From contig NZ_JADQTO010000001.1 of NCBI RefSeq assembly GCF_015704865.1, positions 310,001 to 374,000 of the forward strand: a stretch of DNA of 64,000 nucleotides, read 5' to 3'. This document shows, one piece after another, positions 1 to 64,000 of this stretch; position 1 is the stretch's first letter; every line of letters starts with the position of its first letter. This DNA comes from Actinoplanes aureus. GTDB lineage: Bacteria > Actinomycetota > Actinomycetes > Mycobacteriales > Micromonosporaceae. Position numbers and translations under genes: made by a program. Below the pieces are notes generated by a model. It had not been told where the DNA came from. It was given only the letters and a program-made list of their open reading frames with translations, and made no database searches.

Positions 1-114
1 TTCGACCCGTGCGCCGGCAACATCCCAGTGCTGGGCCGCCCGGGCACTCCGGACGGGAGTTCTCGATCCGTCGCGTGCTGGCTGCACCCCACCGAACAGC
101 CCGTCGGCCTCTGA
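1..114 (+). CDS. C-terminal tail of oligopeptide-type ABC transporter ATPase (partial)
   Basis: The first reading frame is open from base 1 and ends at a TGA at 112-114, giving 37 residues. It contains a Cys, a short Pro/Gly stretch and then SVACWLHP near the end. This resembles the Cys-containing oligopeptide/dipeptide ABC ATPase C-terminal extension, where a VACWxH-like ending is common. In actinobacteria such Opp-type importers may carry cellobiose or other oligosaccharides, which would suit the GH1 beta-glucosidase that follows. The catalytic part lies outside the window, so family and substrate are inference. Confidence 0.55.
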   Translation, partial: FDPCAGNIPVLGRPGTPDGSSRSVACWLHPTEQPVGL

Positions 115-116
115 CA

Positions 117-150
117 GCGGGCCGGTCCCTTGCCGTCGGGACCGGCCCGC
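117..150 (+). terminator. Perfect 13-bp hairpin between ABC ATPase tail and bgl gene
   Basis: Arms GCGGGCCGGTCCC (117-129) and GGGACCGGCCCGC (138-150) are perfectly complementary around an 8-nt loop. The hairpin starts 3 nt after the upstream stop and ends 11 nt before the ribosome binding site of the beta-glucosidase gene. There is no clear U-tract, so it may be an attenuator or an mRNA-stabilising element that sets unequal expression of transporter and hydrolase. Confidence 0.6.
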
Positions 151-171
151 ACCACTTTCTGGAGAAATTCC

Positions 172-1485
<1,314 letters not shown>

Positions 1486-1579
1486 TCGGCTGCCCCGCAC
1501 TGTTTAGAGATCAGCCGCAGCGGGGTATCTGCCGCGCATCCCCCGGCTACTCCGGCTACTCCGGCAGAGGAGGTCCCCG

Positions 1580-1780
1580 ATGCGTATCGGTGCCCTGATA
1601 GTCGTCATCTGGCTCGTGCTCGGCGTGATCGCCGCCGTCCAACGCGGTTACTTCAAGGACGACGGCGACGCGAGCTGCGCCGAGGCCGGCACGGTCATCG
1701 TCACCACGCTCGCCGGTCCGCTCAACTGGATGGGCGTCAACCCGAAGATCACCTGCGACGTCCCGGAACCCAGCAAGTAG
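1580..1780 (+). CDS. Small membrane-anchored hypothetical protein
   Basis: This gene encodes 66 residues with a strong AGAGGAGGT ribosome binding site 7 nt before ATG. Residues 3-20 form one hydrophobic helix (MRIGALIVVIWLVLGVIAA). A charged segment YFKDDGD follows, then a second weakly hydrophobic stretch with two cysteines (near residues 34 and 59). Short one- or two-helix proteins of this kind are common in actinobacteria and have no assigned function. It stands alone between the beta-glucosidase and a convergent hypothetical gene. Confidence 0.8.
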   Translation: MRIGALIVVIWLVLGVIAAVQRGYFKDDGDASCAEAGTVIVTTLAGPLNWMGVNPKITCDVPEPSK

Positions 1781-1786
1781 CCCGTT

Positions 1787-2284
1787 CTAACGGAGGTACG
1801 CCCGCTCGTCGACGTGCCGGGTGGGCGTACCGAAGAAGAGTTCCGGGTGCACCGGGCCGACCGCCAGGTTGAGCGTGTCCTGGCGGTAACTCGACCGTCC
1901 GCCTTGGATCGGTGGCCAGGTCACCCGGTAGTTCACCTGCCAGCGCAGCCACTGTCCCGGACCCAGCCAGATCCCGGACGGGCGGCGGTCGCGCGACGGG
2001 GCACCGCTGCGGGCGGGGAGCAGTTCTACTCGTACCCTCTCGTCGGACCGGACCAGCCGCAGACCGCACCGGGCGAGACTCGGCTCGCGCTCCGCGGGCT
2101 CGTTGCCCAGCGACTCGACCGGCTCGAAACCGTTACCCTCGGTCATCACGATCTCGTGGACGACACCGGTGCGGGACGCCGGCAGCCGGAACCCGACCGG
2201 GATCGCGTTACGGCGGGCCGCCGCCTCTCCGCCTCGGGAGTTCCTGGTCCACTCGGTGCTCACCCACTGCGCCACGACGTACAC
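1787..2284 (-). CDS. Hypothetical protein
   Basis: This gene encodes about 165 residues and I do not recognise the family. The protein is soluble, rich in Arg and Pro, with aromatic patches such as IWLGPGQWLRWQVNYRVTW, which suggests a small beta-rich fold. I place the start at GTG 2284 because GGAGGGGG lies about 7 nt upstream; longer starts at 2308 (ATG) and 2335 have no such site. The gene is convergent with the small membrane protein gene, with only 6 nt between the stop codons. Product and exact start are uncertain. Confidence 0.55.
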   Translation of the reverse strand: MYVVAQWVSTEWTRNSRGGEAAARRNAIPVGFRLPASRTGVVHEIVMTEGNGFEPVESLGNEPAEREPSLARCGLRLVRSDERVRVELLPARSGAPSRDRRPSGIWLGPGQWLRWQVNYRVTWPPIQGGRSSYRQDTLNLAVGPVHPELFFGTPTRHVDERAYLR

Positions 2285-2460
2285 CGCTCCCCCTCCCGGC
2301 GGCGCCATCGTCGCTGTTCCGGCGCGCGAGAGCACGGATTATTCACCCGCTGGACACCTCTGGGCCGACGGCACGCCGAATGAGATCAGGGACTTGAGCT
2401 GGAGCGCGCTCCAGGTCCTACGGTCGAAGACGAAGAGCCCGGCACGGTGGGAGGACGACA

Positions 2461-3420
2461 ATGGAAACCAGGAACTTCGGACGGCTCGGCCGGATCAGCG
2501 CGCTGACTCTGGGTGGTGGCGGCATCGCCGGGGTGTGGGGCACCACCGACCGCGCCGAGGCGGTGGCCACCGTCCACGCGGCACTCGACGCGGGCATCAC
2601 CATGCTGGATCTGGCACCGAGCTACGGGGCCGACTACGAATCGGAACGGGCGGTGGGCGAGGCGCTGCGCAGCCGTCCCGCACCCGAGGTCATGATCACG
2701 TCGAAGGTCCAGCTGCCCGACGGGCGGTTCGACGACGTACCCGGCCGGATCCGTGACAGCCTGCGCAACAGCCTCGATCTGATCGGCCGCGACCACCTCG
2801 ACCTGTTCCTGCTGCACACCCAGCTGCGGCCGCGGGACGGCTCGCCCGCCCCCGACGACATCATCGGCTGGGACGTCTACCGGGACGAGGTGATCGGCGA
2901 GTTCGAGCGGTTGCGGGCCGACGGTCTGATCCGGGGCTGGGGAATCACCGCGGCCGGGCATCCCGCGCCGATCGGGGACGCACTGCGGGCGACGCCCCGG
3001 CCGGACGCCGCCCAGGTGGTGGTCAACGCCATGGACCTCAACGGTGACATGTGGGTCTACGGGGACCGGGTCCGTCCGGCGAACGAGGAGATCGTCCGGG
3101 TGGCCGGCGACAACGGCGTACCGGTGATCGGCATCCGCGCGGTCGCCGCCGGCTCCCTCACCGGCGCCTTGGATCGCGAGCTCGACCCGCGTCACCCGGC
3201 AGCCGCGGACTTCGCCCGCGCCGAGCCGTTCCGCAAACTCGCCGCCGAGTTCGGCGAGACCCCGGCAGCCCTGGCCCATCGGTACGCGCTGAGCGTCCCC
3301 GGCGTTGCGACGGTCGTGCTCGGCGTCAAGAACCGCACCGAACTCGCCGAATGCGTCGCCGCCGAAGCCCGAGGCCCGCTCGGTGCCGACGAGCTGCGGG
3401 CCATCGCCGCTCTCCGCTGA
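2461..3420 (+). CDS. Aldo/keto reductase
   Basis: A 319-residue NADPH-dependent aldo/keto reductase. The N-terminus has the TLGGGGIAGVWG loop. The catalytic Asp and Tyr lie in LDLAPSYGADYESE, the Lys is in VMITSKVQL, and the catalytic-site His is in LFLLHTQ, as in the AKR TIM barrel. A GGAGG ribosome binding site lies 5 nt before ATG. The cytoplasmic substrate is probably an aldehyde, ketone or sugar and cannot be read from the sequence. The gene is convergent with the cupin gene, with 4 nt between the two stops. Confidence 0.93.
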   Translation: METRNFGRLGRISALTLGGGGIAGVWGTTDRAEAVATVHAALDAGITMLDLAPSYGADYESERAVGEALRSRPAPEVMITSKVQLPDGRFDDVPGRIRDSLRNSLDLIGRDHLDLFLLHTQLRPRDGSPAPDDIIGWDVYRDEVIGEFERLRADGLIRGWGITAAGHPAPIGDALRATPRPDAAQVVVNAMDLNGDMWVYGDRVRPANEEIVRVAGDNGVPVIGIRAVAAGSLTGALDRELDPRHPAAADFARAEPFRKLAAEFGETPAALAHRYALSVPGVATVVLGVKNRTELAECVAAEARGPLGADELRAIAALR

Positions 3421-3424
3421 CCGG

Positions 3425-3799
3425 TCAGAGGGTCCAGGGCGGTGTGAGGGTGGTGCCGTCGGGAAGGGTGGCCGCGAAGCCTGCGCTCGTGGTCACCCAC
3501 GCCTCGGCCGGCACCTCGCCGTTGTTGTCCACGCGGAACTCCGCCCCGGCCGGGATGACCAGCACATCGCCCGGATCGACGACCCCGGCGACCCCGTCCA
3601 GAGTGATCGACAACTGACCGGCGAACAGGATGAGCACCTCGTCCCGGCCGACCCGGTGCGGCATGCCCGTCGTGCCGGCCGCCACCTCGATCCGCCAGGT
3701 GCACAGCTCCCGGCTGCCGGTGGACGGCGAGGCGTAGGCGTGGAAGACCGTCCCGTGCATCCGGTGCTGCACGGCGTCGGCACTGCGGTAGATCGGCAA
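3425..3799 (-). CDS. Cupin-domain protein
   Basis: This gene encodes a 125-residue single-domain beta-barrel cupin. Cupin motif 1 is seen as the G-(x)-MPHRVGRDEVLILFAGQ segment and motif 2 as DPGDVLVIPAGAEFRVDN. The first metal-binding His is retained, but the usual H-x-H pair is not complete, so metal binding is uncertain. I set the start at TTG 3799: GGAGGAG lies just upstream, and a longer frame from TTG 3820 would put this ribosome site inside the coding region. The gene is divergent from the MarR gene and its leader runs into the tandem operators, so it is probably the MarR target. Confidence 0.8.
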   Translation of the reverse strand: MPIYRSADAVQHRMHGTVFHAYASPSTGSRELCTWRIEVAAGTTGMPHRVGRDEVLILFAGQLSITLDGVAGVVDPGDVLVIPAGAEFRVDNNGEVPAEAWVTTSAGFAATLPDGTTLTPPWTL

Positions 3800-3813
3800 A
3801 ACTCCTCCAGATT

Positions 3814-3852
3814 TAGTCAAGTAGGTTGACTAGATAGTCAAGCAACTTGACC
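3814..3852. promoter_or_regulatory. Two tandem MarR-type operators
   Basis: Site 1 (3814-3832) is TAGTCAAGTAGGTTGACTA, a perfect 7-bp inverted repeat with a 5-bp spacer. Site 2 (3835-3852) has TAGTCAA, a 5-bp spacer and TTGACC, with one mismatch from the first. The two centres are 21 bp apart, two helical turns, so two dimers would sit on the same DNA face. The pair fills the cupin-MarR intergenic region and touches both starts, as expected for an autorepressing MarR protein. Confidence 0.85.
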
Positions 3853-3853
3853 G

Positions 3854-4315
3854 ATGTGTCAAACTCTTTCCGTGCGCGACGACCTTCAAGACCTTCCGGT
3901 GCTCCTGCTGAGCGCGGCCCGCGCGCTGGTCGACGGCATAGACACCGGGGTACGCGCACGCGGCTTCACCGATCTGCGGCCGGCACACGGCTTCGCCTTC
4001 GTGCGGCTCTCCGGCACCGGGGCCACCGTCGGCGAACTCGCCGAACATCTGGAGATCACGAAACAGGCGGCCAGCCAGATGGCCGACGAGCTGGTCAACA
4101 AGGGATACGTCGAGCGACGCCCGCACCCCTCCGACGCCCGCGCCCGGCTACTCGTCCTGACCGCCAAGGGCGTCGCCTGCACCCGCGCCGCCGACGCGGC
4201 CGCCGAGGAAACCCTGCGCCCCTGGGCGGAAGCACTCCCCGCCGGCCAGCTGGCTGCTCTCCGCGCGGCGCTCCTCCGCCTGGCCACCCCCGGCCGCATC
4301 CGTCCCACCTGGTGA
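3854..4315 (+). CDS. MarR-family transcriptional regulator
   Basis: This gene encodes 153 residues with the winged-helix core of MarR proteins. The recognition region is TVGELAEHLEITKQAASQMADELVNKGYVERRPHPSDARARLLVLTAKG, where the D-x-R wing motif appears as SDARAR. ATG 3854 follows the second operator by one base and has no Shine-Dalgarno; GTG 3872 is an alternative. A leaderless transcript is likely. The repressor probably binds the two adjacent palindromes and controls itself and the divergent cupin gene. The inducing ligand is unknown. Confidence 0.92.
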   Translation: MCQTLSVRDDLQDLPVLLLSAARALVDGIDTGVRARGFTDLRPAHGFAFVRLSGTGATVGELAEHLEITKQAASQMADELVNKGYVERRPHPSDARARLLVLTAKGVACTRAADAAAEETLRPWAEALPAGQLAALRAALLRLATPGRIRPTW

Positions 4316-4376
4316 CCCGCAGCCGCGCCGGGTGAGCACTACGCTGGGCCGAGCAGCAGCTGAGCGGAGGTGCGTC

Positions 4377-4844
4377 ATGACCGGAACCGCCGTCGAGTCC
4401 GCGGCGCGAGAGCTGTACCGGCGCCTGCTGACCGCCTGGAACGAGCGGGACGCCGACGGGTTCGCGCGACTGTTCGCTGAGGACGGTGCCATGGTGGGGT
4501 TCGACGGAAGCCAGGTCCCCGGAGGGCGAGCCGCCGAGCACTTGGGGCCGATCTTCGCGGACCACCCGACTGCCGCCTACGTCGCGCGGGTCGAGGAGGT
4601 TCGTCCGGTCGGCGCCGAGGCGGTGCTACTGCGGGCGATCGCCGGCATGATCCCGCCCGGGCGGACCGAGCTGAGCCCGGAACGGAACACGATCCAGACC
4701 GTAGTCGCCGAGAAACAGCCGGACGGCTGGCGGATCCTGCTGTTCCAGAACACGCCCGCGCAGTATCACGGCCGGCCGGAGGAAACCGAACGGCACACGG
4801 CCGCCTTGCGGCCACTCGCCGACGACGGCGTAATCGTCGCCTGA
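4377..4844 (+). CDS. SgcJ/EcaC-type SnoaL-like (NTF2 fold) protein
   Basis: This gene encodes 155 residues with the NTF2-like helical start ARELYRRLLTAWNERDADGFARLFAEDGAMVGFDG, typical of SgcJ/EcaC and DUF4440 proteins. Family members are small cone-shaped enzymes or binding proteins, often called oxidoreductases without direct proof. The start at ATG 4377 follows a GGAGG site at 4366-4370; the frame is open upstream from 4332 but without a signal. It follows the MarR gene in the same direction after about 60 bp and may share its control. Confidence 0.82.
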   Translation: MTGTAVESAARELYRRLLTAWNERDADGFARLFAEDGAMVGFDGSQVPGGRAAEHLGPIFADHPTAAYVARVEEVRPVGAEAVLLRAIAGMIPPGRTELSPERNTIQTVVAEKQPDGWRILLFQNTPAQYHGRPEETERHTAALRPLADDGVIVA

Positions 4845-5169
4845 CCGCCTGGCCGGATGATCGCGGGCCGGCCACCTGCCGGATGATCGCGGCCTGACCA
4901 CCCACGGGGATCGCGGCCCAACCACCCGCAGGGCGAGCGCGGACCAACCACCCCGGGGCAGTCGCGGCCCAACCAGCCGCAGGGCGAGCGCGGGCCGGCC
5001 ACCTGCCTGGGCCCGGCGGTCGCGCTGCGGCCGGGACCGGCGGCCGGATCGCGCGGCAGGGCGGGACGGGGTGGTTCCGGCGGGGACGACAGGTGCGCGT
5101 ACCGATAAAGAGAAGCCTGGCCGGCACCGGGATTTCGGCGATGCGCGTCGGTAATGGCCGGCGTTGTGC
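4845..5169. repeat. Gene-free region with degenerate 24-28-bp tandem repeats
   Basis: From about 4853 to 5012 there are six or so imperfect units built on GATCGCGG-CC-ACCACC, for example GGATGATCGCGGGCCGGCC at 4855 and GGATGATCGCGGCCTGACC at 4881. They drift to CGAGCGCGGACCAACCACC and similar forms. I see no gene here. The overlapping frames on the minus strand read as low-complexity Pro/Arg/Gly repeats and are not convincing. The rest, to 5169, holds no clear terminator or promoter. Confidence 0.65.
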
Positions 5170-6489
5170 TCAGGGCCGCAACAGCTCGACTGCCTCCTTC
5201 TCGGCGTGGAGTGCCGCCTCGGCGCGGTCGGCGAGGTCATCCAGCAGCCCGCCCGGATCGGCTGGCCCGGTCAACTCGTCCGGGCCCGGCGCGGGCGGCA
5301 CCGGAGCGCCGGTGAACTGGGCGAACAGCCGCCGTTCCAGGATTTCCGCGGCCGGTCCGCAGTTGGCCAGCGCCGCGTCGGCGACGGCTGACCAGTGCTC
5401 CCCCGCCGTGCGGAACAGCCCGGCGGCCCGGCCGATCCGAGGCTCGCCCAGCACCTCGGCGGCCTCGTCGAGGAAGGTGGCGTACAGCGGGCGGGTCCCG
5501 GCCGGCGCGGTGTACTGCAACTCCAGACATTCGTAGAGGCGAAGCAGGGCGAAAGCGAGCGCCCCCGGTTCGCTGAAGCGGCGGGTCCAGCCGCGTTTGG
5601 TACGCCGGTCGCGCAGGTCGGTGACGAGCCTGGCCATCCCGGAGAAGCCCATGTTCACGTCGAACGCGTTGCCGAGCACCGGGCCGATCAGATGGGCCAC
5701 GGTCGTGGCGATCGCGGCCCGCATCGAGGCGGGGAGATCGACCGGTTTGTCCGGCGGGGACACGATCAACCGCTCGTGCCGGCCCTTGCGATGTGCGGAC
5801 CAGGCAGCGACGAGTACGTCAGCCGGGACGACGTGCAGGGTGTCGGCCAGATCGTCGACGAGGTAGTCGCCGCCGTCGCGCCCGGCGACCACCACCTGGT
5901 ACGGGTCGGTGTCGAGCGCGCTTGCCGGCTGATGCCAGGGCAGACCGCCCCGGCCGACCACGCAGAGTACCGGCCGGCCCTGGTCGATCATGGCGTCCAG
6001 GTCGCGGCGGGCCGGCCCGGCGGCGGTGCTGTGCCGCACCTCGTAGCCGAGGCCGAGCCGTTCCAGGGCCGACTGTGCCCACGGGTCAGGGTGATGCTGG
6101 GCGACGATGGTGAGGATCGGCGGGAGCCCGGTGTAGGCGAAGACCGAATAGAGGAAGCCGATGCCACCGGCAAGGCCGCAGAGGGTGGCCTCGGTGTACG
6201 GCTTTCCGGTGTGGGGCGCGCGGTGCCCGGCCTGCCGGAGCAGGCGGGCGAGAAGAGTGCTTTCGTGGTGCTCGCTGCTCGTGTCCAGGTCGCCGAGGTG
6301 CGGGCCGCCGGCCGTCGCATGCGGGTCGGCGTTGGCGAGGTGGGAGCCGCCGCCGAAGGTGTCGTAGCCCGGCACCAGGCCGGGCTGTGCGGCGCGGGCG
6401 AGCAGGTTGCGGCGCGCGGTCGTGTAGGACTCACCGGTACGCGCGGCGCGCTCGCGAACCAGTCGCTTGAGGTTTCGATGGCTGGTCAT
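5170..6489 (-). CDS. BtrH-N / DUF4872-type protein
   Basis: This gene encodes about 439 residues. After a basic N-terminal helix (LKRLVRERAARTGESYTTARR) comes a BtrH N-terminal-like domain of roughly residues 55-200, including a glycine-rich GLAGGIGFLYSVF segment. A DUF4872-like helical C-terminal half follows, with FGSGMA-type and YATFLDEAAEVLG motifs. BtrH is a papain-like acyltransferase in butirosin biosynthesis. Here the expected HC-E active-site pair reads HHES, so the usual nucleophilic Cys seems replaced and the activity is doubtful. Start ATG 6489 is chosen because the N-terminal helix begins there. No biosynthetic cluster surrounds it. Confidence 0.72.
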   Translation of the reverse strand: MTSHRNLKRLVRERAARTGESYTTARRNLLARAAQPGLVPGYDTFGGGSHLANADPHATAGGPHLGDLDTSSEHHESTLLARLLRQAGHRAPHTGKPYTEATLCGLAGGIGFLYSVFAYTGLPPILTIVAQHHPDPWAQSALERLGLGYEVRHSTAAGPARRDLDAMIDQGRPVLCVVGRGGLPWHQPASALDTDPYQVVVAGRDGGDYLVDDLADTLHVVPADVLVAAWSAHRKGRHERLIVSPPDKPVDLPASMRAAIATTVAHLIGPVLGNAFDVNMGFSGMARLVTDLRDRRTKRGWTRRFSEPGALAFALLRLYECLELQYTAPAGTRPLYATFLDEAAEVLGEPRIGRAAGLFRTAGEHWSAVADAALANCGPAAEILERRLFAQFTGAPVPPAPGPDELTGPADPGGLLDDLADRAEAALHAEKEAVELLRP

Positions 6490-6896
6490 GGTCGTCTGCC
6501 CTTGCCGGCGGTCGTCACCGCGCTGCCCGCCCACACCGGCAACGCGGCCACCGCCTGGGTCGTCGACAGCCGGGCCTGAACTGCGCCGGGCGAGACCCCG
6601 CCGCGTCTCGCCGGCGTTCAGCCGGTCCCGCTGAGGGCGGGTCCGGCGTCAGCCGGCCGGAACGGCCGGGACAGCCTGGCATGACCAGTGGCCCGCGACG
6701 GCATGGTGACCACCTTCGCCCCGCATGGCCGGCGGGTGTGGGCCGCCGGTCAGGGGTAGGGCGCACGGGACCGCCCGCAAGCATCCTAGCCGCTCGCCCG
6801 GGAGGCGACGCCGCTCAAGTCCGGCATGGCACCGCTAGGGCCGGGACGAAACCGGCCGAAGCCGGGCCGACGGCGCTGAGGCAGGGCCGGCACCGC
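6490..6896 (-). terminator. Gene-free region with two successive hairpins after parC
   Basis: This 407-bp gap between the parC stop and the BtrH-like start holds no gene I can support. Two strong stem-loops lie at 6584-6616 (arms CGCCGGGCGAGAC and GTCTCGCCGGCG, one bulged base) and at 6621-6647 (arms GCCGGTCCCGC and GCGGGTCCGGC, one mismatch, 5-nt loop). They could end parC transcription, though they are about 250 bp beyond its stop. The rest is GC-rich without clear signals. Confidence 0.5.
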
Positions 6897-9416
6897 TCAG
6901 TCGCGTTCGATCAGGTGGCCGATCAGCTGTGGGCCCATGATCACAGCGTTGCCTGAGCCGTCGCGGCGGGCGTCTGGCTCTGGCAGTTCGACCGGGTCGC
7001 CGGTGTTGCTCGCCCCGACCGGGCGCGGGCCGACCCACGCCACCGTCAAGCGCGTCTCGCCCTTGAGGAAACGCTGCACGCGGACACCGCCGGTGGCCCG
7101 GCCCTTCGCCGGGTAGGAGGCGAACGGCGACACCTTGACCTGGGTGCCGGTGGAGGTGACGACCATCGGCTCGCCGTGTGCGCTGTCGGAGGTCGAGACC
7201 GCGTTGAACGAGACCACCTCGGCATCTGCGGCGAGGTTGACGCCGGCCATGCCGCCGCCCTTGAGGCCCTGCGGCCGGACCAGCTTGGCCGGGAACCGCA
7301 GCAGCGAGGCGTCGGAGGTGACGAAGACCAGCGACTCCGCCCCGTCGGTGAGCCAGGTCGCCTGGAGCACCTCGTCACCCTCTTTCAGGGTGATCACCTC
7401 GAACTCGTCGGAGCGGACCGGCCACTCCGGCGCGCACACCTTCACGACGCCCTGCTTCGTGCCCATCGCGATACCCGGCGACTCCCCGTTCGTCAGCGGC
7501 GCCAGGCCGATCACCTTCTCGCCCTTCTCCAGCGGCACCAGCTCGGATGCGGACATGCCGCCACGCAGCGAGACCGTGCCGGACTGATCGGGCAGCACCG
7601 GCAGCGGCAGGACGTCGGTCTTGAAGGCCCGGCCCCGGTTGGTGACCAGCAGGATCCGGCCGCGTGCCGTGGAGTGGATCACCGCGCGTACCGCGTCGTG
7701 CTTGACCCGGCCGCTGCGCCGGCGCGCCTCGGTCGACTCCTCGCTCTCGGCCGCGGTCCGGGCGATCAGCCCGGTCGCCGAGAGGATCACCTGGCAGGGG
7801 TCGTCGGCCACCTCCAGCGGGCCGGCCGGCACCGAGGCCGCGAGGACCTCCTTGAGGTCGCCGTCGATCAGCGTGGTGTGCCGGGGCCGGCCGAACTCCG
7901 CGACGACCTCGGCCAGCTCGTCGGAGACGACCTTCTTGAGTACGTCCTCGTTGTCCAGGATCCGGCTCAGCTCGGCGATCTCGTTGCGCAGCCGCTCCTG
8001 CTCGGTCTCCAGCTCGATGCGGTCGAACCGGGTGAGCCGCCGGAGCGGAGTGTCCAGGATGTACGTCGCCTGGATGTCGGAGAGCCCGAACTCGCTCATC
8101 AGGCCGGTCTTGGCCGAGGCGGCGTCGTCGCTGGCCCGGATCAGCGCGACCACCCGGTCGATGTCGATCAGGGCGATCAGCAGGCCGTCGACCAGGTGCA
8201 GACGGTCGGCCCGTTTGGTACGGCGGTACGTCGTCCGCCGGGTGACCACCTCGTAGCGGTGCTGGACGAAGACCTCGAGCAGCGCCTTGAGCCCGAGGGT
8301 CCGCGGCTGCCCGTCGACCAGCACCAGGTTGTTGATACCGAAGGAGCTCTCCAGAGGCGTCAACCGGTACAGATCGGCGAGCAGCGCCTGCGGGTTGACG
8401 CCGACCTTGCACTCGATCACGAGGCGGGTGCCGTGCTCGCGGTCGGTGAGGTCCTTGACGTCGGCGATGCCCTGGAGACGGGCCGCCTGCCGCTGTCCCC
8501 GGCGCGGGCCGGAGGTGATCATCTTGCCCTTCACCTCGTCGGTGATCGCCTCGATGATCTTCTCGGCGCCGACGCCGTACGGCAGCTCGGTCACGGTGAT
8601 CGCCTGCCGCCCGCGCCCGCCCTCGAGCAGGCCGGTCTGTGCCCGGGCCCGGATGCGCACCACGCCGCGACCCGTCTCGTACGCCCGGCGCACCTCGTCG
8701 AGCCCGAGCAACTGCCCACCGGTGGGCAGGTCGGGACCGGGCACGAAGCGCATCAGCGCGTCGAGGTCGGCCTCCGGGTGGGTGATCAGATGCCGGGCGG
8801 CCGCCACCACCTCACCGAGGTTGTGCGGGATCATGTTGGTCGCCATGCCGACCGCGATCCCGGACGTGCCGTTGACCAGCAGGTTCGGGAAGGCCGCCGG
8901 CAGCACTCGGGGTTCCTGCTCGGAGCCGTCGTAGGTCGGCTTGAAGTCGACGGTGCCCTCGCCGAGCTCGCCGACCAGCAGCATCGCCTCACGCGACATG
9001 CGAGCCTCGGTGTACCGCGCGGCGGCCGGGCCGTCGTCGGGCGAGCCGAAGTTGCCGTGCCCGTCGATGAGCGGGGTGTTCAGCGAGAAGTCCTGGGCGA
9101 GCCGGACCAGGGCGTCGTAGATCGCCACATCGCCGTGCGGGTGGTACTTACCCATCACATCGCCGACCACCCGGGCCGACTTCACATACGCCCGGTCGGG
9201 GCGGTGCCCCTGCTCCGACATCGACCACAGGATCCGCCGGTGCACCGGTTTGAGCCCGTCCCGGGCGTCCGGCAGGGCCCGGGAGTGGATGACCGAGTAC
9301 GCGTACTCCAGGTAGGAGTCCTCCACCTCGGTGGTGAGCGGGTTGTCGATGACCCGGGCCCCGGCCTGGTCGAAGGCGGAGAGGTCGACACGGTTCTCGG
9401 ATTTACGGCGTGCCAT
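6897..9416 (-). CDS. parC: DNA topoisomerase IV subunit A
   Basis: This gene encodes 839 residues of a type IIA topoisomerase A subunit, which cuts and rejoins DNA with ParE to decatenate chromosomes. The winged-helix region has the GDVMGKYHPHGD motif, and the catalytic Tyr is Y135 in AARYTEARMS. A coiled-coil arm and a C-terminal beta-pinwheel follow. The C-terminal domain lacks an obvious GyrA-box (QRRGGKG), which supports ParC rather than GyrA. It lies 14 nt downstream of parE on the same strand, so the two are an operon. Start ATG 9416 is preceded by GAGAGG (9428-9433). Confidence 0.93.
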   Translation of the reverse strand: MARRKSENRVDLSAFDQAGARVIDNPLTTEVEDSYLEYAYSVIHSRALPDARDGLKPVHRRILWSMSEQGHRPDRAYVKSARVVGDVMGKYHPHGDVAIYDALVRLAQDFSLNTPLIDGHGNFGSPDDGPAAARYTEARMSREAMLLVGELGEGTVDFKPTYDGSEQEPRVLPAAFPNLLVNGTSGIAVGMATNMIPHNLGEVVAAARHLITHPEADLDALMRFVPGPDLPTGGQLLGLDEVRRAYETGRGVVRIRARAQTGLLEGGRGRQAITVTELPYGVGAEKIIEAITDEVKGKMITSGPRRGQRQAARLQGIADVKDLTDREHGTRLVIECKVGVNPQALLADLYRLTPLESSFGINNLVLVDGQPRTLGLKALLEVFVQHRYEVVTRRTTYRRTKRADRLHLVDGLLIALIDIDRVVALIRASDDAASAKTGLMSEFGLSDIQATYILDTPLRRLTRFDRIELETEQERLRNEIAELSRILDNEDVLKKVVSDELAEVVAEFGRPRHTTLIDGDLKEVLAASVPAGPLEVADDPCQVILSATGLIARTAAESEESTEARRRSGRVKHDAVRAVIHSTARGRILLVTNRGRAFKTDVLPLPVLPDQSGTVSLRGGMSASELVPLEKGEKVIGLAPLTNGESPGIAMGTKQGVVKVCAPEWPVRSDEFEVITLKEGDEVLQATWLTDGAESLVFVTSDASLLRFPAKLVRPQGLKGGGMAGVNLAADAEVVSFNAVSTSDSAHGEPMVVTSTGTQVKVSPFASYPAKGRATGGVRVQRFLKGETRLTVAWVGPRPVGASNTGDPVELPEPDARRDGSGNAVIMGPQLIGHLIERD

Positions 9417-9430
9417 TGGTAACGAACCTC

Positions 9431-11488
9431 TCAGGCGTCGATCGTCTCTTGGTCGATCCGGCCGGCGGCCTCGATCAACCAGTTCTTCCGGGGCTCGACC
9501 CGCTCACCCATCAGCAGCTCGAGCGTCGCCTCGGCGCGCTCGGCGTCCTCGATGGTGATCCGCCGGACGGTCCGGGCCGCCGGGTTCATCGTGGTGTCCC
9601 ACAACTCGTCCGCGTCCATCTCGCCGAGGCCCTTGAACCGCGGCACCGGTTTCTGCACCTGACGGCCGCCGCGCTCGATCCGCGAGACGGTGCTCTCCAT
9701 CTCCTGCTGCGTGTAGGTGTAGAGGGTCTCCGAGTTGCGGCCCTTGGTGACCACCTTGTGCAGCGGCGGCATCGCGGCGAAGAGCCGGCCGTGCTCGATC
9801 ACCGGCCGCATGTACTTGGCGAAGAGCGTGATCAGCAGGGTCCGGATGTGCGAGCCGTCGACATCCGCGTCCGCCATGATCATGACTCGGCCGTACCGCA
9901 TGTTGCCGATCTCGAAGGTCCGCCCGGAGCCGGCGCCGAGCACCTGGACGATCGCCGAGCACTCGGCGTTGTCGAGCACCTGCTGCAGGCTGGCCTTCTG
10001 CACGTTGAGGATCTTGCCGCGGATCGGGAGCAGCGCCTGGTACTCCGAGGAGCGGGCCATCCGGGCGGTGCCGAGCGCCGAGTCACCCTCCACGATGAAC
10101 AGCTCGGAACGGTCGATCCCGATGGCACGGCAGTCCACCAGCTTGGCCGGCATCGAAGCGCCCTCGAGCGCGGTCTTGCGGCGGGCGGCGTCCTTCTGCT
10201 GTTTCTGGGTGAGCCGGACGCGGGCCGCGTCCACCACCTTCTGCAGGACGGTGCGGGCCTCGGCCTTGGTCCGCCGGCCGTCGATCCACTCCTTCAGGTA
10301 CGCCTCGACGAGCCCCTGCATCACCCGGGTGATCCCGGCCGTGGAGAGCTCGTCCTTGGTCTGCGAGGTGAACTGCGGCTCGGGCACCCGCACGTGGATG
10401 ACCGCGGTCATGCCCTCCAGCAGGTCGTCCAGGACCGGCGGCTCCTCCTTGGGCTTGAGCAGGCCGCGGGCGTTACGGATCGCCTCGGTGAGCGCACGGA
10501 CCAGGGCCCGCTCGAAGCCCTTGCGGTGCGTGCCGCCGTGCACGTTGCGGATCGTGTTGGTGAAGCACTCCACGGTGCGCTCGTAGCCGGTGCCCCAGCG
10601 GAACGCGACCTCGATCTGGGCGTGCCGCACCACGTTCGACTGCATGACGCCGTTGGCGTCGGCGGCGTTCTCCTTGTACGTCCCCTCGCCGGTGACGACC
10701 AGGACGCCGGAGACCGGCTTGTCACCCGAGGGGGTGAGGAACTCCACCATGTCGGTGAGCCCGTGTGGGTAGTGGAACGCCTCGGTGGCCGGCTCCTCGG
10801 CGGTCGCGTCGAAGAGTGTGTACTGCACGCCGGGGACCAGGAAGGCGGTGTTGCGCAGCTTGGTCCGGACGGCCTCGACGTCGAGGCGGGCACCGGTCTC
10901 GAAGTAACGCGCGTCGTACCAATACCGGATCGAGGTGCCGGACGGCTCGCCACGCTTCATCCGGCGGACCACCCGCAGGCCGGGCTCCCGGGTGAACGGC
11001 GCGTCCGGGCCGGGACCGTCGAAGACCCCGGGCACGCCGCGCTGGAACGAGATCTCGTGCACCTTGCCGTCCCGCTTGACGGTGGCGTCGAAGCGCAGGG
11101 CCAGCGCGTTGACCGCGGAGGCGCCGACGCCGTGCAGACCGCCGGAGGCCTTGTAGCCCGAGCCGCCGAACTTGCCGCCGGCGTGCAGGCGGGTCAGCAC
11201 CAGCTCGACACCGCTGAGGCCGGACTTGGCGTGCACGTCGGTCGGGATGCCCCGGCCGTCGTCGTCGACCTGCACCGAGCCGTCGGCGTGCAGGATGACC
11301 GCGATCCTCGTGGCGTGTCCACCGACGCCCTCGTCGGTGCAGTTGTCGATGATCTCGTTGGCCAGGTGGTTGATGCCCCGGCTGTCCGTGGACCCGATGT
11401 ACATGCCTGGGCGTTTCCGGACAGCGTCCAGTCCTTCCAGGTGCGTGAGGTCGTCAGCCCCGTACAAGGTCTGTGGCTGTGCGGTCAC
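9431..11488 (-). CDS. parE: DNA topoisomerase IV subunit B
   Basis: This gene encodes about 685 residues of a GHKL ATPase subunit that powers strand passage. The N-terminal ATP site shows the RKRPGMYIGSTDSRG and EIIDNCTDEG motifs and the GRGIP box. The TOPRIM domain carries EGDSALGTA and the DADVDG metal site, and the C-terminus has the PRFKGLGEMDADELWDTTM segment. I prefer GTG 11488, which has GGGAG about 9 nt upstream; ATG 11512 would add 8 residues but has no Shine-Dalgarno. The length and its partner parC just downstream support ParE over GyrB. Confidence 0.93.
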   Translation of the reverse strand: MTAQPQTLYGADDLTHLEGLDAVRKRPGMYIGSTDSRGINHLANEIIDNCTDEGVGGHATRIAVILHADGSVQVDDDGRGIPTDVHAKSGLSGVELVLTRLHAGGKFGGSGYKASGGLHGVGASAVNALALRFDATVKRDGKVHEISFQRGVPGVFDGPGPDAPFTREPGLRVVRRMKRGEPSGTSIRYWYDARYFETGARLDVEAVRTKLRNTAFLVPGVQYTLFDATAEEPATEAFHYPHGLTDMVEFLTPSGDKPVSGVLVVTGEGTYKENAADANGVMQSNVVRHAQIEVAFRWGTGYERTVECFTNTIRNVHGGTHRKGFERALVRALTEAIRNARGLLKPKEEPPVLDDLLEGMTAVIHVRVPEPQFTSQTKDELSTAGITRVMQGLVEAYLKEWIDGRRTKAEARTVLQKVVDAARVRLTQKQQKDAARRKTALEGASMPAKLVDCRAIGIDRSELFIVEGDSALGTARMARSSEYQALLPIRGKILNVQKASLQQVLDNAECSAIVQVLGAGSGRTFEIGNMRYGRVMIMADADVDGSHIRTLLITLFAKYMRPVIEHGRLFAAMPPLHKVVTKGRNSETLYTYTQQEMESTVSRIERGGRQVQKPVPRFKGLGEMDADELWDTTMNPAARTVRRITIEDAERAEATLELLMGERVEPRKNWLIEAAGRIDQETIDA

Positions 11489-11624
11489 GAGGCGGCACTC
11501 CCGATCGGCCATGGGTGGTCAGGACGGCGCGAGCCTACCCGGCGCCTACGACACTTCTGCCCCAGGCGAGCCAGGTCTAGACCACCCAGTGGCCGAAAAC
11601 GGTATAAAGCATCCTAAGATATGC

Positions 11625-12233
11625 CTAAGAAACTCCGACGAGAGGCGCCATCTGAGGCTGGAGCGCTCGCCACAGATCCAGCGGGTATGACTTACCGGGC
11701 ACCGAGACCGGCGGCATCTCCTGGTAGGCGATGAGCGCGTCGGTGATCTCCCGGGTGGCCGAGCAGACCACCACGGTGTCGTGCGGCGCGTACGCCTGCA
11801 GGCGCGCCGCCGTGCTCACCACGCTGCCGCTGATCATGCCGTAGCCGCCGTCGAACGCCGCCAACGTGTCGACGATCACCTCACCCGTGGCGAGGCCCAC
11901 CCGGGTCCGGATCGGGAACCTGCCGGCCAGGAGACGCCCCCTCAACGCCTCCTGGACCGACAGGCCCGCTTGCACGGCAGAGGCGGCCGCCGCCGGCCCG
12001 AAGCCGTCCTCGCCGGTGCCGAACACCGCCATCACCGCGTCACCGACGTACTTCTCCACGATGCCGCCGCATTCGCGGACCACGCTCGACACGGTCGAGA
12101 AGTAGTCCCGCTGCAGGGCACGGACCTCCGCGCAGTCCAGCCGGTCCACCAGCGCGGTGAAGCCGACGATGTCGATGAACAGCACGGTCACGTCCTGGCG
12201 CCGCTCCTGATCGGCCATGGTGATGGTGGTCAT
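11625..12233 (-). CDS. Class III adenylate/guanylate cyclase-like protein
   Basis: This gene encodes 202 residues that form one cyclase homology domain. The metal-binding aspartates are present: D21 in LFIDIVGFT and D65 in VEKYVGDAVMAVFG. The substrate-contacting Lys is K61. Against the usual signature G-x-x-V-N-x-A-x-R-L, this protein has GSVVSTAARL, so the transition-state Asn is Ser140; Arg144 is kept. The usual Asp/Thr base-recognition residue is Tyr131 by my alignment. It may be inactive or have altered specificity. GGGGGAG lies about 8 nt before ATG. It is divergent from the LuxR-type regulator and ends 112 bp upstream of the parE ATG. Confidence 0.85.
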   Translation of the reverse strand: MTTITMADQERRQDVTVLFIDIVGFTALVDRLDCAEVRALQRDYFSTVSSVVRECGGIVEKYVGDAVMAVFGTGEDGFGPAAAASAVQAGLSVQEALRGRLLAGRFPIRTRVGLATGEVIVDTLAAFDGGYGMISGSVVSTAARLQAYAPHDTVVVCSATREITDALIAYQEMPPVSVPGKSYPLDLWRALQPQMAPLVGVS

Positions 12234-12255
12234 GTCTCACGCTCCCCCAGATCAC

Positions 12256-12320
12256 TGAACCTTCCTCAACAGGCGAGATGCCGGCAGCAGCCGGCCGAAT
12301 ACCAGGTTGAAGAAGGTTCA
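12256..12320. repeat. 15-bp inverted repeat in cyclase/LuxR divergent region
   Basis: TGAACCTTCCTCAAC at 12256-12270 and GTTGAAGAAGGTTCA at 12306-12320 are inverted copies with 14 of 15 positions paired, separated by 35 bp. The repeat lies between the divergent cyclase and LuxR-type genes. It may be a pair of operator sites about five helical turns apart or a long stem-loop. It is the only strong structure in this 241-bp gap. A TAGGCT element at 12462-12467 could be a -10 box for a leaderless LuxR transcript. Confidence 0.55.
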
Positions 12321-12474
12321 TTGCGTTGACCGGGAGTACGGTGCCAGCCCGGAACAACGGGCGGATCCGCAGAACGACGTATCTCTGACAGCATCGGTAC
12401 CCGTCATTTTTGTGACGCAGAACAGTCCGAACCGACGACAACGTGCTAGGCCGATTCGCACTAGGCTGCCGTTC

Positions 12475-15285
12475 ATGGCCAGCCTGGGGGACGACGGGCC
12501 GCTTGTCGGACGCACCGACACGCTGACCGACGTTCAGTCCTATCTGCGCGACGTCGGTCCCGGCGGGACAGCCGCGGTGTTCCTGACCGGGGAGAGCGGT
12601 GTCGGCAAGAGCCGATTGCTGCGCGAAACCGCCGAGGCGCTGCGCGGGACGGGCTTCGCCGTGCTGAACGGCACCTGTTTGGACATCGGCGACGCCTCGC
12701 CGCTGCACCCGGTTCTGCAGGCGCTTCGCCGGCACGACGCCGGCGCCGCCCTGGCGGCGACCGCCGACGACGCCGGTGCGCTGCTCGACCGGGTCTCGCG
12801 CGACCTGCGCTCGATCGCCGGCGACAAGCGGTTGCTGCTGGTTCTCGACGATCTCCAGTGGGCCGACCGGAGCACCCGCCAGCTGCTGCTCTACCTGCTC
12901 GCCGGCCTCGGTGACGTGCCGATCTCGGTGCTCGCGGCGATCCGGGCCGAGGCGCTGCACGGCACCCACCCGCTGCGCCGCGTCCTCGCCGAGCTGCGCC
13001 GGCTGCGCTCGGTCCGGGTGGTCGACCTGCAGCCGCTCACCCAGGACCAGACCCGGGAGCTGGTGACCGCGATCGTCGGCGGAAACGTCGCCATCGAGGA
13101 CGCCGACCGGGTCTACAAGCGCAGCGGCGGCAACCCGTTCGTCGCCGAGGAACTCGCCCGGGACCTGCGGGACGGCCGGGTGGAGCTCTCCGACACGCTG
13201 CGCGAGATCTTCCTGTCCCGGGTGGACGAGCTGCCCGCCAACGCGCACGCCGTGGTGCACGCCCTGGCCGCCGGGGTGGAGCCGGTGGACCACCTGGTGT
13301 TGTCCCGGGTCGTGCCGCTTCCGGAGGACCAGCTGATCGAGGCGGTCCGGGCCGCGGTGGCGCACCGGTTCGTGGCCAGCGACGGCGACGGCTACCGGCT
13401 GCGGCACCGGCTGGTCGCCGAGATCCTCGAGCAGGAGGTGCTGCCCGCCGAGGCCGCCGCCCTGCACCGGCGGTACGCGGAGGCGCTGGAGGCGGCCGGC
13501 GGCGAGCCGGACCACGCCCGGCTGGCCTTCCACTGGCAGCGGGCCGGCGTCCCGGCCCGGGCGTTGCCCCCGGTCATCGCGGCGGCCCGGGCCGCCGAGG
13601 CGCTCTACGGCTTCGCCGAGGCGCACCGCTACTGGACCATCGCGCTGCGGATCACCACCGAGGACGACAAGGAGCGCACCGAGCTGCTCGGGCACGCCGC
13701 CGAGTCGGCCCACCAGTGCGGCGAGCACCTGCTGGCGCTGGCCCGGCTGGAGGAGCTGGCCGGTCGCGCCGACGCTCCCGGCCAGTGTGACCTGCACCTG
13801 CGCCGGGCACGCTACCTGGCCGCGGCCGGCCGGTCGGCTCCCGCCGAGACCGAGTACGTACGGGCACTGGAGTCACCCGAGTGCTCACCGCAGCAGCGCG
13901 CTTCGGCCGCGGCGTTCCTCGCCGAGCTGCTGCTGCACCTGGGCCGGTACGCGGACGCCAACGAACGCGCCCGCGAGGCGCTGGAGCTGGCCGCGGTGGA
14001 CGGCTCGACCGCCGACCTGGTGCGGGCCAGCGCCGCGCTCGGCTTCAGCTCGGCGTTCCGGGAGGATCCGGACGCCGGGCTGGCGGTGATCCGGCACGCC
14101 GTGGAGATCGCCGAGCGGTCCGGGCACCCGGACGACCTCGGCGTGGCGTACCTGCATCTGGCCGAGTTGCTCACCGGCCCGCTGAACAGCATCGAGGAGG
14201 GCGTGCTGGTGGCCCGCCGGGGCGCCGACCGGCTCGCCAAGCTCGGCGTCGGCCGGACCTACCAGACCCGGCTGCTCGCCATCGCCGCCAACGGCCTGTT
14301 CCGGGTCGGCCAGTGGGCGGAGGCGGACGCGGTGCTGGACATCGCGATGCGGCACCGCCCGTCCGGTGCCGACGCGGTGGAGCTGCTGCTCGCCCGCTGC
14401 CGGCTGCTGGTCGGCTTCGGCGAGCTGGAGAACGCGCACCGTGATCTCGACGCGGCTTCCACCCTGCTGGCCGGCGGCGGCGCCCGGCACGTGCTGCCGA
14501 TGCTCACCCTGCGGGCCGGCCTGGCCATGTGGGAGGGCGAGCACCACGATGCGCGTGCGGCGGTGCAGCGCGGGCTCACCGAGACCCGCTCCGACGACCT
14601 GGTGCTGCTCGGTGTGCTGGCCTGGCACGGCCTGCGGGCCGAGGCCGAGGCGCACGTCGCGGGCAAGGCGGTCGACCCGGGCGCGCTGCGCCGGCTGAAG
14701 ACCGTCCGGGACCGGCTGGCCGAGGGTGTGAACAACGCCGGGGCGGCCCGTGCCGTGGTGGACGCCTATCTGGACCTGTGTGCGGCCGAGCTGAGCCGGA
14801 TCGAGAACCGGCACGATCCCGAGCCCTGGGCCCGGGCGGCCGCGATCTGGGACCGGCGCCAGCAGCCGTACCCGGCGGCCTATGCACGCTTGCGTCACGC
14901 CGAGGCGGCGCTGCACCGCAAGACCCGGCGGACCACCGCGATCGCCGGGCTGCGGCAGGCCTTCGCGACGGCGACCGCGATGGGCGCCCGCCCGTTCGCT
15001 AAGGAGATCCGGGGCGTGGCCCAGCGGTTCCGGGTCTCACTCGCCGACGACACGCCGACCGTGCCGATGACCGTGCCGGAGCAGGTCACCGACGAGCTGG
15101 CGGCGCTGACCGGCCGGGAACGCGAGGTGCTGGCCGCGGTTGCCGAGGGGCTGACGAACCGGGAGATCGGTGCGAAGCTCTTCATCAGCGAGCGGACGGT
15201 CGGTGTCCACCTGGGACACATCTTCGACAAGCTTCAGGTACGCACTCGTGTGCAGGCCAGTCGTGTCTATCTGACAGCGGCCTGA
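12475..15285 (+). CDS. LuxR-family AAA-type (LAL-like) transcriptional regulator
   Basis: This gene encodes 936 residues. The N-terminal NTPase has Walker A GESGVGKSRLL and Walker B LLLVLDDLQWAD. A long central region reads as helical TPR-like repeats. The C-terminal 60 residues are a LuxR/GerE helix-turn-helix with LTGREREVLAAVAEGLTNREIG and VGVHLGHIFDKLQVRTRVQ. These large ATPase regulators usually activate nearby metabolic or secondary-metabolite genes in response to an unknown ligand. ATG 12475 is chosen because the ATPase homology starts soon after. No Shine-Dalgarno is seen, which suggests a leaderless mRNA. The target may be the divergent cyclase or DUF5995. Confidence 0.9.
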   Translation: MASLGDDGPLVGRTDTLTDVQSYLRDVGPGGTAAVFLTGESGVGKSRLLRETAEALRGTGFAVLNGTCLDIGDASPLHPVLQALRRHDAGAALAATADDAGALLDRVSRDLRSIAGDKRLLLVLDDLQWADRSTRQLLLYLLAGLGDVPISVLAAIRAEALHGTHPLRRVLAELRRLRSVRVVDLQPLTQDQTRELVTAIVGGNVAIEDADRVYKRSGGNPFVAEELARDLRDGRVELSDTLREIFLSRVDELPANAHAVVHALAAGVEPVDHLVLSRVVPLPEDQLIEAVRAAVAHRFVASDGDGYRLRHRLVAEILEQEVLPAEAAALHRRYAEALEAAGGEPDHARLAFHWQRAGVPARALPPVIAAARAAEALYGFAEAHRYWTIALRITTEDDKERTELLGHAAESAHQCGEHLLALARLEELAGRADAPGQCDLHLRRARYLAAAGRSAPAETEYVRALESPECSPQQRASAAAFLAELLLHLGRYADANERAREALELAAVDGSTADLVRASAALGFSSAFREDPDAGLAVIRHAVEIAERSGHPDDLGVAYLHLAELLTGPLNSIEEGVLVARRGADRLAKLGVGRTYQTRLLAIAANGLFRVGQWAEADAVLDIAMRHRPSGADAVELLLARCRLLVGFGELENAHRDLDAASTLLAGGGARHVLPMLTLRAGLAMWEGEHHDARAAVQRGLTETRSDDLVLLGVLAWHGLRAEAEAHVAGKAVDPGALRRLKTVRDRLAEGVNNAGAARAVVDAYLDLCAAELSRIENRHDPEPWARAAAIWDRRQQPYPAAYARLRHAEAALHRKTRRTTAIAGLRQAFATATAMGARPFAKEIRGVAQRFRVSLADDTPTVPMTVPEQVTDELAALTGREREVLAAVAEGLTNREIGAKLFISERTVGVHLGHIFDKLQVRTRVQASRVYLTAA

Positions 15286-15459
15286 CCAGGCAATCGTTAT
15301 CTGAGCGTGACATACGTACGAGGAATACGTCGTTCTACCGATCCCCCGGCGGACCCTCGGTGGAAGGCTGTTGCGCACGGGGGAGCACCGCCCGGTGGTT
15401 CACGCCGCCGGGCGGTGCTGGGGGCCCTCCGCATTTCTGCATCACCCGTGGAGGAACCG

Positions 15460-16230
15460 ATGACCCAGCCCATCTGGGGCCCGGTGCAGCAGGAAATGCA
15501 CGACATCCTGCAACAGCACCCCGACGACGTGCCCGCCGTGGTCGACCAGCTCGCCCAGCTGCAGGTAGTCCTGTGCCGCGTGCCGCCGCTGCTGCACAGC
15601 AACCCGCTGGCCGATTTCAACAAGCTGTATCTGACCATCACCGAGAACGTGCTGGAGCGTCTCTACGCCGGCAAGTTCAAGGACCCGGCGTTCCTGTCCC
15701 GGCTGGACGTGGAGTTCGCCGCGCGGTACTTCGACGCGCTGCGCTACTGGACCGAGGGCAGCCCTGCCTGTCCCGGCGTCTGGGCCGGACTGTTCTGCCG
15801 TGTGCCGGGCCCGGACGCCCGCCCGCTGCCGTCGGCCGTCGCCGGCGTCAACGCGCACATCAACTTCGACCTCCCGTTCGCGCTGGTCACCACCTTCGAT
15901 CACCTGGGCAGCGACCCGATCGACGACAGCGACCAGCACCACGACTACCTACAGGTCAACGACATCTTCGCGGAGGAGATGCCGGGCCTGCGCCGCGGCT
16001 ACCTGGACCGGTGGCAGCTGCTCATCGACACGATGAACGGCGACCTGGACGACTGGTGGCAGGGTGAGCTGGTGGAGTACACGCGGAACGTGGCGTGGCG
16101 CAACGCGCAGAAGGTCTGGGCGGTCCGGCACGACATGATCGCCCTGGACAAGGAGCGGCGCCGGCTCGACAAAACCGCCACCGGCCTGGGCAAACTGCTG
16201 CTCTCGCCGTTCGCCGACTTCCTTCAGTGA
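15460..16230 (+). CDS. DUF5995 family protein
   Basis: This gene encodes 256 residues. Conserved features are SNPLADFNKLYLTITENV, FLSRLDVEFAARYFDALRYW and GVNAHINFDLPFAL; the last resembles the motif used for DUF5995. The function is unknown; the fold is expected to be all-helical and cytoplasmic, with possible metal-binding His residues. GGAGG lies 6 nt before ATG. It follows the LuxR-type gene in the same direction after about 170 bp and is convergent with the lipoprotein gene at 16232. Confidence 0.8.
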   Translation: MTQPIWGPVQQEMHDILQQHPDDVPAVVDQLAQLQVVLCRVPPLLHSNPLADFNKLYLTITENVLERLYAGKFKDPAFLSRLDVEFAARYFDALRYWTEGSPACPGVWAGLFCRVPGPDARPLPSAVAGVNAHINFDLPFALVTTFDHLGSDPIDDSDQHHDYLQVNDIFAEEMPGLRRGYLDRWQLLIDTMNGDLDDWWQGELVEYTRNVAWRNAQKVWAVRHDMIALDKERRRLDKTATGLGKLLLSPFADFLQ

Positions 16231-16231
16231 G

Positions 16232-16699
16232 TCACTTCACCACGATCAACCGGGCCTTGGTCACGTCGCCGTCGCGGAGACCGCCGACACCGACCTGGAC
16301 CCCGGTGCGCAGGATGGTCCGCTCGGCGGCCTTCCGGTCCCGCACCAGCCGCAGCGGGTCGCCGTAGGTCCAGGTCAGGTCGAAGCCGTCGGTGGATTCG
16401 ACGGTGATGCCGGAGTCGCTCACCGCGGTGATCGTGCCGCGCTGCACCACCACGGTGCGCACCCCGTCCTTCGTCTGCACCGCCACCTCGCCGTGCAGTG
16501 TGTCCTTGCGCAGGTGTTTGCGGATCGCCGCCCGGGGACGGGCCTGCTCCCCGTCGCCTGCGGAGCCGGCCTCCTGGAGGGCGACGAGTTCGGCGTCCAC
16601 GTCACCCAGATCCTGGGTGGCGGCCGAGCCGGAGGGCGCGGCGCCGCATCCGGTCAAGGCGAGGGCGAGGGCGATCACAGCGATACGGGTACGAGTCAT
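16232..16699 (-). CDS. Exported lipoprotein of a two-component locus
   Basis: This gene encodes 155 residues with a lipoprotein signal peptide: MTRTR, then a hydrophobic core and the lipobox LTGC at about residues 16-19. The mature part is acidic at first and then beta-rich, with VQTKDGVRTVVVQRGTITAVSDSG and a C-terminal VTKARLIVVK. The VVVQRGTITAV segment resembles proteins that carry short OB/SH3-like repeats. It lies downstream of the histidine kinase gene, with only 35 bp between, so it is probably the third gene of the operon. It may be a sensed partner or a target. Confidence 0.8.
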   Translation of the reverse strand: MTRTRIAVIALALALTGCGAAPSGSAATQDLGDVDAELVALQEAGSAGDGEQARPRAAIRKHLRKDTLHGEVAVQTKDGVRTVVVQRGTITAVSDSGITVESTDGFDLTWTYGDPLRLVRDRKAAERTILRTGVQVGVGGLRDGDVTKARLIVVK

Positions 16700-16734
16700 G
16701 CACCGGATCCTCGGCGTCCCCGGCTCGGACCGTG

Positions 16735-18081
16735 TCAGGCGATTGTTCGGGTCCGGTAAGGAAGCTCCACGGTGAACATCGCCCCGCCCTCCGGGGCGTG
16801 TCCCGCGCTGATCCGGCCACCGAGCCGCCCCACCAGCCGGGCCGCCAGGGCCAGCCCGAGCCCGCTGCCGACCGACCGGATGCCGCGGTAGCGCCGGTTC
16901 AGCTCGCCCCGGTCGAAGGCCACCACCAGGTCGTCGTCGGTGAAGCCGGGACCGCCGTCGCGTACCTCGACGATGCCGCCCGGGCGAACCGCCAGCACCA
17001 GCGGCGCGCCGGCCGGGACCACGCGCAGCGCGTTCTCGCAGAGGCCGTCCAGGACCTGCCGGATCCGGCCCGGGTCGGTGTCCACGGTGACCGGCTCGCT
17101 CGCGAGCTCCAGGACCAGGCGGGGGCCGTCCGGGCCGCAGCGGGCCGTCCACGCCCGCCCGGCCTCCCGGACCAGCTCCACCAGGTCCACCGCGACGACG
17201 TCGAGCGGCAGGTCGGCGGCCTCCAGCCGGGCGAGCACCAGCAGGTCGGAGATCAACCGGTCCAGCCGGTCGGCCTCGCCGAGCATGGTGGCGCCGGCCT
17301 GTTCCGTGCCGTCCGCCGTGATCACCCCGTCGGCCAACGCCTCCGCGTACCCGCGGATGGTGGCCAGCGGCGTACGCAACTCGTGCGAGACCGAGAGCAG
17401 GAAGTCCCGCTCCCGTCCCTCGCTGGTCTGTAGCGCCGAGGCGAGCTGGTTGATCGCGTCGGCGAGCCGTACCGCCTCGGCCGGGCCGTGCCGGGAGATC
17501 CGTACCGAGTGGTCACCGGCGGCGAGCCGGCCGGCCGCGGCGGCCGCCAGCCCGATCGGCCGGGCGACGAAGCGGGCGAGCAACGCGCCGGCCAGGACCC
17601 CGCCGACCAAGCCGGCCAGCAGTGCCACCCAGACACCGCTCAGTACGCGTACCGCGATGCCGGAGGAGACCTTCCGGGTCAGGACCACACCGCTGTTCCG
17701 TCCGGAGAGCGGTCGCCCGGCGATGAACGAGGATCGGCCGTTCACCACGCCACGGGTGTCGATCAGGGTGCCGGCGGCGACCCGCCGCACCACCCGCTCG
17801 GGCAGCCCGGCACGGTCGGCCGTCCCCCGCCGGATCAGGTAGATCTCGATGTCGTCCTGGCGCAGCCGGCGGGCAATGCGTTCCCGGGCGGCCGGCCGCT
17901 CGTCGGCGAGCAGTTCCACGGCCAGCGCCGTCTTCTCCATCAGCTCGGCGCGGATCTGGGTGTTCACCGAGCGGACCGCGACGGGGATGGCGACGAGCGC
18001 GGTGACGATCACGGCGACCACCGCGGTGGCGGCGGTTACCAGCACGGCGCGGCCGGTCAGCGTACGGAAGAAGTCACGCAT
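16735..18081 (-). CDS. Sensor histidine kinase (OmpR-system type)
   Basis: This gene encodes 448 residues. A first membrane helix lies at residues 12-35 and a second at about 160-180; between them is an extracytoplasmic sensor of about 120 residues. A HAMP linker follows, then the H-box SHELRTPLATIRGYAEAL with the phosphorylated His. Next come the N-box CENALRVV, G1 VRDGGPGF and G2 GSGLGLALAARL ATP-binding motifs. The ATG overlaps the response-regulator stop by 8 bp, so translation is coupled. The stimulus is unknown. Confidence 0.94.
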   Translation of the reverse strand: MRDFFRTLTGRAVLVTAATAVVAVIVTALVAIPVAVRSVNTQIRAELMEKTALAVELLADERPAARERIARRLRQDDIEIYLIRRGTADRAGLPERVVRRVAAGTLIDTRGVVNGRSSFIAGRPLSGRNSGVVLTRKVSSGIAVRVLSGVWVALLAGLVGGVLAGALLARFVARPIGLAAAAAGRLAAGDHSVRISRHGPAEAVRLADAINQLASALQTSEGRERDFLLSVSHELRTPLATIRGYAEALADGVITADGTEQAGATMLGEADRLDRLISDLLVLARLEAADLPLDVVAVDLVELVREAGRAWTARCGPDGPRLVLELASEPVTVDTDPGRIRQVLDGLCENALRVVPAGAPLVLAVRPGGIVEVRDGGPGFTDDDLVVAFDRGELNRRYRGIRSVGSGLGLALAARLVGRLGGRISAGHAPEGGAMFTVELPYRTRTIA

Positions 18082-18769
18082 CGGCCGAGTACCCGACCCC
18101 GCGGACGGTCCGGATCAGCGTGGCGGCGTCGCCCAGCTTGGCCCGGACCTGCGCCACGTGCACGTCGACGGTACGCGTCCCGGCGTGCGACGCGTACCCC
18201 CAGACCGCGGCCAGCAGCTCCTCCCGGGTGAACACCCGTCCGGGCCGCCCGAGCAGGTGGGCGAGCAGATCGAACTCGGTCGCCGTCAGGGTCAGCGGGA
18301 CGCCGCCGACGGTCACCGTACGCCGCCCCGGATCAAGCGTGACCGCCCCCAGAGTGCGCACCTGCTCGGCGGGCGGTCCGGCCGCGCGGCGCAGCAGGGC
18401 CTTGACCCGGGTCACCAGTTCGCGCGGGCTGAACGGCTTGGTGACGTAGTCGTCGGCGCCCAGCTCCAGCCCGAGAATGCGGTCCACCTCGTCGTCCCGC
18501 GCGGTCAGGAGGATCACCGGCGTCCAGTCGCCACCGGCACGCAGCCGGCGGCAGATCTCGGTGCCGTCCATGCCGGGCAGCGCGATGTCCAGGATGCAGG
18601 CGACCGGGCGCAGCCGGCGGGCGGCGGCCAGCCCCGCCGCACCGTCGTGCTCGACCTGCACGCCGAAGCCCTCCCGGCTCAGGTACAGCCGCACCAGGTC
18701 GGCGATCGGCCGTTCGTCCTCGACGACGAGGACCAGTCCTTTCGGCGCGTCTGTCACGGCACTCATCAT
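18074..18769 (-). CDS. OmpR/PhoB-family response regulator
   Basis: This gene encodes about 231 residues. The receiver domain has the acidic pair EDE, the phospho-acceptor Asp in CILDIALPG and the Lys in DDYVTKPF. A winged-helix DNA-binding domain follows, with TATEFDLLAHLLGRPGRVFTR and TVDVHVAQVRAKL. Two Met codons (18769 and 18766) could be the start; neither has a strong Shine-Dalgarno. It is the first gene of the regulator-kinase-lipoprotein operon and is divergent from the EEP-fold gene. Confidence 0.94.
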   Translation of the reverse strand: MMSAVTDAPKGLVLVVEDERPIADLVRLYLSREGFGVQVEHDGAAGLAAARRLRPVACILDIALPGMDGTEICRRLRAGGDWTPVILLTARDDEVDRILGLELGADDYVTKPFSPRELVTRVKALLRRAAGPPAEQVRTLGAVTLDPGRRTVTVGGVPLTLTATEFDLLAHLLGRPGRVFTREELLAAVWGYASHAGTRTVDVHVAQVRAKLGDAATLIRTVRGVGYSADA

Positions 18770-18817
18770 GCCGCCGGCCGGCCTGCGCGAACGTACGAGG
18801 ACGGTAAACATGGATTG

Positions 18818-19636
18818 ATGCGAGTGATGACCTGGAACGTATGGTGGCGGTTCGGCGCGGACTGGCGGACTCGGGAGCGCCTCATCGCGGAGACGGTCGC
18901 CGAGCACGAGCCGGACCTGCTCGGCCTGGTGGAGAGCTGGGCGGCCGACGGGACGGACCAGCCGCACCGGCTGGCCGAGCGGCACGGCATGCACGCGGTG
19001 TGGGCGCCGTCCGGGCTACCACCCGAGCCGGAACCACCGGAGAATCCCGACCAGCGTGACGTCGGGATCGGAATCGGCCTGGTCAGCCGCTGGCCGATCC
19101 GCGCGACCGAGGTGCACGATCTGCCGAATCCGCAGCGTGGTGGCGTACCGCCGCGGGCACTGCTGGCCACGGTCGACCATCCGGCCGGCCCGTTGCACGT
19201 CATCGTCGGCTGCACCGAATGGGAGCCGGAGTACGCGGCGGACCACCTGGCGCAGTGCCGGGCCCTGGCGGCGCTCGCCACCGACGAGCGGCTGGACGGC
19301 GCGTTGCCGGTGCTGCTGGTCGGCGACCTGAACGCGGCGCCGGGGCAGATCGAGTTGATACCGCTGCTGGACGCGATGGTCGACACCTGGGCGGCGGGCG
19401 GAGGCGATCCGGAGGCGGTCACCCTCGATTCGGCCGTGCCGTACGCGCCGGCGGAGGCGGTGAAGCAGATCGACCGCCGGATCGACCACATCCTCGCCCG
19501 GCCCGGCCGGCCCGGTACGTCGCTGCGGATCAGCCGGGTGTTCCTGGCCGGCGATCGCCCGATCGAGGGGGTCTTCCCGTCGGATCACTACGCGGTCGGC
19601 GCCGACCTGGAGCTTTCACCGCGATCGCTGCAATGA
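18818..19636 (+). CDS. Endonuclease/exonuclease/phosphatase-fold hydrolase
   Basis: This gene encodes 272 residues of the metal-dependent EEP superfamily. Catalytic motifs are the N-terminal MTWNVWWRF, the Glu of DLLGLVESW, GDLNAAPG in the middle and FPSDHYAVGADL at the C-terminus. Members cleave DNA, RNA, phospholipids or small phosphoesters; the substrate is not evident here. There is no signal peptide, so it is cytoplasmic. The start ATG 18818 has no clear ribosome site; ATG 18827 is another option. Its promoter faces that of the adjacent two-component operon. Confidence 0.87.
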   Translation: MRVMTWNVWWRFGADWRTRERLIAETVAEHEPDLLGLVESWAADGTDQPHRLAERHGMHAVWAPSGLPPEPEPPENPDQRDVGIGIGLVSRWPIRATEVHDLPNPQRGGVPPRALLATVDHPAGPLHVIVGCTEWEPEYAADHLAQCRALAALATDERLDGALPVLLVGDLNAAPGQIELIPLLDAMVDTWAAGGGDPEAVTLDSAVPYAPAEAVKQIDRRIDHILARPGRPGTSLRISRVFLAGDRPIEGVFPSDHYAVGADLELSPRSLQ

Positions 19637-19638
19637 TT

Positions 19639-19654
19639 CGGAAAGCGCTCTCCG
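19639..19654. promoter_or_regulatory. LacI-operator-like palindrome
   Basis: CGGAAAGCGCTCTCCG is a 16-bp palindrome apart from one non-matching pair. It is centred on AGCGCT like LacI-family sugar operators in actinobacteria. It lies 3 nt after the EEP-gene stop, with no gene downstream on the plus strand, so its role here is unclear. It may be a relic or a distant control site. Confidence 0.35.
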
Positions 19655-19830
19655 AGCCGTGCTATAAAGGCGGTCCGGGACCTGCCGTCCGGTATGCGCC
19701 GGACAGGCTGTCCACCACCGGGCGGCCGACTTGGGCTTCGATGGATCCGGCCGGCGCCGCGGACTGTGAACGTGCGCAGGCCGCCGTGATCCGGGCGAGG
19801 CGTCGCACACGGGGGGATGCCTCGCCCGCC

Positions 19831-19887
19831 GGCCCGGGCCGTTCCCGGCGGTCCGGGCCGTTCCCGGCGGTCCGGGCCGTTCCCGTG
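19831..19887. repeat. Three 19-bp tandem repeats beside a response-regulator stop
   Basis: Three units of GG(T/C)CCGGGCCGTTCCCGGC follow each other at 19831-19849, 19850-19868 and 19869-19887. They differ at one base in the first and two at the end of the last. The array ends exactly against the stop codon of the minus-strand response-regulator gene. The 251-bp gap from 19637 holds no other gene. Confidence 0.8.
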
Positions 19888-20535
19888 TCAGCGGCCGAGG
19901 CCGGCCTCGCGCGCCCGCACGATCGCCTCGGCCCGGTCCGCGACCTGCAATTTCGTGAAGACGTTGGAGACGTTGTTGCGGACCGTCTTCGGCGACAGGT
20001 AGAGGACCGAGGCGATCTGCGCGTTCGAGCGGCCCGCCGCGAGCAGTTCCAGGATCTCCCGCTCCCGCGCGGTGAGCTGCGGGAACGCGTCCGTGGGCGT
20101 GGGCGGGCCGGCGGCGAAGAACTCGGCGATGCGCAGCGCGAGGGTGGCTCCGAAGACCGCGCCGCCGGCCGCCACCGTGGTGATCGCCCGGACGATCTCC
20201 TCCTGCTCGGCGCCCTTCACCAGATAGCCACGGGCGCCGGCCCGGATCGCGGCGAAGACGGTGCCGTCGTCCTCCGACATGGTCAGCACCAGCACGCCGA
20301 CCCCGGGCGCGTCGGCGGCCAGCCTGCGCGTGGCCTCCACACCGTTGAGCCGGGGCATCTGCACGTCCATCACCACGACGTCCGGCAGCAGACGGGTGGC
20401 CGCGGCGACCGCCTCCGCGCCGTCCGCGGCGGTGCCCGCGACCTCGATGCCGTCGACCGTGGCCAGCAGCATGGCCAGCCCGTCCCGGAAGATCGGGTGG
20501 TCGTCCGCCACGAGAACGCGAATCGGATCGGTCAC
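19888..20535 (-). CDS. NarL/LuxR-family response regulator
   Basis: This gene encodes 215 residues. The receiver has the DD pair in LVADDHPIF, the phospho-acceptor Asp in VVVMDVQMPRL and the Lys in GYLVKGAEQEE. The LuxR helix-turn-helix follows with LTAREREILELLAAGRSNAQIAS and KTVRNNVSNVFTKLQV. Start GTG 20535 overlaps the kinase stop by 4 bp (GTGA), so the two are coupled. Its likely binding sites are the GTCCCG palindromes in front of the kinase gene. Confidence 0.94.
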   Translation of the reverse strand: MTDPIRVLVADDHPIFRDGLAMLLATVDGIEVAGTAADGAEAVAAATRLLPDVVVMDVQMPRLNGVEATRRLAADAPGVGVLVLTMSEDDGTVFAAIRAGARGYLVKGAEQEEIVRAITTVAAGGAVFGATLALRIAEFFAAGPPTPTDAFPQLTAREREILELLAAGRSNAQIASVLYLSPKTVRNNVSNVFTKLQVADRAEAIVRAREAGLGR

Positions 20536-22571
20536 TTGAGCACTCCCATGGGTAGCCGGGCCCGGACCGTGGTGCCGCGGTCGCCGGGGCACTCTATCCG
20601 GCACTCGCCGCCCAGCTCAGCGGCCCGTTCGCGGAGCGAGACCAGGCCGACGCCGGTCGGCGTGCCGGACGGGATGCCGACCCCGTCGTCGGTGATCTCG
20701 ACGATCAGTTCACCGTCGGTGACGTCCAGGCGGATCCGGCAGGACGTCGCCGAGGCGTGCCGGACCACGTTCGTCAGGGCCTCCGAGGCGATCCGGTACG
20801 CGGCCACCTCCACCGCCGCCGGCAACTGGTCCAGGCCCTCGCCGTCGACCGTCACGGTGAGCCCGGGCGCCCGCAGCCGGGCCGCCTGCTGCCGGATCGC
20901 GCCGAGCAGGCCGACGTCGTCCAGCGCCGGCGGGCGCAGGTCGTGCACCAGGCGCCGCACGTCCGCGACCGCGGCTCCGGCGTCCTCCCGGGCCTGTTTC
21001 AGCAGCCGGTCCGCCTCCTGCGGGTTCTTGGCGGCCAGGTTGCGGGCGGTGTCGATGCGCAGCGCGACGCCGCCCAGCGTCGGGCCGAGCCCGTCGTGCA
21101 GGTCGCGGCGCAGGCGGCGCCGCTCCTCCTCCCGGGCCGCCACGATCAGCTCCCGGCTGCGCTGGAGCTCGCGCACCAGGTGCGCGGACCGGGCGGCGAT
21201 CGCGGCCTGCCGCACCACGTCGCCGAGCAGGCGTTCGTCCCGCTTGGAGAGGGCGACCCGGGGACCGTCGGCGGGCAGCACGACCCGGCCCACGGTCTCC
21301 CCGCGGTAGCTGATCGGCAGCGTGGTGGCCGCGCCGGTAAGCGTCCCCAGCGTGGCGATCACCTTGGCGCCGCCGGGCTGATCCACCTCCACCGACACGT
21401 ACGGCGAACGGAACGCCTCGGCGACCGCACGGGCCACGGCGAGCAGCTCGTCCTCCGGCGACGTGGACCGTTCCAGCTGCTCGGCGAGCCCGGCGACCAC
21501 CCGGTACGGGTCGTCGCGCCGGCCGAGCACGAGTCGCCGGACGAGCAGCCACAGCCGGTGCCGCAGCGGCCCGTAGCCCGCGGTGACCAGCAGCAGGGCG
21601 ACCACGGCGGCGTCCCGTTCCGGCAGGCTCTGCCCGAGCAGCAGACCGGTGACCCCGAGCACGCACGCGTCGACGATCAGGACGGTAACCGCCATCGCCG
21701 CGTACAGGACGGTGCCGCCGAGCAGCCGGTCGATGTCGAGCAGGGTGGGACGCACGATCGCCACGGCCACCACCGCGCCGGTGAAGCCGACCGTCGGGCC
21801 GAGCGCGATCGCGGACAGCTCGGGCAGGGCCAGGACCCCGGCGACCACCAGCAGATTGACGATCGCGGCCCAGAGCAGCCAGCGCATCCGCAGCCGGTCC
21901 TCACCGACCACGCTCCGGTACCGGTGGACGACCACCGCCACCGGCGCCAGCATCCCGAGCGGCAGAGCCAGGAACGACAGCTGCATGATCGCAACCCACC
22001 AGCCGTCGGGCAGCGCGATCGAGGTCGGGTCGAGGTTCAGACCGGCGAACGGCTCGGGCAGCGGCGTACCGGCCCGCTCCTGGGCGCTGGCGGCCGGCAC
22101 GAACAGATGGACCACCGGCATCAGACCGGTCAGCGCGAGGCTCGCGTAGGCGAAGATCCGCCACCGCCCGTCGGGCAACCGGCCACTCGGATAGATCAGC
22201 AACAGCAGCGGGACCCAGATCATCAGCGCGGCGCCGAGCCGCTGATAGACGTAGAAGGCGGCCGAGGCGCCGGGCAGATCGAACCAGGTGGCGTAGCCCA
22301 GCCAACTCCCCGCGGTGGCGTCCAGGCACCAGTGCACGCCGGCCAGGCTGAGCAGCCAGGCGACCGGGTGCCGGGGCATCCGGCGCAGCAGCAGCGCGCC
22401 CGGGATCGCCAGGCCCAGCCCGGGTATCCCGGCGGTCCACGCCAGGTCGGCCTCGATCTGCTCGCGGTGGGCCGCCGGGACTCGCAGGTCCAGCAGCGAG
22501 GCACCGATCAGCGAACCGACCGACACCGCGACCACCACGACGGCCGCGAGCGATGCCCTCTTCACGCGCAC
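20532..22571 (-). CDS. Membrane histidine kinase, NarL type, with GAF-like domain
   Basis: This gene encodes about 679 residues. The N-terminal half has about eight to ten hydrophobic helices, a non-canonical sensor of the integral-membrane type. A GAF-like region of residues 380-480 precedes the HisKA_3 domain, with the phospho-His in RRLRRDLHDGLGPTLGGV. The HATPase follows with ALTNVVRHA and DDGVGIP. Start is GTG 22571 or 22565; neither has a Shine-Dalgarno, so a leaderless transcript is possible. It is transcribed with the response regulator and divergent from a membrane protein gene. Confidence 0.92.
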   Translation of the reverse strand: MRVKRASLAAVVVVAVSVGSLIGASLLDLRVPAAHREQIEADLAWTAGIPGLGLAIPGALLLRRMPRHPVAWLLSLAGVHWCLDATAGSWLGYATWFDLPGASAAFYVYQRLGAALMIWVPLLLLIYPSGRLPDGRWRIFAYASLALTGLMPVVHLFVPAASAQERAGTPLPEPFAGLNLDPTSIALPDGWWVAIMQLSFLALPLGMLAPVAVVVHRYRSVVGEDRLRMRWLLWAAIVNLLVVAGVLALPELSAIALGPTVGFTGAVVAVAIVRPTLLDIDRLLGGTVLYAAMAVTVLIVDACVLGVTGLLLGQSLPERDAAVVALLLVTAGYGPLRHRLWLLVRRLVLGRRDDPYRVVAGLAEQLERSTSPEDELLAVARAVAEAFRSPYVSVEVDQPGGAKVIATLGTLTGAATTLPISYRGETVGRVVLPADGPRVALSKRDERLLGDVVRQAAIAARSAHLVRELQRSRELIVAAREEERRRLRRDLHDGLGPTLGGVALRIDTARNLAAKNPQEADRLLKQAREDAGAAVADVRRLVHDLRPPALDDVGLLGAIRQQAARLRAPGLTVTVDGEGLDQLPAAVEVAAYRIASEALTNVVRHASATSCRIRLDVTDGELIVEITDDGVGIPSGTPTGVGLVSLRERAAELGGECRIECPGDRGTTVRARLPMGVLK

Positions 22572-22607
22572 ATCGTCGCAGGCCAGGTGTCCCGTGGTCG
22601 CTGGGCG

Positions 22608-22684
22608 GATGTCCCGGGCCACCCGGGACATCGCAGAGGACGCGACCGGTGGCGCGCGGCCCTGCCCGCCCGGGACACGTCCCG
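22608..22684. promoter_or_regulatory. GTCCCG/CGGGAC palindromes in divergent promoter
   Basis: A perfect 11-bp inverted repeat lies at 22608-22632: arm GATGTCCCGGG, 3-bp spacer CCA, arm CCCGGGACATC. A second shorter pair, CGGGAC-AC-GTCCCG, lies at 22671-22684, and a lone GTGTCCCG lies at 22587. They sit between the kinase gene and the membrane-protein gene, as expected for autoregulated NarL-type operators. Confidence 0.75.
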
Positions 22685-22723
22685 ACCAGAGTTCTCCCCG
22701 TCAACACCTCGGGAGGAAACGAA

Positions 22724-23353
22724 ATGAGCATCAGCACCACGCCGGCCCCCGCCCGCACCGACGACCAGGCCACCACCTCTATCAGCACGAAGACCGTCCG
22801 CCGGACCGGGTGGGCGGTGGCGTTCGGGGCGGCCCTCTGGTCGGCGACGTACTTCGCCTTCAACCCGCAGAGCACCGACTCGACCGAGATGACGATCATC
22901 GACGTCGGCGCGCTGCCCGCCCAGTTCGCCCTCCTCGCCCTGGTGACCGTGCAGCTCAGGACCGGCGCGACCGGCGTCACCCGGGCCGCCCGGGCCATGC
23001 TCCGGGTCGAGATGGTCCTGCTCAGCCTCGCCACGCTGTGGACCGTGCTGCACGGTCTCGTACCGTCCTTCCGGGACGACCTGTGGCTGGCGATCCTGGA
23101 CGTGTTCTGGCCGCTGTCGATGCTCGGCATGCTGGTGATCGGTGTGAAGATCGCCTTCGCCGGACGCTGGCAGGGCCTGGCCCGCTGGTACCCGCTGATC
23201 GCCGAGAGCTGGGTCTTCATCACCCTCCCCGCGATGGGCATCTTCGGCATCACGGTCGGCCGCTTCGTCGGCGCCACCCACCTGCTGGTCGGCTACGCCG
23301 CCCTGGGCGTCCTGCTCGCGCTGCGGCCGCAGCTGACCGGCGCCCGCGACTGA
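22724..23353 (+). CDS. Multi-pass membrane protein next to a NarL-type system
   Basis: This gene encodes 209 residues with about six hydrophobic helices after a cytoplasmic Ser/Thr-rich N-terminus of about 25 residues. It has no recognised domain. ATG 22724 follows GGGAGGAAAC. The divergent arrangement with the kinase/regulator pair and the shared palindromes suggest it is the main target of that system, for instance a stress-response membrane component. Function is unknown. Confidence 0.8.
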   Translation: MSISTTPAPARTDDQATTSISTKTVRRTGWAVAFGAALWSATYFAFNPQSTDSTEMTIIDVGALPAQFALLALVTVQLRTGATGVTRAARAMLRVEMVLLSLATLWTVLHGLVPSFRDDLWLAILDVFWPLSMLGMLVIGVKIAFAGRWQGLARWYPLIAESWVFITLPAMGIFGITVGRFVGATHLLVGYAALGVLLALRPQLTGARD

Positions 23354-23488
23354 TTCAAAACCTTTGAGGGGTACGCGTCAGCGGCCGTCCCGCCGGATTT
23401 CCGGCCGTCCCCGGAGGTCCACGCGGCCACCAGCCACACCGGGCCCCAGCGCGACCGCCGGGCCCATGCAGTCGATGAACCAGCCGCC

Positions 23489-23519
23489 ACGCGCCAGCCG
23501 GATCCGCCGGCTGGCGCGT
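23489..23519. terminator. Bidirectional hairpin between convergent membrane-protein genes
   Basis: Arms ACGCGCCAGCCGG (23489-23501) and CCGGCTGGCGCGT (23507-23519) pair perfectly over 13 bp, with a 5-nt loop. It lies between the ends of the two convergent membrane-protein genes, 136 bp after one and 20 bp before the other. It has no U-tract but is the only strong hairpin there. Confidence 0.7.
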
Positions 23520-23538
23520 CACGCTGGGCCGGCTCCGG

Positions 23539-24105
23539 TTATCCGGCGGGCACCGGAGCGGGCTTGTCCGGCGCGGGCCGCAGCGTACGCAGGCCCAGGT
23601 AGAGGAAGGGCAGCAGGAGCACCAGGTCGGCCGCGTGGATCAGGAACTCCTCGCGGGTGATCCGGCTGAGCGGGAAGAGCAGGCCGCCGAGCACGATAAG
23701 CAACGCCACCGGGACCGGCGTGGCCCGGAGCTTGAGCAGCAGCGCGCCGAGCAGCATCAGTGAGATCGGGAAGAGCGGGCCGCAGAGCCAGTAGAGGACG
23801 TTCGCCGGCAGCAGGTACGCGTTGAGCAGCTCGATCGCCCTCTCGTGCGAGATCCCGAAGATCACCTCGTGGAGCGCCTGCACGCTGAAGGCGACCCCGC
23901 CGATCACCCCGAAGACGGTCATCGGGAGTGCGACCGCGACGTAGCGGGGTGCGCGCGGACGCAGCTGCTGGTAGACGCCGATCAAGCCGATCAGCCAGCA
24001 GCCGAGACCGATGCTGACGAGGGTGGCGCCGGTGGCGTCCGGGCCGTCACCCTTGGTGAAGAAGCCGGCGGCGAGAATGAGCGCCGGACCGAGAATGATG
24101 AACAT
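23539..24105 (-). CDS. Multi-pass membrane protein
   Basis: This gene encodes 188 residues with about six transmembrane helices. The N-terminus FIILGPALILAAGFFTKGDG and the middle segment GVAFSVQALHEVIFGIS are typical of small membrane proteins of unknown function. It lies downstream of the response-regulator gene on the same strand, with the TACCACG palindrome 59 bp upstream of its start. It may therefore be a regulated target of that system. No catalytic motif is seen. Confidence 0.78.
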   Translation of the reverse strand: MFIILGPALILAAGFFTKGDGPDATGATLVSIGLGCWLIGLIGVYQQLRPRAPRYVAVALPMTVFGVIGGVAFSVQALHEVIFGISHERAIELLNAYLLPANVLYWLCGPLFPISLMLLGALLLKLRATPVPVALLIVLGGLLFPLSRITREEFLIHAADLVLLLPFLYLGLRTLRPAPDKPAPVPAG

Positions 24106-24162
24106 GCGGCCGACGCTATGAACGATCGACGCCGACGGAATTCCCCGAGCGTGGCAGGGCGG

Positions 24163-24828
24163 CTACCACGGTCGTGGTACCCGGGCCAGCCCCCAGCGGT
24201 ACGCGAAGACCACGAGTTGACCCCGGTCCCGGGCGCCGAGCTTGGTCATCGCCCGGTTGGTGTGCGTCTTCGCGGTCGCCGGGCTCATCCGCAGCCGATC
24301 CGCGATCTCCGAGGTCGACAGGCCGTCCGCGACCATCGCCACGACCTCGCGCTCCCGGGCGGTGAGCGTGCGGACCGCGGGCGGCGGACCGGAGCCCTCC
24401 GGCCTGGCGAAGGCGGCGATCAGACGGCGGGTCACGGCGGGTGCCAGCAGGGCGCCCCCGGCCGCGACCACCCGGACGGCGTGGCGCAGTTCGTCCGGGC
24501 TGACGTCCTTGAGCAGGAATCCGACGGCGCCGGCCTGGAGGGCGGAGTAGACGTACTCGTCCAGCTCGAAGGTGGTCAGCACGATCACCCGTACGCCGGG
24601 GAGCCGGTCGTCGCCGAGGATCCGGCGGGTCGCGGTCAGACCGTCGGTGCCGGGCATGCGTACGTCCATCAGCACCACGTCCGGCCGGTGCGCCCGGGTC
24701 AGCGCGATCGCCTCGTCGCCGTCGCCGGCCTCGGCCACCACCTCGATCTCCGGTACGCGCTCGAGCAGCACCCGGAAGCCGGCCCGGACCAGGGCCTCGT
24801 CATCGGCGATCAGGACACGCACCGTCAT
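24163..24828 (-). CDS. NarL/LuxR-family response regulator
   Basis: This gene encodes 221 residues. The receiver shows DDEALVRAGF, the phospho-acceptor Asp in DVVLMDVRMPG and the Lys in GFLLKDVSPDEL. The output domain has LTAREREVVAMVADGLSTSEIADRL and AKTHTNRAMTKLGARDRGQL. The ATG overlaps the kinase stop by 4 bp (ATGA). Its stop codon lies within a TACCACG palindrome that is repeated upstream of the kinase gene, so the protein probably binds this motif and regulates itself. Confidence 0.94.
   Translation of the reverse strand: MTVRVLIADDEALVRAGFRVLLERVPEIEVVAEAGDGDEAIALTRAHRPDVVLMDVRMPGTDGLTATRRILGDDRLPGVRVIVLTTFELDEYVYSALQAGAVGFLLKDVSPDELRHAVRVVAAGGALLAPAVTRRLIAAFARPEGSGPPPAVRTLTAREREVVAMVADGLSTSEIADRLRMSPATAKTHTNRAMTKLGARDRGQLVVFAYRWGLARVPRPW
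24164..24179. promoter_or_regulatory. TACCACG-N2-CGTGGTA operator, copy 1
   Basis: TACCACGGTCGTGGTA is a 7-bp perfect inverted repeat with a 2-bp spacer. It overlaps the end of the response-regulator gene and lies 59 bp upstream of the next minus-strand gene, the membrane protein at 23539-24105. Confidence 0.8.
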
Positions 24829-25910
24829 CCCGGCAGCCAGCCGCGGACCTCGAAGCCGCCTTCGCCACGTGGGCCGGCGCGCAGCCATCCGCCCAGGCCG
24901 CGAGCCCGTTCGACCATGCCCCGCAGGCCGTTGCCGGGCGGTCCGCCGCCGCCCCGGCCGTCGTCGTCGACGGCCAGCGACAGGCCGTCCGGCTGATAGC
25001 CCACCCGCACCTCGATGTGTCCCGCCCCGGAGTGCCGGACCGCGTTGGCGACCGCTTCCTGCAGGATCCGGTAGGCGGTCGCCTCCACCGCCCGCGGCAG
25101 CCGACGCGGGCTTCCCTCCCGGATCAGGACCGCTCCGGTGTCCGCGACCAGCTCCGGGAGGCGGTCGAGGGTGGGCGCGGGTGCCGCGGGGCGGTCGGTG
25201 AGCGGCTGCTCGCGGCTGCCGTCCCGCAGGACACCGACCGCCGCCCGCAGCTCGGCCATCGCGTCGCGGGCCGCCTGGCGGACCGTCTCCAGCGCCGCCC
25301 GGGCCCCCTCCGGGTCGTCGCGCTGGATCTCCGCGGCCACCCCGGCCTGCACGGCGACGACCGCGAGAGTGTGCGCGGTGACGTCGTGCAGCTCTCGCGC
25401 GATCCGGATCCGCTCCTGGGTGAGCTGGTGCTCCCGCTCCGCGTCGGCCATCGCCAGCCGGGCCCGGCGGCCGCGCACCACCTCGCCGAGCAGCAGCGCC
25501 GCCAGGAAGATGCCGGTCGAGCCGTCGAGGGTCGCGTCCAGCGGGCCGACGCCGGAGACGGCCATCCGGCTGTGGGCGTCCAGCAGGACGAGTGCACCGG
25601 CGAAGGTGAGGCCGAGACGGCGGTGCGGCGCGACCGCTACCGAATAGAGGGCGATCCACACCGGCACGGCCGGCGCGCCGCCGGGATAGCGGAGCACGTG
25701 GTAGGTGATGAAGAGCGCCCCGACCGCCGCGAGAGTCAGTGCGGGGAGCCGCCGCCGCAGGAGCAGGGCCAGCGCCATGGCGGCGACCAGCGCGTACGCC
25801 AGGGTGTCCGGTGCGCGGTCGGCGGGGAGGACCGGCGCGACGGCCACCCGGGCGGTGGCGAGTGCGAAGGCGAGGACCGCCGGCCCCACGTCGGTCATCC
25901 AGCGCCGCAT
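24825..25910 (-). CDS. NarL-type sensor histidine kinase
   Basis: This gene encodes 361 residues. The first about 150 residues contain five or six membrane helices. The HisKA_3 segment has the phospho-His in RIARELHDVTAHTLAVV, and the HATPase has AVANAVRHSG and DDDGRGGGG. Such short kinases with helical membrane sensors are common in actinobacteria, usually beside ABC or membrane targets. It overlaps the regulator gene by 4 bp. The palindrome 35 bp upstream suggests autoregulation. Confidence 0.93.
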   Translation of the reverse strand: MRRWMTDVGPAVLAFALATARVAVAPVLPADRAPDTLAYALVAAMALALLLRRRLPALTLAAVGALFITYHVLRYPGGAPAVPVWIALYSVAVAPHRRLGLTFAGALVLLDAHSRMAVSGVGPLDATLDGSTGIFLAALLLGEVVRGRRARLAMADAEREHQLTQERIRIARELHDVTAHTLAVVAVQAGVAAEIQRDDPEGARAALETVRQAARDAMAELRAAVGVLRDGSREQPLTDRPAAPAPTLDRLPELVADTGAVLIREGSPRRLPRAVEATAYRILQEAVANAVRHSGAGHIEVRVGYQPDGLSLAVDDDGRGGGGPPGNGLRGMVERARGLGGWLRAGPRGEGGFEVRGWLPG

Positions 25911-25944
25911 GTCGACACGGTACGGAAGGAGAGCCCCGGAGGCG

Positions 25945-25960
25945 TACCACGAACGTGGTA
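25945..25960. promoter_or_regulatory. TACCACG-N2-CGTGGTA operator, copy 2
   Basis: TACCACGAACGTGGTA has the same 7-bp arms as copy 1, with a different 2-bp centre. It lies 35 bp upstream of the kinase start in the gap to the GST-like gene. The matching motif 1.8 kb away, at the end of the same operon, makes it the likely operator for the response regulator. Confidence 0.85.
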
Positions 25961-26072
25961 GGCCACCGCATCAGCCCGGCGGTCGCCGGGCGGCCTGGGG
26001 TGGCAGGCGACCGCGCGGTAGTCGGGGGACTTCGCATGGGCGTACCCCTGAATTCGGGGTATTGGGGTTTTC

Positions 26073-27065
26073 ATGGCCTACGTGAATCCGTCGGGTGAGT
26101 TCACCCGTGATCAGCGCTACATAGCCACCCGGATCACCGCCGACGGGCGGGACGGGTATCCGGTGGAGCCCGGCCGGTACCGGCTGGTCGTCAGCCGGGC
26201 GTGCCCGTGGGCGAACCGGTCGATCATCGTGCGGCGGCTGCTCGGGCTGGAAGACGTGCTCTCGATGGGCGTGTGCGGGCCGACGCATGACGAGCGGAGC
26301 TGGACCTTCGACCTGGATCCGGGCGGGCGGGATCCGGTGCTCGGGATCGAGCGCCTCCAGGAGGCGTTCCTGGCGCGGTTCCCGGACTACGACAAGGGCA
26401 TCACGGTGCCGGCCATCGTGGACGTGCCGACCGGGAAGGTGGTCACCAACGACTTCGCGCAGATCACCGTCGACCTGTCGGTGGAGTGGGCGAAACACCA
26501 TCGGGCGGGAGCGCCGCAGCTGTATCCGGCGGCGTTGCGGGACGAGATCGACTCGGTGAACGAGGTGGTCTTCAAGGACGTCAACAACGGGGTCTACCGG
26601 GCCGGGTTCGCGGGGTCGCAGGAGGCCTATTCCACCGCCTACGCGCGCCTGTTCGAGCGGCTGGACTGGCTGTCCGCGCGGCTGGAGGGGCAGCGTTACC
26701 TGGTCGGGGACACGATCACCGAGGCGGACGTCCGGCTGTTCACGACTCTGGTGCGCTTCGATGCCGTCTATCACGGGCACTTCAAGTGCAATCGGCAGAA
26801 GCTCAGCGAGATGCCCGTGCTGTGGGCCTATGCCCGGGATCTCTTCCAGACGCCGGGGTTCGGGGACACGATCGACTTCGGGCACATCAAGCGGCACTAC
26901 TACGAGGTGCACCGGGACATCAATCCGACCGGGATCGTGCCGGACGGGCCGGATCTGAGCGGGTGGCTGACGCCGCACGGGCGGGAGGCGCTGGGTGGGC
27001 GGCCGTTCGGAGACGGCACTCCCCCTGGCCCGCCGCAGCCCGGGGAAGCGGTCGCTAGGGCCTGA
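26073..27065 (+). CDS. Xi-class glutathione S-transferase-like reductase
   Basis: This gene encodes 330 residues. The thioredoxin-like N-domain has the catalytic motif SRACPWANR, in which the Cys attacks the thiol conjugate. The C-terminal helical domain contains YLVGDTITEADVRLFTTLVRFDAVYHGHFKCN, diagnostic of the glutathionyl-hydroquinone reductase family (YqjG/ECM4). Actinobacteria use mycothiol rather than glutathione, so the natural thiol may be mycothiol. The reaction would be reduction of conjugated quinones. The start is ATG 26073, without an obvious Shine-Dalgarno. Confidence 0.92.
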   Translation: MAYVNPSGEFTRDQRYIATRITADGRDGYPVEPGRYRLVVSRACPWANRSIIVRRLLGLEDVLSMGVCGPTHDERSWTFDLDPGGRDPVLGIERLQEAFLARFPDYDKGITVPAIVDVPTGKVVTNDFAQITVDLSVEWAKHHRAGAPQLYPAALRDEIDSVNEVVFKDVNNGVYRAGFAGSQEAYSTAYARLFERLDWLSARLEGQRYLVGDTITEADVRLFTTLVRFDAVYHGHFKCNRQKLSEMPVLWAYARDLFQTPGFGDTIDFGHIKRHYYEVHRDINPTGIVPDGPDLSGWLTPHGREALGGRPFGDGTPPGPPQPGEAVARA

Positions 27066-27076
27066 CTCGGAAGGCC

Positions 27077-27559
27077 CTAGCGGTCGTTGAGGAGGTCGCG
27101 GAGCAGGGAGTCCAGCTGGGCCCGCTTCGCCGGTGGCAGGTGGCCGAGGAGTCGTTGCTGCTCGGCGAGGCCGGCGCTGACCGCCTGGTCGGCCACCTCG
27201 AACCCCTTCTCGGTGAGGCGGACCAGCACGCCGCGCCGGTCCTCCGGGTCGGGTGAGCGGGCGACCAGCCCGGCCTTCTCCAGGCGGTCCACCCGGGCGG
27301 TGGTGCCGCCGGTGCTCAGCATCATCGAGGCGGAGAGCGCGCCCGGGGAGAGCTGGAACGGCTTGCCGGAGCGGCGCAGCGTGGCCAGGACGTCGAACTC
27401 GGGGCGGCCGATGCCGTAGGCGGCGTAGGCACGTTCGACGGCGTCGCCGGCCAGCCGGGCCAGCCGGTAGATCCGGCCGAACACACCCATCGCCTCGGTG
27501 TCCAGGTCGGGCCGCTCGCGTGCCCACTGCTCCAGGATCCGGTCCACGCCGTCGCTCAT
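27077..27559 (-). CDS. MarR-family transcriptional regulator
   Basis: This gene encodes 160 residues. The winged helix has LSPGALSASMMLSTGGTTARVDRLEKAGLVARSPDPEDRRGVLVRLTEKG, with the D-x-R-x wing motif. ATG 27559 is taken as start; a GTG one codon before is an alternative, and there is no strong Shine-Dalgarno. It is divergent from the EamA transporter gene. A TATCT-N8-AGATA site lies between them, so it likely represses that transporter and itself. Confidence 0.93.
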   Translation of the reverse strand: MSDGVDRILEQWARERPDLDTEAMGVFGRIYRLARLAGDAVERAYAAYGIGRPEFDVLATLRRSGKPFQLSPGALSASMMLSTGGTTARVDRLEKAGLVARSPDPEDRRGVLVRLTEKGFEVADQAVSAGLAEQQRLLGHLPPAKRAQLDSLLRDLLNDR

Positions 27560-27597
27560 CACACCATTTTCTTGATGACAAGCTTCTCGAACAAGTT

Positions 27598-27615
27598 TAT
27601 CTTTACATCGAGATA
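27598..27615. promoter_or_regulatory. Candidate MarR operator for EamA
   Basis: TATCTTTACATCGAGATA is an imperfect inverted repeat with TATCT/AGATA ends. Similar ATC-TCGA-type sites occur near MarR-type regulators. It lies between the divergent MarR and EamA starts, in AT-richer DNA that also holds likely -35/-10 elements. Confidence 0.6.
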
Positions 27616-27636
27616 CTTTCTATCGAGGGAGTTCCG

Positions 27637-28923
27637 ATGCGGATCCTGCTGGTCACGGCGCTCACCCCCGCCGTGTGGGGGACGACGTACGCGGTGACGA
27701 CCGAGTTCCTCCCGCCCGGGCGGCCACTGCTCAGCGGTCTGCTGCGGGCCCTGCCGGCCGGGCTCCTGCTGCTGGCGATCACCCGGGAGCTGCCCAAGGG
27801 GGCGTGGTGGTGGAAGTCGGCGGTGCTCGGGGCACTCAACATCGGGATCTTCTTCGCGTTGCTCTTCGTCACGGCGTACCGGCTGCCCGGTGGCATGGCG
27901 GCGGTTCTGGGCGCGGTGCAGCCGCTGCTGGTGGCCGGGCTCAGTGTGCTTCTGCTGGCTGAGCGGGTGGCTGTGCGTACCGTGCTCGCGGGTGTGCTCG
28001 GCGCCGCCGGCGTCGGCCTCGCCGTGCTCACCGCGAGCGCCCGGCTCGACGCGATCGGCGTGGTCGCCGGGCTGGCCGGTGCCGCCTCGATGGCGTTCGG
28101 CCTGGTTCTCACCAAGCGGTGGGGCCGGCCCGCGGTCTCCCTGCTGACCGCGACCGGATGGCAGCTCACCGCAGGCGGCCTGCTGCTCATCCCGATCACG
28201 CTGATGGTCGAGGGAGTGCCGGGGTCGCTCTCCGCGACGAACCTCGCGGGGTACGCCTACCTGTCGCTGATCGGGACGGCGCTGGCGTACACGATCTGGT
28301 TCCGCGGTCTGGAGCGCCTGCCCGCTTCGCGGGTCTCGCTGCTCGCCCAGCTGTCACCGGTGACCGCCACCCTGGTCGGCTGGGCCGCGCTCGGGCAGTC
28401 GCTGACCCCGGTGCAGCTGGCCGGCATGGTTCTCGCGGCCGGTGCCGTCATGTGGGGACAGTCAACGCATGTCCGCGCTGGTCACCACCCGGTTCGGGAA
28501 GCCGGTGCGAGCGGCGCGCAACATGGCCCGGCCGACCGCGTCGGTGGTGGTCACGTGCTTCGGGACCACGCGTCGCAGGATCGGCAGGAGCGGCGCGGTG
28601 AGGGCGTAGGCGGTGTTGTACCAGCCGGTCTTCGATCGGACGCCGTAGGTCGGCTGGATGAAGCCGGGGCGGAAGGCGTAGCCGTTCGGGAAGAGCGCCA
28701 TGATCTCGTTCTCGGTGCGGCCCTTGACCCGGGACCACATGAGCCGGCTGTTCGGGTCGGTGCCGGCTCCGGAGACGTAGACGAAGGTGAGGTCCGGGTT
28801 CAGCCTCGCCAGCGGACGGGCGGCCGCCATCGGGAAGTCGTAGGAGATCCGGGTGTAAGCGGCCTCGTCCATGCCGACCGAGGAGACGCCGAGGCAGTAG
28901 AAACAGGCGTCGTAACCCGATAG
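27637..28923 (+). CDS. EamA/DMT-family transporter with run-on C-terminus
   Basis: The first 275 residues form a normal EamA transporter of ten membrane helices, beginning MRILLVTALTPAVWGTTYAV and ending LAGMVLAAGAVMWGQ at 28461. The expected stop is absent. The frame stays open for another 153 codons to a TAG at 28921, running antisense through the convergent NAD(P)-binding gene. The extension is hydrophilic, rich in Gly/Arg/Asp, and looks like antisense of that gene. Either the stop was lost or the assembly has an indel near 28461. The substrate is a small metabolite exported or imported across the inner membrane; its MarR neighbour suggests induced efflux. Confidence 0.85.
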   Translation: MRILLVTALTPAVWGTTYAVTTEFLPPGRPLLSGLLRALPAGLLLLAITRELPKGAWWWKSAVLGALNIGIFFALLFVTAYRLPGGMAAVLGAVQPLLVAGLSVLLLAERVAVRTVLAGVLGAAGVGLAVLTASARLDAIGVVAGLAGAASMAFGLVLTKRWGRPAVSLLTATGWQLTAGGLLLIPITLMVEGVPGSLSATNLAGYAYLSLIGTALAYTIWFRGLERLPASRVSLLAQLSPVTATLVGWAALGQSLTPVQLAGMVLAAGAVMWGQSTHVRAGHHPVREAGASGAQHGPADRVGGGHVLRDHASQDRQERRGEGVGGVVPAGLRSDAVGRLDEAGAEGVAVREERHDLVLGAALDPGPHEPAVRVGAGSGDVDEGEVRVQPRQRTGGRHREVVGDPGVSGLVHADRGDAEAVETGVVTR

Positions 28924-29106
28924 GTCCGCCTCGATCGAGGTCAGATCGGCCAGGTCGGTGAGAATGGCCTCGTGCAGCTTCGGGTGGTGCAGGCCGGTGG
29001 GCGTACGGGTCACCGCCAGCACCCCGGTCACGTCCGGCGCGAGCAGGCACTCCCGCAGCACGCCCTGACCCACCATCCCGGTCGCCCCGAAGACGATCAC
29101 GCGCAT
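28462..29106 (-). CDS. NAD(P)-binding HTATIP2/NmrA-like protein
   Basis: This gene encodes 214 residues of an atypical short-chain dehydrogenase fold. The N-terminal nucleotide motif GATGMVGQGVL is clear, and YDACFYCLGVSS is the typical mid-domain segment. VYVSGAGTDPNSRLMWSRVKGRTENEI holds the SDR-like Lys region. Such proteins (DUF2867/HTATIP2-like, epimerase-type) act on or sense NADPH; the substrate is unknown. The start is ATG 29106. The gene is divergent from the SWIM operon by 50 bp and its 3' part is overlapped antisense by the EamA run-on frame. Confidence 0.85.
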   Translation of the reverse strand: MRVIVFGATGMVGQGVLRECLLAPDVTGVLAVTRTPTGLHHPKLHEAILTDLADLTSIEADLSGYDACFYCLGVSSVGMDEAAYTRISYDFPMAAARPLARLNPDLTFVYVSGAGTDPNSRLMWSRVKGRTENEIMALFPNGYAFRPGFIQPTYGVRSKTGWYNTAYALTAPLLPILRRVVPKHVTTTDAVGRAMLRAARTGFPNRVVTSADMR

Positions 29107-29156
29107 GCCCGCTCCTCCGATGCGAAAACGTCGTACCCCGGGCCTAGGGTCTCATC

Positions 29157-32100
29157 GTGCCCGTTGAACGATGGTCCATCCCCCAGGTCGAGGCTCTCGC
29201 ACCCGACCCCGGCTCGCTCCGGAACGCACGGGGCGTCACCGGTCAGTTCTCCGCGACGGGCCGGCTAGACGAGATCCTCTGGGGCCTCTGCCGGAGCTAT
29301 CAGGTGGCGGCCGACCTGGCCGGTCCGGCGTTCAAGTGCTCCTGCCCGAGCCGCAAGATCCCCTGCAAGCACGTGCTCGGGTTGCTGCTGGTCTGGGCCA
29401 CCTCCGGCGTCGGTGGCGGGCCGGCACCCGAGTTCGCCACCACCTGGCAGGCGGCACGGGCGGCGCGGGCCAAGCCACGCGCCGCGTCCACACCCGATCC
29501 GGTGGCCGCAGCGAAACGGGCGCAGGAGCGGGCCGACCGGGTGACCGGCGGCATGACCGAGTTGCGCCGCTGGCTCGACGACCAGGTGGAGCAGGGGCTG
29601 GCCGGTTTCGCCCGGGCCGGCCGGCAGACGTTCGAGCCGATGGCGGCCCGCCTGGTCGACGCGCAGGCCCCGGGTCCGGCCGGTGCGCTCCGGCGGCTCT
29701 CCGGCGTCGCCGGCATCGGCCCGCAGTGGGCCGACCGGGTTCTCGGCGAGCTCGCGATGCTCCGGCTGCTGGTCACCGCGCATGACCGGCTCGACTCGCT
29801 CGCGGCACCCCTGGCCGCGACCGTGCGTTCCCGGATCGGCTTTCCCACCTCGACCGATGACGTCCTGTCCGGTCCCCGCGTCACCGACCGCTGGCAGGTC
29901 CTCGGCCAGACCGAGTCCGACGACGGCGCGCTGACCACCCGGCGCACCTGGTTGCGCGGCGCCGCGACCGGCCGGTTCGCGCTGGTGCTGTCGTTCGCGG
30001 CACCCGGCCAGGCGCTCACCGCCGACCTGGTGCCGGGCACCGAATTCCGCGGCGACCTCTGCTTCTACCCCGGCTCGGCACCGCTGCGCGCGCTCGTCGC
30101 CGAGCGCGTCTCCGCCGCCGAGCCCTTCGCCTCGCCCGACGGCGCCGGCCCGATCCGGGCGGCTCTCTCCGGCTGGGCGTCGATCCTGGCCGCGGAGCCC
30201 TGGCGGTTCGACGCACCGATGCTGCTCGCCGATGTCATCCCGGCGTCCGATGGTCACCTGGTGGACGCGGCCGGCGATGCCCTGCCGCTGGCGCCCGGCC
30301 ACGGTGAGCCGTGGTGGCTGCTCGCCGCGGCGGGCGCGGCGCCGGCGACAGTGGCCGCGGAGTGGTCGCCGGCCGGGCTGCGGCCCCTGGCCGCCTGGGT
30401 GGACGGCTCCTTCGTGCCCGCGGGTGCGCCTGTTCCGGCTTTCGGGGCGCGGCGCGCGCCGGAGTTGCCGCCGGAGCTGCTGGCGGCGGCTCTGGTGGGC
30501 ACCGGGCGGCGGCCGTGGGCCAGCGAGACGGTGCACGCCGGGTCACTGGTGGTCGAGATGGGCGCTGCGGCCACTGGGCCGGCCGTCGCCGGCGCCCCGG
30601 CGGGTGGGCCGGCCGCCGCGAGCGGCCCGGCGGGCGAGGTCCCTCCTGGCGTGACCGGTGGAGGGTGGTCGGCGGCTTCGGCGCTGCTGGAGGCCGCTGC
30701 GGTTGCTCTGACCTGCCGCCGGGCCGGCATCGTTCCGGAGATCGGCCGGGTGCCGGTTCCCGCCGCGCCCGCGGAGACCGCCCCGCTTCTGCCTTCCGCC
30801 GCTTCGGCCCGGCTGGCGCGGATCCTCGGCGGTGGGGCGCCCGGCGGGAGCCATCTGGAGCAGGAGCTCCTGGCGCAGTGGCTGGCGGCGGCCGCCGCCC
30901 GCGGTGGCCTCGTGCCACCGGCGATGCTTCCGGCCCTGCTCGACGCCGGCCGGCGCAACACCACGATCCGCACCGAGCTGGCCCTGGTGGCCGGGCGGCG
31001 CGGCGCCTGGCTGGCCGAGCAGCGCGGCGACTGGAGCTGGCTCCTCGACGAGGCCGTCCCGGTGAGCATCGCGGACTGGCACACCGCCACCGGTTCCGAG
31101 CGGCTCAGCCACCTGGCCGCGCTGCGGCGCACGGATCCGGACCAGGCCAGGGAGCTCGTGGAGAGCGACTGGAGGAGCGAGTCCTCGGAAAACCGGGCCC
31201 GCTTCCTCACCACCTTCGCCACCGGGCTGTCGCTACGGGACGAGCCGTTGCTGGAGACCGCGCTCGACGATCGCCGCAAGGAGGTTCGCGAGGCTGCGCT
31301 GGATCTCCTCCGGCAGCTGCCGGGCGCACAGCTCGGCCGCCGGATGGCGGAGCGGGCGCATGCCGCCGTCCGGCTGATCGGCTACGCATCGCCCGGGCGG
31401 CCGCGCGCCGCCTCCCCGCCCAGCCCGGCGCCCGCCGCCTCCCCGCCCAGCCCGGCGCCCGCCGCCGCTTTCCCGGCCGGCCCGGCGCGCGCCGCTGTTT
31501 CGCCGCCTGGCCCGGCGCGGCTGGTCGTCGAGCCGCCGGAGGAGCTGGATCCGGCGTTGCGCCGGGATGGGGTCGGTGCCGCGCCGGTGCGCGGCATCGG
31601 TGCTGGGGCGTGGCTGCTGGAAGAGGTGGTGGCGGGCACTCCGCTGGAGACCTGGACCGAACTGGAGCCGGCCGGTTACCTGGCGGTGGCCCGCGGCCAC
31701 GACTGGGCCAACCCGCTGCTGCACGGCTGGGCCAAGGCCGCCGTCACACAGCGCAACGCTGCCTGGGCGGTCGCGCTGCTCGAAACCGACTCCGGCACAC
31801 TGCGAGAGGCGGTGCGCTGGGACCTGCACCTGGTGCTGCCACCGGACCGGCTGGCCGGGCTCGCCGCCGACGCGCTGCGGGCCGGGGACGGCTCCGCTCA
31901 TCGGCTCCTCGCCCTGCACCCGGGCCCGTGGCCGGACCATCTCGCGGCCACCGTGCTGGAGACGGTCGCGGCCCGGGCGCGTACCGATCGGCACACCTGG
32001 CAGCTCGGCGAGCTGTGCCGGACCGCCGCGCTCGCCATGCCCCCGGCGTACGCGGATCTGGCCGGGCGGCTCGCCGCCCAGCTGGACCAGCTCGTCGACC

Positions 32101-32177
32101 CGACCCGGGTGCGGCCGGTGACCGACCTGGCCCGCACCCTCACCTACCGCCACGAGATGCTTCAGGAGCTTCAGTGA
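29157..32177 (+). CDS. SWIM zinc-finger protein fused to DUF5691-like domain
   Basis: This gene encodes 1006 residues. Residues 1-430 form a SWIM protein; the zinc ligands are C61, C63, C70 and H72 in CSCPSRKIPCKH. From about residue 437 the sequence ELLAAALVGTGRRPW starts a second region that resembles DUF5691, which is usually a separate neighbouring gene. A Pro/Ala linker made of a 27-bp tandem repeat lies at residues 750-785, and the end is helical. GTG 29157 has no Shine-Dalgarno; a TAGGGT -10 box 7 nt upstream suggests a leaderless transcript. SWIM proteins bind DNA or protein. It is the first of five coupled genes with MoxR and VWA proteins. Confidence 0.8.
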   Translation: MPVERWSIPQVEALAPDPGSLRNARGVTGQFSATGRLDEILWGLCRSYQVAADLAGPAFKCSCPSRKIPCKHVLGLLLVWATSGVGGGPAPEFATTWQAARAARAKPRAASTPDPVAAAKRAQERADRVTGGMTELRRWLDDQVEQGLAGFARAGRQTFEPMAARLVDAQAPGPAGALRRLSGVAGIGPQWADRVLGELAMLRLLVTAHDRLDSLAAPLAATVRSRIGFPTSTDDVLSGPRVTDRWQVLGQTESDDGALTTRRTWLRGAATGRFALVLSFAAPGQALTADLVPGTEFRGDLCFYPGSAPLRALVAERVSAAEPFASPDGAGPIRAALSGWASILAAEPWRFDAPMLLADVIPASDGHLVDAAGDALPLAPGHGEPWWLLAAAGAAPATVAAEWSPAGLRPLAAWVDGSFVPAGAPVPAFGARRAPELPPELLAAALVGTGRRPWASETVHAGSLVVEMGAAATGPAVAGAPAGGPAAASGPAGEVPPGVTGGGWSAASALLEAAAVALTCRRAGIVPEIGRVPVPAAPAETAPLLPSAASARLARILGGGAPGGSHLEQELLAQWLAAAAARGGLVPPAMLPALLDAGRRNTTIRTELALVAGRRGAWLAEQRGDWSWLLDEAVPVSIADWHTATGSERLSHLAALRRTDPDQARELVESDWRSESSENRARFLTTFATGLSLRDEPLLETALDDRRKEVREAALDLLRQLPGAQLGRRMAERAHAAVRLIGYASPGRPRAASPPSPAPAASPPSPAPAAAFPAGPARAAVSPPGPARLVVEPPEELDPALRRDGVGAAPVRGIGAGAWLLEEVVAGTPLETWTELEPAGYLAVARGHDWANPLLHGWAKAAVTQRNAAWAVALLETDSGTLREAVRWDLHLVLPPDRLAGLAADALRAGDGSAHRLLALHPGPWPDHLAATVLETVAARARTDRHTWQLGELCRTAALAMPPAYADLAGRLAAQLDQLVDPTRVRPVTDLARTLTYRHEMLQELQ
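31407..31460 (+). repeat. 27-bp tandem repeat encoding a Pro/Ala linker
   Basis: Two exact copies of a 27-bp unit (31407-31433, 31434-31460) plus a partial third encode PPSPAPAAS repeats inside the SWIM-DUF5691 gene. The reading frame is kept, since 27 is a multiple of three, so copy number can vary without harming the protein. Confidence 0.9.
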
Positions 32178-33235
32178 CCGCACTGCGACCGCACGCCGAG
32201 GACCAGTACGCCGAGGAGCTGTCCCTGCTCGCTGCCGCCGACGACCGGCCGCGTCCGCCGGGCTGGCGGCTGTCGCCGCAGGCCGTGGTCACCTACCTGC
32301 TCGGCGACGGCGCCAAGATCTCCCCGAAGTACGTGGGCCCACGCCGCCTCATCGAGGTCGCGGTCGCCACCCTCGCCACCGACCGGGCGCTGCTGCTGCT
32401 CGGCGTACCGGGTACCGCGAAGACCTGGGTCTCCGAGCACCTGGCGGCGGCCGTCTCCGGCGACTCGACGCTGCTGGTGCAGGGCACGGCGGGCACCGCC
32501 GAGGAGGCGATCCGGTACGGGTGGAACTACGCCCGCCTGCTCGCCGAGGGCCCCACCGACGCCGCCCTGGTGCCGAGCCCGATCATGCGGGCCATGCGGA
32601 CCGGCGCGATCGCGCGACTCGAGGAGCTGACCCGGGTCCCGTCCGACGTGCAGGACGCCCTGATCACCATCCTCTCCGAGAAGACGTTGCCGGTGCCGGA
32701 GCTGAACACGGAGGTGCAGGCTCAGCGCGGGTTCAACCTGATCGCCACCGCCAACGACCGGGACCGCGGGGTGAACGAGCTGTCCAGCGCCCTGCGCCGC
32801 CGGTTCAACACCGTGGTGCTGCCGATGCCGGCCAGCGCCGACGACGAGGTGGAGATCGTCGCCCGGCGGGTCGCCCAGCTCGGCCGTTCGCTGGAACTGC
32901 CGGAGGTGCCGGCCGCGCTGGAGGAGATCCGCCGGGTCGTCACGGTCTTCCGCGAGCTGCGGTCCGGGATGACCGAGGACGGCCGGACCAAGCTCAAGTC
33001 CCCCACCGGCACGCTCTCCACCGCGGAGGCCATCTCGGTGGTCACCAACGGGATCGCGCTCGCCGCCCACTTCGGCGACGGCACCCTGCACCCCGGCGAC
33101 GTGGCCGCCGGGATCGTCGGCGCCGTGATCAAGGACCCGGTCTCCGACGGTGTCGTCTGGCGGGAGTACCTGGAGACCGTCGTCCGCGAGAGGGACGGCT
33201 GGCGCGACTTCTACCGGGCTGCCCGCGATGCCTGA
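32174..33235 (+). CDS. MoxR-family AAA+ ATPase
   Basis: This gene encodes 353 residues of the MoxR group of AAA+ chaperone-like ATPases. Walker A is GVPGTAKT (residues 77-84). The expected Walker B segment reads IARLEELTRVP, with Glu-Glu in place of the usual Asp-Glu. Sensor 1 is LIATANDRDRG and the arginine-finger region is LSSALRRRFNTV. GTG overlaps the SWIM stop by GTGA. MoxR proteins act with a VWA partner to remodel or load metal/cofactor into targets; here the VWA partner is encoded three genes on. It is therefore probably the motor of the complex. Confidence 0.92.
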   Translation: MTALRPHAEDQYAEELSLLAAADDRPRPPGWRLSPQAVVTYLLGDGAKISPKYVGPRRLIEVAVATLATDRALLLLGVPGTAKTWVSEHLAAAVSGDSTLLVQGTAGTAEEAIRYGWNYARLLAEGPTDAALVPSPIMRAMRTGAIARLEELTRVPSDVQDALITILSEKTLPVPELNTEVQAQRGFNLIATANDRDRGVNELSSALRRRFNTVVLPMPASADDEVEIVARRVAQLGRSLELPEVPAALEEIRRVVTVFRELRSGMTEDGRTKLKSPTGTLSTAEAISVVTNGIALAAHFGDGTLHPGDVAAGIVGAVIKDPVSDGVVWREYLETVVRERDGWRDFYRAARDA

Positions 33236-35657
33236 ACGGTTCTACGGGATCCGGCACCACGGGCCCGGCTCGGCCCGGGCCGTGGTCCGCGAGTTGGACG
33301 CGCACCCGCCCGGCGTGCTGCTGGTCGAGGGCCCACCAGAGGCCGACGACCTGGTGCGCTGGGTGGCGGACGAGGGTCTGGAACCACCGGTCGCGCTGCT
33401 GGGGTACGCGGTGGACGATCCGGGACGGGCCGCGTTCTGGCCGTTCGCCGTCTTCTCCCCGGAATGGCAGGCGATCAGCTGGGCGGTCCGGCACGACGTG
33501 CCGGTGCGGTTCTTCGATCTTCCGTACGCGTACCGGGTCGCCCCCCGCTCCGGCCCGGCCAGGGACGTCCCGCCGCAGCCCGCCGACTCTCTCTTCTCGG
33601 CGGCCGCAGACGTCGAGGCTCCGGAATCGGCGCCGGTGCGGCCGGTCGATCCGATCGGGGAGCTGGCCGCCGCAGCCGGGTACGACGATCCGGAACGCTG
33701 GTGGGAGGACGTCGTCGAGCACCGGGGCGTGCCGGTCTTCGAGGCGATCGCGGAGGCGATGACGGCCATCCGGGAGAGCGCGCCGGAGGATCCGGACGAT
33801 CTGCTCCGCGAGGCGTACATGCGGACGGTACTGCGGGAGGAGCGGCGCCGGCACGACGACATCGCGGTGGTGTGCGGGGCCTGGCATGTGCCGGCGCTCG
33901 CCCGCAAGGTGCCGGTCAAGGACGACACCGCGCTGCTCAAGGGCCGCCGCAAGGGGAAGGTCGCGATCACCTGGGTGCCGTGGACGTACGGGCGGTTGGC
34001 GTCCTGGTCCGGTTACGGCGCGGGGGTGCGGTCGCCGGGGTGGTATCACCACCTGTTCACGTCGGCTGACGAGGTGGTGCCGCGGTGGCTGGTGGACGCG
34101 GCGGGGGTGTTGCGCGCGGAGGGCGTACCGACGTCGTCGGCGCACGTCATCGAGGCGACCCGGCTCGCTGAGGCCCTCGCTACGCTGCGGGGACGGCCCC
34201 TCGCCGGGCTGGCCGAGGTCACCGAGGCCGCCGAGGCGGTGATGTGCGACGGCGAACCGCTCCGCACCGAGCTGATCTCCCGGCGCCTGGTCGTCGGGGA
34301 ACGCCTCGGCGCGGTGCCCGACGAGATGCCGGCCGTCCCGCTCGCCCGCGACCTCACCGCACAGCAGCGTTCGGTACGCCTCAAGCCGGAGCCCACCGAG
34401 CGCACCCTCGACCTGGACCTGCGCCGCGACAACGACCTGCGCCGCAGCCGGCTGCTCCACCGGCTCCGGGTCCTGGACGTGCCGTGGGGCGAGCGCACCA
34501 CCCGGCGGAGCACCGGAACGTTCCGGGAGGAGTGGCGGATCCGCTGGCAGCCGGAGTTCGCGGTGCGGCTGGTCGAGGGCAGCATGTGGGGCACGACGGT
34601 GGTCGCGGCGGCGACCGCCCGGGTGACCCGGCAGGCCCGGGCCGCGAGCAGTCTCGCCGAGGTCACCGGGCTCGTGGAGACCTGCCTGCTGGCGGATCTG
34701 GCGGACGCGTACCCGGCGGTGCTCGCCGCCTTGGACACCCGGGCCGCGCTCGATGCGGACGTGCACCACCTGATGGCGGCGATCCCCGCGCTCGCCCGGA
34801 CCCTGCGGTACGGGGACGTACGGCGTACCGATGTGGCCGGGCTCGCCACGGTGACCGCCGGGCTGCTCGGCCGGGTCTGCGCCGGGCTGCCGTCGGCGGC
34901 CGGCTCGCTCTCCGACGACGCGGCGAAGCAGTTCCGTGACGGTGTGGACGGCGTGCACCAGGCGGTGGGACTGCTCGCCGACGAGAGGCTGCGCGAGCTG
35001 TGGTTCACCACGATCGAGTCGCTGGCCACGCGGCCCGACCTGCACGGCTTGCCGGCCGGCCGGCTGACCCGCCTGCTGCTCGACGCGGGCCGGCTGGACG
35101 CCGCCGAAGTCCGCCGCCGGATGCGGCTCCCGCTGACCGTGGGTACCCCGCCCGCCCACGCCGCGGCATGGGTGGAAGGATTCCTCTCCGGGGGCGGACT
35201 GCTGCTGGTGCACGACGACGCCTTGCTCGCGCTGGTCGACGACTGGCTGGCGGACATCCCGGCGGACGCCTTCGACGACGTGCTGCCGCTGCTACGCCGT
35301 ACTTTCGGTGGTTTCGACGCCGGCGAGCGGCGGGCCATCGGCGAGCGGGTGGCGGGTGACCGCGCGAAACGCGGGGCGGAAGCCGGCGCCGTTGATCCGG
35401 AGCGGGCGGCGACGGTGCTGCCGGTGCTCAGCGCCCTGCTCGGGCGCGAACTGCGTGCCGGGGGCTCGAATCCGTTCGCTCTTCCGCCCGTCGAGCCGGA
35501 CACTGTCCGCAACCGTGCGTCACGCCACCGTCCGGCCGCACCAATCCTTCCGCCCGCCCTTCCAACCCCCGGTCCGAAGACCGGCGACCCGGGCACACCC
35601 ACCTATAACACCCTCGGGCCCCATGCCGGCGGCCCGAGTTCATCGGAGGAAACATGA
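33228..35657 (+). CDS. DUF5682 family protein
   Basis: This gene encodes 809 residues. The N-terminus FYGIRHHGPGSARAVVREL and the VLLVEGPPEADDLVRW segment are typical of DUF5682. A GAWHVPALARKV segment in the middle recalls the GxxH motifs of EreA/ChaN/TraB-like proteins, which suggests a hydrolase or receptor-like role; this is inference. The C-terminus is Pro-rich and disordered. ATG overlaps the MoxR stop by 8 bp (ATGCCTGA). Its stop is overlapped by the next ATG (ATGA). It is probably a core partner of the MoxR/VWA complex. Confidence 0.8.
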   Translation: MPERFYGIRHHGPGSARAVVRELDAHPPGVLLVEGPPEADDLVRWVADEGLEPPVALLGYAVDDPGRAAFWPFAVFSPEWQAISWAVRHDVPVRFFDLPYAYRVAPRSGPARDVPPQPADSLFSAAADVEAPESAPVRPVDPIGELAAAAGYDDPERWWEDVVEHRGVPVFEAIAEAMTAIRESAPEDPDDLLREAYMRTVLREERRRHDDIAVVCGAWHVPALARKVPVKDDTALLKGRRKGKVAITWVPWTYGRLASWSGYGAGVRSPGWYHHLFTSADEVVPRWLVDAAGVLRAEGVPTSSAHVIEATRLAEALATLRGRPLAGLAEVTEAAEAVMCDGEPLRTELISRRLVVGERLGAVPDEMPAVPLARDLTAQQRSVRLKPEPTERTLDLDLRRDNDLRRSRLLHRLRVLDVPWGERTTRRSTGTFREEWRIRWQPEFAVRLVEGSMWGTTVVAAATARVTRQARAASSLAEVTGLVETCLLADLADAYPAVLAALDTRAALDADVHHLMAAIPALARTLRYGDVRRTDVAGLATVTAGLLGRVCAGLPSAAGSLSDDAAKQFRDGVDGVHQAVGLLADERLRELWFTTIESLATRPDLHGLPAGRLTRLLLDAGRLDAAEVRRRMRLPLTVGTPPAHAAAWVEGFLSGGGLLLVHDDALLALVDDWLADIPADAFDDVLPLLRRTFGGFDAGERRAIGERVAGDRAKRGAEAGAVDPERAATVLPVLSALLGRELRAGGSNPFALPPVEPDTVRNRASRHRPAAPILPPALPTPGPKTGDPGTPTYNTLGPHAGGPSSSEET

Positions 35658-35860
35658 TCGAGAAGCAGATCGAACCGGAGCGGACCGCAGCGGACGGGCC
35701 GGTGGTCGAGCAACGCCGGCCGCAGGTGCCGGACGTGTGGTTCAGCAGCCCTCCGGAAGAGGAGCCTCTCGACGAGAAGCCGAGCCTGGACACCGGCATG
35801 CAGATGCTGTTCAGCAGTTCGTCCCAGCAGACGCAGCCGACCACCCGGCAGGCGCCGTGA
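35654..35860 (+). CDS. Small operon protein
   Basis: This gene encodes 68 residues, acidic at the N-terminus and rich in Ser/Gln/Pro at the C-terminus (MQMLFSSSSQQTQ). It has no recognised domain. It is translated with its neighbours: GGAGG lies 5 nt before the ATG, and the ATG overlaps the DUF5682 stop. The size and position suggest an adaptor or an assembly factor of the MoxR/VWA complex, but nothing shows this. Confidence 0.65.
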   Translation: MIEKQIEPERTAADGPVVEQRRPQVPDVWFSSPPEEEPLDEKPSLDTGMQMLFSSSSQQTQPTTRQAP

Positions 35861-35882
35861 TCGACCCCGCACGGGAGGCGTG

Positions 35883-37073
35883 GTGACTGGGGGAACAGAG
35901 GCCGGTCGGGAGCGGGCCCGGCGGTGGCGGCTGGTGCTCGGCGGAGCGGCCGAGGAGTCGCTCGGTGCGGCGGCCGGCCGGGACGGGGCGATGGATGCCG
36001 CACTCGCCGCTCTCTACGACGGTGGGGACGGCGGCGACGGGCCGTCCGACAAGCGTTCCGCCGGACTGGGCGGCTCGGCGCCGAAGGTGGCCCGCTGGCT
36101 CGGCGACATCCGGGAGTACTTCCCCAGCACGGTGGTCCAGGTCATGCAGGCCGACGCCATCGAGCGGCTGGACCTCACCCGGCTGCTCCTGGAACCGGAG
36201 ATGCTCGCCGCCGTCGAACCGGACGTGCACCTGGTCGGGACGCTGCTCTCGCTGAACCGGGTGATGCCCGACAAGACCAAGGAGACCGCCCGCCAGGTGG
36301 TCCGGAAAGTCGTCGAGCAGCTGGAACGCCGGATCGAGCAGAAGACCCGGGCGGCCGTGACCGGCGCGCTGAACCGGGCCGCACGGATCAGCCGGCCCCG
36401 GCACGCCGACATCGACTGGGACCGGACGATCCTCGCCAACCTCAAGCACTACCAGGCCGAACACCGCACCGTGATCCCGGAACGGCTGATCGGGTACGGG
36501 CGACGCGGCACCTCGGTGCAGCGCGACGTGGTGCTCTGCGTCGACCAGTCCGGGTCGATGGCGGCGTCGGTGGTGTTCTCCGGAGTGTTCGCCGCGGTGC
36601 TCGCGTCGATGCGATCGCTGCGCACCTCGCTGGTCGTCTTCGACACCAGCGTGGTCGATCTGACGGAGCAGCTCAGCGATCCGGTGGAGGTGCTGTTCGG
36701 GACGCAGCTCGGCGGGGGGACGGATATCAACCGGGCTGTCGCGTACAGCCAGCAGTTGATCACGCGGCCTCGGGACAGCATCTTTGTGCTGATCAGCGAC
36801 CTGTATGAGGGCGGGATCCGGGAGGAGATGCTGCGGCGGGTGGCGGAGATGACCGCGGCGGGCGTACAGGTGGTGGTGTTGCTGGCCCTCTCCGACGAGG
36901 GCGCGCCCTCCTACGACCACGAGAACGCGGCGGCGCTGGCGGCGCTGGGAGTTCCGGCATTCGCTTGTACGCCGGACGCGTTCCCGGACCTGATGGCCGC
37001 CGCGATCGAACGCCGGGACCTGAAGGCTTTCGCCGAACGCCTCACCGACCAGCGGGCGACAACCGGTCGTTGA
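35883..37073 (+). CDS. VWA-domain protein of the MoxR operon
   Basis: This gene encodes 396 residues. A helical N-terminal half precedes a von Willebrand A domain. The MIDAS is complete: DQSGS (D221, S223, S225), the Thr in LGGGTDINRA and the Asp in LISDLYEGG. GTG 35883 is preferred over GTG 35880 because GGGAGG (35873-35878) is 4 nt away from 35883 but only 1 nt from 35880. VWA partners of MoxR bind metal through the MIDAS and recruit substrates. It is the last gene of the operon. Confidence 0.93.
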   Translation: MTGGTEAGRERARRWRLVLGGAAEESLGAAAGRDGAMDAALAALYDGGDGGDGPSDKRSAGLGGSAPKVARWLGDIREYFPSTVVQVMQADAIERLDLTRLLLEPEMLAAVEPDVHLVGTLLSLNRVMPDKTKETARQVVRKVVEQLERRIEQKTRAAVTGALNRAARISRPRHADIDWDRTILANLKHYQAEHRTVIPERLIGYGRRGTSVQRDVVLCVDQSGSMAASVVFSGVFAAVLASMRSLRTSLVVFDTSVVDLTEQLSDPVEVLFGTQLGGGTDINRAVAYSQQLITRPRDSIFVLISDLYEGGIREEMLRRVAEMTAAGVQVVVLLALSDEGAPSYDHENAAALAALGVPAFACTPDAFPDLMAAAIERRDLKAFAERLTDQRATTGR

Positions 37074-37133
37074 TCCAGCCTCCCCCGCGGGCCGGGGTGT
37101 CGAAGGTGGACCAAAGTAACTACCGTATGGGCC

Positions 37134-37895
37134 ATGACTGCTTACTTGAATGACCCGGAGGTCTGGCAGGAGAGCTGGAATCGTCAGCAGGAAGCTTTCA
37201 TACCGGATCGGGAGCACCGGTTCGCGACCATGCTCGACGCCGTCGCGGCGATCACCGAGGGCAGGCCACCGCGGTTGCTCGACCTCGCCGGCGGCACCGG
37301 CACGATTTCGCTGCGTACGCTCGCTCGTTTCCCCGGCGCCCAGGTCACCGTGCTGGACCAGGACCCGGTGCTGCTGACGATCGCCAAATCCTCGCTGCGG
37401 GACCGCGCCACCATCGTCGACGCGGACCTCGGCGACTCCGGCTGGCGGGCGAAACTTCCGGAGGACGGCTTCGACGCGGTGCTGACCGCCACCGCGCTGC
37501 ACTGGCTGCCGGCCGAGCGGGTCAGCACGCTCTACGCGGAGATCCGCGAGGTGCTTCGCCCGGGCGGCGTCTTCGCGAACGCCGACCACATGCCGGAGGA
37601 GAGCCTGCCGATCCTCTCCGGCAAGCTACGCGATCACGCGCGGGTGAAGCGCGAGGCCCGGTACGCGGCCGGCGCCTCCACCTCCTGGCCCGAGTGGTGG
37701 GCCCGCGCCGCCGCCGACGAACAGCTCGCACCGAAGGCCGCTGAGCGGGCACGCATCTACCCGGCGAAGGACCACGACCAGGAGTGGTTCCCACCGGCCG
37801 CCTGGCACGTGGAGGCGCTGCGCACGGCCGGCTATCGCGAGGCCGGCGTGATCTGGCGCGGCGGCACCGACGCCGCGGTGGCCGCCCTACGCTGA
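37134..37895 (+). CDS. Class I SAM-dependent methyltransferase
   Basis: This gene encodes 253 residues. Motif I LLDLAGGTGTIS binds AdoMet, VTVLDQDP is the post-I acidic site, FDAVLTATALHWLP is motif II/III, and LRPGGVFANADH is the post-III strand. The substrate is a small molecule and is unknown. It starts 60 bp after the VWA gene, without overlap, and is probably separate from that operon. It ends 6 bp before a dispersed repeat. Confidence 0.93.
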   Translation: MTAYLNDPEVWQESWNRQQEAFIPDREHRFATMLDAVAAITEGRPPRLLDLAGGTGTISLRTLARFPGAQVTVLDQDPVLLTIAKSSLRDRATIVDADLGDSGWRAKLPEDGFDAVLTATALHWLPAERVSTLYAEIREVLRPGGVFANADHMPEESLPILSGKLRDHARVKREARYAAGASTSWPEWWARAAADEQLAPKAAERARIYPAKDHDQEWFPPAAWHVEALRTAGYREAGVIWRGGTDAAVAALR

Positions 37896-37901
37896 CCACT
37901 T

Positions 37902-37995
37902 CAAGCGGTGATCTTGCTCGGCCCACGCTGAATGCTGTCTCAACGGCCGCCAGACAGCACCCACGTTGGGCCGGACAAGACCCTGACTACGGAAG
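37902..37995. repeat. Dispersed hairpin repeat, copy A
   Basis: About 94 bp nearly identical to copy B at 55028-55120 (both start CAAGCGGTGAT and end near GACCCTGAC). The core has TGCTGTCT and AGACAGCA arms (8 bp perfect, 11-bp loop) flanked by a further paired GGCC/AACG region. It lies between the methyltransferase gene and a convergent small gene. Confidence 0.85.
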
Positions 37996-37999
37996 CCGG

Positions 38000-38230
38000 C
38001 TAGTTGGTCCAGCGGAGGAAGCGGTCGAACAGCTCAGAAGCTGGAGCCTTCGGCATGTCGCGGGCCGCTTCCTCCAGGTGGTCCCACATGAGGACGGCGA
38101 GGTCGACCCGGCTCAGTTCGGCGGCCAGGCGTTCGCGGGCCGGGTCGCACGGCCAAGGGTCACCGCAGGCGCGGCATCGCCAGGACGGCCGGTCGGGTAC
38201 GTGGTCGGCGCGCTCGTCGGGCGCGGTCAT
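38000..38230 (-). CDS. Small Cys-rich actinobacterial hypothetical protein
   Basis: This gene encodes 76 residues. The conserved WRCRACGDPWPCDPARERL motif near the N-terminus, then an amphipathic helix with LFDRFLRWTN at the end, matches a small protein family found widely in actinobacteria and often mis-named flavin reductase. Three Cys suggest metal binding. ATG 38230 is chosen because homology begins there; the longer frame from 38368 is upstream DNA. No strong ribosome site is seen. Confidence 0.75.
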   Translation of the reverse strand: MTAPDERADHVPDRPSWRCRACGDPWPCDPARERLAAELSRVDLAVLMWDHLEEAARDMPKAPASELFDRFLRWTN

Positions 38231-38550
38231 GGCCGGTCGCTGGGTCTTCCGGACGCACCGTGCCGCACGTGGGCCCCTTCCCATGGAGCGGGCGCGACGG
38301 AGGGGCTCGGGTCCGCCGCCATCGCACCCTGTCCCAACACATTGCGCGCGCATTGGCGGCCCGGTCAACCGCCGGGGCCGTGCCTCCCTTCTCCGGGTGA
38401 CGCGTGCCGCCCGCAGGAGGGTCTTCGATCGGGTACGCGGCCTGCGGCAGTGAATATCACCCAGAGCGACTGACCGACTTCCGACAGTGCCGGGTTTCCG
38501 GTGTGGCCGATGTGGCTACCTTGCCGATTCCCGCCCGATATGTACCGATC

Positions 38551-38562
38551 TTTGGAAGCATG
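38551..38562 (+). promoter_or_regulatory. Shared 12-mer promoter-proximal element, copy 1
   Basis: TTTGGAAGCATG ends 38 nt before the ATG of the first exported paralogue. An identical 12-mer at 41478-41489 also ends 38 nt before the second paralogue. The sequence between each element and the GGAGG site is not conserved, so the 12-mer is more likely a transcription signal or regulator site than a coding relic. Confidence 0.6.
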
Positions 38563-38599
38563 GGGTTCCCGACGGCCCGAGTACCCGGAGGACGGTGAC

Positions 38600-39325
38600 A
38601 TGGCCAACGACGAACAACGGGAACCCGAACCCCAGACCGCCCTGTACGCCTCGGCGGCGGCCACCACGCCGCAGCGCCGGGAGCGCCGGCGCAAGCAAGC
38701 GGTGGTCGGCCTGACCGGTGCGGCCGCCGTGCTGGCCGGGGCCGGTTTCCTGGCCACCCAACTGATGAACGCCGAGCAGCCGAGCCTGCCCGAACCGGCC
38801 GCCCTGGCGCCACTGACCGCGTCGACAGCGGCCACGGCCAGTTCGGCGCCAAGCGTTGAGCCTTCGGTTACCCGTACATCCAAAGTTCCTAAGCCGGCGG
38901 AGCCGGTGGAGCGCAGCCCGGCACCCACGGTGAGCCGGACGCCGGACCCCGCGCCGACGCCCACGTCGGCCGCGACGGATCGGAGCAGCAAGCTGGGCGT
39001 GCGAGCGCAAGACGGCGTCAACGAGCGGACCGAGGCCCTGGAGAACGGCACGATCCGGATCGTGAGCGCGCGGCGGGACCTGACCGGCGAGCGTGAGCTG
39101 CAACTGGCCGGCGACAAGGGCAGACCGATCGGCAACGGTGTCTGGTGTACGAGCGATGTCCGGATGGCCGCGGGGGCGCCGGCCGAGGAGCGGCCGACGG
39201 TGCTGCTGTGCTGGCGCACGTCGAAGGCCCGCAGCGTGGTGACCATGGCGGTGGTCACGAATGGCGAGGCCCCGACCGCCAGGAGCGTCGACATCATCGG
39301 CGAGGAATGGGCGAAGCTCGGTTGA
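38600..39325 (+). CDS. Type II exported protein, paralogue 1 of 3 (two-Cys domain)
   Basis: This gene encodes 241 residues. A short basic cytoplasmic N-terminus (RRERRRKQ) is followed by one membrane helix, VVGLTGAAAVLAGAGFLATQL, a Pro/Thr/Ala linker and a conserved C-terminal domain from about residue 148. That domain has two conserved Cys, WCTSDVRM and LLCWRTSKARSVVTMAV. I do not recognise a named family. Two paralogues lie at 41527 and 44975. GGAGG precedes ATG by 8 nt. It faces a convergent subtilisin-like protease, with a strong terminator between. Confidence 0.8.
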   Translation: MANDEQREPEPQTALYASAAATTPQRRERRRKQAVVGLTGAAAVLAGAGFLATQLMNAEQPSLPEPAALAPLTASTAATASSAPSVEPSVTRTSKVPKPAEPVERSPAPTVSRTPDPAPTPTSAATDRSSKLGVRAQDGVNERTEALENGTIRIVSARRDLTGERELQLAGDKGRPIGNGVWCTSDVRMAAGAPAEERPTVLLCWRTSKARSVVTMAVVTNGEAPTARSVDIIGEEWAKLG

Positions 39326-39362
39326 CGCCGGAGCGGCGGCCCGCCAGTCGCTGGGCAAAGAA

Positions 39363-39397
39363 AAATCGCGGCAGGGCGTGAAGCCCTGCCGCGATTT
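39363..39397. terminator. Strong bidirectional terminator
   Basis: Arms AAATCGCGGCAGGGC (39363-39377) and GCCCTGCCGCGATTT (39383-39397) pair over 15 bp with a 5-nt loop. A-runs on the left and T-runs on the right give rho-independent signals for both strands. It ends both the paralogue-1 gene and the S8 protease gene. Confidence 0.93.
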
Positions 39398-39409
39398 CTG
39401 TCGTGTTCG

Positions 39410-41296
39410 TCAGGCGGTGACGGTCGGGCTGGTCGCGCCCAGTACCGCGGCGGTGTCCGGCAGCACGACGCGGTACTGCTGGCCGCGGACCAGACCACCG
39501 ATGCGGACGCTGGCCGAAGCCTTGAACGTCAGGACGGTCTTCCAGGTGCCCCGGACGTTCTGCTGGACCTGGGCGGTCTGGCCGGTCGCACCGTTGATGG
39601 TGATCGTCATGAGGCCCGTGCCGGAGCGGACGGCGTTCACCGTGGCACGCACCTTGTAGCCGACCTTGGCCGAGGTCACGGCCGTGGTCGTGTTCGACTC
39701 GGCGACCTGGACATAGACCTCGTACGACGCCTTGGCCGTGCGGGTCACCGCGACGGTGCCGGCCTCGGTGGTCTTGGTGTCGGTGCACTGCACCGCACCG
39801 CCGGCCTCGGAGACGCAGACCGAGACGCCCTGCAGCGCCCACGCCTTGCCGCCGGCCTGCACCGAGAAGGTGGTGACGGTGCTGGTGCCGTAAGCAACCT
39901 CGGGCGAGGTGCTGTTGACGGTGATCACCGGGGTGACCTTGCCCGGCACGGTCGTCACCGGGGCGCCCGTGGTGGGAGCGGTGGTGACCGGCGCGGAGGT
40001 CGGAGCCTTGGTCGGCGCGCTGGTGACCGGCGCGCCGGTGCTCGGAGCCGTGGGTGCGGTGGTCGGAGCCGTGGTGGGCGGCGTGGTCACCGGAGCGACG
40101 GCGGCCAGCGCGGCCACCGGGTCGACGCGCCCGTTGCCGTAGTCCTTGTCGAAGCCCTTCGTGCCCAGGTCGACCGCGGTCTCCTCCATGGCGGCCTCGA
40201 TCTGGTCCGGCGTCAGCGCCGGGTTGGCGGCCTTCAGCAGCGCGGCAACCGCCGCGATGTGCGGCGAGGCCATCGAGGTGCCGTTCATCGACTTGTACGC
40301 GGAACCGAGCGCCGTCGGGTAGGTGCTGAGGATGTTGCTGCCCGGGGCCGCCACGTCCACGTAGCTGCCGGCGTTGGAGTAGCTGCCGTAGCGGTCGTTG
40401 GAGTCGGTGGCCGCCACCGCGATCACACCGGCGTCAGCGGCGGGGTACGAGATGGGGCTGCCCGAGGTACGGCTGTTGCCGGCCGCCGCGATGACGGTGA
40501 CACCCTTGCTACGGGCGTAGTTGACCGCGTTGGTGACAGCGGTGACCTTCTGGGTCGAGCCGAGCGACATGTTGATGACCTGGGCACCGTGGTCGGTGGC
40601 CCAGATGATGCCCTCGGCGGCGTCGGACATGTTGCCGCTGCCGTTCGAGCCGAGCGCCTTGACCGGCAGAATCTTCGCGTTCGGGGCGACAGCCGAGATA
40701 CCGACGCCGTTGCCGGTGACCGCCGAGATCGTGCCCGCCACGTGCGTGCCGTGCCCGTTGCCGTCGGTGATCGTGCCGGCCTTGTTGCTGATCGCGTCGT
40801 AGCCGCTGAGCACGTTGCCGGCCAGGTCCGGGTGCTTGGAGTCGACACCGGAGTCGATCACCGCGACGGTGACGTTCTCACCGGTCGACTTCTTCCACGC
40901 CTCGGCGATCTTCAGCTTCGAGAAGTCCCACTGCTGGCTCCGCGACGGGTCCGAGCCGGTCGGGATGCCGAGCGCGTACATCTTGGCGTCGACCTCGACG
41001 CTCACCGCGTCCTCGGCGCCCTGGCCGTCCTCGACCAGCTTGGCCGCGGAGGCCTTGTCGGTGGCCTCCTTGACGGTGATCACCGGCTTGCCGTCCTCGC
41101 CGATCGTCGTGGTGACGACCCGGGCGGGCTTCTCGGCGGAGACGGTGGCCGGGAGCAGCTGCTCCGGGCTGGCGGTCAAGCCGTAGGTGACGGGCTCCCA
41201 GCCCGCCGAGCCGGTCGGAAGAGCGAACGCACCGACAGCGGCAAGAGCACCGATAGCGGCGGTGGCGACGGCGTACCTACGGATCTGAACCTTCAT
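39410..41296 (-). CDS. Secreted subtilisin-like (S8) serine protease A
   Basis: This gene encodes 628 residues. Signal peptide residues 1-28 precede a prodomain-like part. The S8 catalytic triad is D148 (VIDSG), H182 (GHGTH) and S341 (NGTSMASPH), with the oxyanion Asn in AAGNS. A Pro/Thr-rich linker with PTTAPTTAPT repeats follows, then a C-terminal beta domain shared with the two S8 proteases at 52489 and 56866. ATG 41296 is preferred over TTG 41299 because GAGGGA is about 8 nt upstream. It is divergent from paralogue 2. Confidence 0.93.
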   Translation of the reverse strand: MKVQIRRYAVATAAIGALAAVGAFALPTGSAGWEPVTYGLTASPEQLLPATVSAEKPARVVTTTIGEDGKPVITVKEATDKASAAKLVEDGQGAEDAVSVEVDAKMYALGIPTGSDPSRSQQWDFSKLKIAEAWKKSTGENVTVAVIDSGVDSKHPDLAGNVLSGYDAISNKAGTITDGNGHGTHVAGTISAVTGNGVGISAVAPNAKILPVKALGSNGSGNMSDAAEGIIWATDHGAQVINMSLGSTQKVTAVTNAVNYARSKGVTVIAAAGNSRTSGSPISYPAADAGVIAVAATDSNDRYGSYSNAGSYVDVAAPGSNILSTYPTALGSAYKSMNGTSMASPHIAAVAALLKAANPALTPDQIEAAMEETAVDLGTKGFDKDYGNGRVDPVAALAAVAPVTTPPTTAPTTAPTAPSTGAPVTSAPTKAPTSAPVTTAPTTGAPVTTVPGKVTPVITVNSTSPEVAYGTSTVTTFSVQAGGKAWALQGVSVCVSEAGGAVQCTDTKTTEAGTVAVTRTAKASYEVYVQVAESNTTTAVTSAKVGYKVRATVNAVRSGTGLMTITINGATGQTAQVQQNVRGTWKTVLTFKASASVRIGGLVRGQQYRVVLPDTAAVLGATSPTVTA

Positions 41297-41477
41297 CAAG
41301 CGCTTCCCTCTCCCCCGTTTTGCTTACGGGAATCAGATTCGGAGGGGACGGTTGTGACAGCCGGTGTCGGAACGTTGCGCCTCGGTAGCACAGCAGAAGA
41401 GCCGGTGCGGCGGCTTTCTCGGTCGAGCCTGAGGATCGGCTGGAAGTATCCGGATTCGAGCGGATGTGTCCTCACGT

Positions 41478-41489
41478 TTTGGAAGCATG
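41478..41489 (+). promoter_or_regulatory. Shared 12-mer promoter-proximal element, copy 2
   Basis: TTTGGAAGCATG ends 38 nt before the ATG of the second paralogue, the same spacing as copy 1 at 38551. Upstream sequences are also similar in part (CGGAT-TGT-CC-C ahead of it). Confidence 0.6.
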
Positions 41490-41526
41490 AAGGCTCACGA
41501 AGCCGACAAAACCGGAGGACAGCGGC

Positions 41527-42315
41527 ATGACCGACCATGAGCAGCAACCACCGGCAACCGAGGAGGGCGCTGCTGCGGCGCCGGCTCGGCGCGGCAAGCG
41601 CCGCCGGCTCGCCTTAATCGGTACGGGCGCGGCGGCGGTAGTGCTGGCGGGTGGGGCGTTACTGGCGGCTCAGTCCAGTGACTCCCAGCAGAGCCTGCCG
41701 GAGCCGGCGGCGATGGCGCCGTTGAGTACAGCTACGCCGATGGCGCCGGTGTCCGCCGCGGTGGCGGCGGCATCGTTGGAGGCGGTGGCGTCGAGTGCAC
41801 CGGCCAGCCCTGCCAGCTCCGCCGGCCTTGTCAGCTCCGCCAGCGCGTCGCCGGCGCCGAAGATGGAAGAGCGTAAGCAGGCCTCGCGGTCTGAGGAGAA
41901 GACTTCCGCCGAAGTTCGCCGGAAGATCAAGGAAGCGCGAGCCAAGGCCGCAGCGGACGGGGTTCCGCTCAAGCGCCCGTTGAAGCAGGCGGCCGCAGGG
42001 GAAGCCGCAGTCAGCGAGCGTACGGTGCAGACGAAGAACGGCACTATCCGGGTGACTACCGCACGGGACGACCTGACCGGTCAGCGCGCGCTGGCGATCG
42101 CGGCCGACAAAGGCGAGCGGGTTGGGAGTGCGAACTGCACCAACAGGATTCGCTTCAGCGCAGGGGTACCGGCGCGGGAGCGGCCTAGTCTGCTGCTCTG
42201 CTGGCGGACGTCGGCTCAGCGGAGTGTGGTGACGATGGCGGTTACGCCGAACGGCAAGCCGAAGGCTGCGGAGAGTGTCGCGATCATCGACAAGGAGTGG
42301 GCGAAGCTCGGCTGA
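41527..42315 (+). CDS. Type II exported protein, paralogue 2 of 3 (two-Cys domain)
   Basis: This gene encodes 262 residues. The basic start ARRGKRRR precedes one membrane helix, LIGTGAAAVVLAGGALLAA. An Ala/Ser-rich linker and a charged Lys/Glu coiled stretch follow, then the C-terminal domain from about residue 168 with NCTNRIRF and LLCWRTSAQRSVVTMAV. It matches paralogue 1 closely in the domain and only loosely before it. GGAGG precedes ATG. It is divergent from protease A. Confidence 0.8.
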   Translation: MTDHEQQPPATEEGAAAAPARRGKRRRLALIGTGAAAVVLAGGALLAAQSSDSQQSLPEPAAMAPLSTATPMAPVSAAVAAASLEAVASSAPASPASSAGLVSSASASPAPKMEERKQASRSEEKTSAEVRRKIKEARAKAAADGVPLKRPLKQAAAGEAAVSERTVQTKNGTIRVTTARDDLTGQRALAIAADKGERVGSANCTNRIRFSAGVPARERPSLLLCWRTSAQRSVVTMAVTPNGKPKAAESVAIIDKEWAKLG

Positions 42316-43148
42316 CCGGCCAGCATGGACGCCGGCTGCGGTAGCGGGTGGCGCGGCCGGCCTCATGTAGACGCTGCGATTCGCCGCCGCCCCGGCAGGA
42401 GATCAACGGGCACTGGAACTCCCGTTGCGCATGGACTGCGGCAAGGCATGGCAAGCAGGCATGACTACCCGCTGCCTTAAAATAGGCAGAAAGAATCCGA
42501 CCGAACGCACAGCGACATCGCAAATGGCGTTCAGTGCGCGATGTCGTGAGCAACGTTTGGCAGCTCGCGGTGTGCCATAGCGGTGAGCGGATCGGCCAGT
42601 CTCTCGGAGCCTATGCGATTGCCATAGGCCTCGTATCGGGATTGGCCTACGTTCTCGAAAGCTCTAAATACGACGCACAGCGCCGACCCACACCGCTGTG
42701 GACGAGTGGGCGTTTGACCGATCGCGACATGAATCATCGGCCGGTGCTTCCTTCCGGCTTGCATTGCTGCGCCGGATACGGATTCGCGAGGCGCGCATAC
42801 CGCGGGCAGACGTCTGACCAACCCTGATGCGCGACGGTCGCGGGCAGACCGAAAGTAAGGTGCGTGAATTTATCGCGCGAACCTCCCGACATTATGCCCG
42901 TGGGATTTGCCGTGTGCGCACTAATAGCCGCGATAGTCCGACGCGCTTTTGCAAAGTCGGACAAAAGGGCATGAGCTTCGCGCGGACGCCAACGGACGCA
43001 ACAGCGAATTCACTGAACTTTGTCACTCTAGGTGTTTGTTCAATCGCACCAAGTTACGCTTCCGGCGAGAACCGCCCGACGGCGCCGCGAGCGACCCCGG
43101 GCACACCCATCCCACAGACGGTTTCCAGAAACCGTAGGAGGACCTCGC
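42316..43148. other. Lower-GC gene-free region
   Basis: An 833-bp stretch of clearly lower GC than its surroundings. Overlapping short frames on both strands (about 97 codons at 42534-42827 and 42531-42821) lack ribosome sites and recognisable protein character, so I do not call them. A small hairpin CTGCCT-TAAAAT-AGGCAG lies at 42472-42489. GGAGG at 43138-43142 serves the next gene. Confidence 0.5.
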
Positions 43149-44855
43149 ATGCGTAAGTCCAAAACACGCATCGAAACTCGGCGCGCTGTGCGCGCCGGGC
43201 TCGCGACGGCGGCGACGGCCGTGGTCGTGCTCGGTGCAACCGCGCTGCCAGCTCAGGCAGCGGCAGTGACTCTCACGTTGAGCAACGCCTCAGGAGCCAA
43301 CACCGGTGGCAACAGCTTCACAGGCACGTCTACAACGCCGTGGCTGACCGGCTACACGGCACCCGTCGCTTACTTCGGTCAGGCTGCGTGCCAGCAAACC
43401 TGGACGACGGCCAGGTATAGCTCCAACGTCCTGCCCAGCGCATCCAACACTGGCATTGTGGCTGCCGAAACCACCAAGAAGGTGTCCAACAACAAGGTCG
43501 CCGTCTCCATCAAGGCGGCCGCTGCCGGCACGACGGGCGCCAATATCGACCTCTCCGACTACGGTGCGGCCGGCGGTACAACGCGGTACAACGTCTGCAT
43601 CTACGGCTCGGCGACTGACGCCAGCCCGCTGGTCGGAACCGCGAGCTACTCGGTGGTAGCTGCCGCTACCCTTGCCGCGATCAGTCCGACCTCTGGCCCG
43701 GCCATGGGTGGTACACAGATTACCGTTACCGGGACCAACCTGCCCACGACTGCGGGTTCGATAACGGCCACGCTGGGCGGCCTCCCCCTGACGGTCCAGC
43801 CAGGAGCTAACAACTACTTCACGGCCACAGTTCCCAAGGCGTCCCCGCAGAACGATGCGGACCTGATCATTGAAACGACCGCCGGCACCCTTCGCATGAA
43901 CGACGCTTTCGACTTCGTCAACGGAACTACCGTTACGCCGAACACGGCACCGTCGACCCGGAACTTCGTCGACATCGACATGTACGGGTCCGGGTTCCTG
44001 AACTACACCTTCGGCTGGACCCTGCCCGACGCAAAGGTCTACCTCGTCAACGGCAACTACAACCCCGCTGACAGTGCCAACAAGAAGACGCGACCCCAGA
44101 CGTCCGAATGTATCGACGTTCTCGTCATTGACGACACGGAGCTGATCTGCACGCTCGTTCTGTCCCAGACGACTGCTGACGCAACCCTCCCGTCGGCCAC
44201 GACTGAGAATGACGCCAACTACACCACCGGCGGAACGACTATCGCCGCTGCAAACGCCACGACGGCAATCGCTACCCTCGGCGGCACGACGACGCTGACC
44301 GTTCCCGGCGGTGGCCTCACCCAGGCCGACGTCGGCGAGGAGGTCACCGGCCTGTACGTGGATGAAGCCGTTGACGCCGCTATCGCCGCCGACACCGTCA
44401 TTACCGCGGTGAATGCGGCCGGGACAGTAGCCACGCTCAGCACCGCCGGTACTATCGGAACCTCCGGCAACTTCCACAGCATCACTATCGGTGCCGACGC
44501 GCGAGCGACAACCGGTATCTCCATCGCCGCCATCGGCAGCAGGACCGTCACCTCCGCAACTCCCATGTTCTATGCCGGAGATGTCGGCGACCGAATCATT
44601 GACGCCACTGAGATCGCACCCGGAACGGTCATCACCGCCGTGGCGTCGGACCGCCTGTCAGCGACTATCTCGAAACCGGCGCTTGGCACGCTTAGCGCCG
44701 TGGCCACCACAACCATCCAGCCAAGCACGCCCGTTCCCGACGGCTCATACAACCTCACCGTTGTGAGTAGCGGAAGTCGAGCGGCCCAAACCGCATCCAC
44801 CTATCTTGAGTCCGTTGTCGCAAGCGGCTCGTCCTTCACAGTGGCCGAGTTCTAG
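43149..44855 (+). CDS. Secreted IPT/TIG-type surface protein with repeats
   Basis: This gene encodes 568 residues. A signal peptide ends at about residue 38 (ALPAQAAA). An IPT/TIG-like domain lies at about 180-290 (ISPTSGPAMGGTQITVTGTNL). The C-terminal region has two diverged repeats with DVGEEVTGLYV-TVITAVNAAGTVATLS and DVGDRIIDATEIAPGTVITAV-LSATIS. Such D-V-G/T-VI-V repeats are common in phage tail and surface proteins. Codon use is less GC-biased than that of neighbours, which points to foreign origin. No catalytic motif is visible; an extracellular adhesive role is likely. Confidence 0.78.
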   Translation: MRKSKTRIETRRAVRAGLATAATAVVVLGATALPAQAAAVTLTLSNASGANTGGNSFTGTSTTPWLTGYTAPVAYFGQAACQQTWTTARYSSNVLPSASNTGIVAAETTKKVSNNKVAVSIKAAAAGTTGANIDLSDYGAAGGTTRYNVCIYGSATDASPLVGTASYSVVAAATLAAISPTSGPAMGGTQITVTGTNLPTTAGSITATLGGLPLTVQPGANNYFTATVPKASPQNDADLIIETTAGTLRMNDAFDFVNGTTVTPNTAPSTRNFVDIDMYGSGFLNYTFGWTLPDAKVYLVNGNYNPADSANKKTRPQTSECIDVLVIDDTELICTLVLSQTTADATLPSATTENDANYTTGGTTIAAANATTAIATLGGTTTLTVPGGGLTQADVGEEVTGLYVDEAVDAAIAADTVITAVNAAGTVATLSTAGTIGTSGNFHSITIGADARATTGISIAAIGSRTVTSATPMFYAGDVGDRIIDATEIAPGTVITAVASDRLSATISKPALGTLSAVATTTIQPSTPVPDGSYNLTVVSSGSRAAQTASTYLESVVASGSSFTVAEF

Positions 44856-44931
44856 TTCGGACTTGGCCGCGACCAGGCCCGGCGGCTCGTTGCTTCTAGC
44901 GCGAGTCGCCGGGTTTCCTTAACGACCGCAC

Positions 44932-44955
44932 GGCGGCCGCACAGGTGCGGCCGCC
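44932..44955. terminator. 11-bp GC hairpin between convergent genes
   Basis: Arms GGCGGCCGCAC (44932-44942) and GTGCGGCCGCC (44945-44955) pair perfectly around AG. The hairpin lies between the surface protein gene and the lipoprotein gene, which converge. Confidence 0.7.
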
Positions 44956-44974
44956 CTTCGCTCTTAATGTGGGG

Positions 44975-45625
44975 CTAGTTCATCGTTTTCCAGCGCTTCA
45001 ATATCGCGGCTACGCTCTTCCGTCGGGAAGGGTTGCCATCCAGGTCGACTGCGACGGTGTAGACGCTCCTCTCAGCGCTGAGGCGCCAGCACAGCAGAAG
45101 GTTCTCGCGAACTCCCGCCTTCTTGTTGTTCTGCAACCGAATCCGTTGCGTGCATGAAACCCCGTTCCCGACTGGCTCGCCCTTGCCGGCCACCCACGCG
45201 AGTTCCCGCTGACCGGTGAGGTCACCACGCGCTGACACCACACGCATAGTGCTCCGGTCTTTCTTAATATTGCCGCTGTTGGTGATCTGAAGATCGTCCA
45301 CCGAGGCTTCCGGTCGGGGTTGCATTCCGCGTTTGATCTCGACCTTGCCTACGACCGCTGACTTGCGCACCTTCGCGACCCGCTCCTTCTCCGACGGGCT
45401 GAGCGACGGCGGCGTCTTCGACGGCCTCGGACTCGGCGACGTCGGCGCGTTCTCACCAGACGGCGACACCGCTGAAGTAGCCGGGCTGGCCGAACTTCCG
45501 TCCGACACCGCCTGCGACTCTGTCGAACTCTCCGAGTCGCCCCCGCAGCCACTCAGCCCCAGGATCAGCGCCACTCCGGTCACTGCGGCCACCCGCGCAC
45601 GATGGCCTGCCATCGGTCCAGTCAT
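44975..45625 (-). CDS. Lipoprotein, paralogue 3 of 3 (two-Cys domain)
   Basis: This gene encodes 216 residues. Instead of a type II helix it has a lipoprotein signal ending in LSGC. A Ser/Pro linker follows, then the conserved C-terminal domain from about residue 118, with SCTQRIRLQ and LLCWRLSAERSVYTVAV. The domain matches paralogues 1 and 2, so the same domain is anchored in two different ways. The RBS AGGG lies about 10 nt before ATG. It has no copy of the TTTGGAAGCATG element. Function is unknown. Confidence 0.82.
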   Translation of the reverse strand: MTGPMAGHRARVAAVTGVALILGLSGCGGDSESSTESQAVSDGSSASPATSAVSPSGENAPTSPSPRPSKTPPSLSPSEKERVAKVRKSAVVGKVEIKRGMQPRPEASVDDLQITNSGNIKKDRSTMRVVSARGDLTGQRELAWVAGKGEPVGNGVSCTQRIRLQNNKKAGVRENLLLCWRLSAERSVYTVAVDLDGNPSRRKSVAAILKRWKTMN

Positions 45626-45826
45626 CGCTCAACACCCTCCAAGTTCTCCGGATCAAGCCCCCCATGACTGTGGGAACTTGGACTGTCAATGCTGACAAAA
45701 ACTCCTAATCCACACGGCCAAACTGCCACAGACTCAGCCGTTCCACAGCCACGGGTTGACGGACGGCGATCGACATCGCTATGTTCCTCTCGCATCGAGT
45801 AAGACTCATAGAGAGAAGAACGCAAG

Positions 45827-46576
45827 ATGGACGAGGTGAGCTATCTGGCCGGCTACGACCCGCGGCGCTATCCCGCGGTCGCGGTCACCGTTGACGTCGT
45901 GGCGCTGACGATCCGGGACGGCAAACTCTGTGTCCTGCTTGTTGAGCGCGGAACTCAGCCCTACGCCGGCCAGCGCGCCCTCCCCGGCGGCTTCGTCAAG
46001 AACGAGACCCTCGACGAGGCCGCACTGAGGGAGTTCGCCGAGGAGACCGGCCTGACCCCGGGGCAGGGCGAGCTCGGCCGGGTCCACCTGGAGCAGCTCA
46101 AGACCTACGGCGACCCCGACCGCGACCCCAGGATGCGCGTCATCTCGGTCGCCTACCTGGCATTCGCCCCGCGACTGCCGGAGCCCACGGCCGGCACCGA
46201 CGCGGCACGGGCCTACTGGGTGCCGGTCGACGAGGCCAAGGACCTGGCCTTCGACCACGACGACGTGCTCGCCGACGGCCTGGAGCGCGCCCGCGACAAG
46301 CTCGAGTACACGCCTCTCGCCACCGCCTTCACCGATCCCGAGTTCACGATCAGCGAGCTGCGGCACGTCTACGCCGCGGTCTGGGGCGAGGAACTGCACG
46401 CCGGCAACTTCCACCGCAAGGTGCTCTCCGTGCCGGGGTTCGTCGAGGGCACCGGCCGGACCACCGCACGCGGCGGGGACCGGGGCGGGCCGAGGGCCAA
46501 GCTCTACCAGGCCGGCGACGCCCGCCTGCTGCACCCGGCGCTGCTCAGACCCACGAGGGAGGACCGGGTGAGATGA
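45827..46576 (+). CDS. nrtR: NrtR-like Nudix transcriptional regulator
   Basis: This gene encodes 249 residues. The Nudix box reads GFVKNETLDEAALREFAEETGL, intact. The C-terminus is a winged-helix-like NrtR domain with TAFTDPEFTISELRHVYAAVWG, NFHRKVLSVPGFVE and RPTREDR. NrtR proteins sense ADP-ribose and repress NAD metabolism genes; here an intact Nudix box leaves hydrolysis possible. The downstream partner genes are unusual for NrtR. Its stop overlaps the micro-ORF start by ATGA. The symbol is by family resemblance only. Confidence 0.85.
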   Translation: MDEVSYLAGYDPRRYPAVAVTVDVVALTIRDGKLCVLLVERGTQPYAGQRALPGGFVKNETLDEAALREFAEETGLTPGQGELGRVHLEQLKTYGDPDRDPRMRVISVAYLAFAPRLPEPTAGTDAARAYWVPVDEAKDLAFDHDDVLADGLERARDKLEYTPLATAFTDPEFTISELRHVYAAVWGEELHAGNFHRKVLSVPGFVEGTGRTTARGGDRGGPRAKLYQAGDARLLHPALLRPTREDRVR

Positions 46577-46647
46577 CGACGCCGGAGAAGAGGCCGCGCC
46601 ACTACCGGGGACGCCACCGCCGGACGTGGAGGCGGCGGACCAGATGA
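46573..46647 (+). CDS. 24-codon Arg-rich micro-ORF bridging nrtR and the J-kinase gene
   Basis: An ATG-TGA frame of 24 residues, 12 of them Arg or Lys, beginning MTTPEKRPRHYRG. The ATG overlaps the nrtR stop (ATGA) and its TGA overlaps the next ATG (ATGA), so it joins the two genes with no gap. A GGGAGG site at 46557-46562 can serve its start. The peptide could bind nucleic acid or be a leader that passes ribosomes on. Too short for homology. Confidence 0.55.
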   Translation: MTTPEKRPRHYRGRHRRTWRRRTR

Positions 46648-47564
46648 TCACCTTTGATGAGGCGGTGCCGCGGATCATGGCGGCCGAGCGGTTCAGTGAC
46701 CTGGGGACGGGTGGATCCGATGCCGTTCACGCGTACCGGAAATGGGTGAAGCTGGTCCACCCGGACACCGTGAGTGCGGCGCGGCGCGCGACCGCGACGC
46801 AGGCTTTCGCCAAGCTTTCCGCGCTCTACCACGAGAGGGGCGACGCGCACCGGCCGACGGGGACGCTGCGCACGCGGAACGGCGTCTATCGGATCGAGGA
46901 CACTTTCGCCTCCGGCGACATCGCGGAGCTGCTCGACACCGGCGACACCCTCCTCAAGATCCCCCGCGACCCCGCGGACAACGACCTGATGCGGGCCGAG
47001 GCCGACGCGCTCCTCAAGCTGCGGACGGACGGCGACCCGAGGTTCCGCGCCTACGCTCCCCGGCTCGTCGAAACCTTCACCCACGAGGACCACGACCACC
47101 GCAGACGCACGGTCAACGTGATCAGGCGCCAGCGCGGGATGCGACGACTGAGCACCACGGAAACTCTGGAGGACGGCGTCTGGATCTGGCGCCGGCTGCT
47201 GACCGCCCTCGGCTGGGCGCACCGGGCCGGCGTGATCCACGGCGCGATCCTCGAACCGCACGTCCTGATCCACCCCGAGCATCGCGGCTTGGTTCTGGTG
47301 GATTGGTGCTACTCCGGGCATCGACCGAGGGCGATAGTGAAGGCAAGGGAAGTCGCCTATCCGCCGGAGGTGCTGAACGACAGGACCGCCACCCCAGCCA
47401 CTGACATCTACATGGCAACCGGACTGATGACGCGCCTGCTGGGACCGCGAATGCCGCAGCGGCTGACGGAGTTCGCCGCCGGCTGCGTCTATCAAGCGCC
47501 GCGAATGCGGCCTCAGGATGCCTGGGCGCTCCTGGCCGAACTGGACGAGATCATCCGGATCTGA
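46644..47564 (+). CDS. J-domain / pseudokinase fusion protein
   Basis: This gene encodes 306 residues. The N-terminal J-like domain carries the HPD tripeptide in YRKWVKLVHPDTVS. A kinase-like domain follows, with the lysine in TLLKIPRDP and the αC Glu in RAEADAL. The catalytic loop is VIHGAILEPHVLIHP instead of HRDxxxxN, so the catalytic Asp is absent. The Mg-binding position is DWC (VLVDWCYSG) rather than DFG. It is probably a pseudokinase. ATG 46644 is preferred over GTG 46626 because of its overlap with the micro-ORF stop and a GGAGG 11 nt upstream. A J domain suggests an Hsp70 link. Confidence 0.82.
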   Translation: MITFDEAVPRIMAAERFSDLGTGGSDAVHAYRKWVKLVHPDTVSAARRATATQAFAKLSALYHERGDAHRPTGTLRTRNGVYRIEDTFASGDIAELLDTGDTLLKIPRDPADNDLMRAEADALLKLRTDGDPRFRAYAPRLVETFTHEDHDHRRRTVNVIRRQRGMRRLSTTETLEDGVWIWRRLLTALGWAHRAGVIHGAILEPHVLIHPEHRGLVLVDWCYSGHRPRAIVKAREVAYPPEVLNDRTATPATDIYMATGLMTRLLGPRMPQRLTEFAAGCVYQAPRMRPQDAWALLAELDEIIRI

Positions 47565-47575
47565 GGAGGAACACC

Positions 47576-48535
47576 ATGGGAAGCGGACGCTGGTCCACCG
47601 ACGTCTACACCGCGGCGGCCGAGTACCGCTCCGCGCGCGGGCAGAGCGCCTTCTCCTACAGCGACAGCGGCGCCCGCACCGTCCACCCGGAACTCGACCC
47701 GCGGGGCGTGTTCATGCGGGAGAGCCGGGACAGCGAGGAGCACCCGTTCAGTACGCCGATCGCCGTCCTCTTCGACGTGACCGGTTCGATGGGTAACGTG
47801 CCGCGGGTCCTGCAGACCAAGCTGCCGCAGCTGCTGGGCCTGCTGACCCGGCGGAACTACGCGATCGACCCGCAGATCCTGTTCGGCGCGATCGGGGACG
47901 CCACCTGCGACCGGGCGCCGCTGCAGGTCGGGCAGTTCGAGTCGGACAACCGGATGGACGAGGACCTGGCCCGGATCGTTCTGGAGGGCGGTGGTGGCGG
48001 GCAGAAGCACGAGTCCTACGAACTGGCGCTCTACTTCATGGCCCGGCACACGGTCCTGGACTCGATGATCAACCGGGGGCGGCGCGGTTACCTCTTCCTG
48101 ATCGGCGACGAAATGCCGTACCCGAAGGTGAAGCCGCGCGAGGTCGAAGCCGTGATCGGCGACGAAATCAAGGCGAGCATCAGGATCGAAGACCTGATGA
48201 CCGAGCTGAAGCGGAAGTACGACGTCTATTACATCCTGCCGACCGCGGCCGGATGGGGCGGCGACAAGGAGGTGCTGGGCCGCTGGCGAGCCCTGCTCGG
48301 CCAGAACGTCCTGGAGCTCGACGACCTGGACGCGGTCTGCGAGACGATCGCGCTGACGGTCGGCCTCGGCGAGGACGCCATCGACCTGGACGAGGGCATC
48401 GCCGACCTGTCCGACATCGGCTCGGCGGCGGGCGGCACGGTCGGCCGGGCGCTGGCCCCGCTGCAACGCAACCCGGTGGTGCGCGACGCGCCCTTCGAGA
48501 TCACCGCGGGCCCGAGCGGAAACCAGCGTCTGTGA
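47576..48535 (+). CDS. VWA-like protein of the NrtR/PurA operon
   Basis: This gene encodes 319 residues. The VWA-like core has a MIDAS-type DVTGS motif (VLFDVTGSMGN), an acidic LFLIGDEMPYP and a Rossmann-like layout. GGAGG precedes ATG by 7 nt. The 4-bp GTGA overlap with the next gene shows coupling. Similar proteins are TerY- or chaperone-linked VWA proteins in bacterial conflict operons; here they would bind a metal and a partner. Its exact job is unknown. Confidence 0.8.
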   Translation: MGSGRWSTDVYTAAAEYRSARGQSAFSYSDSGARTVHPELDPRGVFMRESRDSEEHPFSTPIAVLFDVTGSMGNVPRVLQTKLPQLLGLLTRRNYAIDPQILFGAIGDATCDRAPLQVGQFESDNRMDEDLARIVLEGGGGGQKHESYELALYFMARHTVLDSMINRGRRGYLFLIGDEMPYPKVKPREVEAVIGDEIKASIRIEDLMTELKRKYDVYYILPTAAGWGGDKEVLGRWRALLGQNVLELDDLDAVCETIALTVGLGEDAIDLDEGIADLSDIGSAAGGTVGRALAPLQRNPVVRDAPFEITAGPSGNQRL

Positions 48536-49740
48536 GAGAGCACATCGCCGTCGTCGATCTGGGCTACGGCGACGCCGGCAAGGGCACCGTCGTGGACGCC
48601 CTCTGCGCCTCGAACAAGATCAAAGCGGTCCTGCGCTTCAACGGAGGCGCGCAGGCCGGGCACAACGTGGTCACCGAGGACGGCCGCCACCACACCTTCG
48701 CCCAGTTCGGCTCCGGCACGCTGCGTGGCGTCCCCACCCACCTGACTCGCTTCTGCGTGGTCGATCCGCTCGCGCTGGCCGCCGAGGCGCGAGCGCTCGG
48801 CAACCCATATCACCTGCTCACGGTCGATGGTGACGCCCTGCTCGCCACTCCGTGGCATCGCGCCGCCAACCGGCGCCGGGAACTCGCGCGCGGCACGCAC
48901 CGTCACGGTTCCTGCGGCATGGGCATCGGAGAGACGATGGCGTACGCCCTACGCGTCCCCGATGCCCCCAGGATCGCCGACACCCTCCGGCCGGCTACTC
49001 TCCGGCGCCGCCTCGCCGGCGTCCGCGACGCCCTCGGCGACTGCGAGTACCCCCTCGACGACGTGGTCGACGCGTTCACCGCCTTCGCCCGGACGGTACG
49101 CGTCGTCGACTCCACCCATACCGACCGGCTGCTCGCCGAGGGCCCGTGCGTCTTCGAGGGCGCGCAGGGTGTCCTGCTCGACGAGTGGTACGGCTGGCAC
49201 CCGCACACCACCTGGTCCACCACCACCTTCGACAACGTCGCCGCGCTCTGCCCCTCGTTCCGGCGGATCGGCGTGGTGCGTACCTACACCACCCGGCACG
49301 GCGCCGGACCGTTCGTCACCGAGGCACCCGATCTCGATCTGCCCGAACCGCACAACGGCCGCGACGCCTGGCAGGGCACGTTCCGGATCGGCCACTTCGA
49401 CGCGGTCGCCCACCGGTACGCCGTCGAGGTGGCCGGCGGTGTCGACGGGCTCGGGGTGACCCACCTCGACGCCCCGGAACGCTGCCCGGGTCTGCGCGTC
49501 TGCCGGTCGTACCGGATCGACGGCGAACTCTGGGACCGGATCGCCCCCGGCCCACCGCGCGACCTGGTCCATCAGGAACGGATCACGAACCGGCTGCTCC
49601 GGGCCCGTCCGGGCGATCTCCACCGGCCCGAGGATTGGTCTGCCGAGATCAGCGATCTGCTCGGCGCCCCGGTCATTCTGGAGTCCCGCGGCCCGCGTTC
49701 CGTTGACAAGACTTTCACCGCGGTGCCGGTCGTCGCATAA
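48532..49740 (+). CDS. Divergent adenylosuccinate synthetase paralogue
   Basis: This gene encodes 402 residues of the PurA fold. The P-loop-like N-terminus is VVDLGYGDAGKGTVVD, where PurA has GxQWGDEGKG; D14 is kept, but the Glu is Ala15. GG-QAGHNVV holds the His (H44) of the active site. Later segments GPCVFEGAQGVLLDEWYGWHPHTTWS and RRIGVVRTYTTRHGAGPFVTE match PurA. The changed site suggests altered chemistry, such as nucleotide ligation to another amine. It is likely not the housekeeping enzyme. GTG 48532 overlaps the VWA stop. Confidence 0.85.
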   Translation: MREHIAVVDLGYGDAGKGTVVDALCASNKIKAVLRFNGGAQAGHNVVTEDGRHHTFAQFGSGTLRGVPTHLTRFCVVDPLALAAEARALGNPYHLLTVDGDALLATPWHRAANRRRELARGTHRHGSCGMGIGETMAYALRVPDAPRIADTLRPATLRRRLAGVRDALGDCEYPLDDVVDAFTAFARTVRVVDSTHTDRLLAEGPCVFEGAQGVLLDEWYGWHPHTTWSTTTFDNVAALCPSFRRIGVVRTYTTRHGAGPFVTEAPDLDLPEPHNGRDAWQGTFRIGHFDAVAHRYAVEVAGGVDGLGVTHLDAPERCPGLRVCRSYRIDGELWDRIAPGPPRDLVHQERITNRLLRARPGDLHRPEDWSAEISDLLGAPVILESRGPRSVDKTFTAVPVVA

Positions 49741-49840
49741 TCCGGTAATTGATTTACCCGTCGCATTCGCAGGTGCCGAGAAACCCCGTCACAAGCGCTC
49801 TGAGCTGCAACTATGCTTGACCTGTGATCAGCACCCACAT

Positions 49841-49884
49841 TTAGGCATGCCTTACCTCATGCCCCTTAGGCGTGCCTTACCTAA
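49841..49884 (+). promoter_or_regulatory. Two tandem iron-box-like sites
   Basis: TTAGGCATGCCTTACCTCA (49841-49859) and TTAGGCGTGCCTTACCTAA (49866-49884) resemble the actinobacterial IdeR/DmdR iron box (TTAGG-N9-CCTAA). They are 25 bp apart and 104-148 bp upstream of the DUF1540 gene. A TTGACC at 49817-49822 might serve as -35. Confidence 0.7.
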
Positions 49885-49988
49885 TGAGTCGAATCTTTAC
49901 CAGCAACATCATTAAACGACATGGAAATTGCTTCGAACCGGAGTTATGGTCGGCGTGAGGCCAATAACCATCAGGGGAGCTGGTAACC

Positions 49989-50282
49989 ATGACGCAGATG
50001 ATGAACATGCCGCGCGTGCAGACCTGTACCGTCGCCGAATGCGGGTACAACCACGACGGCTGTACCGCCTTCGCGATCACCATCGGCAGCCTGAGCACCG
50101 CCGAGTGCGACACCTTCATCAACTCGGGCGAGCAGGGCGGCATGGGCGTGGCCACCGCACAGGTCGGCGCTTGCAAGCGGGCCGACTGCACGTACAACGA
50201 GAACCTGGAGTGCCGTGCCCCGGCGATCACCGTGGGCGCCTCCGCCGACAAGGCCGACTGCCTCACCTACCAGCGGGGCTGA
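49989..50282 (+). CDS. DUF1540 Cys-rich small protein
   Basis: This gene encodes 97 residues with two copies of a C-x-C/YN-C motif: TCTVAECGYNHDGC with AITIG and CDTFI, then ACKRADCTYNENLEC with AITVG and CLTY. DUF1540 is a small Cys-rich, presumably metal-binding family, also linked to sporulation. A GGGGAG site lies about 12 nt before ATG. The iron-box-like sites upstream suggest iron-dependent control. Confidence 0.88.
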   Translation: MTQMMNMPRVQTCTVAECGYNHDGCTAFAITIGSLSTAECDTFINSGEQGGMGVATAQVGACKRADCTYNENLECRAPAITVGASADKADCLTYQRG

Positions 50283-50299
50283 GCCGCCACGACTGATCC

Positions 50300-50331
50300 G
50301 AGCCCGCCGCCTCTCCCGAGACGGCGGGCTC
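50300..50331 (+). terminator. Hairpin after DUF1540 gene
   Basis: Arms GAGCCCGCCG and CGGCGGGCTC pair over 10 bp with a 12-nt loop, followed by GTTCGTGT. It starts 18 nt after the stop of the DUF1540 gene. Confidence 0.8.
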
Positions 50332-50373
50332 GTTCGTGTCCGCATGCCACCTACGACGTACGCCCTACCAGGA

Positions 50374-50393
50374 AATACGCTTCCGGGCGTATT
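50374..50393 (+). promoter_or_regulatory. Palindrome before DUF6220/multicopper oxidase
   Basis: AATACGCTTCCGGGCGTATT has 7-bp arms (AATACGC/GCGTATT) around a 6-bp centre. It ends 60 bp before the DUF6220 gene. A metal-responsive repressor site is a guess based on the downstream copper enzyme. Confidence 0.5.
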
Positions 50394-50452
50394 GCCCGCC
50401 CTTCGACCCCGGCCGATGCTGAGAGGGTCCGGCTCGAAGGGGGAAAAGTCCG

Positions 50453-50887
50453 GTGCGTTCCGCTTATCGCATTCTCGCCATTCTCATCGCGCTCGGCGTG
50501 GTCGTTCAGGCCGCGGTGATCGCCGGTGCCTGGTTCCTCGTCCTCAACGACCTCGATTCCGGAACGGTCCTCGACAAGAACTCCGAGGGCAACTGGGCGC
50601 ACGTCGTGCACGGGCAGATCGGCGTCATGGTCATGCCGCTGCTCGCTCTGCTCCTGCTGATCGTCTCGTTCTTCGCCCGGATCCCGGGCGGCGTCAAGTG
50701 GGCCGCGATCACGCTCGGTGTCACGATCCTGCAGGTCGTTCTGGCGTTCGCCGGTTTCGCGGCGCCGGTCCTGGGCCTGTTGCACGGCGTCAACGCGTTC
50801 GCGATCGCCGGGGTGGCCGGCGTGGCCGCCCGTAAGGCCCGCGAGGCCACCAGCGCGGTTCCGGCTTCGCCGGCCGCCGTCTCCTGA
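50453..50887 (+). CDS. DUF6220-type four-helix membrane protein
   Basis: This gene encodes 144 residues with four hydrophobic helices (residues 5-25, 50-75, 82-105, 108-130). HGQIGVMVMPL and the NWAHVVH segment carry His residues that may bind metal or heme. It resembles DUF6220. GTG 50453 has GGGGA about 11 nt upstream. It lies 4 bp before the multicopper oxidase gene, so the two probably work together at the membrane. Confidence 0.78.
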   Translation: MRSAYRILAILIALGVVVQAAVIAGAWFLVLNDLDSGTVLDKNSEGNWAHVVHGQIGVMVMPLLALLLLIVSFFARIPGGVKWAAITLGVTILQVVLAFAGFAAPVLGLLHGVNAFAIAGVAGVAARKAREATSAVPASPAAVS

Positions 50888-50891
50888 GAGC

Positions 50892-52301
50892 GTGCGCACC
50901 AGCGTCCGGGCCGCCATCGCCACGGTGGCGGCCCTTGCCGTGCTCGGGCCGATCGGCTGGTTCTGGTACGACAGCCTGGTTCCCGGCACCTACGACATGG
51001 CCACCATGGGTTACGCCGACTACGGCGGCGGCCCACCCGCCGGCCACCAGCACACCGGCGGGATCAGCGTCGCCGACCTGCGGGGGCCGTCCGGGACCCC
51101 GGCGGTGACCGTCACCCTGACCACCCGGCGGGACGGCGACCGCTACACGATCAACGGCTCCTCCCCCGGTCCGGAGATCCGCGCCCGGCAGGGCGATCTG
51201 ATCCAGGTGACGCTGGTGAACGAGTCGGTGCCGGACGGGGTGACCCTGCACTGGCACGGCGTGGACGTCCCGAACGGCGAGGACGGCGTCGCCGGCATCA
51301 CCCAGGACGCGATCGCTCCCGGTCGCAGTCACGTGTACCGGTTCGTCGCCCGGGACGCGGGCACCTACTGGTACCACTCCCATCAGGTCTCCCACGAGCA
51401 GGTCCGGGGCGGGCTCTTCGGTGCGCTGGTGATCGAGCCGCCGTCACCGGCCGGCGGCGATCACGTGGTGCAGGTGCACACCTACCAGGGGCGGCGAACC
51501 ATCAACGGCAAGCCGGGCGTCTCCGAATTTCCGGCCACCTCCGGTGAGGCGGCGTCCTCGGGCCGGACGGTGCGCGCCCGGGTGATCAACACGGATGCCG
51601 GGCCGATCCGGGTCTGGGTGAGCGGGACGGCCTACCGGGTGGTCGCGGTGGACGGCCGTGACCTGCACCAACCCGGCCCGATCGGCGGCGCGGCCGTGCT
51701 GCTCACCGCGGGCGGCCGGGTCGATCTGGAGTTCACCGCGCCGGGGCGGGTGGACGTCGGCGGGGGCGCCGCCATCGGATCGGGCGCGGCCTCGGCCGAG
51801 CCGCGCGAGCTGGTCGACCTCCTGACGTACGGGACACCGGCCCCGCTCGGCTTCGACCCGGGACGGGCGACCCGCGTCTTCGACTATCGGATCGGGCGGC
51901 GGATCGGCTTCCTGGACGGAATGCCCGGCATGTGGTGGACCGTGAACGGCCGGCTCTTCCCGGACGTGCCGATGTTCATGGTCCGTACCGGCGACATCGT
52001 CCGGATGACCATCCGCAACGTCAGCGGTGAGGTGCACCCGATGCACCTGCACGGCCACCACGCCGTGGTGCTCAGCCGCAACGGTGTCGCCGCGACCGGC
52101 AGTCCGTGGTGGATCGACTCGCTCGACGTGGCCGACGGTGACCGCTACGAGATCGCGTTTGTGGCCGACAACCCGGGCATCTGGGCGGACCACTGCCACA
52201 ACCTGGAGCACGTCCCTGAAGGCTTGACCGCCCACCTGGCCTACGCCGACGTCAGCACCCCATACCGGGTCGGCGGCGACGCCGGCAACGTCCCCGAGTA
52301 A
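50892..52301 (+). CDS. Membrane-anchored multicopper oxidase
   Basis: This gene encodes 469 residues. An N-terminal membrane helix (residues 8-28) anchors it outside the cell. Copper motifs are LHWHGVD, TYWYHSHQVSH, HPMHLHGHH and HCHNLEH. The type 1 site normally ends HCHxxxHxxxGM; here it is HCHNLEHVPEGL, so the axial Met is Leu, which usually raises redox potential. The substrate is unknown; metal or phenol oxidation is likely. GTG 50892 follows the DUF6220 stop by 4 bp. Confidence 0.92.
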   Translation: MRTSVRAAIATVAALAVLGPIGWFWYDSLVPGTYDMATMGYADYGGGPPAGHQHTGGISVADLRGPSGTPAVTVTLTTRRDGDRYTINGSSPGPEIRARQGDLIQVTLVNESVPDGVTLHWHGVDVPNGEDGVAGITQDAIAPGRSHVYRFVARDAGTYWYHSHQVSHEQVRGGLFGALVIEPPSPAGGDHVVQVHTYQGRRTINGKPGVSEFPATSGEAASSGRTVRARVINTDAGPIRVWVSGTAYRVVAVDGRDLHQPGPIGGAAVLLTAGGRVDLEFTAPGRVDVGGGAAIGSGAASAEPRELVDLLTYGTPAPLGFDPGRATRVFDYRIGRRIGFLDGMPGMWWTVNGRLFPDVPMFMVRTGDIVRMTIRNVSGEVHPMHLHGHHAVVLSRNGVAATGSPWWIDSLDVADGDRYEIAFVADNPGIWADHCHNLEHVPEGLTAHLAYADVSTPYRVGGDAGNVPE

Positions 52302-52344
52302 GCCGAGCCGTGCCCGCCCGGAAGCGAGCACGGCCGGAGACGAG

Positions 52345-52361
52345 CACGGCCGGGGGCCGTG
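52345..52361 (+). terminator. Short GC hairpin after multicopper oxidase
   Basis: CACGGCC-GGG-GGCCGTG is a 7-bp perfect stem with a 3-nt loop, 44 bp after the stop. A direct repeat of CGAGCACGGCCGG adjoins it. It has no U-tract. Confidence 0.5.
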
Positions 52362-52488
52362 ATGTCGCGGTGGCATCGACGCAGGCCGCACCTCAGCCGC
52401 ACCCCACAGCGTCCGCCGTCGCACTTGTCCGGCCGGACAGTTGTCGACGCGGCGCCGGATGGCGTCGCAGTCGACGAGAGGTGGACGG

Positions 52489-54450
52489 ATGAGGCAGCCG
52501 GTCAAGCGTGGCATCTTCGCGGGTGCGCTCGCGGCGCTCGCGATCGCGGGCGTGGGCGCCTACGTCCTGCCCACCGGCACGCCAGGCTGGGCGCCGGTCA
52601 CCTACGGGCTCTCCGCGAGCCCGGAGGAAATCCTGCCCGCCGTCGTCTCGCCCGCCGAGCCGGCCCGCGTCGTCACCACCACCCTGGACGCGAACGGCCG
52701 GCCGGTCGTCACCGTCACCGAGGCGACCGACCGGGCGAGCGCGGCCGGCCTGGTCCGGGACGCGCAGCGGGCGGAGAACACGGTCGGCGTCGAGGTCGAC
52801 GCCGTGGCCGAGATGTTCCAGGCGCCCACCGGCACCGACCGGTACCGGCCCCTTCAGTGGGACCTGGACACCATGCGGGTGCCGGCGGCCTGGCAGCGGT
52901 CGACCGGCGCCGGCGTGACGGTCGCGGTGATCGACACCGGTGTGGACGTCTCGCACGAGGACCTGACCGGCCGAGTGCTCTCCGGCTACGACGCGATAAG
53001 CGGCACCGAGGGTGTCAGCTCGGACGGGAACGGCCACGGCACCCATGTGGCCGGCACGATCGCCGCGACGACCGGTAACGGGTCCGGCGTGGCGTCGGTC
53101 GCCCCGGACTCGTCGATCCTGCCGGTCAAGGTGCTGGGGGCGAACGGCTCGGGCTACATGTCCGATGTGGCCGAGGGCATCGTCTGGGCCGCCGACCACG
53201 GCGCTCACGTGATCAACATGTCGCTGGGCTCGACCGGCCGGACCGGTGCGGTGAGCACCGCGATCGCCTACGCCCGCAGCAGGAACGTCGTGGTGGTCGC
53301 CGCCGCCGGCAACAGCCGAGCCCAGGGCAGCCCCATCCAGTACCCCGCCGCCGACGCGGGCGTGATCACGGTGGCCGCCACCGATTCCACGGACACGGTC
53401 GCGAACTACTCCAACGCCGGGGACTACGTGGATGTGGCCGCGCCGGGCAGCGCGATCGTCAGCACGTACCCGAGGGTCCTGCACACCCCCGGTTATGGAC
53501 GGCTCTCCGGCACCTCGATGGCCGCGCCGCACGTGGCGGCGGTCGCCGCGCTCCTGGTCGCGGACCGGCCGGGGATCACCCCGGACGAGGTGGAGATCGC
53601 GCTGAAGACCTCCGCGATCGATCTCGGCAGCCCCGGTAGGGACAACGACTACGGCTACGGACGGGTCGACGCAGCGGCCGCGCTCGAGGCGATCGGGCCG
53701 GTCACCACCCCGCCGACCAGCACACCCGTCACGACCGAGCCGACCAGCGCCGCACCGACGACCGAACCGCCGGCCACCGAGCCGACGACCGAGCCGCCGG
53801 CGACCGAGCCGCCGGCCACTGAGCCGGCGACCCCGGCACCCACCGCGACCGAGACCAGCGCGCCCACGAGCCCGCCCACCACGGCGCCGGCCCCGAACGA
53901 ACCGGCTCCGACCGAGCCGGCACCGGCACAGACCGTCGTCACTGCGGACTCCTCCACTCAGCGCGTCACCTACGGGACCACGGCGGTCACCACGTTCACC
54001 GTCACCGCGGGCGGGACGGCCTTCGCGGACCAGCCGGCCTCGATCTGCGTCGCGCCCGCCGGTGAGACCTGGTCCTGCACCTCGGTGCGGACCACCGTGG
54101 ACGGCACCTACCTGGACACCCGCACCGCGACCGGCGCCTTCCGGGTCCGGCTGGTCGTGGCCGCGACCGGCGCCAACACCGGCGCGTCGGCGACGGCGAC
54201 CCGCACGGTGAAGGCGGCGGTCACGGTGACCCGTACCGCGAAGGGCACGCTCGCCGTGACCGTCAACGGGCCCACCGGGCAGGCGATGACCCTCCAGCGA
54301 TACACCGCCGGACAGTGGACCACCGTCCAGACGTACGTCACCGAAGCGAACCAGACCTTGACCGGCCTGGTCAGCGGTGCGACGTATCGGGTCGTGGTGG
54401 CCGGCACGGCCACCGTGCAGAGCGTGACCAGCGGATCCGTGAAGGCCTAG
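52489..54450 (+). CDS. Secreted subtilisin-like (S8) serine protease B
   Basis: This gene encodes 653 residues with a signal peptide, prodomain-like segment and S8 domain. The triad is D149 (VIDTG), the His of GHGTH and the Ser of [10 protein letters not shown] linker of TEPPATEP-type repeats and the same C-terminal beta domain as protease A follow, ending TSGSVKA. ATG 52489 follows GAGAGGTGG. It shares most of its N-terminal prodomain (TGTPGWAPVTYGLSASPEE) with protease A, so the two are close paralogues. Confidence 0.93.
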   Translation: MRQPVKRGIFAGALAALAIAGVGAYVLPTGTPGWAPVTYGLSASPEEILPAVVSPAEPARVVTTTLDANGRPVVTVTEATDRASAAGLVRDAQRAENTVGVEVDAVAEMFQAPTGTDRYRPLQWDLDTMRVPAAWQRSTGAGVTVAVIDTGVDVSHEDLTGRVLSGYDAISGTEGVSSDGNGHGTHVAGTIAATTGNGSGVASVAPDSSILPVKVLGANGSGYMSDVAEGIVWAADHGAHVINMSLGSTGRTGAVSTAIAYARSRNVVVVAAAGNSRAQGSPIQYPAADAGVITVAATDSTDTVANYSNAGDYVDVAAPGSAIVSTYPRVLHTPGYGRLSGTSMAAPHVAAVAALLVADRPGITPDEVEIALKTSAIDLGSPGRDNDYGYGRVDAAAALEAIGPVTTPPTSTPVTTEPTSAAPTTEPPATEPTTEPPATEPPATEPATPAPTATETSAPTSPPTTAPAPNEPAPTEPAPAQTVVTADSSTQRVTYGTTAVTTFTVTAGGTAFADQPASICVAPAGETWSCTSVRTTVDGTYLDTRTATGAFRVRLVVAATGANTGASATATRTVKAAVTVTRTAKGTLAVTVNGPTGQAMTLQRYTAGQWTTVQTYVTEANQTLTGLVSGATYRVVVAGTATVQSVTSGSVKA

Positions 54451-55027
54451 ACAGCTTTCCGGGTCAGGGTCGGCCGTCCACTTCTTCGGGGTACGCGTTC
54501 ATGCGGTGTCCTCCGCGTTCCCGCGCGAGCTGACTGCCTGAGCCGTGCCCTACCGCGACCGCCGGGCCCGGGTGGGTGGAGCTCTTCGCTCGCGGTTCGC
54601 AGGACCGGTTGCGACCGGCCGCTGGTTGCTGGCCAGCGGCCGGGGTGCCTACTTGCGGTTGGTGAGGCCGGCTGCGCCCGGCCGTGGATGCGGGCCAGCG
54701 GCCGGAGTGCCTACTCGCGGATCGCGGGGCCGGGTACGCCCGGCCGGTGACTGCCTCCCGCCCGCCGGGCATGGCCGGTGTGGTGTTGATCAGCGAGAGA
54801 GCCACTGCTACGAGCTCCGTGATCGATAAGGCCGGGTTTCGCGGGCCGGCTGTGCGCCAGGGCTGCTTCAACTCCGGGAAGCAGACCTAGCGCACAGCCG
54901 AGTGATCAAATAGGCCGAAAAAGCGGCCCGGCTGTGCCGGATGGCTGTCACCGCCTCCCGCGCCGCGCCGCGCCGAGCCGAGCTGGGCCGCGCCGAGCCG
55001 AGCCGCGCTGGGCCGAGCCGCGCGTCC
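54451..55027. repeat. Repeat-rich gene-free region
   Basis: A 62-bp unit repeats imperfectly at 54631 and 54693 (GGCCAGCGGCCGGGGTGCCTA and its variant with AGTG). A GCCGAGCC-type GC repeat fills 54955-55024. A minus-strand frame of 135 codons at 54464-54871 has no homology or ribosome site and I do not call it. The next segment is dispersed repeat copy B. Confidence 0.55.
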
Positions 55028-55120
55028 CAAGCGGTGATGGAGCTTGGCCAACGCTCAATGCTGTCTCAACGGCCGCCAGACAGCACCCACGTTGGGCCGG
55101 GCAAGACCCTGACCACGAAG
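55028..55120. repeat. Dispersed hairpin repeat, copy B
   Basis: About 93 bp that matches copy A at 37902-37995 with scattered differences and one 1-bp indel. The core TGCTGTCT/AGACAGCA stem is identical in both. It ends 5 bp from the stop of the minus-strand AAA gene. Both copies abut a 3' gene end, so it may work as a terminator or be a mobile REP-like element. Confidence 0.85.
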
Positions 55121-55125
55121 GCTCT

Positions 55126-56256
55126 CTACAGGTACATACCGCCGATCGGTGACTCCCGCTGGGGGACGGTCACCGGTGCGGCGCCAGTCTTCAGGGCGTA
55201 GAGCTCGGCAAGGGTGGCGCCCTCCGGGCCGATCCCGGCGGGTGAGCCGAGCCAGGCGGCCGCCTCGGCGTACGGCAGGCGACCGACCTCGATGCTGGCC
55301 AGACAGCGGCCCGGCCGGACCACGGCGGGGTGCAACGCGGACAGGTCCTCGTTCGTGGTGATCGCGATGAGCGCGTTGCGGCCCTGCCCGAGCAGGCCGT
55401 CGGTGAGGTTGAGCAGGCGGGACAGGGCCTGGCCGGCGCTCGCCTTGGCCTCGCCACGGATCAGCTCGTCGCAGTCCTCGAGCATCAGCAGCCGCCACTT
55501 CGGCCCGTTGTCGTCGCTGCCCAGCGCCACGTTCATCAGGTAGGCGGGGTCGGCGAAGAGACGCTCCGGGTCGAGCACGCAGTCCACCTGGCACCAGGAC
55601 CGCCACTGCTGGGCGAGGGCCCGCAGCGCGGTCGTCTTGCCGGTGCCGGGCTCGCCGTGCAACAGCAGGAGACGGCCGTTGACCGACGAGCCGTCGACGG
55701 TCATCAGCCGTTCCAGGGTCTCGGCGACCGGTGTGGCGTAGTTGGAGCGGATCTCGTCCCAAGGGGTCGCGCCGATCTCCCGCTCGGTCCGGCGCGGGCC
55801 GTGCGGTCCCTGATGCCAGAAGCCGATCGGCACGCTGTCGGCGATCGGCGGCGGGTCGTCGCAGGCGTCCGCGATGGCCTCGGCGAGCACCCGATCGGCC
55901 AGTTCGGCGCTGATCGCGGTGACCTCGACCCGGGCGCGCCGGCTCTGCTTCCAGCGGGTGACGTGCAGCGACCAGCCCTCGCCGACGCTCAGCCGGCCGT
56001 GCCCGTCGTCGTCCTTGGCCTCGCGGACCAGGCGGGCGTCCGGGAGGGTGAGCGGCGCGTCGGCACGCAGGTTCTCCAGGAACTTGGTACGCCCGAACGG
56101 CTCCCGCCCGGTGACGAACGCGTCGAGGGCCAGCAGGTCCACGACGTCCACCAGCCGGTCGTCGTCGTCGACGGACCCGGCCAGCGGCAGGGTGAAGCCG
56201 GCCGGCTCGGCGAGACGGCCGGCGGCCCGGTCCACGGACTGGTGCGGTACGCGCAT
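55126..56256 (-). CDS. DUF5925-AAA ATPase
   Basis: This gene encodes 376 residues. The N-terminal half resembles DUF5925 (VDVVDLLALDAFVTGREPFG and VEVTAISAELADRVL). The C-terminal half is an AAA domain: Walker A GEPGTGKTTAL, Walker B LLMLEDCDE, sensor 1 ITTNEDLS and Arg finger RPGRC. Members are found in actinobacteria beside other systems, and the target is unknown. ATG 56256 is chosen because the homology starts there. Confidence 0.85.
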   Translation of the reverse strand: MRVPHQSVDRAAGRLAEPAGFTLPLAGSVDDDDRLVDVVDLLALDAFVTGREPFGRTKFLENLRADAPLTLPDARLVREAKDDDGHGRLSVGEGWSLHVTRWKQSRRARVEVTAISAELADRVLAEAIADACDDPPPIADSVPIGFWHQGPHGPRRTEREIGATPWDEIRSNYATPVAETLERLMTVDGSSVNGRLLLLHGEPGTGKTTALRALAQQWRSWCQVDCVLDPERLFADPAYLMNVALGSDDNGPKWRLLMLEDCDELIRGEAKASAGQALSRLLNLTDGLLGQGRNALIAITTNEDLSALHPAVVRPGRCLASIEVGRLPYAEAAAWLGSPAGIGPEGATLAELYALKTGAAPVTVPQRESPIGGMYL

Positions 56257-56321
56257 CGTTCCATGATCCGGGCCGAAGGACGGCTCGGCATCCCGTTTTC
56301 CCACCGTCGGGTGCGGTGAAA

Positions 56322-56756
56322 TCAGCGTCGGGTCAGGACGAACACCGGGATCAGACGGTCGGTCTTGGTCTGGTAGTCCGCGTACGGCGGGTAGGCCTCG
56401 ACGGCCCGATCCCACCAGATCTGCCGTTCCTCCCCGGAGACCTCGCGGACGGTGTAGTCGTGCTTCTCCGCCCCGTCCTGGAGCTCGACGTGCGGGTTCT
56501 TGCGGATGTTGTAGACCCAGACCGGGTTCTTCGGGGCGCCGCCGAGCGAGCCGACGACCGCGTACTCCCCGTCGTGCTCGACCCGCATCAGCGCGGTCTT
56601 GCGCAGTTGCCCGGTCTTCGCGCCGACGCTCGTCAGTACGATGATCGGCCTTTCCATGATGGTGTTCGCCTGGGCGCCATCCGTCGCCTCGTACTTCTCG
56701 GCCTGCTTGCGAGCCCAGTCCGACGTGCTGGGCGCGTACTCACCAGTCAAAGGCAT
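56322..56756 (-). CDS. Deazaflavin (F420)-dependent nitroreductase-like protein
   Basis: This gene encodes 144 residues of the DDN/nitroreductase family. Typical motifs are [34 protein letters not shown] and [19 protein letters not shown]. These small proteins use F420 to reduce small molecules; the substrate is not known. The start ATG 56756 is preferred by homology. It stands between the AAA gene and protease C. Confidence 0.9.
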
Positions 56757-56865
56757 GATGCCGAGTCTAGATCGCACCCGAACCGCTACCGCCTCCCTGC
56801 CCGGAACGCACTCCGCACAGATCACCTTCGAATGGTCGGACCACCATCGAAGAAGGGACAGGCGA

Positions 56866-58470
56866 GTGCGGCGACGACTTGTCATCGGTACGTTGACGGT
56901 GGCCTTGGCGGTGGCGGGGCTTCCCGCCGGCGCCCGGGCGGACGAGACCACGGCGGGCCGTGTGGTGGTCACCTCACTCGACGCCGCGGGCCGCCCGGTG
57001 TTCACGATCGGCGAGGCCGGCCGGGTGATGCGGGCCGCGAGCGTGCTCAGCGTGGAGACCGACGTCCCGGTACGCGCGCTGGCCGGCTCCGACCCGTACC
57101 GGAGCTCCCAGTGGGATCTGGTGAAGATCGGCGCGACGCGGGCCTGGGGCGTCTCCACCGGCGCCGGGGTCACGGTCGCGGTGATCGACACCGGGGTGGA
57201 CGGCGCTCATCCCGACCTGAGGGGCAAGGTCCTCGCCGGTTACGACACGATCGGCGACGTCGCGGGCGGGGACAGCGACGAGAACGGACACGGCACCCAC
57301 GTGGCCGGGACCATCGCCGCCCTGACCGGCAACGGCGTCGGCGTCTCCGGTGTCGCCCCGGGCGCGCGGATCCTGCCGGTGAAGGCGCTCGGCGCGGACG
57401 GCAGCGGCTGGATGTCGGACACCGCGGAGGGCATCGTCTGGGCCGCCGACCACGGCGCCCAGGTGATCAACATGTCGCTGGGCACGGCCGATCAGATGGG
57501 TGCGGTGACCGCCGCGGTCGCGTACGCCCGGAGCAAGGGTGTCACCGTGGTGGCCGCCGCCGGCAACGAACGGACCAAGGGCAGCCCGGTCAGCTACCCG
57601 GCGGCCGACCCCGGCGTCATCGCGGTGGCCGCCACCGACGCCGCCGACCGGTACGCCTACTACTCCACCGCCGGTGCCTACGTCGACCTCGCGGCGCCCG
57701 GCAGCGTCATCCTCAACACCTTTCCGACGAGCCTCGAGCGCCGCGGATACGGCACCATGAGCGGCACCTCGATGGCCGCGCCGCACGTGGCGGCGGCCGC
57801 CGCATTGGTCAAGGCGTATCGGCCGGCCGCCACCCCGGATCAGATCGAGCAGACGCTGGAGCGCTCCGCCGTGGACCTGGGCGCCCGGGGGTTCGACCGG
57901 GACTACGGCTACGGGCGCCTCGACGCCGCCGCGGCCCTGGCCTCGCTCAGCCAGGTCGTCGTCTCGAACGTCGCCACACGGCTGGTGTCCTACGGCACCC
58001 GGACCAGCACGACGTTCACCGCGTCCGCCGAGGGCCGCCGCCTGGCCGGCCGCGCCGCCTCGATCTGCGTCTCGGTGAGCGGCGGGGCGTGGCGCTGCTC
58101 GGCGGTGCGGACCGACGCGGCCGGCCGGTACACCCTCGTACGCACCGCGACCGGCGCCTTCCGTGCCCGGTTGCAGGTGCCGGCCACCGCGATGTCGGCG
58201 GCGGCCTCCGCCACCGCCGGCTACGGCGTGCAGGCGAGGGCCACGGTGGTTCGCTCCGGCAAGGGCGCGATCACGGTACGGGTCACCGGCGCGACCGGCC
58301 AGAAGATGTACGTCCAGCGCTACCTCAAGAAGCGCTGGACCACCGTGCGGACCTACTCGGCGGCGTCCGCCCGGAAGGTGACGAAGCTGGTCCGGGGCGG
58401 GAAGTACCGCGTGGTGGTGGCGAACACGAAGTCGGTGCGTGGCGTGACCAGCGGCACGGTCAAGGCCTGA
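56866..58470 (+). CDS. Secreted subtilisin-like (S8) serine protease C
   Basis: This gene encodes 534 residues with a signal peptide ending near ARADE. The triad is D108 (VIDTG), the His of GHGTH and the Ser of SGTSMAAPH. The Pro/Thr linker found in A and B is almost absent here, and the C-terminal beta domain follows directly. GTG 56866 has AGGGAC about 9 nt upstream. It lacks the long GWxPVTYGL prodomain part. It is one of three paralogues and ends with TSGTVKA, as in B. Confidence 0.9.
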
Positions 58471-58501
58471 GGACGCCGATGGTGAGGTTTACTCATACCT
58501 C

Positions 58502-59101
58502 ATGGGCATCATCTCCCGCGGCTTCGGCGGGCGGCGGCGTGAGTCGTCGCCCGACCTGCCGCCCGGCCAGTACCTGACGCACGACTTCCCGGTGCTCTCC
58601 GCCGGACCGACCCCGCGGATCCCGCTTGATCGCTGGCAGTTCTCGATCATCACCGAGACCGGTGAGAAGCACACCTGGAACTGGGACGAGTTCACCGCCC
58701 TGCCGGCCGATGAGTTCACCGTCGACATCCACTGTGTGACCAAGTGGTCCAAGCTGGGCACCACCTGGAAGGGCGTCTCGCTGGACACCCTCATGGCGGA
58801 TGTGGAGTCGGCGGCCGACTACGCGATGGCGCACAGCTTCGGCGGTTACACCACGAACGTGCCGGTCGAGGACCTGCTCGACGGCAAGGCCTGGGTGGCG
58901 TACGAGTTCGACGGCGAGCCGCTGCACCCGGAGCACGGCGGCCCGGCCCGGCTGCTCATCCCGCACCTGTACTTCTGGAAGTCGGCGAAGTGGGTCAACG
59001 GGCTGCGCATGATGCCCGAGGACGAGCCGGGCTTCTGGGAGGCCGCCGGCTATCACATGTATGGGGACCCATGGTCCGAGCAGCGGTACCACGGAGACTG
59101 A
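58502..59101 (+). CDS. Sulfite-oxidase-type molybdopterin oxidoreductase
   Basis: This gene encodes 199 residues of the Moco-binding SUOX/YedY fold. The molybdenum-ligand Cys is in VDIHCVTKWSKL, and the AHSFGGYTTNVPVEDLLDG and GGPARLLIPHLYFWKSAKWV segments follow. It lacks a signal peptide, so it is cytoplasmic. It overlaps the next gene by 31 bp and probably passes electrons to or from that flavoprotein. The substrate is unknown. Confidence 0.9.
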   Translation: MGIISRGFGGRRRESSPDLPPGQYLTHDFPVLSAGPTPRIPLDRWQFSIITETGEKHTWNWDEFTALPADEFTVDIHCVTKWSKLGTTWKGVSLDTLMADVESAADYAMAHSFGGYTTNVPVEDLLDGKAWVAYEFDGEPLHPEHGGPARLLIPHLYFWKSAKWVNGLRMMPEDEPGFWEAAGYHMYGDPWSEQRYHGD

Positions 59102-59826
59102 CCTGGCGGGTGGCGACCGTGGTCGACACCCGCTGGGAGACGAAGACGGCGCGCACGCTGGTGCTCGACGTGCCGGAGTGGCCGGGTCACCTGCCCGGTC
59201 AGCACGTCGACATCCGGCTGACCGCCGAGGACGGCTACTCCGCACAGCGCAGCTACTCGATCGCCTCGGCGTGGCCCTCGGACGGCGGCGGCACGGTCGA
59301 GCTGACCGTGCAGCGGCTGGAGGACGGCGAGGTGTCGCCGTACCTCACCGATGTCGTCGAGAAGGGTGACCAGCTCGAACTGCGCGGCCCGGTGGGCGGC
59401 TGGTTCGTCTGGCGGGAGAAGCAGCCGGCGCCGGTGCTACTGGTCGCCGGCGGCTCCGGCGTGGTGCCGCTGATGGCGATGATCCGGGCCCGCGGCCTGG
59501 CGCGCGGCCGGCAGCCGTTCCGGCTGATCTATTCGGTACGCACGCCGGAGGACGCCTGCTACGCCGACGAGCTGCGCCGGCGGGTACGCGACGACCCGGG
59601 CCTCGACGTGCACTTCGTCTACACCCGCAAGGCGCCGGACGGCTGGCCGGCACCGCCGAAGCGGATCGACGTGGCGGTCCTCAACACGCACGGCTGGCCG
59701 CCCGACTTCCAGCCGGACTGCTTCGTCTGCGGTCCCACCTCGTTCGTCGAGACCGCCGCGGACATCCTGGTCGCCCTCGGCCACGACGCCAAGAAGATCC
59801 GGACCGAGCGTTTCGGTGGTGCCTGA
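59071..59826 (+). CDS. Ferredoxin-reductase-type flavoprotein
   Basis: This gene encodes 251 residues. The FAD-binding RSYSIASAWPS and the NAD-binding GGSGVVPLMAMIRAR motifs are clear, and CFVCGPTSFVETAADILVALG completes the FNR fold. It has no iron-sulfur cluster domain. ATG 59071 overlaps the Moco gene; the exact start may lie later. It likely supplies electrons to the Moco enzyme. Confidence 0.9.
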   Translation: MVRAAVPRRLTWRVATVVDTRWETKTARTLVLDVPEWPGHLPGQHVDIRLTAEDGYSAQRSYSIASAWPSDGGGTVELTVQRLEDGEVSPYLTDVVEKGDQLELRGPVGGWFVWREKQPAPVLLVAGGSGVVPLMAMIRARGLARGRQPFRLIYSVRTPEDACYADELRRRVRDDPGLDVHFVYTRKAPDGWPAPPKRIDVAVLNTHGWPPDFQPDCFVCGPTSFVETAADILVALGHDAKKIRTERFGGA

Positions 59827-60086
59827 TGGAGCTGGACGGGAACGCCCTCGCCGGTGATCTGCGCGAGGTCTTCGCCGGTGACCTGACCGCGGCGGTCTTC
59901 ACCTGCGCCGGCTGCGGGCACGCCGGCGCGGTGGCCACCCTGCGGGTCTTCCAGCCGGCACCCGGCCTGGTCGGACGCTGCCCGAGCTGCGAGGACGTGG
60001 TGCTGCGCCTGGTCCGTACCCCGGATCGGGTCTTCCTCTGCCTCAGCGGCGCCACCCGCCTGGAACTCTCACTCGACGGCGAGTAG
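59826..60086 (+). CDS. DUF6510 zinc-ribbon protein
   Basis: This gene encodes 86 residues. Two Cys pairs, TCAGCGHAG and RCPSCEDV, form a zinc ribbon. The first residues LDGNALAGDLREVFAGDLTAAVFTC fit DUF6510. The ATG overlaps the FNR stop by one base (TGATG), so it is the third gene of the Moco/FNR operon. It is convergent with alpha-galactosidase and overlaps it by 18 bp. Confidence 0.85.
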   Translation: MELDGNALAGDLREVFAGDLTAAVFTCAGCGHAGAVATLRVFQPAPGLVGRCPSCEDVVLRLVRTPDRVFLCLSGATRLELSLDGE

Positions 60087-62066
60087 CAGGGCCCGCTCCG
60101 GCGCGAGCAGCGGCACCGGGAGGCCCACCTCGGCCAGCACACGGCCCGGGAGCGTCACCGATCCGGCGGCCAGCCACGCGGGCGGGGCGTCCTGCACCAC
60201 CCGGGGCTGGGTGCCGATCGGCCGGACCGTGTAAAGCCGGTCCGGGTCCAGGCCGGGGAACCGCACCGGCGGTGGCAGGGCGGCCGCCGGCGAGCCGGTC
60301 GCCACCAGGGCGTACACCGCCCGGGAACGGTCCTGGGCGACCACACCGTGCAGGCGGTCGTCGGCGCGGACCACCACGCCGGTGTGCAGCAGCGGGCGCA
60401 GCCGCTTGTACTCGGCGATCCACGCGGCGATCTCGGCACGCTCGGCGGGGGTGGCGGCGGTCAGGTCCCACTCGATGCCGGCGCTGCCGAACAGTGCGGT
60501 GGCCAGGCGGAACTCCAGCGCCGAGGTACGTCCGGTGACGTGGGCGGTGGCCGCGCCCAGGTGACCCCCCAGGTACTCGGGCGGGATCAGCACGCCGGTC
60601 CACCGCTGGATCCGCTGCCGGTCGAGCGGGTCGTTGGTGTCCGAGGTCCAGAACCGGTCGACCAGCTCCAGGATGCCGAGGTCGATCCGGGCGCCGCCGG
60701 ACGCGCAGCTCTCGATCTCCACGTCCGGGAAGGCCGTCCGCACCTCGGCGAGCAGCCGGTACAGCGCGGTGGTCTGCCGGTGCGAGACGCCGGGTACCAG
60801 CAGGTCGCGGTTGTGGTCCCACTTGAGGAACGCGATCGGGTACTCGGTGAGCAGAGCGGTCAACCGGCTGAGCACGTGGTCGTAGGCCCCGGGCGTGCTC
60901 AAGTCGAGGACTCGCTGCCAGCGCCATGTCGGACCGTTGTCGAGGATCCAGTCCGGGTGGGCGGCGGCCAGGGACGAGTCCGGGCTGATCATCTCGGGTT
61001 CGACCCAGAGGCCGAAGTCCATCCCGCGATCGTGGACCCACTTGATCAGCGGATGCAGGCCGTCCGGCCAGATTGCCGGGTCCACGGACCAGTCGCCGAG
61101 GGCGCGCTTGTCGTCGCGGCGGCCGGTGAACCAGCCGTCGTCCAGCACGAACCGTTCCACGCCCACCTCGGCGGCGGCGTCGGCCAGGCGTTCCAGCGTC
61201 GGCAGGTCCTGGTCGAAGTAGACGGCCTCCCAGGTGTTCAGCACGACCGGGCGGGGCAGGCGCGGTGCGGAGCTCGCGCGGATCCACGGATGCAGGCGGT
61301 CGGAGAGTCCGTCGATGCCGGCATCCGAGAAGACCGCCACCAGCCATGGCGTCTCATAGGTCTCCCCCGGCGCGAGGCGGACCTCGCCCGGGGCGAGCAG
61401 CTCACCGGCGCCGAGTACGCCGTAGCCGAGCGCGGACCGCTCCGCCCAGATCCGCTTGTCGCCGCTCCACGCCAGGTGCACGGCCCAGACCCGGCCGTGC
61501 CGGAAGTCGAAGCCGGGCCGGCCGGCCATCATCAGGAACGCGTCGTCGTGCCCGGGACGGCCGTGCCGGCTCTCCCGGCTCCAGACGCCGTGCCGCAGCG
61601 GGGCGCGTTGCGGCTGCCGCTCGTGCGACCACAGGCCGGTGAAGTCGAGCAGCTCGGAGGCCTCGGCGGGGATCGGGAGCAGGACGTCGAGGCCGGACAG
61701 GTCGACATCCGCGGTGCCATGGTTCGTCAGGCGGTGCCGGACACGCAGGACACCCTCCGGGGACATCTCCAGCTCCGTGATCACCTCTTGCGACGAGTCC
61801 GAGCTCGTAGCCCGTACTGATGCGGTGTTGTCCGAAGAGTGAGCACTGACCAGCCGGAAGCCGGCTGCGGGCGTGCCGGACAGCGATGGCCGCCCGGTCC
61901 ATCCCTCTTCGAGGGATGGCAGGAGAGAAAGGCGCAGGGGTACGTCGATCGAGCTCGGCGGGATCGCCGGAACCGCGCTGTCCGCGAGCGTCTCGAGATC
62001 GCATTCGCCCAGGTCGGCGCCCCAGTGGAGGATCGTGGGTACGGCAGCGGGGCGGGGGGGCACCAC
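60069..62066 (-). CDS. GH36 alpha-galactosidase (N-terminus probably damaged)
   Basis: This gene encodes about 665 residues of family 36. The catalytic nucleophile Asp is in FLKWDHNRDL, the acid/base region is FWTSDTNDPLDR, and ESCASGGARIDLG is conserved. It hydrolyses alpha-galactosides in the cytoplasm after uptake. The usual N-terminal beta-strand (about 15-20 residues) before PTILHWGADLG is missing, and no ribosome site precedes GTG 62066. It lies downstream of the sugar-binding gene, in a zone of G-runs. Confidence 0.88.
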   Translation of the reverse strand: MVPPRPAAVPTILHWGADLGECDLETLADSAVPAIPPSSIDVPLRLSLLPSLEEGWTGRPSLSGTPAAGFRLVSAHSSDNTASVRATSSDSSQEVITELEMSPEGVLRVRHRLTNHGTADVDLSGLDVLLPIPAEASELLDFTGLWSHERQPQRAPLRHGVWSRESRHGRPGHDDAFLMMAGRPGFDFRHGRVWAVHLAWSGDKRIWAERSALGYGVLGAGELLAPGEVRLAPGETYETPWLVAVFSDAGIDGLSDRLHPWIRASSAPRLPRPVVLNTWEAVYFDQDLPTLERLADAAAEVGVERFVLDDGWFTGRRDDKRALGDWSVDPAIWPDGLHPLIKWVHDRGMDFGLWVEPEMISPDSSLAAAHPDWILDNGPTWRWQRVLDLSTPGAYDHVLSRLTALLTEYPIAFLKWDHNRDLLVPGVSHRQTTALYRLLAEVRTAFPDVEIESCASGGARIDLGILELVDRFWTSDTNDPLDRQRIQRWTGVLIPPEYLGGHLGAATAHVTGRTSALEFRLATALFGSAGIEWDLTAATPAERAEIAAWIAEYKRLRPLLHTGVVVRADDRLHGVVAQDRSRAVYALVATGSPAAALPPPVRFPGLDPDRLYTVRPIGTQPRVVQDAPPAWLAAGSVTLPGRVLAEVGLPVPLLAPERALLLAVE

Positions 62067-63436
62067 GCCGCAGGTGGGCGCGGCGCCGCGGGGGGGGCCG
62101 GGGGCGCCGCGACCGGGATGGACTGGGACTTCATGTTCTCGATGGTCGAGGTCTGGGCGGCCTTGAGCGCGTCGACCAGGGTGCCGCTGCCGGAGACGGC
62201 CTTCTTGAAGCCGTCGGAGGCGCTGGCGTAGGTGGAGGTCATCGTCGGGCCCCAGGTGAAGTCGGGCGCGACCTGGGTGGAGGCCTGCGCGAAGACATCG
62301 TAGATCTTCTGGCCGCCGTAGAACTCGACTCCGTCGGAGAGCGCGGGCAGCGAGGCGCCGGCCTTGGTCGCCGGGTAGAGGTTGGCCTCCTTGTTGAGCA
62401 GGGTCAGCGCCTCCTCGGAGGTGTTCAGCCAGAGCGCGAACTTCGCGGCCTCGTACGGGTGCTTCGAGCCCTTGAAGACCGCGGTGGACGAGCCGCCCCA
62501 GTTACCGGCGACGGTGCCGCCCGAGGTCCACTGCGGCATCGGGGCGACCGCCCACTTGCCGGACGTGTCCGGCGCGCCGGACATGATCGAGTTGGCGCCC
62601 CAGACCGCGGACACCCAGGTCCACGCCTTGCTGGTGTTGTACGCGTTGTCCCACTCGGTGGTCCACGGCGGCACCGTGGAGACCAGCTTCTTGTCGAGCA
62701 GGCCCTGCCAGTAGTTCGCCACCTTGGTGGTGTTCTCGTCGGCCAGGTTCACCGACCACTTGCTGCCGTCGTTGCCGAACCAGCGGCCGCCGGCCTGCCA
62801 GGCCAGACCCGCGAACTGGTTGATGTCGCTCTGCGAGAAGTTGGTGATGTAGCCGCCGGCCGTCTTCACCTTCTCGGCGGCCGCCGCGTACTCGTCCCAG
62901 GTGGTGGGGACGGCGATGCCGTTCTTCTCGAACAGGTCCTTGCGGTAGAACAGCGCCATCGGGCCGGCGTCCTGCGGCACGCCGTAGATCGAGTTCTCCT
63001 CACCGAAGGTGACCTGGTTCCAGGTCCACTCGACGAACTGGTCCTTCGCCGCGGTCACCTCTTGGCAGCCCGCGAGGTTCAGCAGGCCGTCCTGCACCCG
63101 GAAGCTGGGCAGCGCGTCGTACTCGATGTGGCCCAGGTCCGGCGCGTTGCCAGCCTTCAGCTGGTTGAAGAAGTTCTGGTACGTGCCGCCGTTGCCGTTC
63201 GGGCCGGTCTGCACCTTGACCTGGATGTTCGGGTTCTTGTCGTTCCAGGCCTTGACCACGGTCTCGATGCCGGGGATCCAGGTGGTGTAGTTCAGCGTGA
63301 CCGGTCCGGAGGACGGCGCGCAGCCGGCCGCCGCGCCGGTCGTCGCTTCCTCACCGCCGTCGCCGCCGGACGAGCAGGCGGCCAGGGCCAGGGCCGAGGT
63401 CAGCACGAGGCTGAGCGAGCGTATCGGGAAACGCAT
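61781..63436 (-). CDS. Sugar ABC transporter substrate-binding lipoprotein (run-on end)
   Basis: The conserved part, residues 1-444, is a normal binding protein: lipoprotein signal ending in LAAC, then VTLNYTTWIPGIETVVKAWNDKNP and a typical two-lobed fold. ATG 63436 is preferred because AGAGG lies 5-6 nt upstream; ATG 63442 is too close. The expected stop after MKSQSIPVAA (62105) is missing, and the frame runs another 108 codons, rich in Pro/Arg, over the alpha-galactosidase 5' end. It would capture an oligosaccharide such as melibiose or raffinose. Confidence 0.9.
   Translation of the reverse strand: MRFPIRSLSLVLTSALALAACSSGGDGGEEATTGAAAGCAPSSGPVTLNYTTWIPGIETVVKAWNDKNPNIQVKVQTGPNGNGGTYQNFFNQLKAGNAPDLGHIEYDALPSFRVQDGLLNLAGCQEVTAAKDQFVEWTWNQVTFGEENSIYGVPQDAGPMALFYRKDLFEKNGIAVPTTWDEYAAAAEKVKTAGGYITNFSQSDINQFAGLAWQAGGRWFGNDGSKWSVNLADENTTKVANYWQGLLDKKLVSTVPPWTTEWDNAYNTSKAWTWVSAVWGANSIMSGAPDTSGKWAVAPMPQWTSGGTVAGNWGGSSTAVFKGSKHPYEAAKFALWLNTSEEALTLLNKEANLYPATKAGASLPALSDGVEFYGGQKIYDVFAQASTQVAPDFTWGPTMTSTYASASDGFKKAVSGSGTLVDALKAAQTSTIENMKSQSIPVAAPPAPPAAPRPPAAWCPPAPLPYPRSSTGAPTWANAISRRSRTARFRRSRRARSTYPCAFLSCHPSKRDGPGGHRCPARPQPASGWSVLTLRTTPHQYGLRARTRRKR
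62054..62097. other. G7 and G8 homopolymer runs at the SBP/alpha-galactosidase junction
   Basis: A run of seven G at 62054-62060 and one of eight at 62090-62097 lie where the binding-protein stop and the alpha-galactosidase start are expected but missing. This may be an assembly error or a slippage site. Confidence 0.75.
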
Positions 63437-63452
63437 TTCCATCCTCTTTCTC

Positions 63453-64000
63453 TTATTTGACGGCGCCGGCGCCGAGGCCGTTGCGCCAGAAGCGTTGAAG
63501 CAGCAGGAACGCGATCACCAGCGGCACGATCGAGACGAGCGCGCCGACGAGCACCAACATGCGCAGCTCGGGAGCCTGGTTGACCTGGGTGTTCCAGGAG
63601 TAGAGGCCGAGCGTCACGGGGAAGAGCCGCTCCTCGCCGAGCATGATCAGCGGGAGCAGGAAGTTGTTCCAGACCGCGACGAAGTGGAACAGGAAGATGG
63701 TCACCAGGGCCGGGAACATCAGCTTGCTGGAGACCTGGAAGAACGTCCGGATCTCGCCTGAGCCGTCCAGGCGGGCCGCTTCGAGCAGCTCGTCCGGCAC
63801 GCTCGCGGTGGCGTAGATCCGGGCCAGGTAGACGCCGAACGGGTTGACCAGGCTGGGCAGGAAGACCGACCAGAAGGTGTTCGTCGCCTCGAACGAGCTG
63901 AAGATCAGGAACAGCGGGAGCGCGAGCGCGGTGGCCGGGACCAGCACGCCGCTGAGCACCACGTTGAAGATCGCTTCCCGGCCCGGGAAGCGGTACTTCG
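63453..64000 (-). CDS. MalG-type sugar ABC permease (partial)
   Basis: The C-terminal 182 residues of an inner-membrane permease; the frame is open beyond the window end. The EAA loop EAARLDGSGEIRTFFQVSSKLMFPAL, which contacts the ATPase, is intact. The end is FLLLQRFWRNGLGAGAVK. The binding-protein gene follows 16 bp downstream, so they share an operon. The order permease, binding protein, alpha-galactosidase is less common than binding protein first. Confidence 0.93.
   Translation of the reverse strand, partial: KYRFPGREAIFNVVLSGVLVPATALALPLFLIFSSFEATNTFWSVFLPSLVNPFGVYLARIYATASVPDELLEAARLDGSGEIRTFFQVSSKLMFPALVTIFLFHFVAVWNNFLLPLIMLGEERLFPVTLGLYSWNTQVNQAPELRMLVLVGALVSIVPLVIAFLLLQRFWRNGLGAGAVK

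Follow-up and report, generated by a model that had tools for sequence, protein, structure and literature searches.

The window, by which we mean the whole 64,000-nucleotide stretch of DNA from the soil actinobacterium Actinoplanes aureus analysed here, contains an operon at 45827-49740 whose frames encode an NrtR-type regulator, a micro-ORF, a J-domain pseudokinase, a VWA protein and a PurA-like protein (Table 1). The first-pass annotation had described five coupled frames here, and our coordinates and overlaps match it: the junctions are, in order, ATGA, ATGA, an 11 bp gap between the J-pseudokinase and VWA genes, and GTGA. The annotation had also counted the micro-ORF as a member of the module, and this did not hold. 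Among 18 relatives with both flanking genes called, the micro-ORF was found in one only (L004), so that the window and L004 are its only occurrences in the 19 loci compared. The NrtR stop and the J-gene start overlap by 4 bp in 9/18 relatives and by 1 bp in 2/18; in the remaining relatives the two genes are 8-2521 bp apart or the start call is doubtful. Given its absence from 17 of the 18 relatives, the micro-ORF was rejected as part of the module and is probably not a functional component.

Table 1. Features of the operon and its upstream region (window coordinates)
Feature	Position	Strand	Remarks
Likely promoter	45756..45785	+	TTGACG, 18 bp, TATGTT; consensus match, by eye
Tandem palindromic operator	45789..45815	.	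CTCN5GAG-N5-CTCN5GAG; directly 3' of the -10-like box
NrtR-type regulator gene	45827..46576	+	Nudix domain and winged helix
Micro-ORF	46573..46647	+	24 codons, arginine-rich
J-domain pseudokinase, 306 aa	46644..47564	+	predicted kinase fold, catalytic-loop Asp replaced; phrog_3043 8.7e-42
J domain, N-terminal part of the J-pseudokinase	46644..46850	+	HPD at protein residues 39-41
VWA protein, 319 aa	47576..48535	+	intact MIDAS, predicted VWA fold; phrog_2971 2.3e-70
PurA-like protein, 402 aa	48532..49740	+	GTG start; Pfam Adenylsucc_synt 1.9e-54, phrog_1211 2.3e-72

Promoter, operator and regulator

Boxes similar to those of the likely promoter, TTGAC and a TA-rich box, were seen by eye to precede the operator in several relatives. 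The operator is exact in 72 of 80 upstream regions (the window plus 79 loci) and has at most one mismatch in 78; as a control, 2 of 400 random pieces from the same loci matched, a count that may include a true site. The operator matches at only two places in the organism's whole 10.7-Mb genome, and thus seems to be dedicated to this operon. The second match is on contig C37, for which the surroundings were listed as ORFs, and may be due to chance.

Pfam identifies both parts of the regulator (NUDIX, 7.6e-20; NrtR_WHD, 6.9e-11), and the Nudix box of the window protein is intact, as the annotation stated. The nearest solved structures are AraR (5bs6) and the MutT/nudix proteins 2fml and 3gz5. 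Against the curated NrtR equivalog model the regulator scored 115 bits, below the cut-off of 400. Strict Nudix spacing is present in 49 of 88 actinobacterial NrtR-like proteins, and the other 39 depart from it, many by loop inserts and a few by truncation in the available stretch. In a tree of the regulators the long branches meet, and the tree is a hint only. The Nudix and winged-helix arrangement is shared with the NrtR and AraR regulators, but the CTCN5GAG tandem operator may set the present regulator apart.

Regulators of the NrtR family bind ADP-ribose and control NAD genes. By analogy with that family, the most likely role of the regulator in Actinobacteria is to repress the operon from the tandem operator, which directly follows the -10-like box; repression would be lifted when the Nudix domain binds a ligand resembling ADP-ribose, which signals NAD breakdown.

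The J-pseudokinase, VWA and PurA-like proteins

The annotation's reading of an HPD J domain joined to a kinase fold without the catalytic Asp was borne out. Among 146 family members the HPD residues are kept in 137 (H), 143 (P) and 134 (D) proteins, the motif lies between two helices, and the Pfam DnaJ model gave 17.4 bits (E 0.0049) on the J part, below its cut-off of 27.8. The predicted structure (pLDDT 95.1) resembles PknB, with a Z score of 23.3 and an rmsd of 2.1 over 217 residues, the N-terminal part being hardly covered by the fold search. The window protein has Ala at the position of the catalytic Asp, and in the 146 proteins, a set not dereplicated, in which some contigs occur twice and 134 sequences are distinct, the column holds Ala in 118, Gly in 22, Ser in 3, Asn in 2 and Asp in 1. 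The loss is therefore a family trait (145/146) rather than a mutation local to this genome; the protein is thus a pseudokinase by sequence, and an active kinase was rejected. Some jumbo-phage variants lack the J domain.

The VWA protein has no Pfam match, and its one NCBIfam match is weak and irrelevant. Its predicted structure (pLDDT 91.8) has a VWA fold, with integrin beta-I domains as the closest match (Z 16.0, rmsd 3.0 over 192), and the MIDAS residues (DxTxS ... D) are invariant or nearly so in 178 VWA sequences, again not dereplicated and with some contigs represented twice (165 distinct). Predicted fold and conserved residues agree on a MIDAS-type VWA domain, as the annotation had proposed.

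Because the genome has a separate, full-length, normal purA on another contig, the PurA-like protein is a paralogue, as first suggested, and the idea that it is the organism's only PurA was rejected. For residue analysis, 201 PurA-like proteins were dereplicated at 80% identity to 122. Asp13, Lys16 and His41 are kept in 120/120 aligned proteins, the other two having N-terminal gaps, and Gln224 is kept in 122/122. These four residues serve in PurA to activate the purine 6-oxo group. Thr239 and Asp333 are kept too, so that the likeness to PurA (PF00709) comprises the sequence family and all six residues. The differences include the aspartate/IMP loop and other positions and are seen also in the separate clade described below and in the constant VWA partner. 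Arg303, which binds aspartate, is a gap in 122/122, and position 305, Arg in PurA, is Phe in 84, Leu in 18, Ile in 6, Met in 5 and Trp in 5. New residues are invariant or nearly so, among them His for Val273 (122/122) and Gln for Thr301 (120/122). Among other changes, Asn38 is replaced by Gln, Thr129 by Cys or Val and Lys331 by His or Cys, and Arg143 is not kept. We take Thr129 and Arg143, lost here, to be ligands of the IMP 5'-phosphate; a third such ligand, Thr239, stands. The changed P-loop of the annotation is present, but it is not special to this genome, since position 14 is Glu in 55 of the 122 proteins and Ala in 53.

In a tree of 89 of the 122 proteins, built by a quick method without bootstrap and with 38 of 92 inner branches open, the PurA-like proteins group together as a single, long-stemmed clade, apart from five PurA proteins and a PurZ. 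The phiVC8 PurZ falls outside the clade, but its position is unsure because its branch is 5.2 changes long. A PurZ identity was rejected because Asp13 is kept in 120/120, whereas phiVC8 PurZ has Ser. What the protein shares with PurZ, of the 2-aminoadenine pathway of phages (PMC8342488; PMC12884076), is that both are phage-borne PurA paralogues, and PHROG 1211 is named PurZ-like. PMC12884076 counts, in its section 24, 481 viral homologues of PurA and 151 sequences in a PurZ group, and that section does not discuss the present clade.

Constancy of the module and its neighbours in large phages

The VWA protein was confirmed to be encoded in at least 549 genome-contig stretches and 361 viral-contig stretches. 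Co-occurrence was counted in the best 80 of the at least 549 genome loci and in the best 80 of 361 and best 80 of 324 viral loci, so the counts describe the closer relatives. VWA and PurA-like genes occur together in 78/80 genome loci and 76/80 viral contigs, five of the six exceptions having 0.2-3.3 kb of room, and the reverse search paired them in 76/80. Since the pairing holds in both search directions, a chance neighbourhood was rejected. The J-pseudokinase is less constant (74/80 genome loci and 58/80 viral contigs; not found at 22/80 viral loci), and the NrtR-like gene belongs almost entirely to the bacterial copies, with 79/80 genome loci versus 3/80 viral contigs. Of the five genes first described, the VWA and PurA-like genes are a nearly inseparable pair, the J-pseudokinase and NrtR-like genes are less general members and the micro-ORF is not conserved. 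Neither independent genes nor a sole PurA, two outcomes set beforehand as contrary to the annotation, was found.

The module occurs on chromosomes, plasmids and phages. Isolated phage records with the VWA gene number 189 for Mycobacterium, 10 for Rhizobium and 6 for Vibrio, and the numbers for the PurA-like gene are the same. Of the listed phage records, all but one annotate the VWA gene as hypothetical, and among the RefSeq copies listed the PurA-like gene carries a PurZ-type name. In the genus of the host, 48 of 59 genomes have the VWA gene, and 13/13 Actinoplanes-group loci have related flanking genes no more than 10 kb away. In an ORF clustering of 80 actinobacterial loci by crude longest-ORF calls, every neighbour family outside the core was limited to 14 loci or fewer; the clustering can miss neighbours because the core genes themselves were recovered in only 47-72 of the 80. 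No title listed in the literature searched, most subscription journals and all bioRxiv preprints lying outside it, dealt with the combination.

Twice in the PurA-like tree, bacterial copies are embedded among viral ones, and the bacterial copies probably derive from large phages. Fifty large phage contigs, namely those 53 among the best 80 that reach at least 100 kb, less three near-copies, were used in a clustering test; five further contigs from another viral list were left out. The test assumed uniform placement and took contigs, which may be fragments, as independent after dereplication at 65% identity. With a window of 8 kb, fixed after the distances had been seen, NAMPT genes, present in 11/50 contigs, lay near the PurA-like gene in 7 (expected 0.74, p<5e-6), NADAR genes in 6/16 (expected 1.13, p 5e-4) and Nudix matches, which include NrtR-type genes, in 8/30 (expected 2.16, p 1e-3). 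Ribonucleotide reductase, the control, did not cluster (1/12; expected 0.86, p 0.59). One Nudix and one reductase match below the curated cut-off were left out, three reductase pieces of one contig were counted as one, and three weak partial reductase matches were kept. Not all copies are close to the module, 4 of 11 NAMPT and 10 of 16 NADAR genes being far away from it, and in the available record 39/50 contigs are without NAMPT and 34/50 without NADAR.

Two contigs illustrate the arrangement. A 363-kb phage contig carries, in this order, J-pseudokinase, VWA, an additional ORF, PurA-like, NADAR, a small ORF, NadA and NAD kinase, with a cytidylyltransferase-Nudix protein and NAMPT after them; in a 416-kb contig the VWA and PurA-like genes are separated by genes for a Nudix protein and NAMPT. 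Two candidate ADP-ribose genes, one macro-like (L284) and one SLOG-like (L293), had no Pfam match and were left out of the counts, and two genes of Rhizobium phage TM30, considered as NAMPT and NMNAT, were rejected as such because Pfam identifies PRTase_3 and a Nudix protein. In part of the large phages the module has NAD salvage and ADP-ribose genes as neighbours, so its substrate or signal would belong to NAD/ADP-ribose metabolism. When 80 actinobacterial loci were searched with the phage NAMPT and NADAR queries, NAMPT was found in none and NADAR in one (L095, E 4e-8), so that the NAD link, regulator aside, rests on the phages.

Possible functions

We put at about even the chance that this is an NAD/ADP-ribose-linked, phage-derived mobile module with a core of PurA-fold enzyme and VWA protein, usually joined by the J-domain pseudokinase. 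With the help of a nucleoside triphosphate, the PurA-like enzyme would activate a purine of the hypoxanthine type that belongs to a molecule different from IMP, and the partner joined to the activated purine would not be aspartate. VWA protein and pseudokinase may serve as a dedicated scaffold for the enzyme, with the J domain recruiting DnaK to load or remodel the complex. A nucleotide- or NAD-linked system with an Hsp70-linked part had been suggested by the annotation, and the kept HPD, the NrtR-family regulator and the clustering of NAD/ADP-ribose genes in large phages argue for it. A fuller version is offered tentatively, its chances falling somewhat short of even: the PurA-fold ligase, with its VWA partner and Hsp70-recruiting pseudokinase, would act on an NAD- or ADP-ribose-type purine or on nucleotides deaminated by host immunity, would have arisen in the NAD toolkit of large phages and been captured by bacteria at least twice, and in actinobacteria its repressor would read NAD breakdown.

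A special case of the main reading, whose likelihood therefore overlaps with it, is a phage module for counter-defence or NAD repair that bacteria have domesticated. Such a module would restore or hide purine or NAD derivatives damaged by host immunity, e.g., deaminated (hypoxanthine) nucleotides, and would work next to NAD resynthesis and de-ADP-ribosylation. The retention of Asp13 and Gln224, taken as hypoxanthine-recognising, alongside changed aspartate and 5'-phosphate ligands is consistent with this, as are the clustering of NAMPT and NADAR with the module and the presence of NadA and NAD kinase in L292; the 39 of 50 records without NAMPT count against it, and we regard it as possible but rather doubtful. 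The opposite role, anti-phage defence, was also raised by the annotation and is not supported so far. NAD breakdown is a common signal of infection, and the ADP-ribose formed could relieve the NrtR-type repressor, whereupon the PurA-like enzyme would make a phage-stopping effector or modified nucleotide; the regulator with its operator, and the spread of the module over chromosomes, plasmids and phages, fit such a scheme. The conserved flanks in 13/13 Actinoplanes-group loci and the gene's presence in 48/59 same-genus genomes, however, are unlike the usual look of defence islands, and the flanks led us to reject a recent defence island in this genus. PADLOC gave only weak matches to kinase or Nudix models, the best being MkoA at 2.3e-7 on the kinase part only, and none for the VWA or PurA-like proteins. 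The many phages that carry the same module would be odd for an anti-phage effector, and defence is unlikely.

It is quite improbable that the PurA-like protein is no enzyme but a nucleotide sensor or a structural part of a VWA/Hsp70 chaperone device, e.g., in phage particle assembly. The J domain and pseudokinase are non-enzymatic by sequence, and PMC7824862 describes other VWA proteins that act as co-chaperones, including those of MoxR-VWA pairs in jumbo phages and a separate one that an archaeal virus needs for its tail. A non-enzyme would hardly keep Asp13, Lys16 and His41 in 120/120 and Gln224 in 122/122 proteins across very divergent phages, and the bacterial operon in this window retains the PurA-like gene without adjoining phage structural genes. 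The protein could also be a further adenylosuccinate synthetase of the ordinary kind, or a PurZ that produces 2-aminoadenine, its neighbours being there by chance. The Pfam and PHROG names point that way, but the separate clade, the absence of Arg303 in 122/122, Gln at Thr301 in 120 and His at Val273 in 122, the absence of PurZ's Asp13-to-Ser change, the constant neighbours and the normal purA elsewhere in the genome make it very improbable indeed.

The module resembles Ter systems (PMC7824862) and VWA-kinase systems of the TerY type in its VWA protein with a kinase-fold partner, in the idea of a nucleotide-like metabolite, and in a PRTase_3 and a HAD gene that one Rhizobium phage carries close to the module; it differs in a kinase without the catalytic Asp. 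PMC9503650 describes systems in which an ADP-ribosylglycohydrolase goes with Nudix/WYL regulators and VWA proteins; like the module, they have a Nudix regulator and a VWA protein encoded near each other and an ADP-ribose theme, whereas the constant partners here are the PurA-like enzyme and the J-pseudokinase.

In sum, the steady make-up of the module and, in some large phages, its proximity to NAD genes point to an undescribed branch of nucleotide chemistry. If the NAD/ADP-ribose-linked reading is true, the module would represent a new enzyme specificity within the PurA family, would explain an orphan gene block of laboratory phages, and would provide a promoter switch that may report NAD breakdown.

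Co-occurrence of the module genes

The five frames of the operon (NrtR-like, micro-ORF, J-pseudokinase, VWA and PurA-like genes) were re-read in the window sequence, and they and their junctions are as the first-pass annotation gave them. That annotation had called the last protein a PurA paralogue, and it is not the sole PurA of the 10.7-Mb genome: a canonical purA on contig C22 scores 596 bits versus 185 for the operon gene. In family scans the NrtR-like protein matched NUDIX and the NrtR winged helix, the J-pseudokinase gave DnaJ and kinase matches, both weak, and the last protein matched adenylosuccinate synthetase; a Pfam scan of the VWA protein gave no match.

Relatives of the VWA protein were sought in a collection with one genome per species (84,980 species; at least 587 stretches, at least 549 confirmed) and in IMG/VR (372 stretches, 361 confirmed). 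In the best 80 of the at least 549 genome loci and the best 80 of the 361 viral loci, a PurA-like gene lay within 6.5 kb of the VWA gene in 78/80 and 76/80, respectively, a J-pseudokinase in 74/80 and 58/80, and an NrtR-like gene in 79/80 and 3/80. Sequence to the right of the VWA gene runs for 0.2-3.3 kb in the four viral loci and one genome locus (L123) where the PurA-like gene was missed; at L066, the second genome miss, 10 kb is present on either side. L066 is from Actinoplanes siamensis, where the NrtR-like and VWA genes are kept and the PurA-like and J-pseudokinase genes are absent beside them. A reverse search started from the PurA-like protein (336 stretches, 324 confirmed) found the VWA gene beside it in 76 of the best 80 of 324, the 4 misses having less than 1 kb upstream. 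Among these closer relatives the VWA and PurA-like genes pair in both directions of search.

Among isolated phages, 208 records carried the VWA protein (189 Mycobacterium, 10 Rhizobium, 6 Vibrio and 3 other), and the PurA-like protein had 227 matches, including the identical 189, 10 and 6; the remainder, from other hosts, were ordinary PurA by appearance, among the matches listed. The J-pseudokinase, VWA and PurA-like genes are consecutive on plasmids of Rhodococcus, Tsukamurella, Variovorax, Agrobacterium and Acetobacter. The NrtR-like gene is last in the first two and divergent in Agrobacterium and Acetobacter; none was found with the Variovorax plasmid module. The VWA gene was present in 2/396 genomes sampled across the phylum, the organism's own and one other, and in 48/59 genomes of the same genus.

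Partner proteins and the PurA-like enzyme

AlphaFold models of the J-pseudokinase and VWA proteins were built from alignments of 62 and 67 sequences. The J-pseudokinase model (pLDDT 95.1) has a kinase fold after a helical N-terminal part, and its kinase part superposes on PknB with Z 23.3 and rmsd 2.1 over 217 residues. The VWA model (pLDDT 91.8) is a VWA domain whose nearest folds are integrin beta-I domains (Z 16.0, rmsd 3.0 over 192). Across 146 J-pseudokinases, 134 of them distinct, His, Pro and Asp of the HPD motif were kept in 137, 143 and 134, Trp180 and catalytic-loop His199 in all 146, Lys105 in 121 and Glu119 in 124; the catalytic Asp itself stood in 1, its position otherwise holding Ala (118), Gly (22), Ser (3) or Asn (2). 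Such a dead kinase joined to a J domain would most plausibly serve as a scaffold that recruits DnaK. Some jumbo-phage pseudokinases (L039, L040, L154), judged by sequence, have no J domain. The MIDAS residues are near-invariant in 178 VWA proteins, 165 of them distinct (Asp67 177, Thr69 176, Ser71 176, Asp178 178). In some mycobacteriophages (e.g., H133-H143, H147-H152) the VWA gene gives two separate matches whose joint span is longer by about 0.76 kb, probably because of a homing insert; record H151 names an HNH endonuclease at the split. A Bixzunavirus locus encodes an 88-aa protein of phrog_3263 (no assigned function) between the VWA and PurA-like genes (L042:8017-8283).

We aligned 122 dereplicated PurA-like proteins with E. 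coli PurA as reference. Asp13, Lys16 and His41 were kept in 120/120 (2 proteins being gapped there), Gln224 in 122/122, and Thr239 and Asp333 in 121. In PurA these residues serve phosphoryl transfer and base recognition. Position Thr129 was Cys or Val in 117/122, Arg131 was Met, Val or Leu in 106/122, and Arg143 was not conserved; Thr129 and Arg143 are ligands of the IMP 5'-phosphate in PurA. Thr301 was replaced by Gln in 120/122 and the aspartate-binding Arg303 was absent in 122/122, while His273 (122), Gln38 (117) and an aromatic residue at 300 (116) were new near-invariants. Judged by alignment, the phosphoryl-transfer and base-recognition residues stand and the IMP-phosphate and aspartate positions do not. 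Roles of Arg303 and Asp13 in PurA are treated in passages of PMC8342488 and PMC12884076. PHROG 1211 bears the name '2-aminooxy adenylosuccinate synthetase', as do RefSeq phage records among the matches listed; assignment of the module proteins to PurZ, the phage paralogue of the 2-aminoadenine pathway, was rejected, Asp13 being kept.

Probable phage descent and neighboring NAD genes

A quick tree placed the PurA-like family in a single clade (SH-aLRT 98), its stem 1.2 changes per site long. In one fork (94, not starred) the actinobacterial copies stand together with copies from plasmids and viruses, and three copies from alphaproteobacterial plasmids nest in another, starred set of viral copies. 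With bacterial copies among viral ones at two places, the tree points to two or more captures from phages. Transfer from bacteria to phages may also fit so quick a tree, but diversity is far greater among the viral sequences sampled.

Fifty module-carrying phage contigs, each 100 kb or longer, were picked regardless of NAD genes, and a gene counted as near when it lay no more than 8 kb from the PurA-like gene. NAMPT-type PF04095 occurred in 11/50 contigs and was near in 7 (expected 0.74; 7 reached in 0/200,000 simulations), NADAR in 16/50 and near in 6 (expected 1.13, p 5e-4), and Nudix gave 30 matches in 23 contigs, of which 8, from 7 contigs, were near (expected 2.16, p 1e-3). The control, ribonucleotide reductase, gave 12, with 1 near (expected 0.86, p 0.59). 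The module and these genes are associated, but the module does not require them, since NAMPT was absent from 39/50 contigs and NADAR from 34/50. After the module, viral locus L292 has in turn NADAR, a small ORF, the quinolinate synthase gene nadA, an NAD kinase, a cytidylyltransferase-Nudix protein and lastly NAMPT; L154 has a Nudix protein and NAMPT between the VWA and PurA-like genes. Searched with the phage NAMPT and NADAR proteins, the 80 actinobacterial loci gave a single NADAR match and none to NAMPT; the match (L095:1550-1936, E 4e-8) is on the strand opposite to the VWA gene and roughly 2.5 kb away from it.

Other neighbors were also seen. In seven Streptomycetaceae loci (L080, L089, L104, L110, L114, L116, L120) a further, weak Nudix-type match lies downstream of the PurA-like gene. 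In viral locus L179 the PurA-like gene is followed by an ATP-grasp gene of the R2K clade by Pfam (2183-2938), whose cluster is the commonest extra neighbor (12/83 viral loci). A Vibrio phage and some viral contigs (L043, L136, L278, L279) have TROVE (Ro60-type) protein genes close to the module.

Regulation and chromosomal setting

Features of the operon region (window positions)
Feature	Position	Remark
Tandem palindrome, putative operator	45789-45815	after promoter-like pair TTGACG-18-TATGTT
Operon	45827-49740 (+)	
Subtilase-type gene	39410-41299	related genes on both sides of operon
Subtilase-type gene	52441-54450	
Subtilase-type gene	56599-58470	

The motif CTCN5GAGN5CTCN5GAG was exact upstream of the NrtR-like gene in 72/80 regions (the window and 79 loci) and present with at most one mismatch in 78/80, versus 2/400 random control pieces of the identical loci. 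The whole genome has one further exact match. It also encodes a second NrtR-type protein at 60-62% identity, whereas the NrtR-like partners in phages and plasmids show 32-43% identity and vary in operon position. Recruitment of NrtR-family regulators therefore seems to have happened on more than one occasion, and this in turn suggests a shared ligand. Palindromes of other sequence lie at the equivalent place upstream of the J-pseudokinase in L048, L049, L045 and L046, and may serve the other NrtR-like proteins as operators.

Three of the flanking genes, whose products are a small protein, a lipoprotein-like protein and a surface-protein-like one, have relatives within 10 kb in 13/13 Actinoplanes-group loci (L051-L062, L066), with up to 95% identity for the small protein; a subtilase lies there in 12/13, all scored as presence and not gene order. 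The shared flanking genes argue that the operon is a settled chromosomal trait of the group, not a recent insertion. Relatives of the window's subtilase-type genes occur near the operon in other Actinoplanes too.

Of the first-pass annotation, then, the observation was right and the NAD/nucleotide and Hsp70 ideas gain support; a possible defence role is not favored by location. Each part of the module belongs to a known fold; none of the systems tested shares the combination or the specificity predicted for the enzyme. In sum, the most economical account is that the module, with its putative purine ligase, was born in phages and is tied to NAD/ADP-ribose metabolism, and that actinobacteria keep it under an NrtR-type switch.
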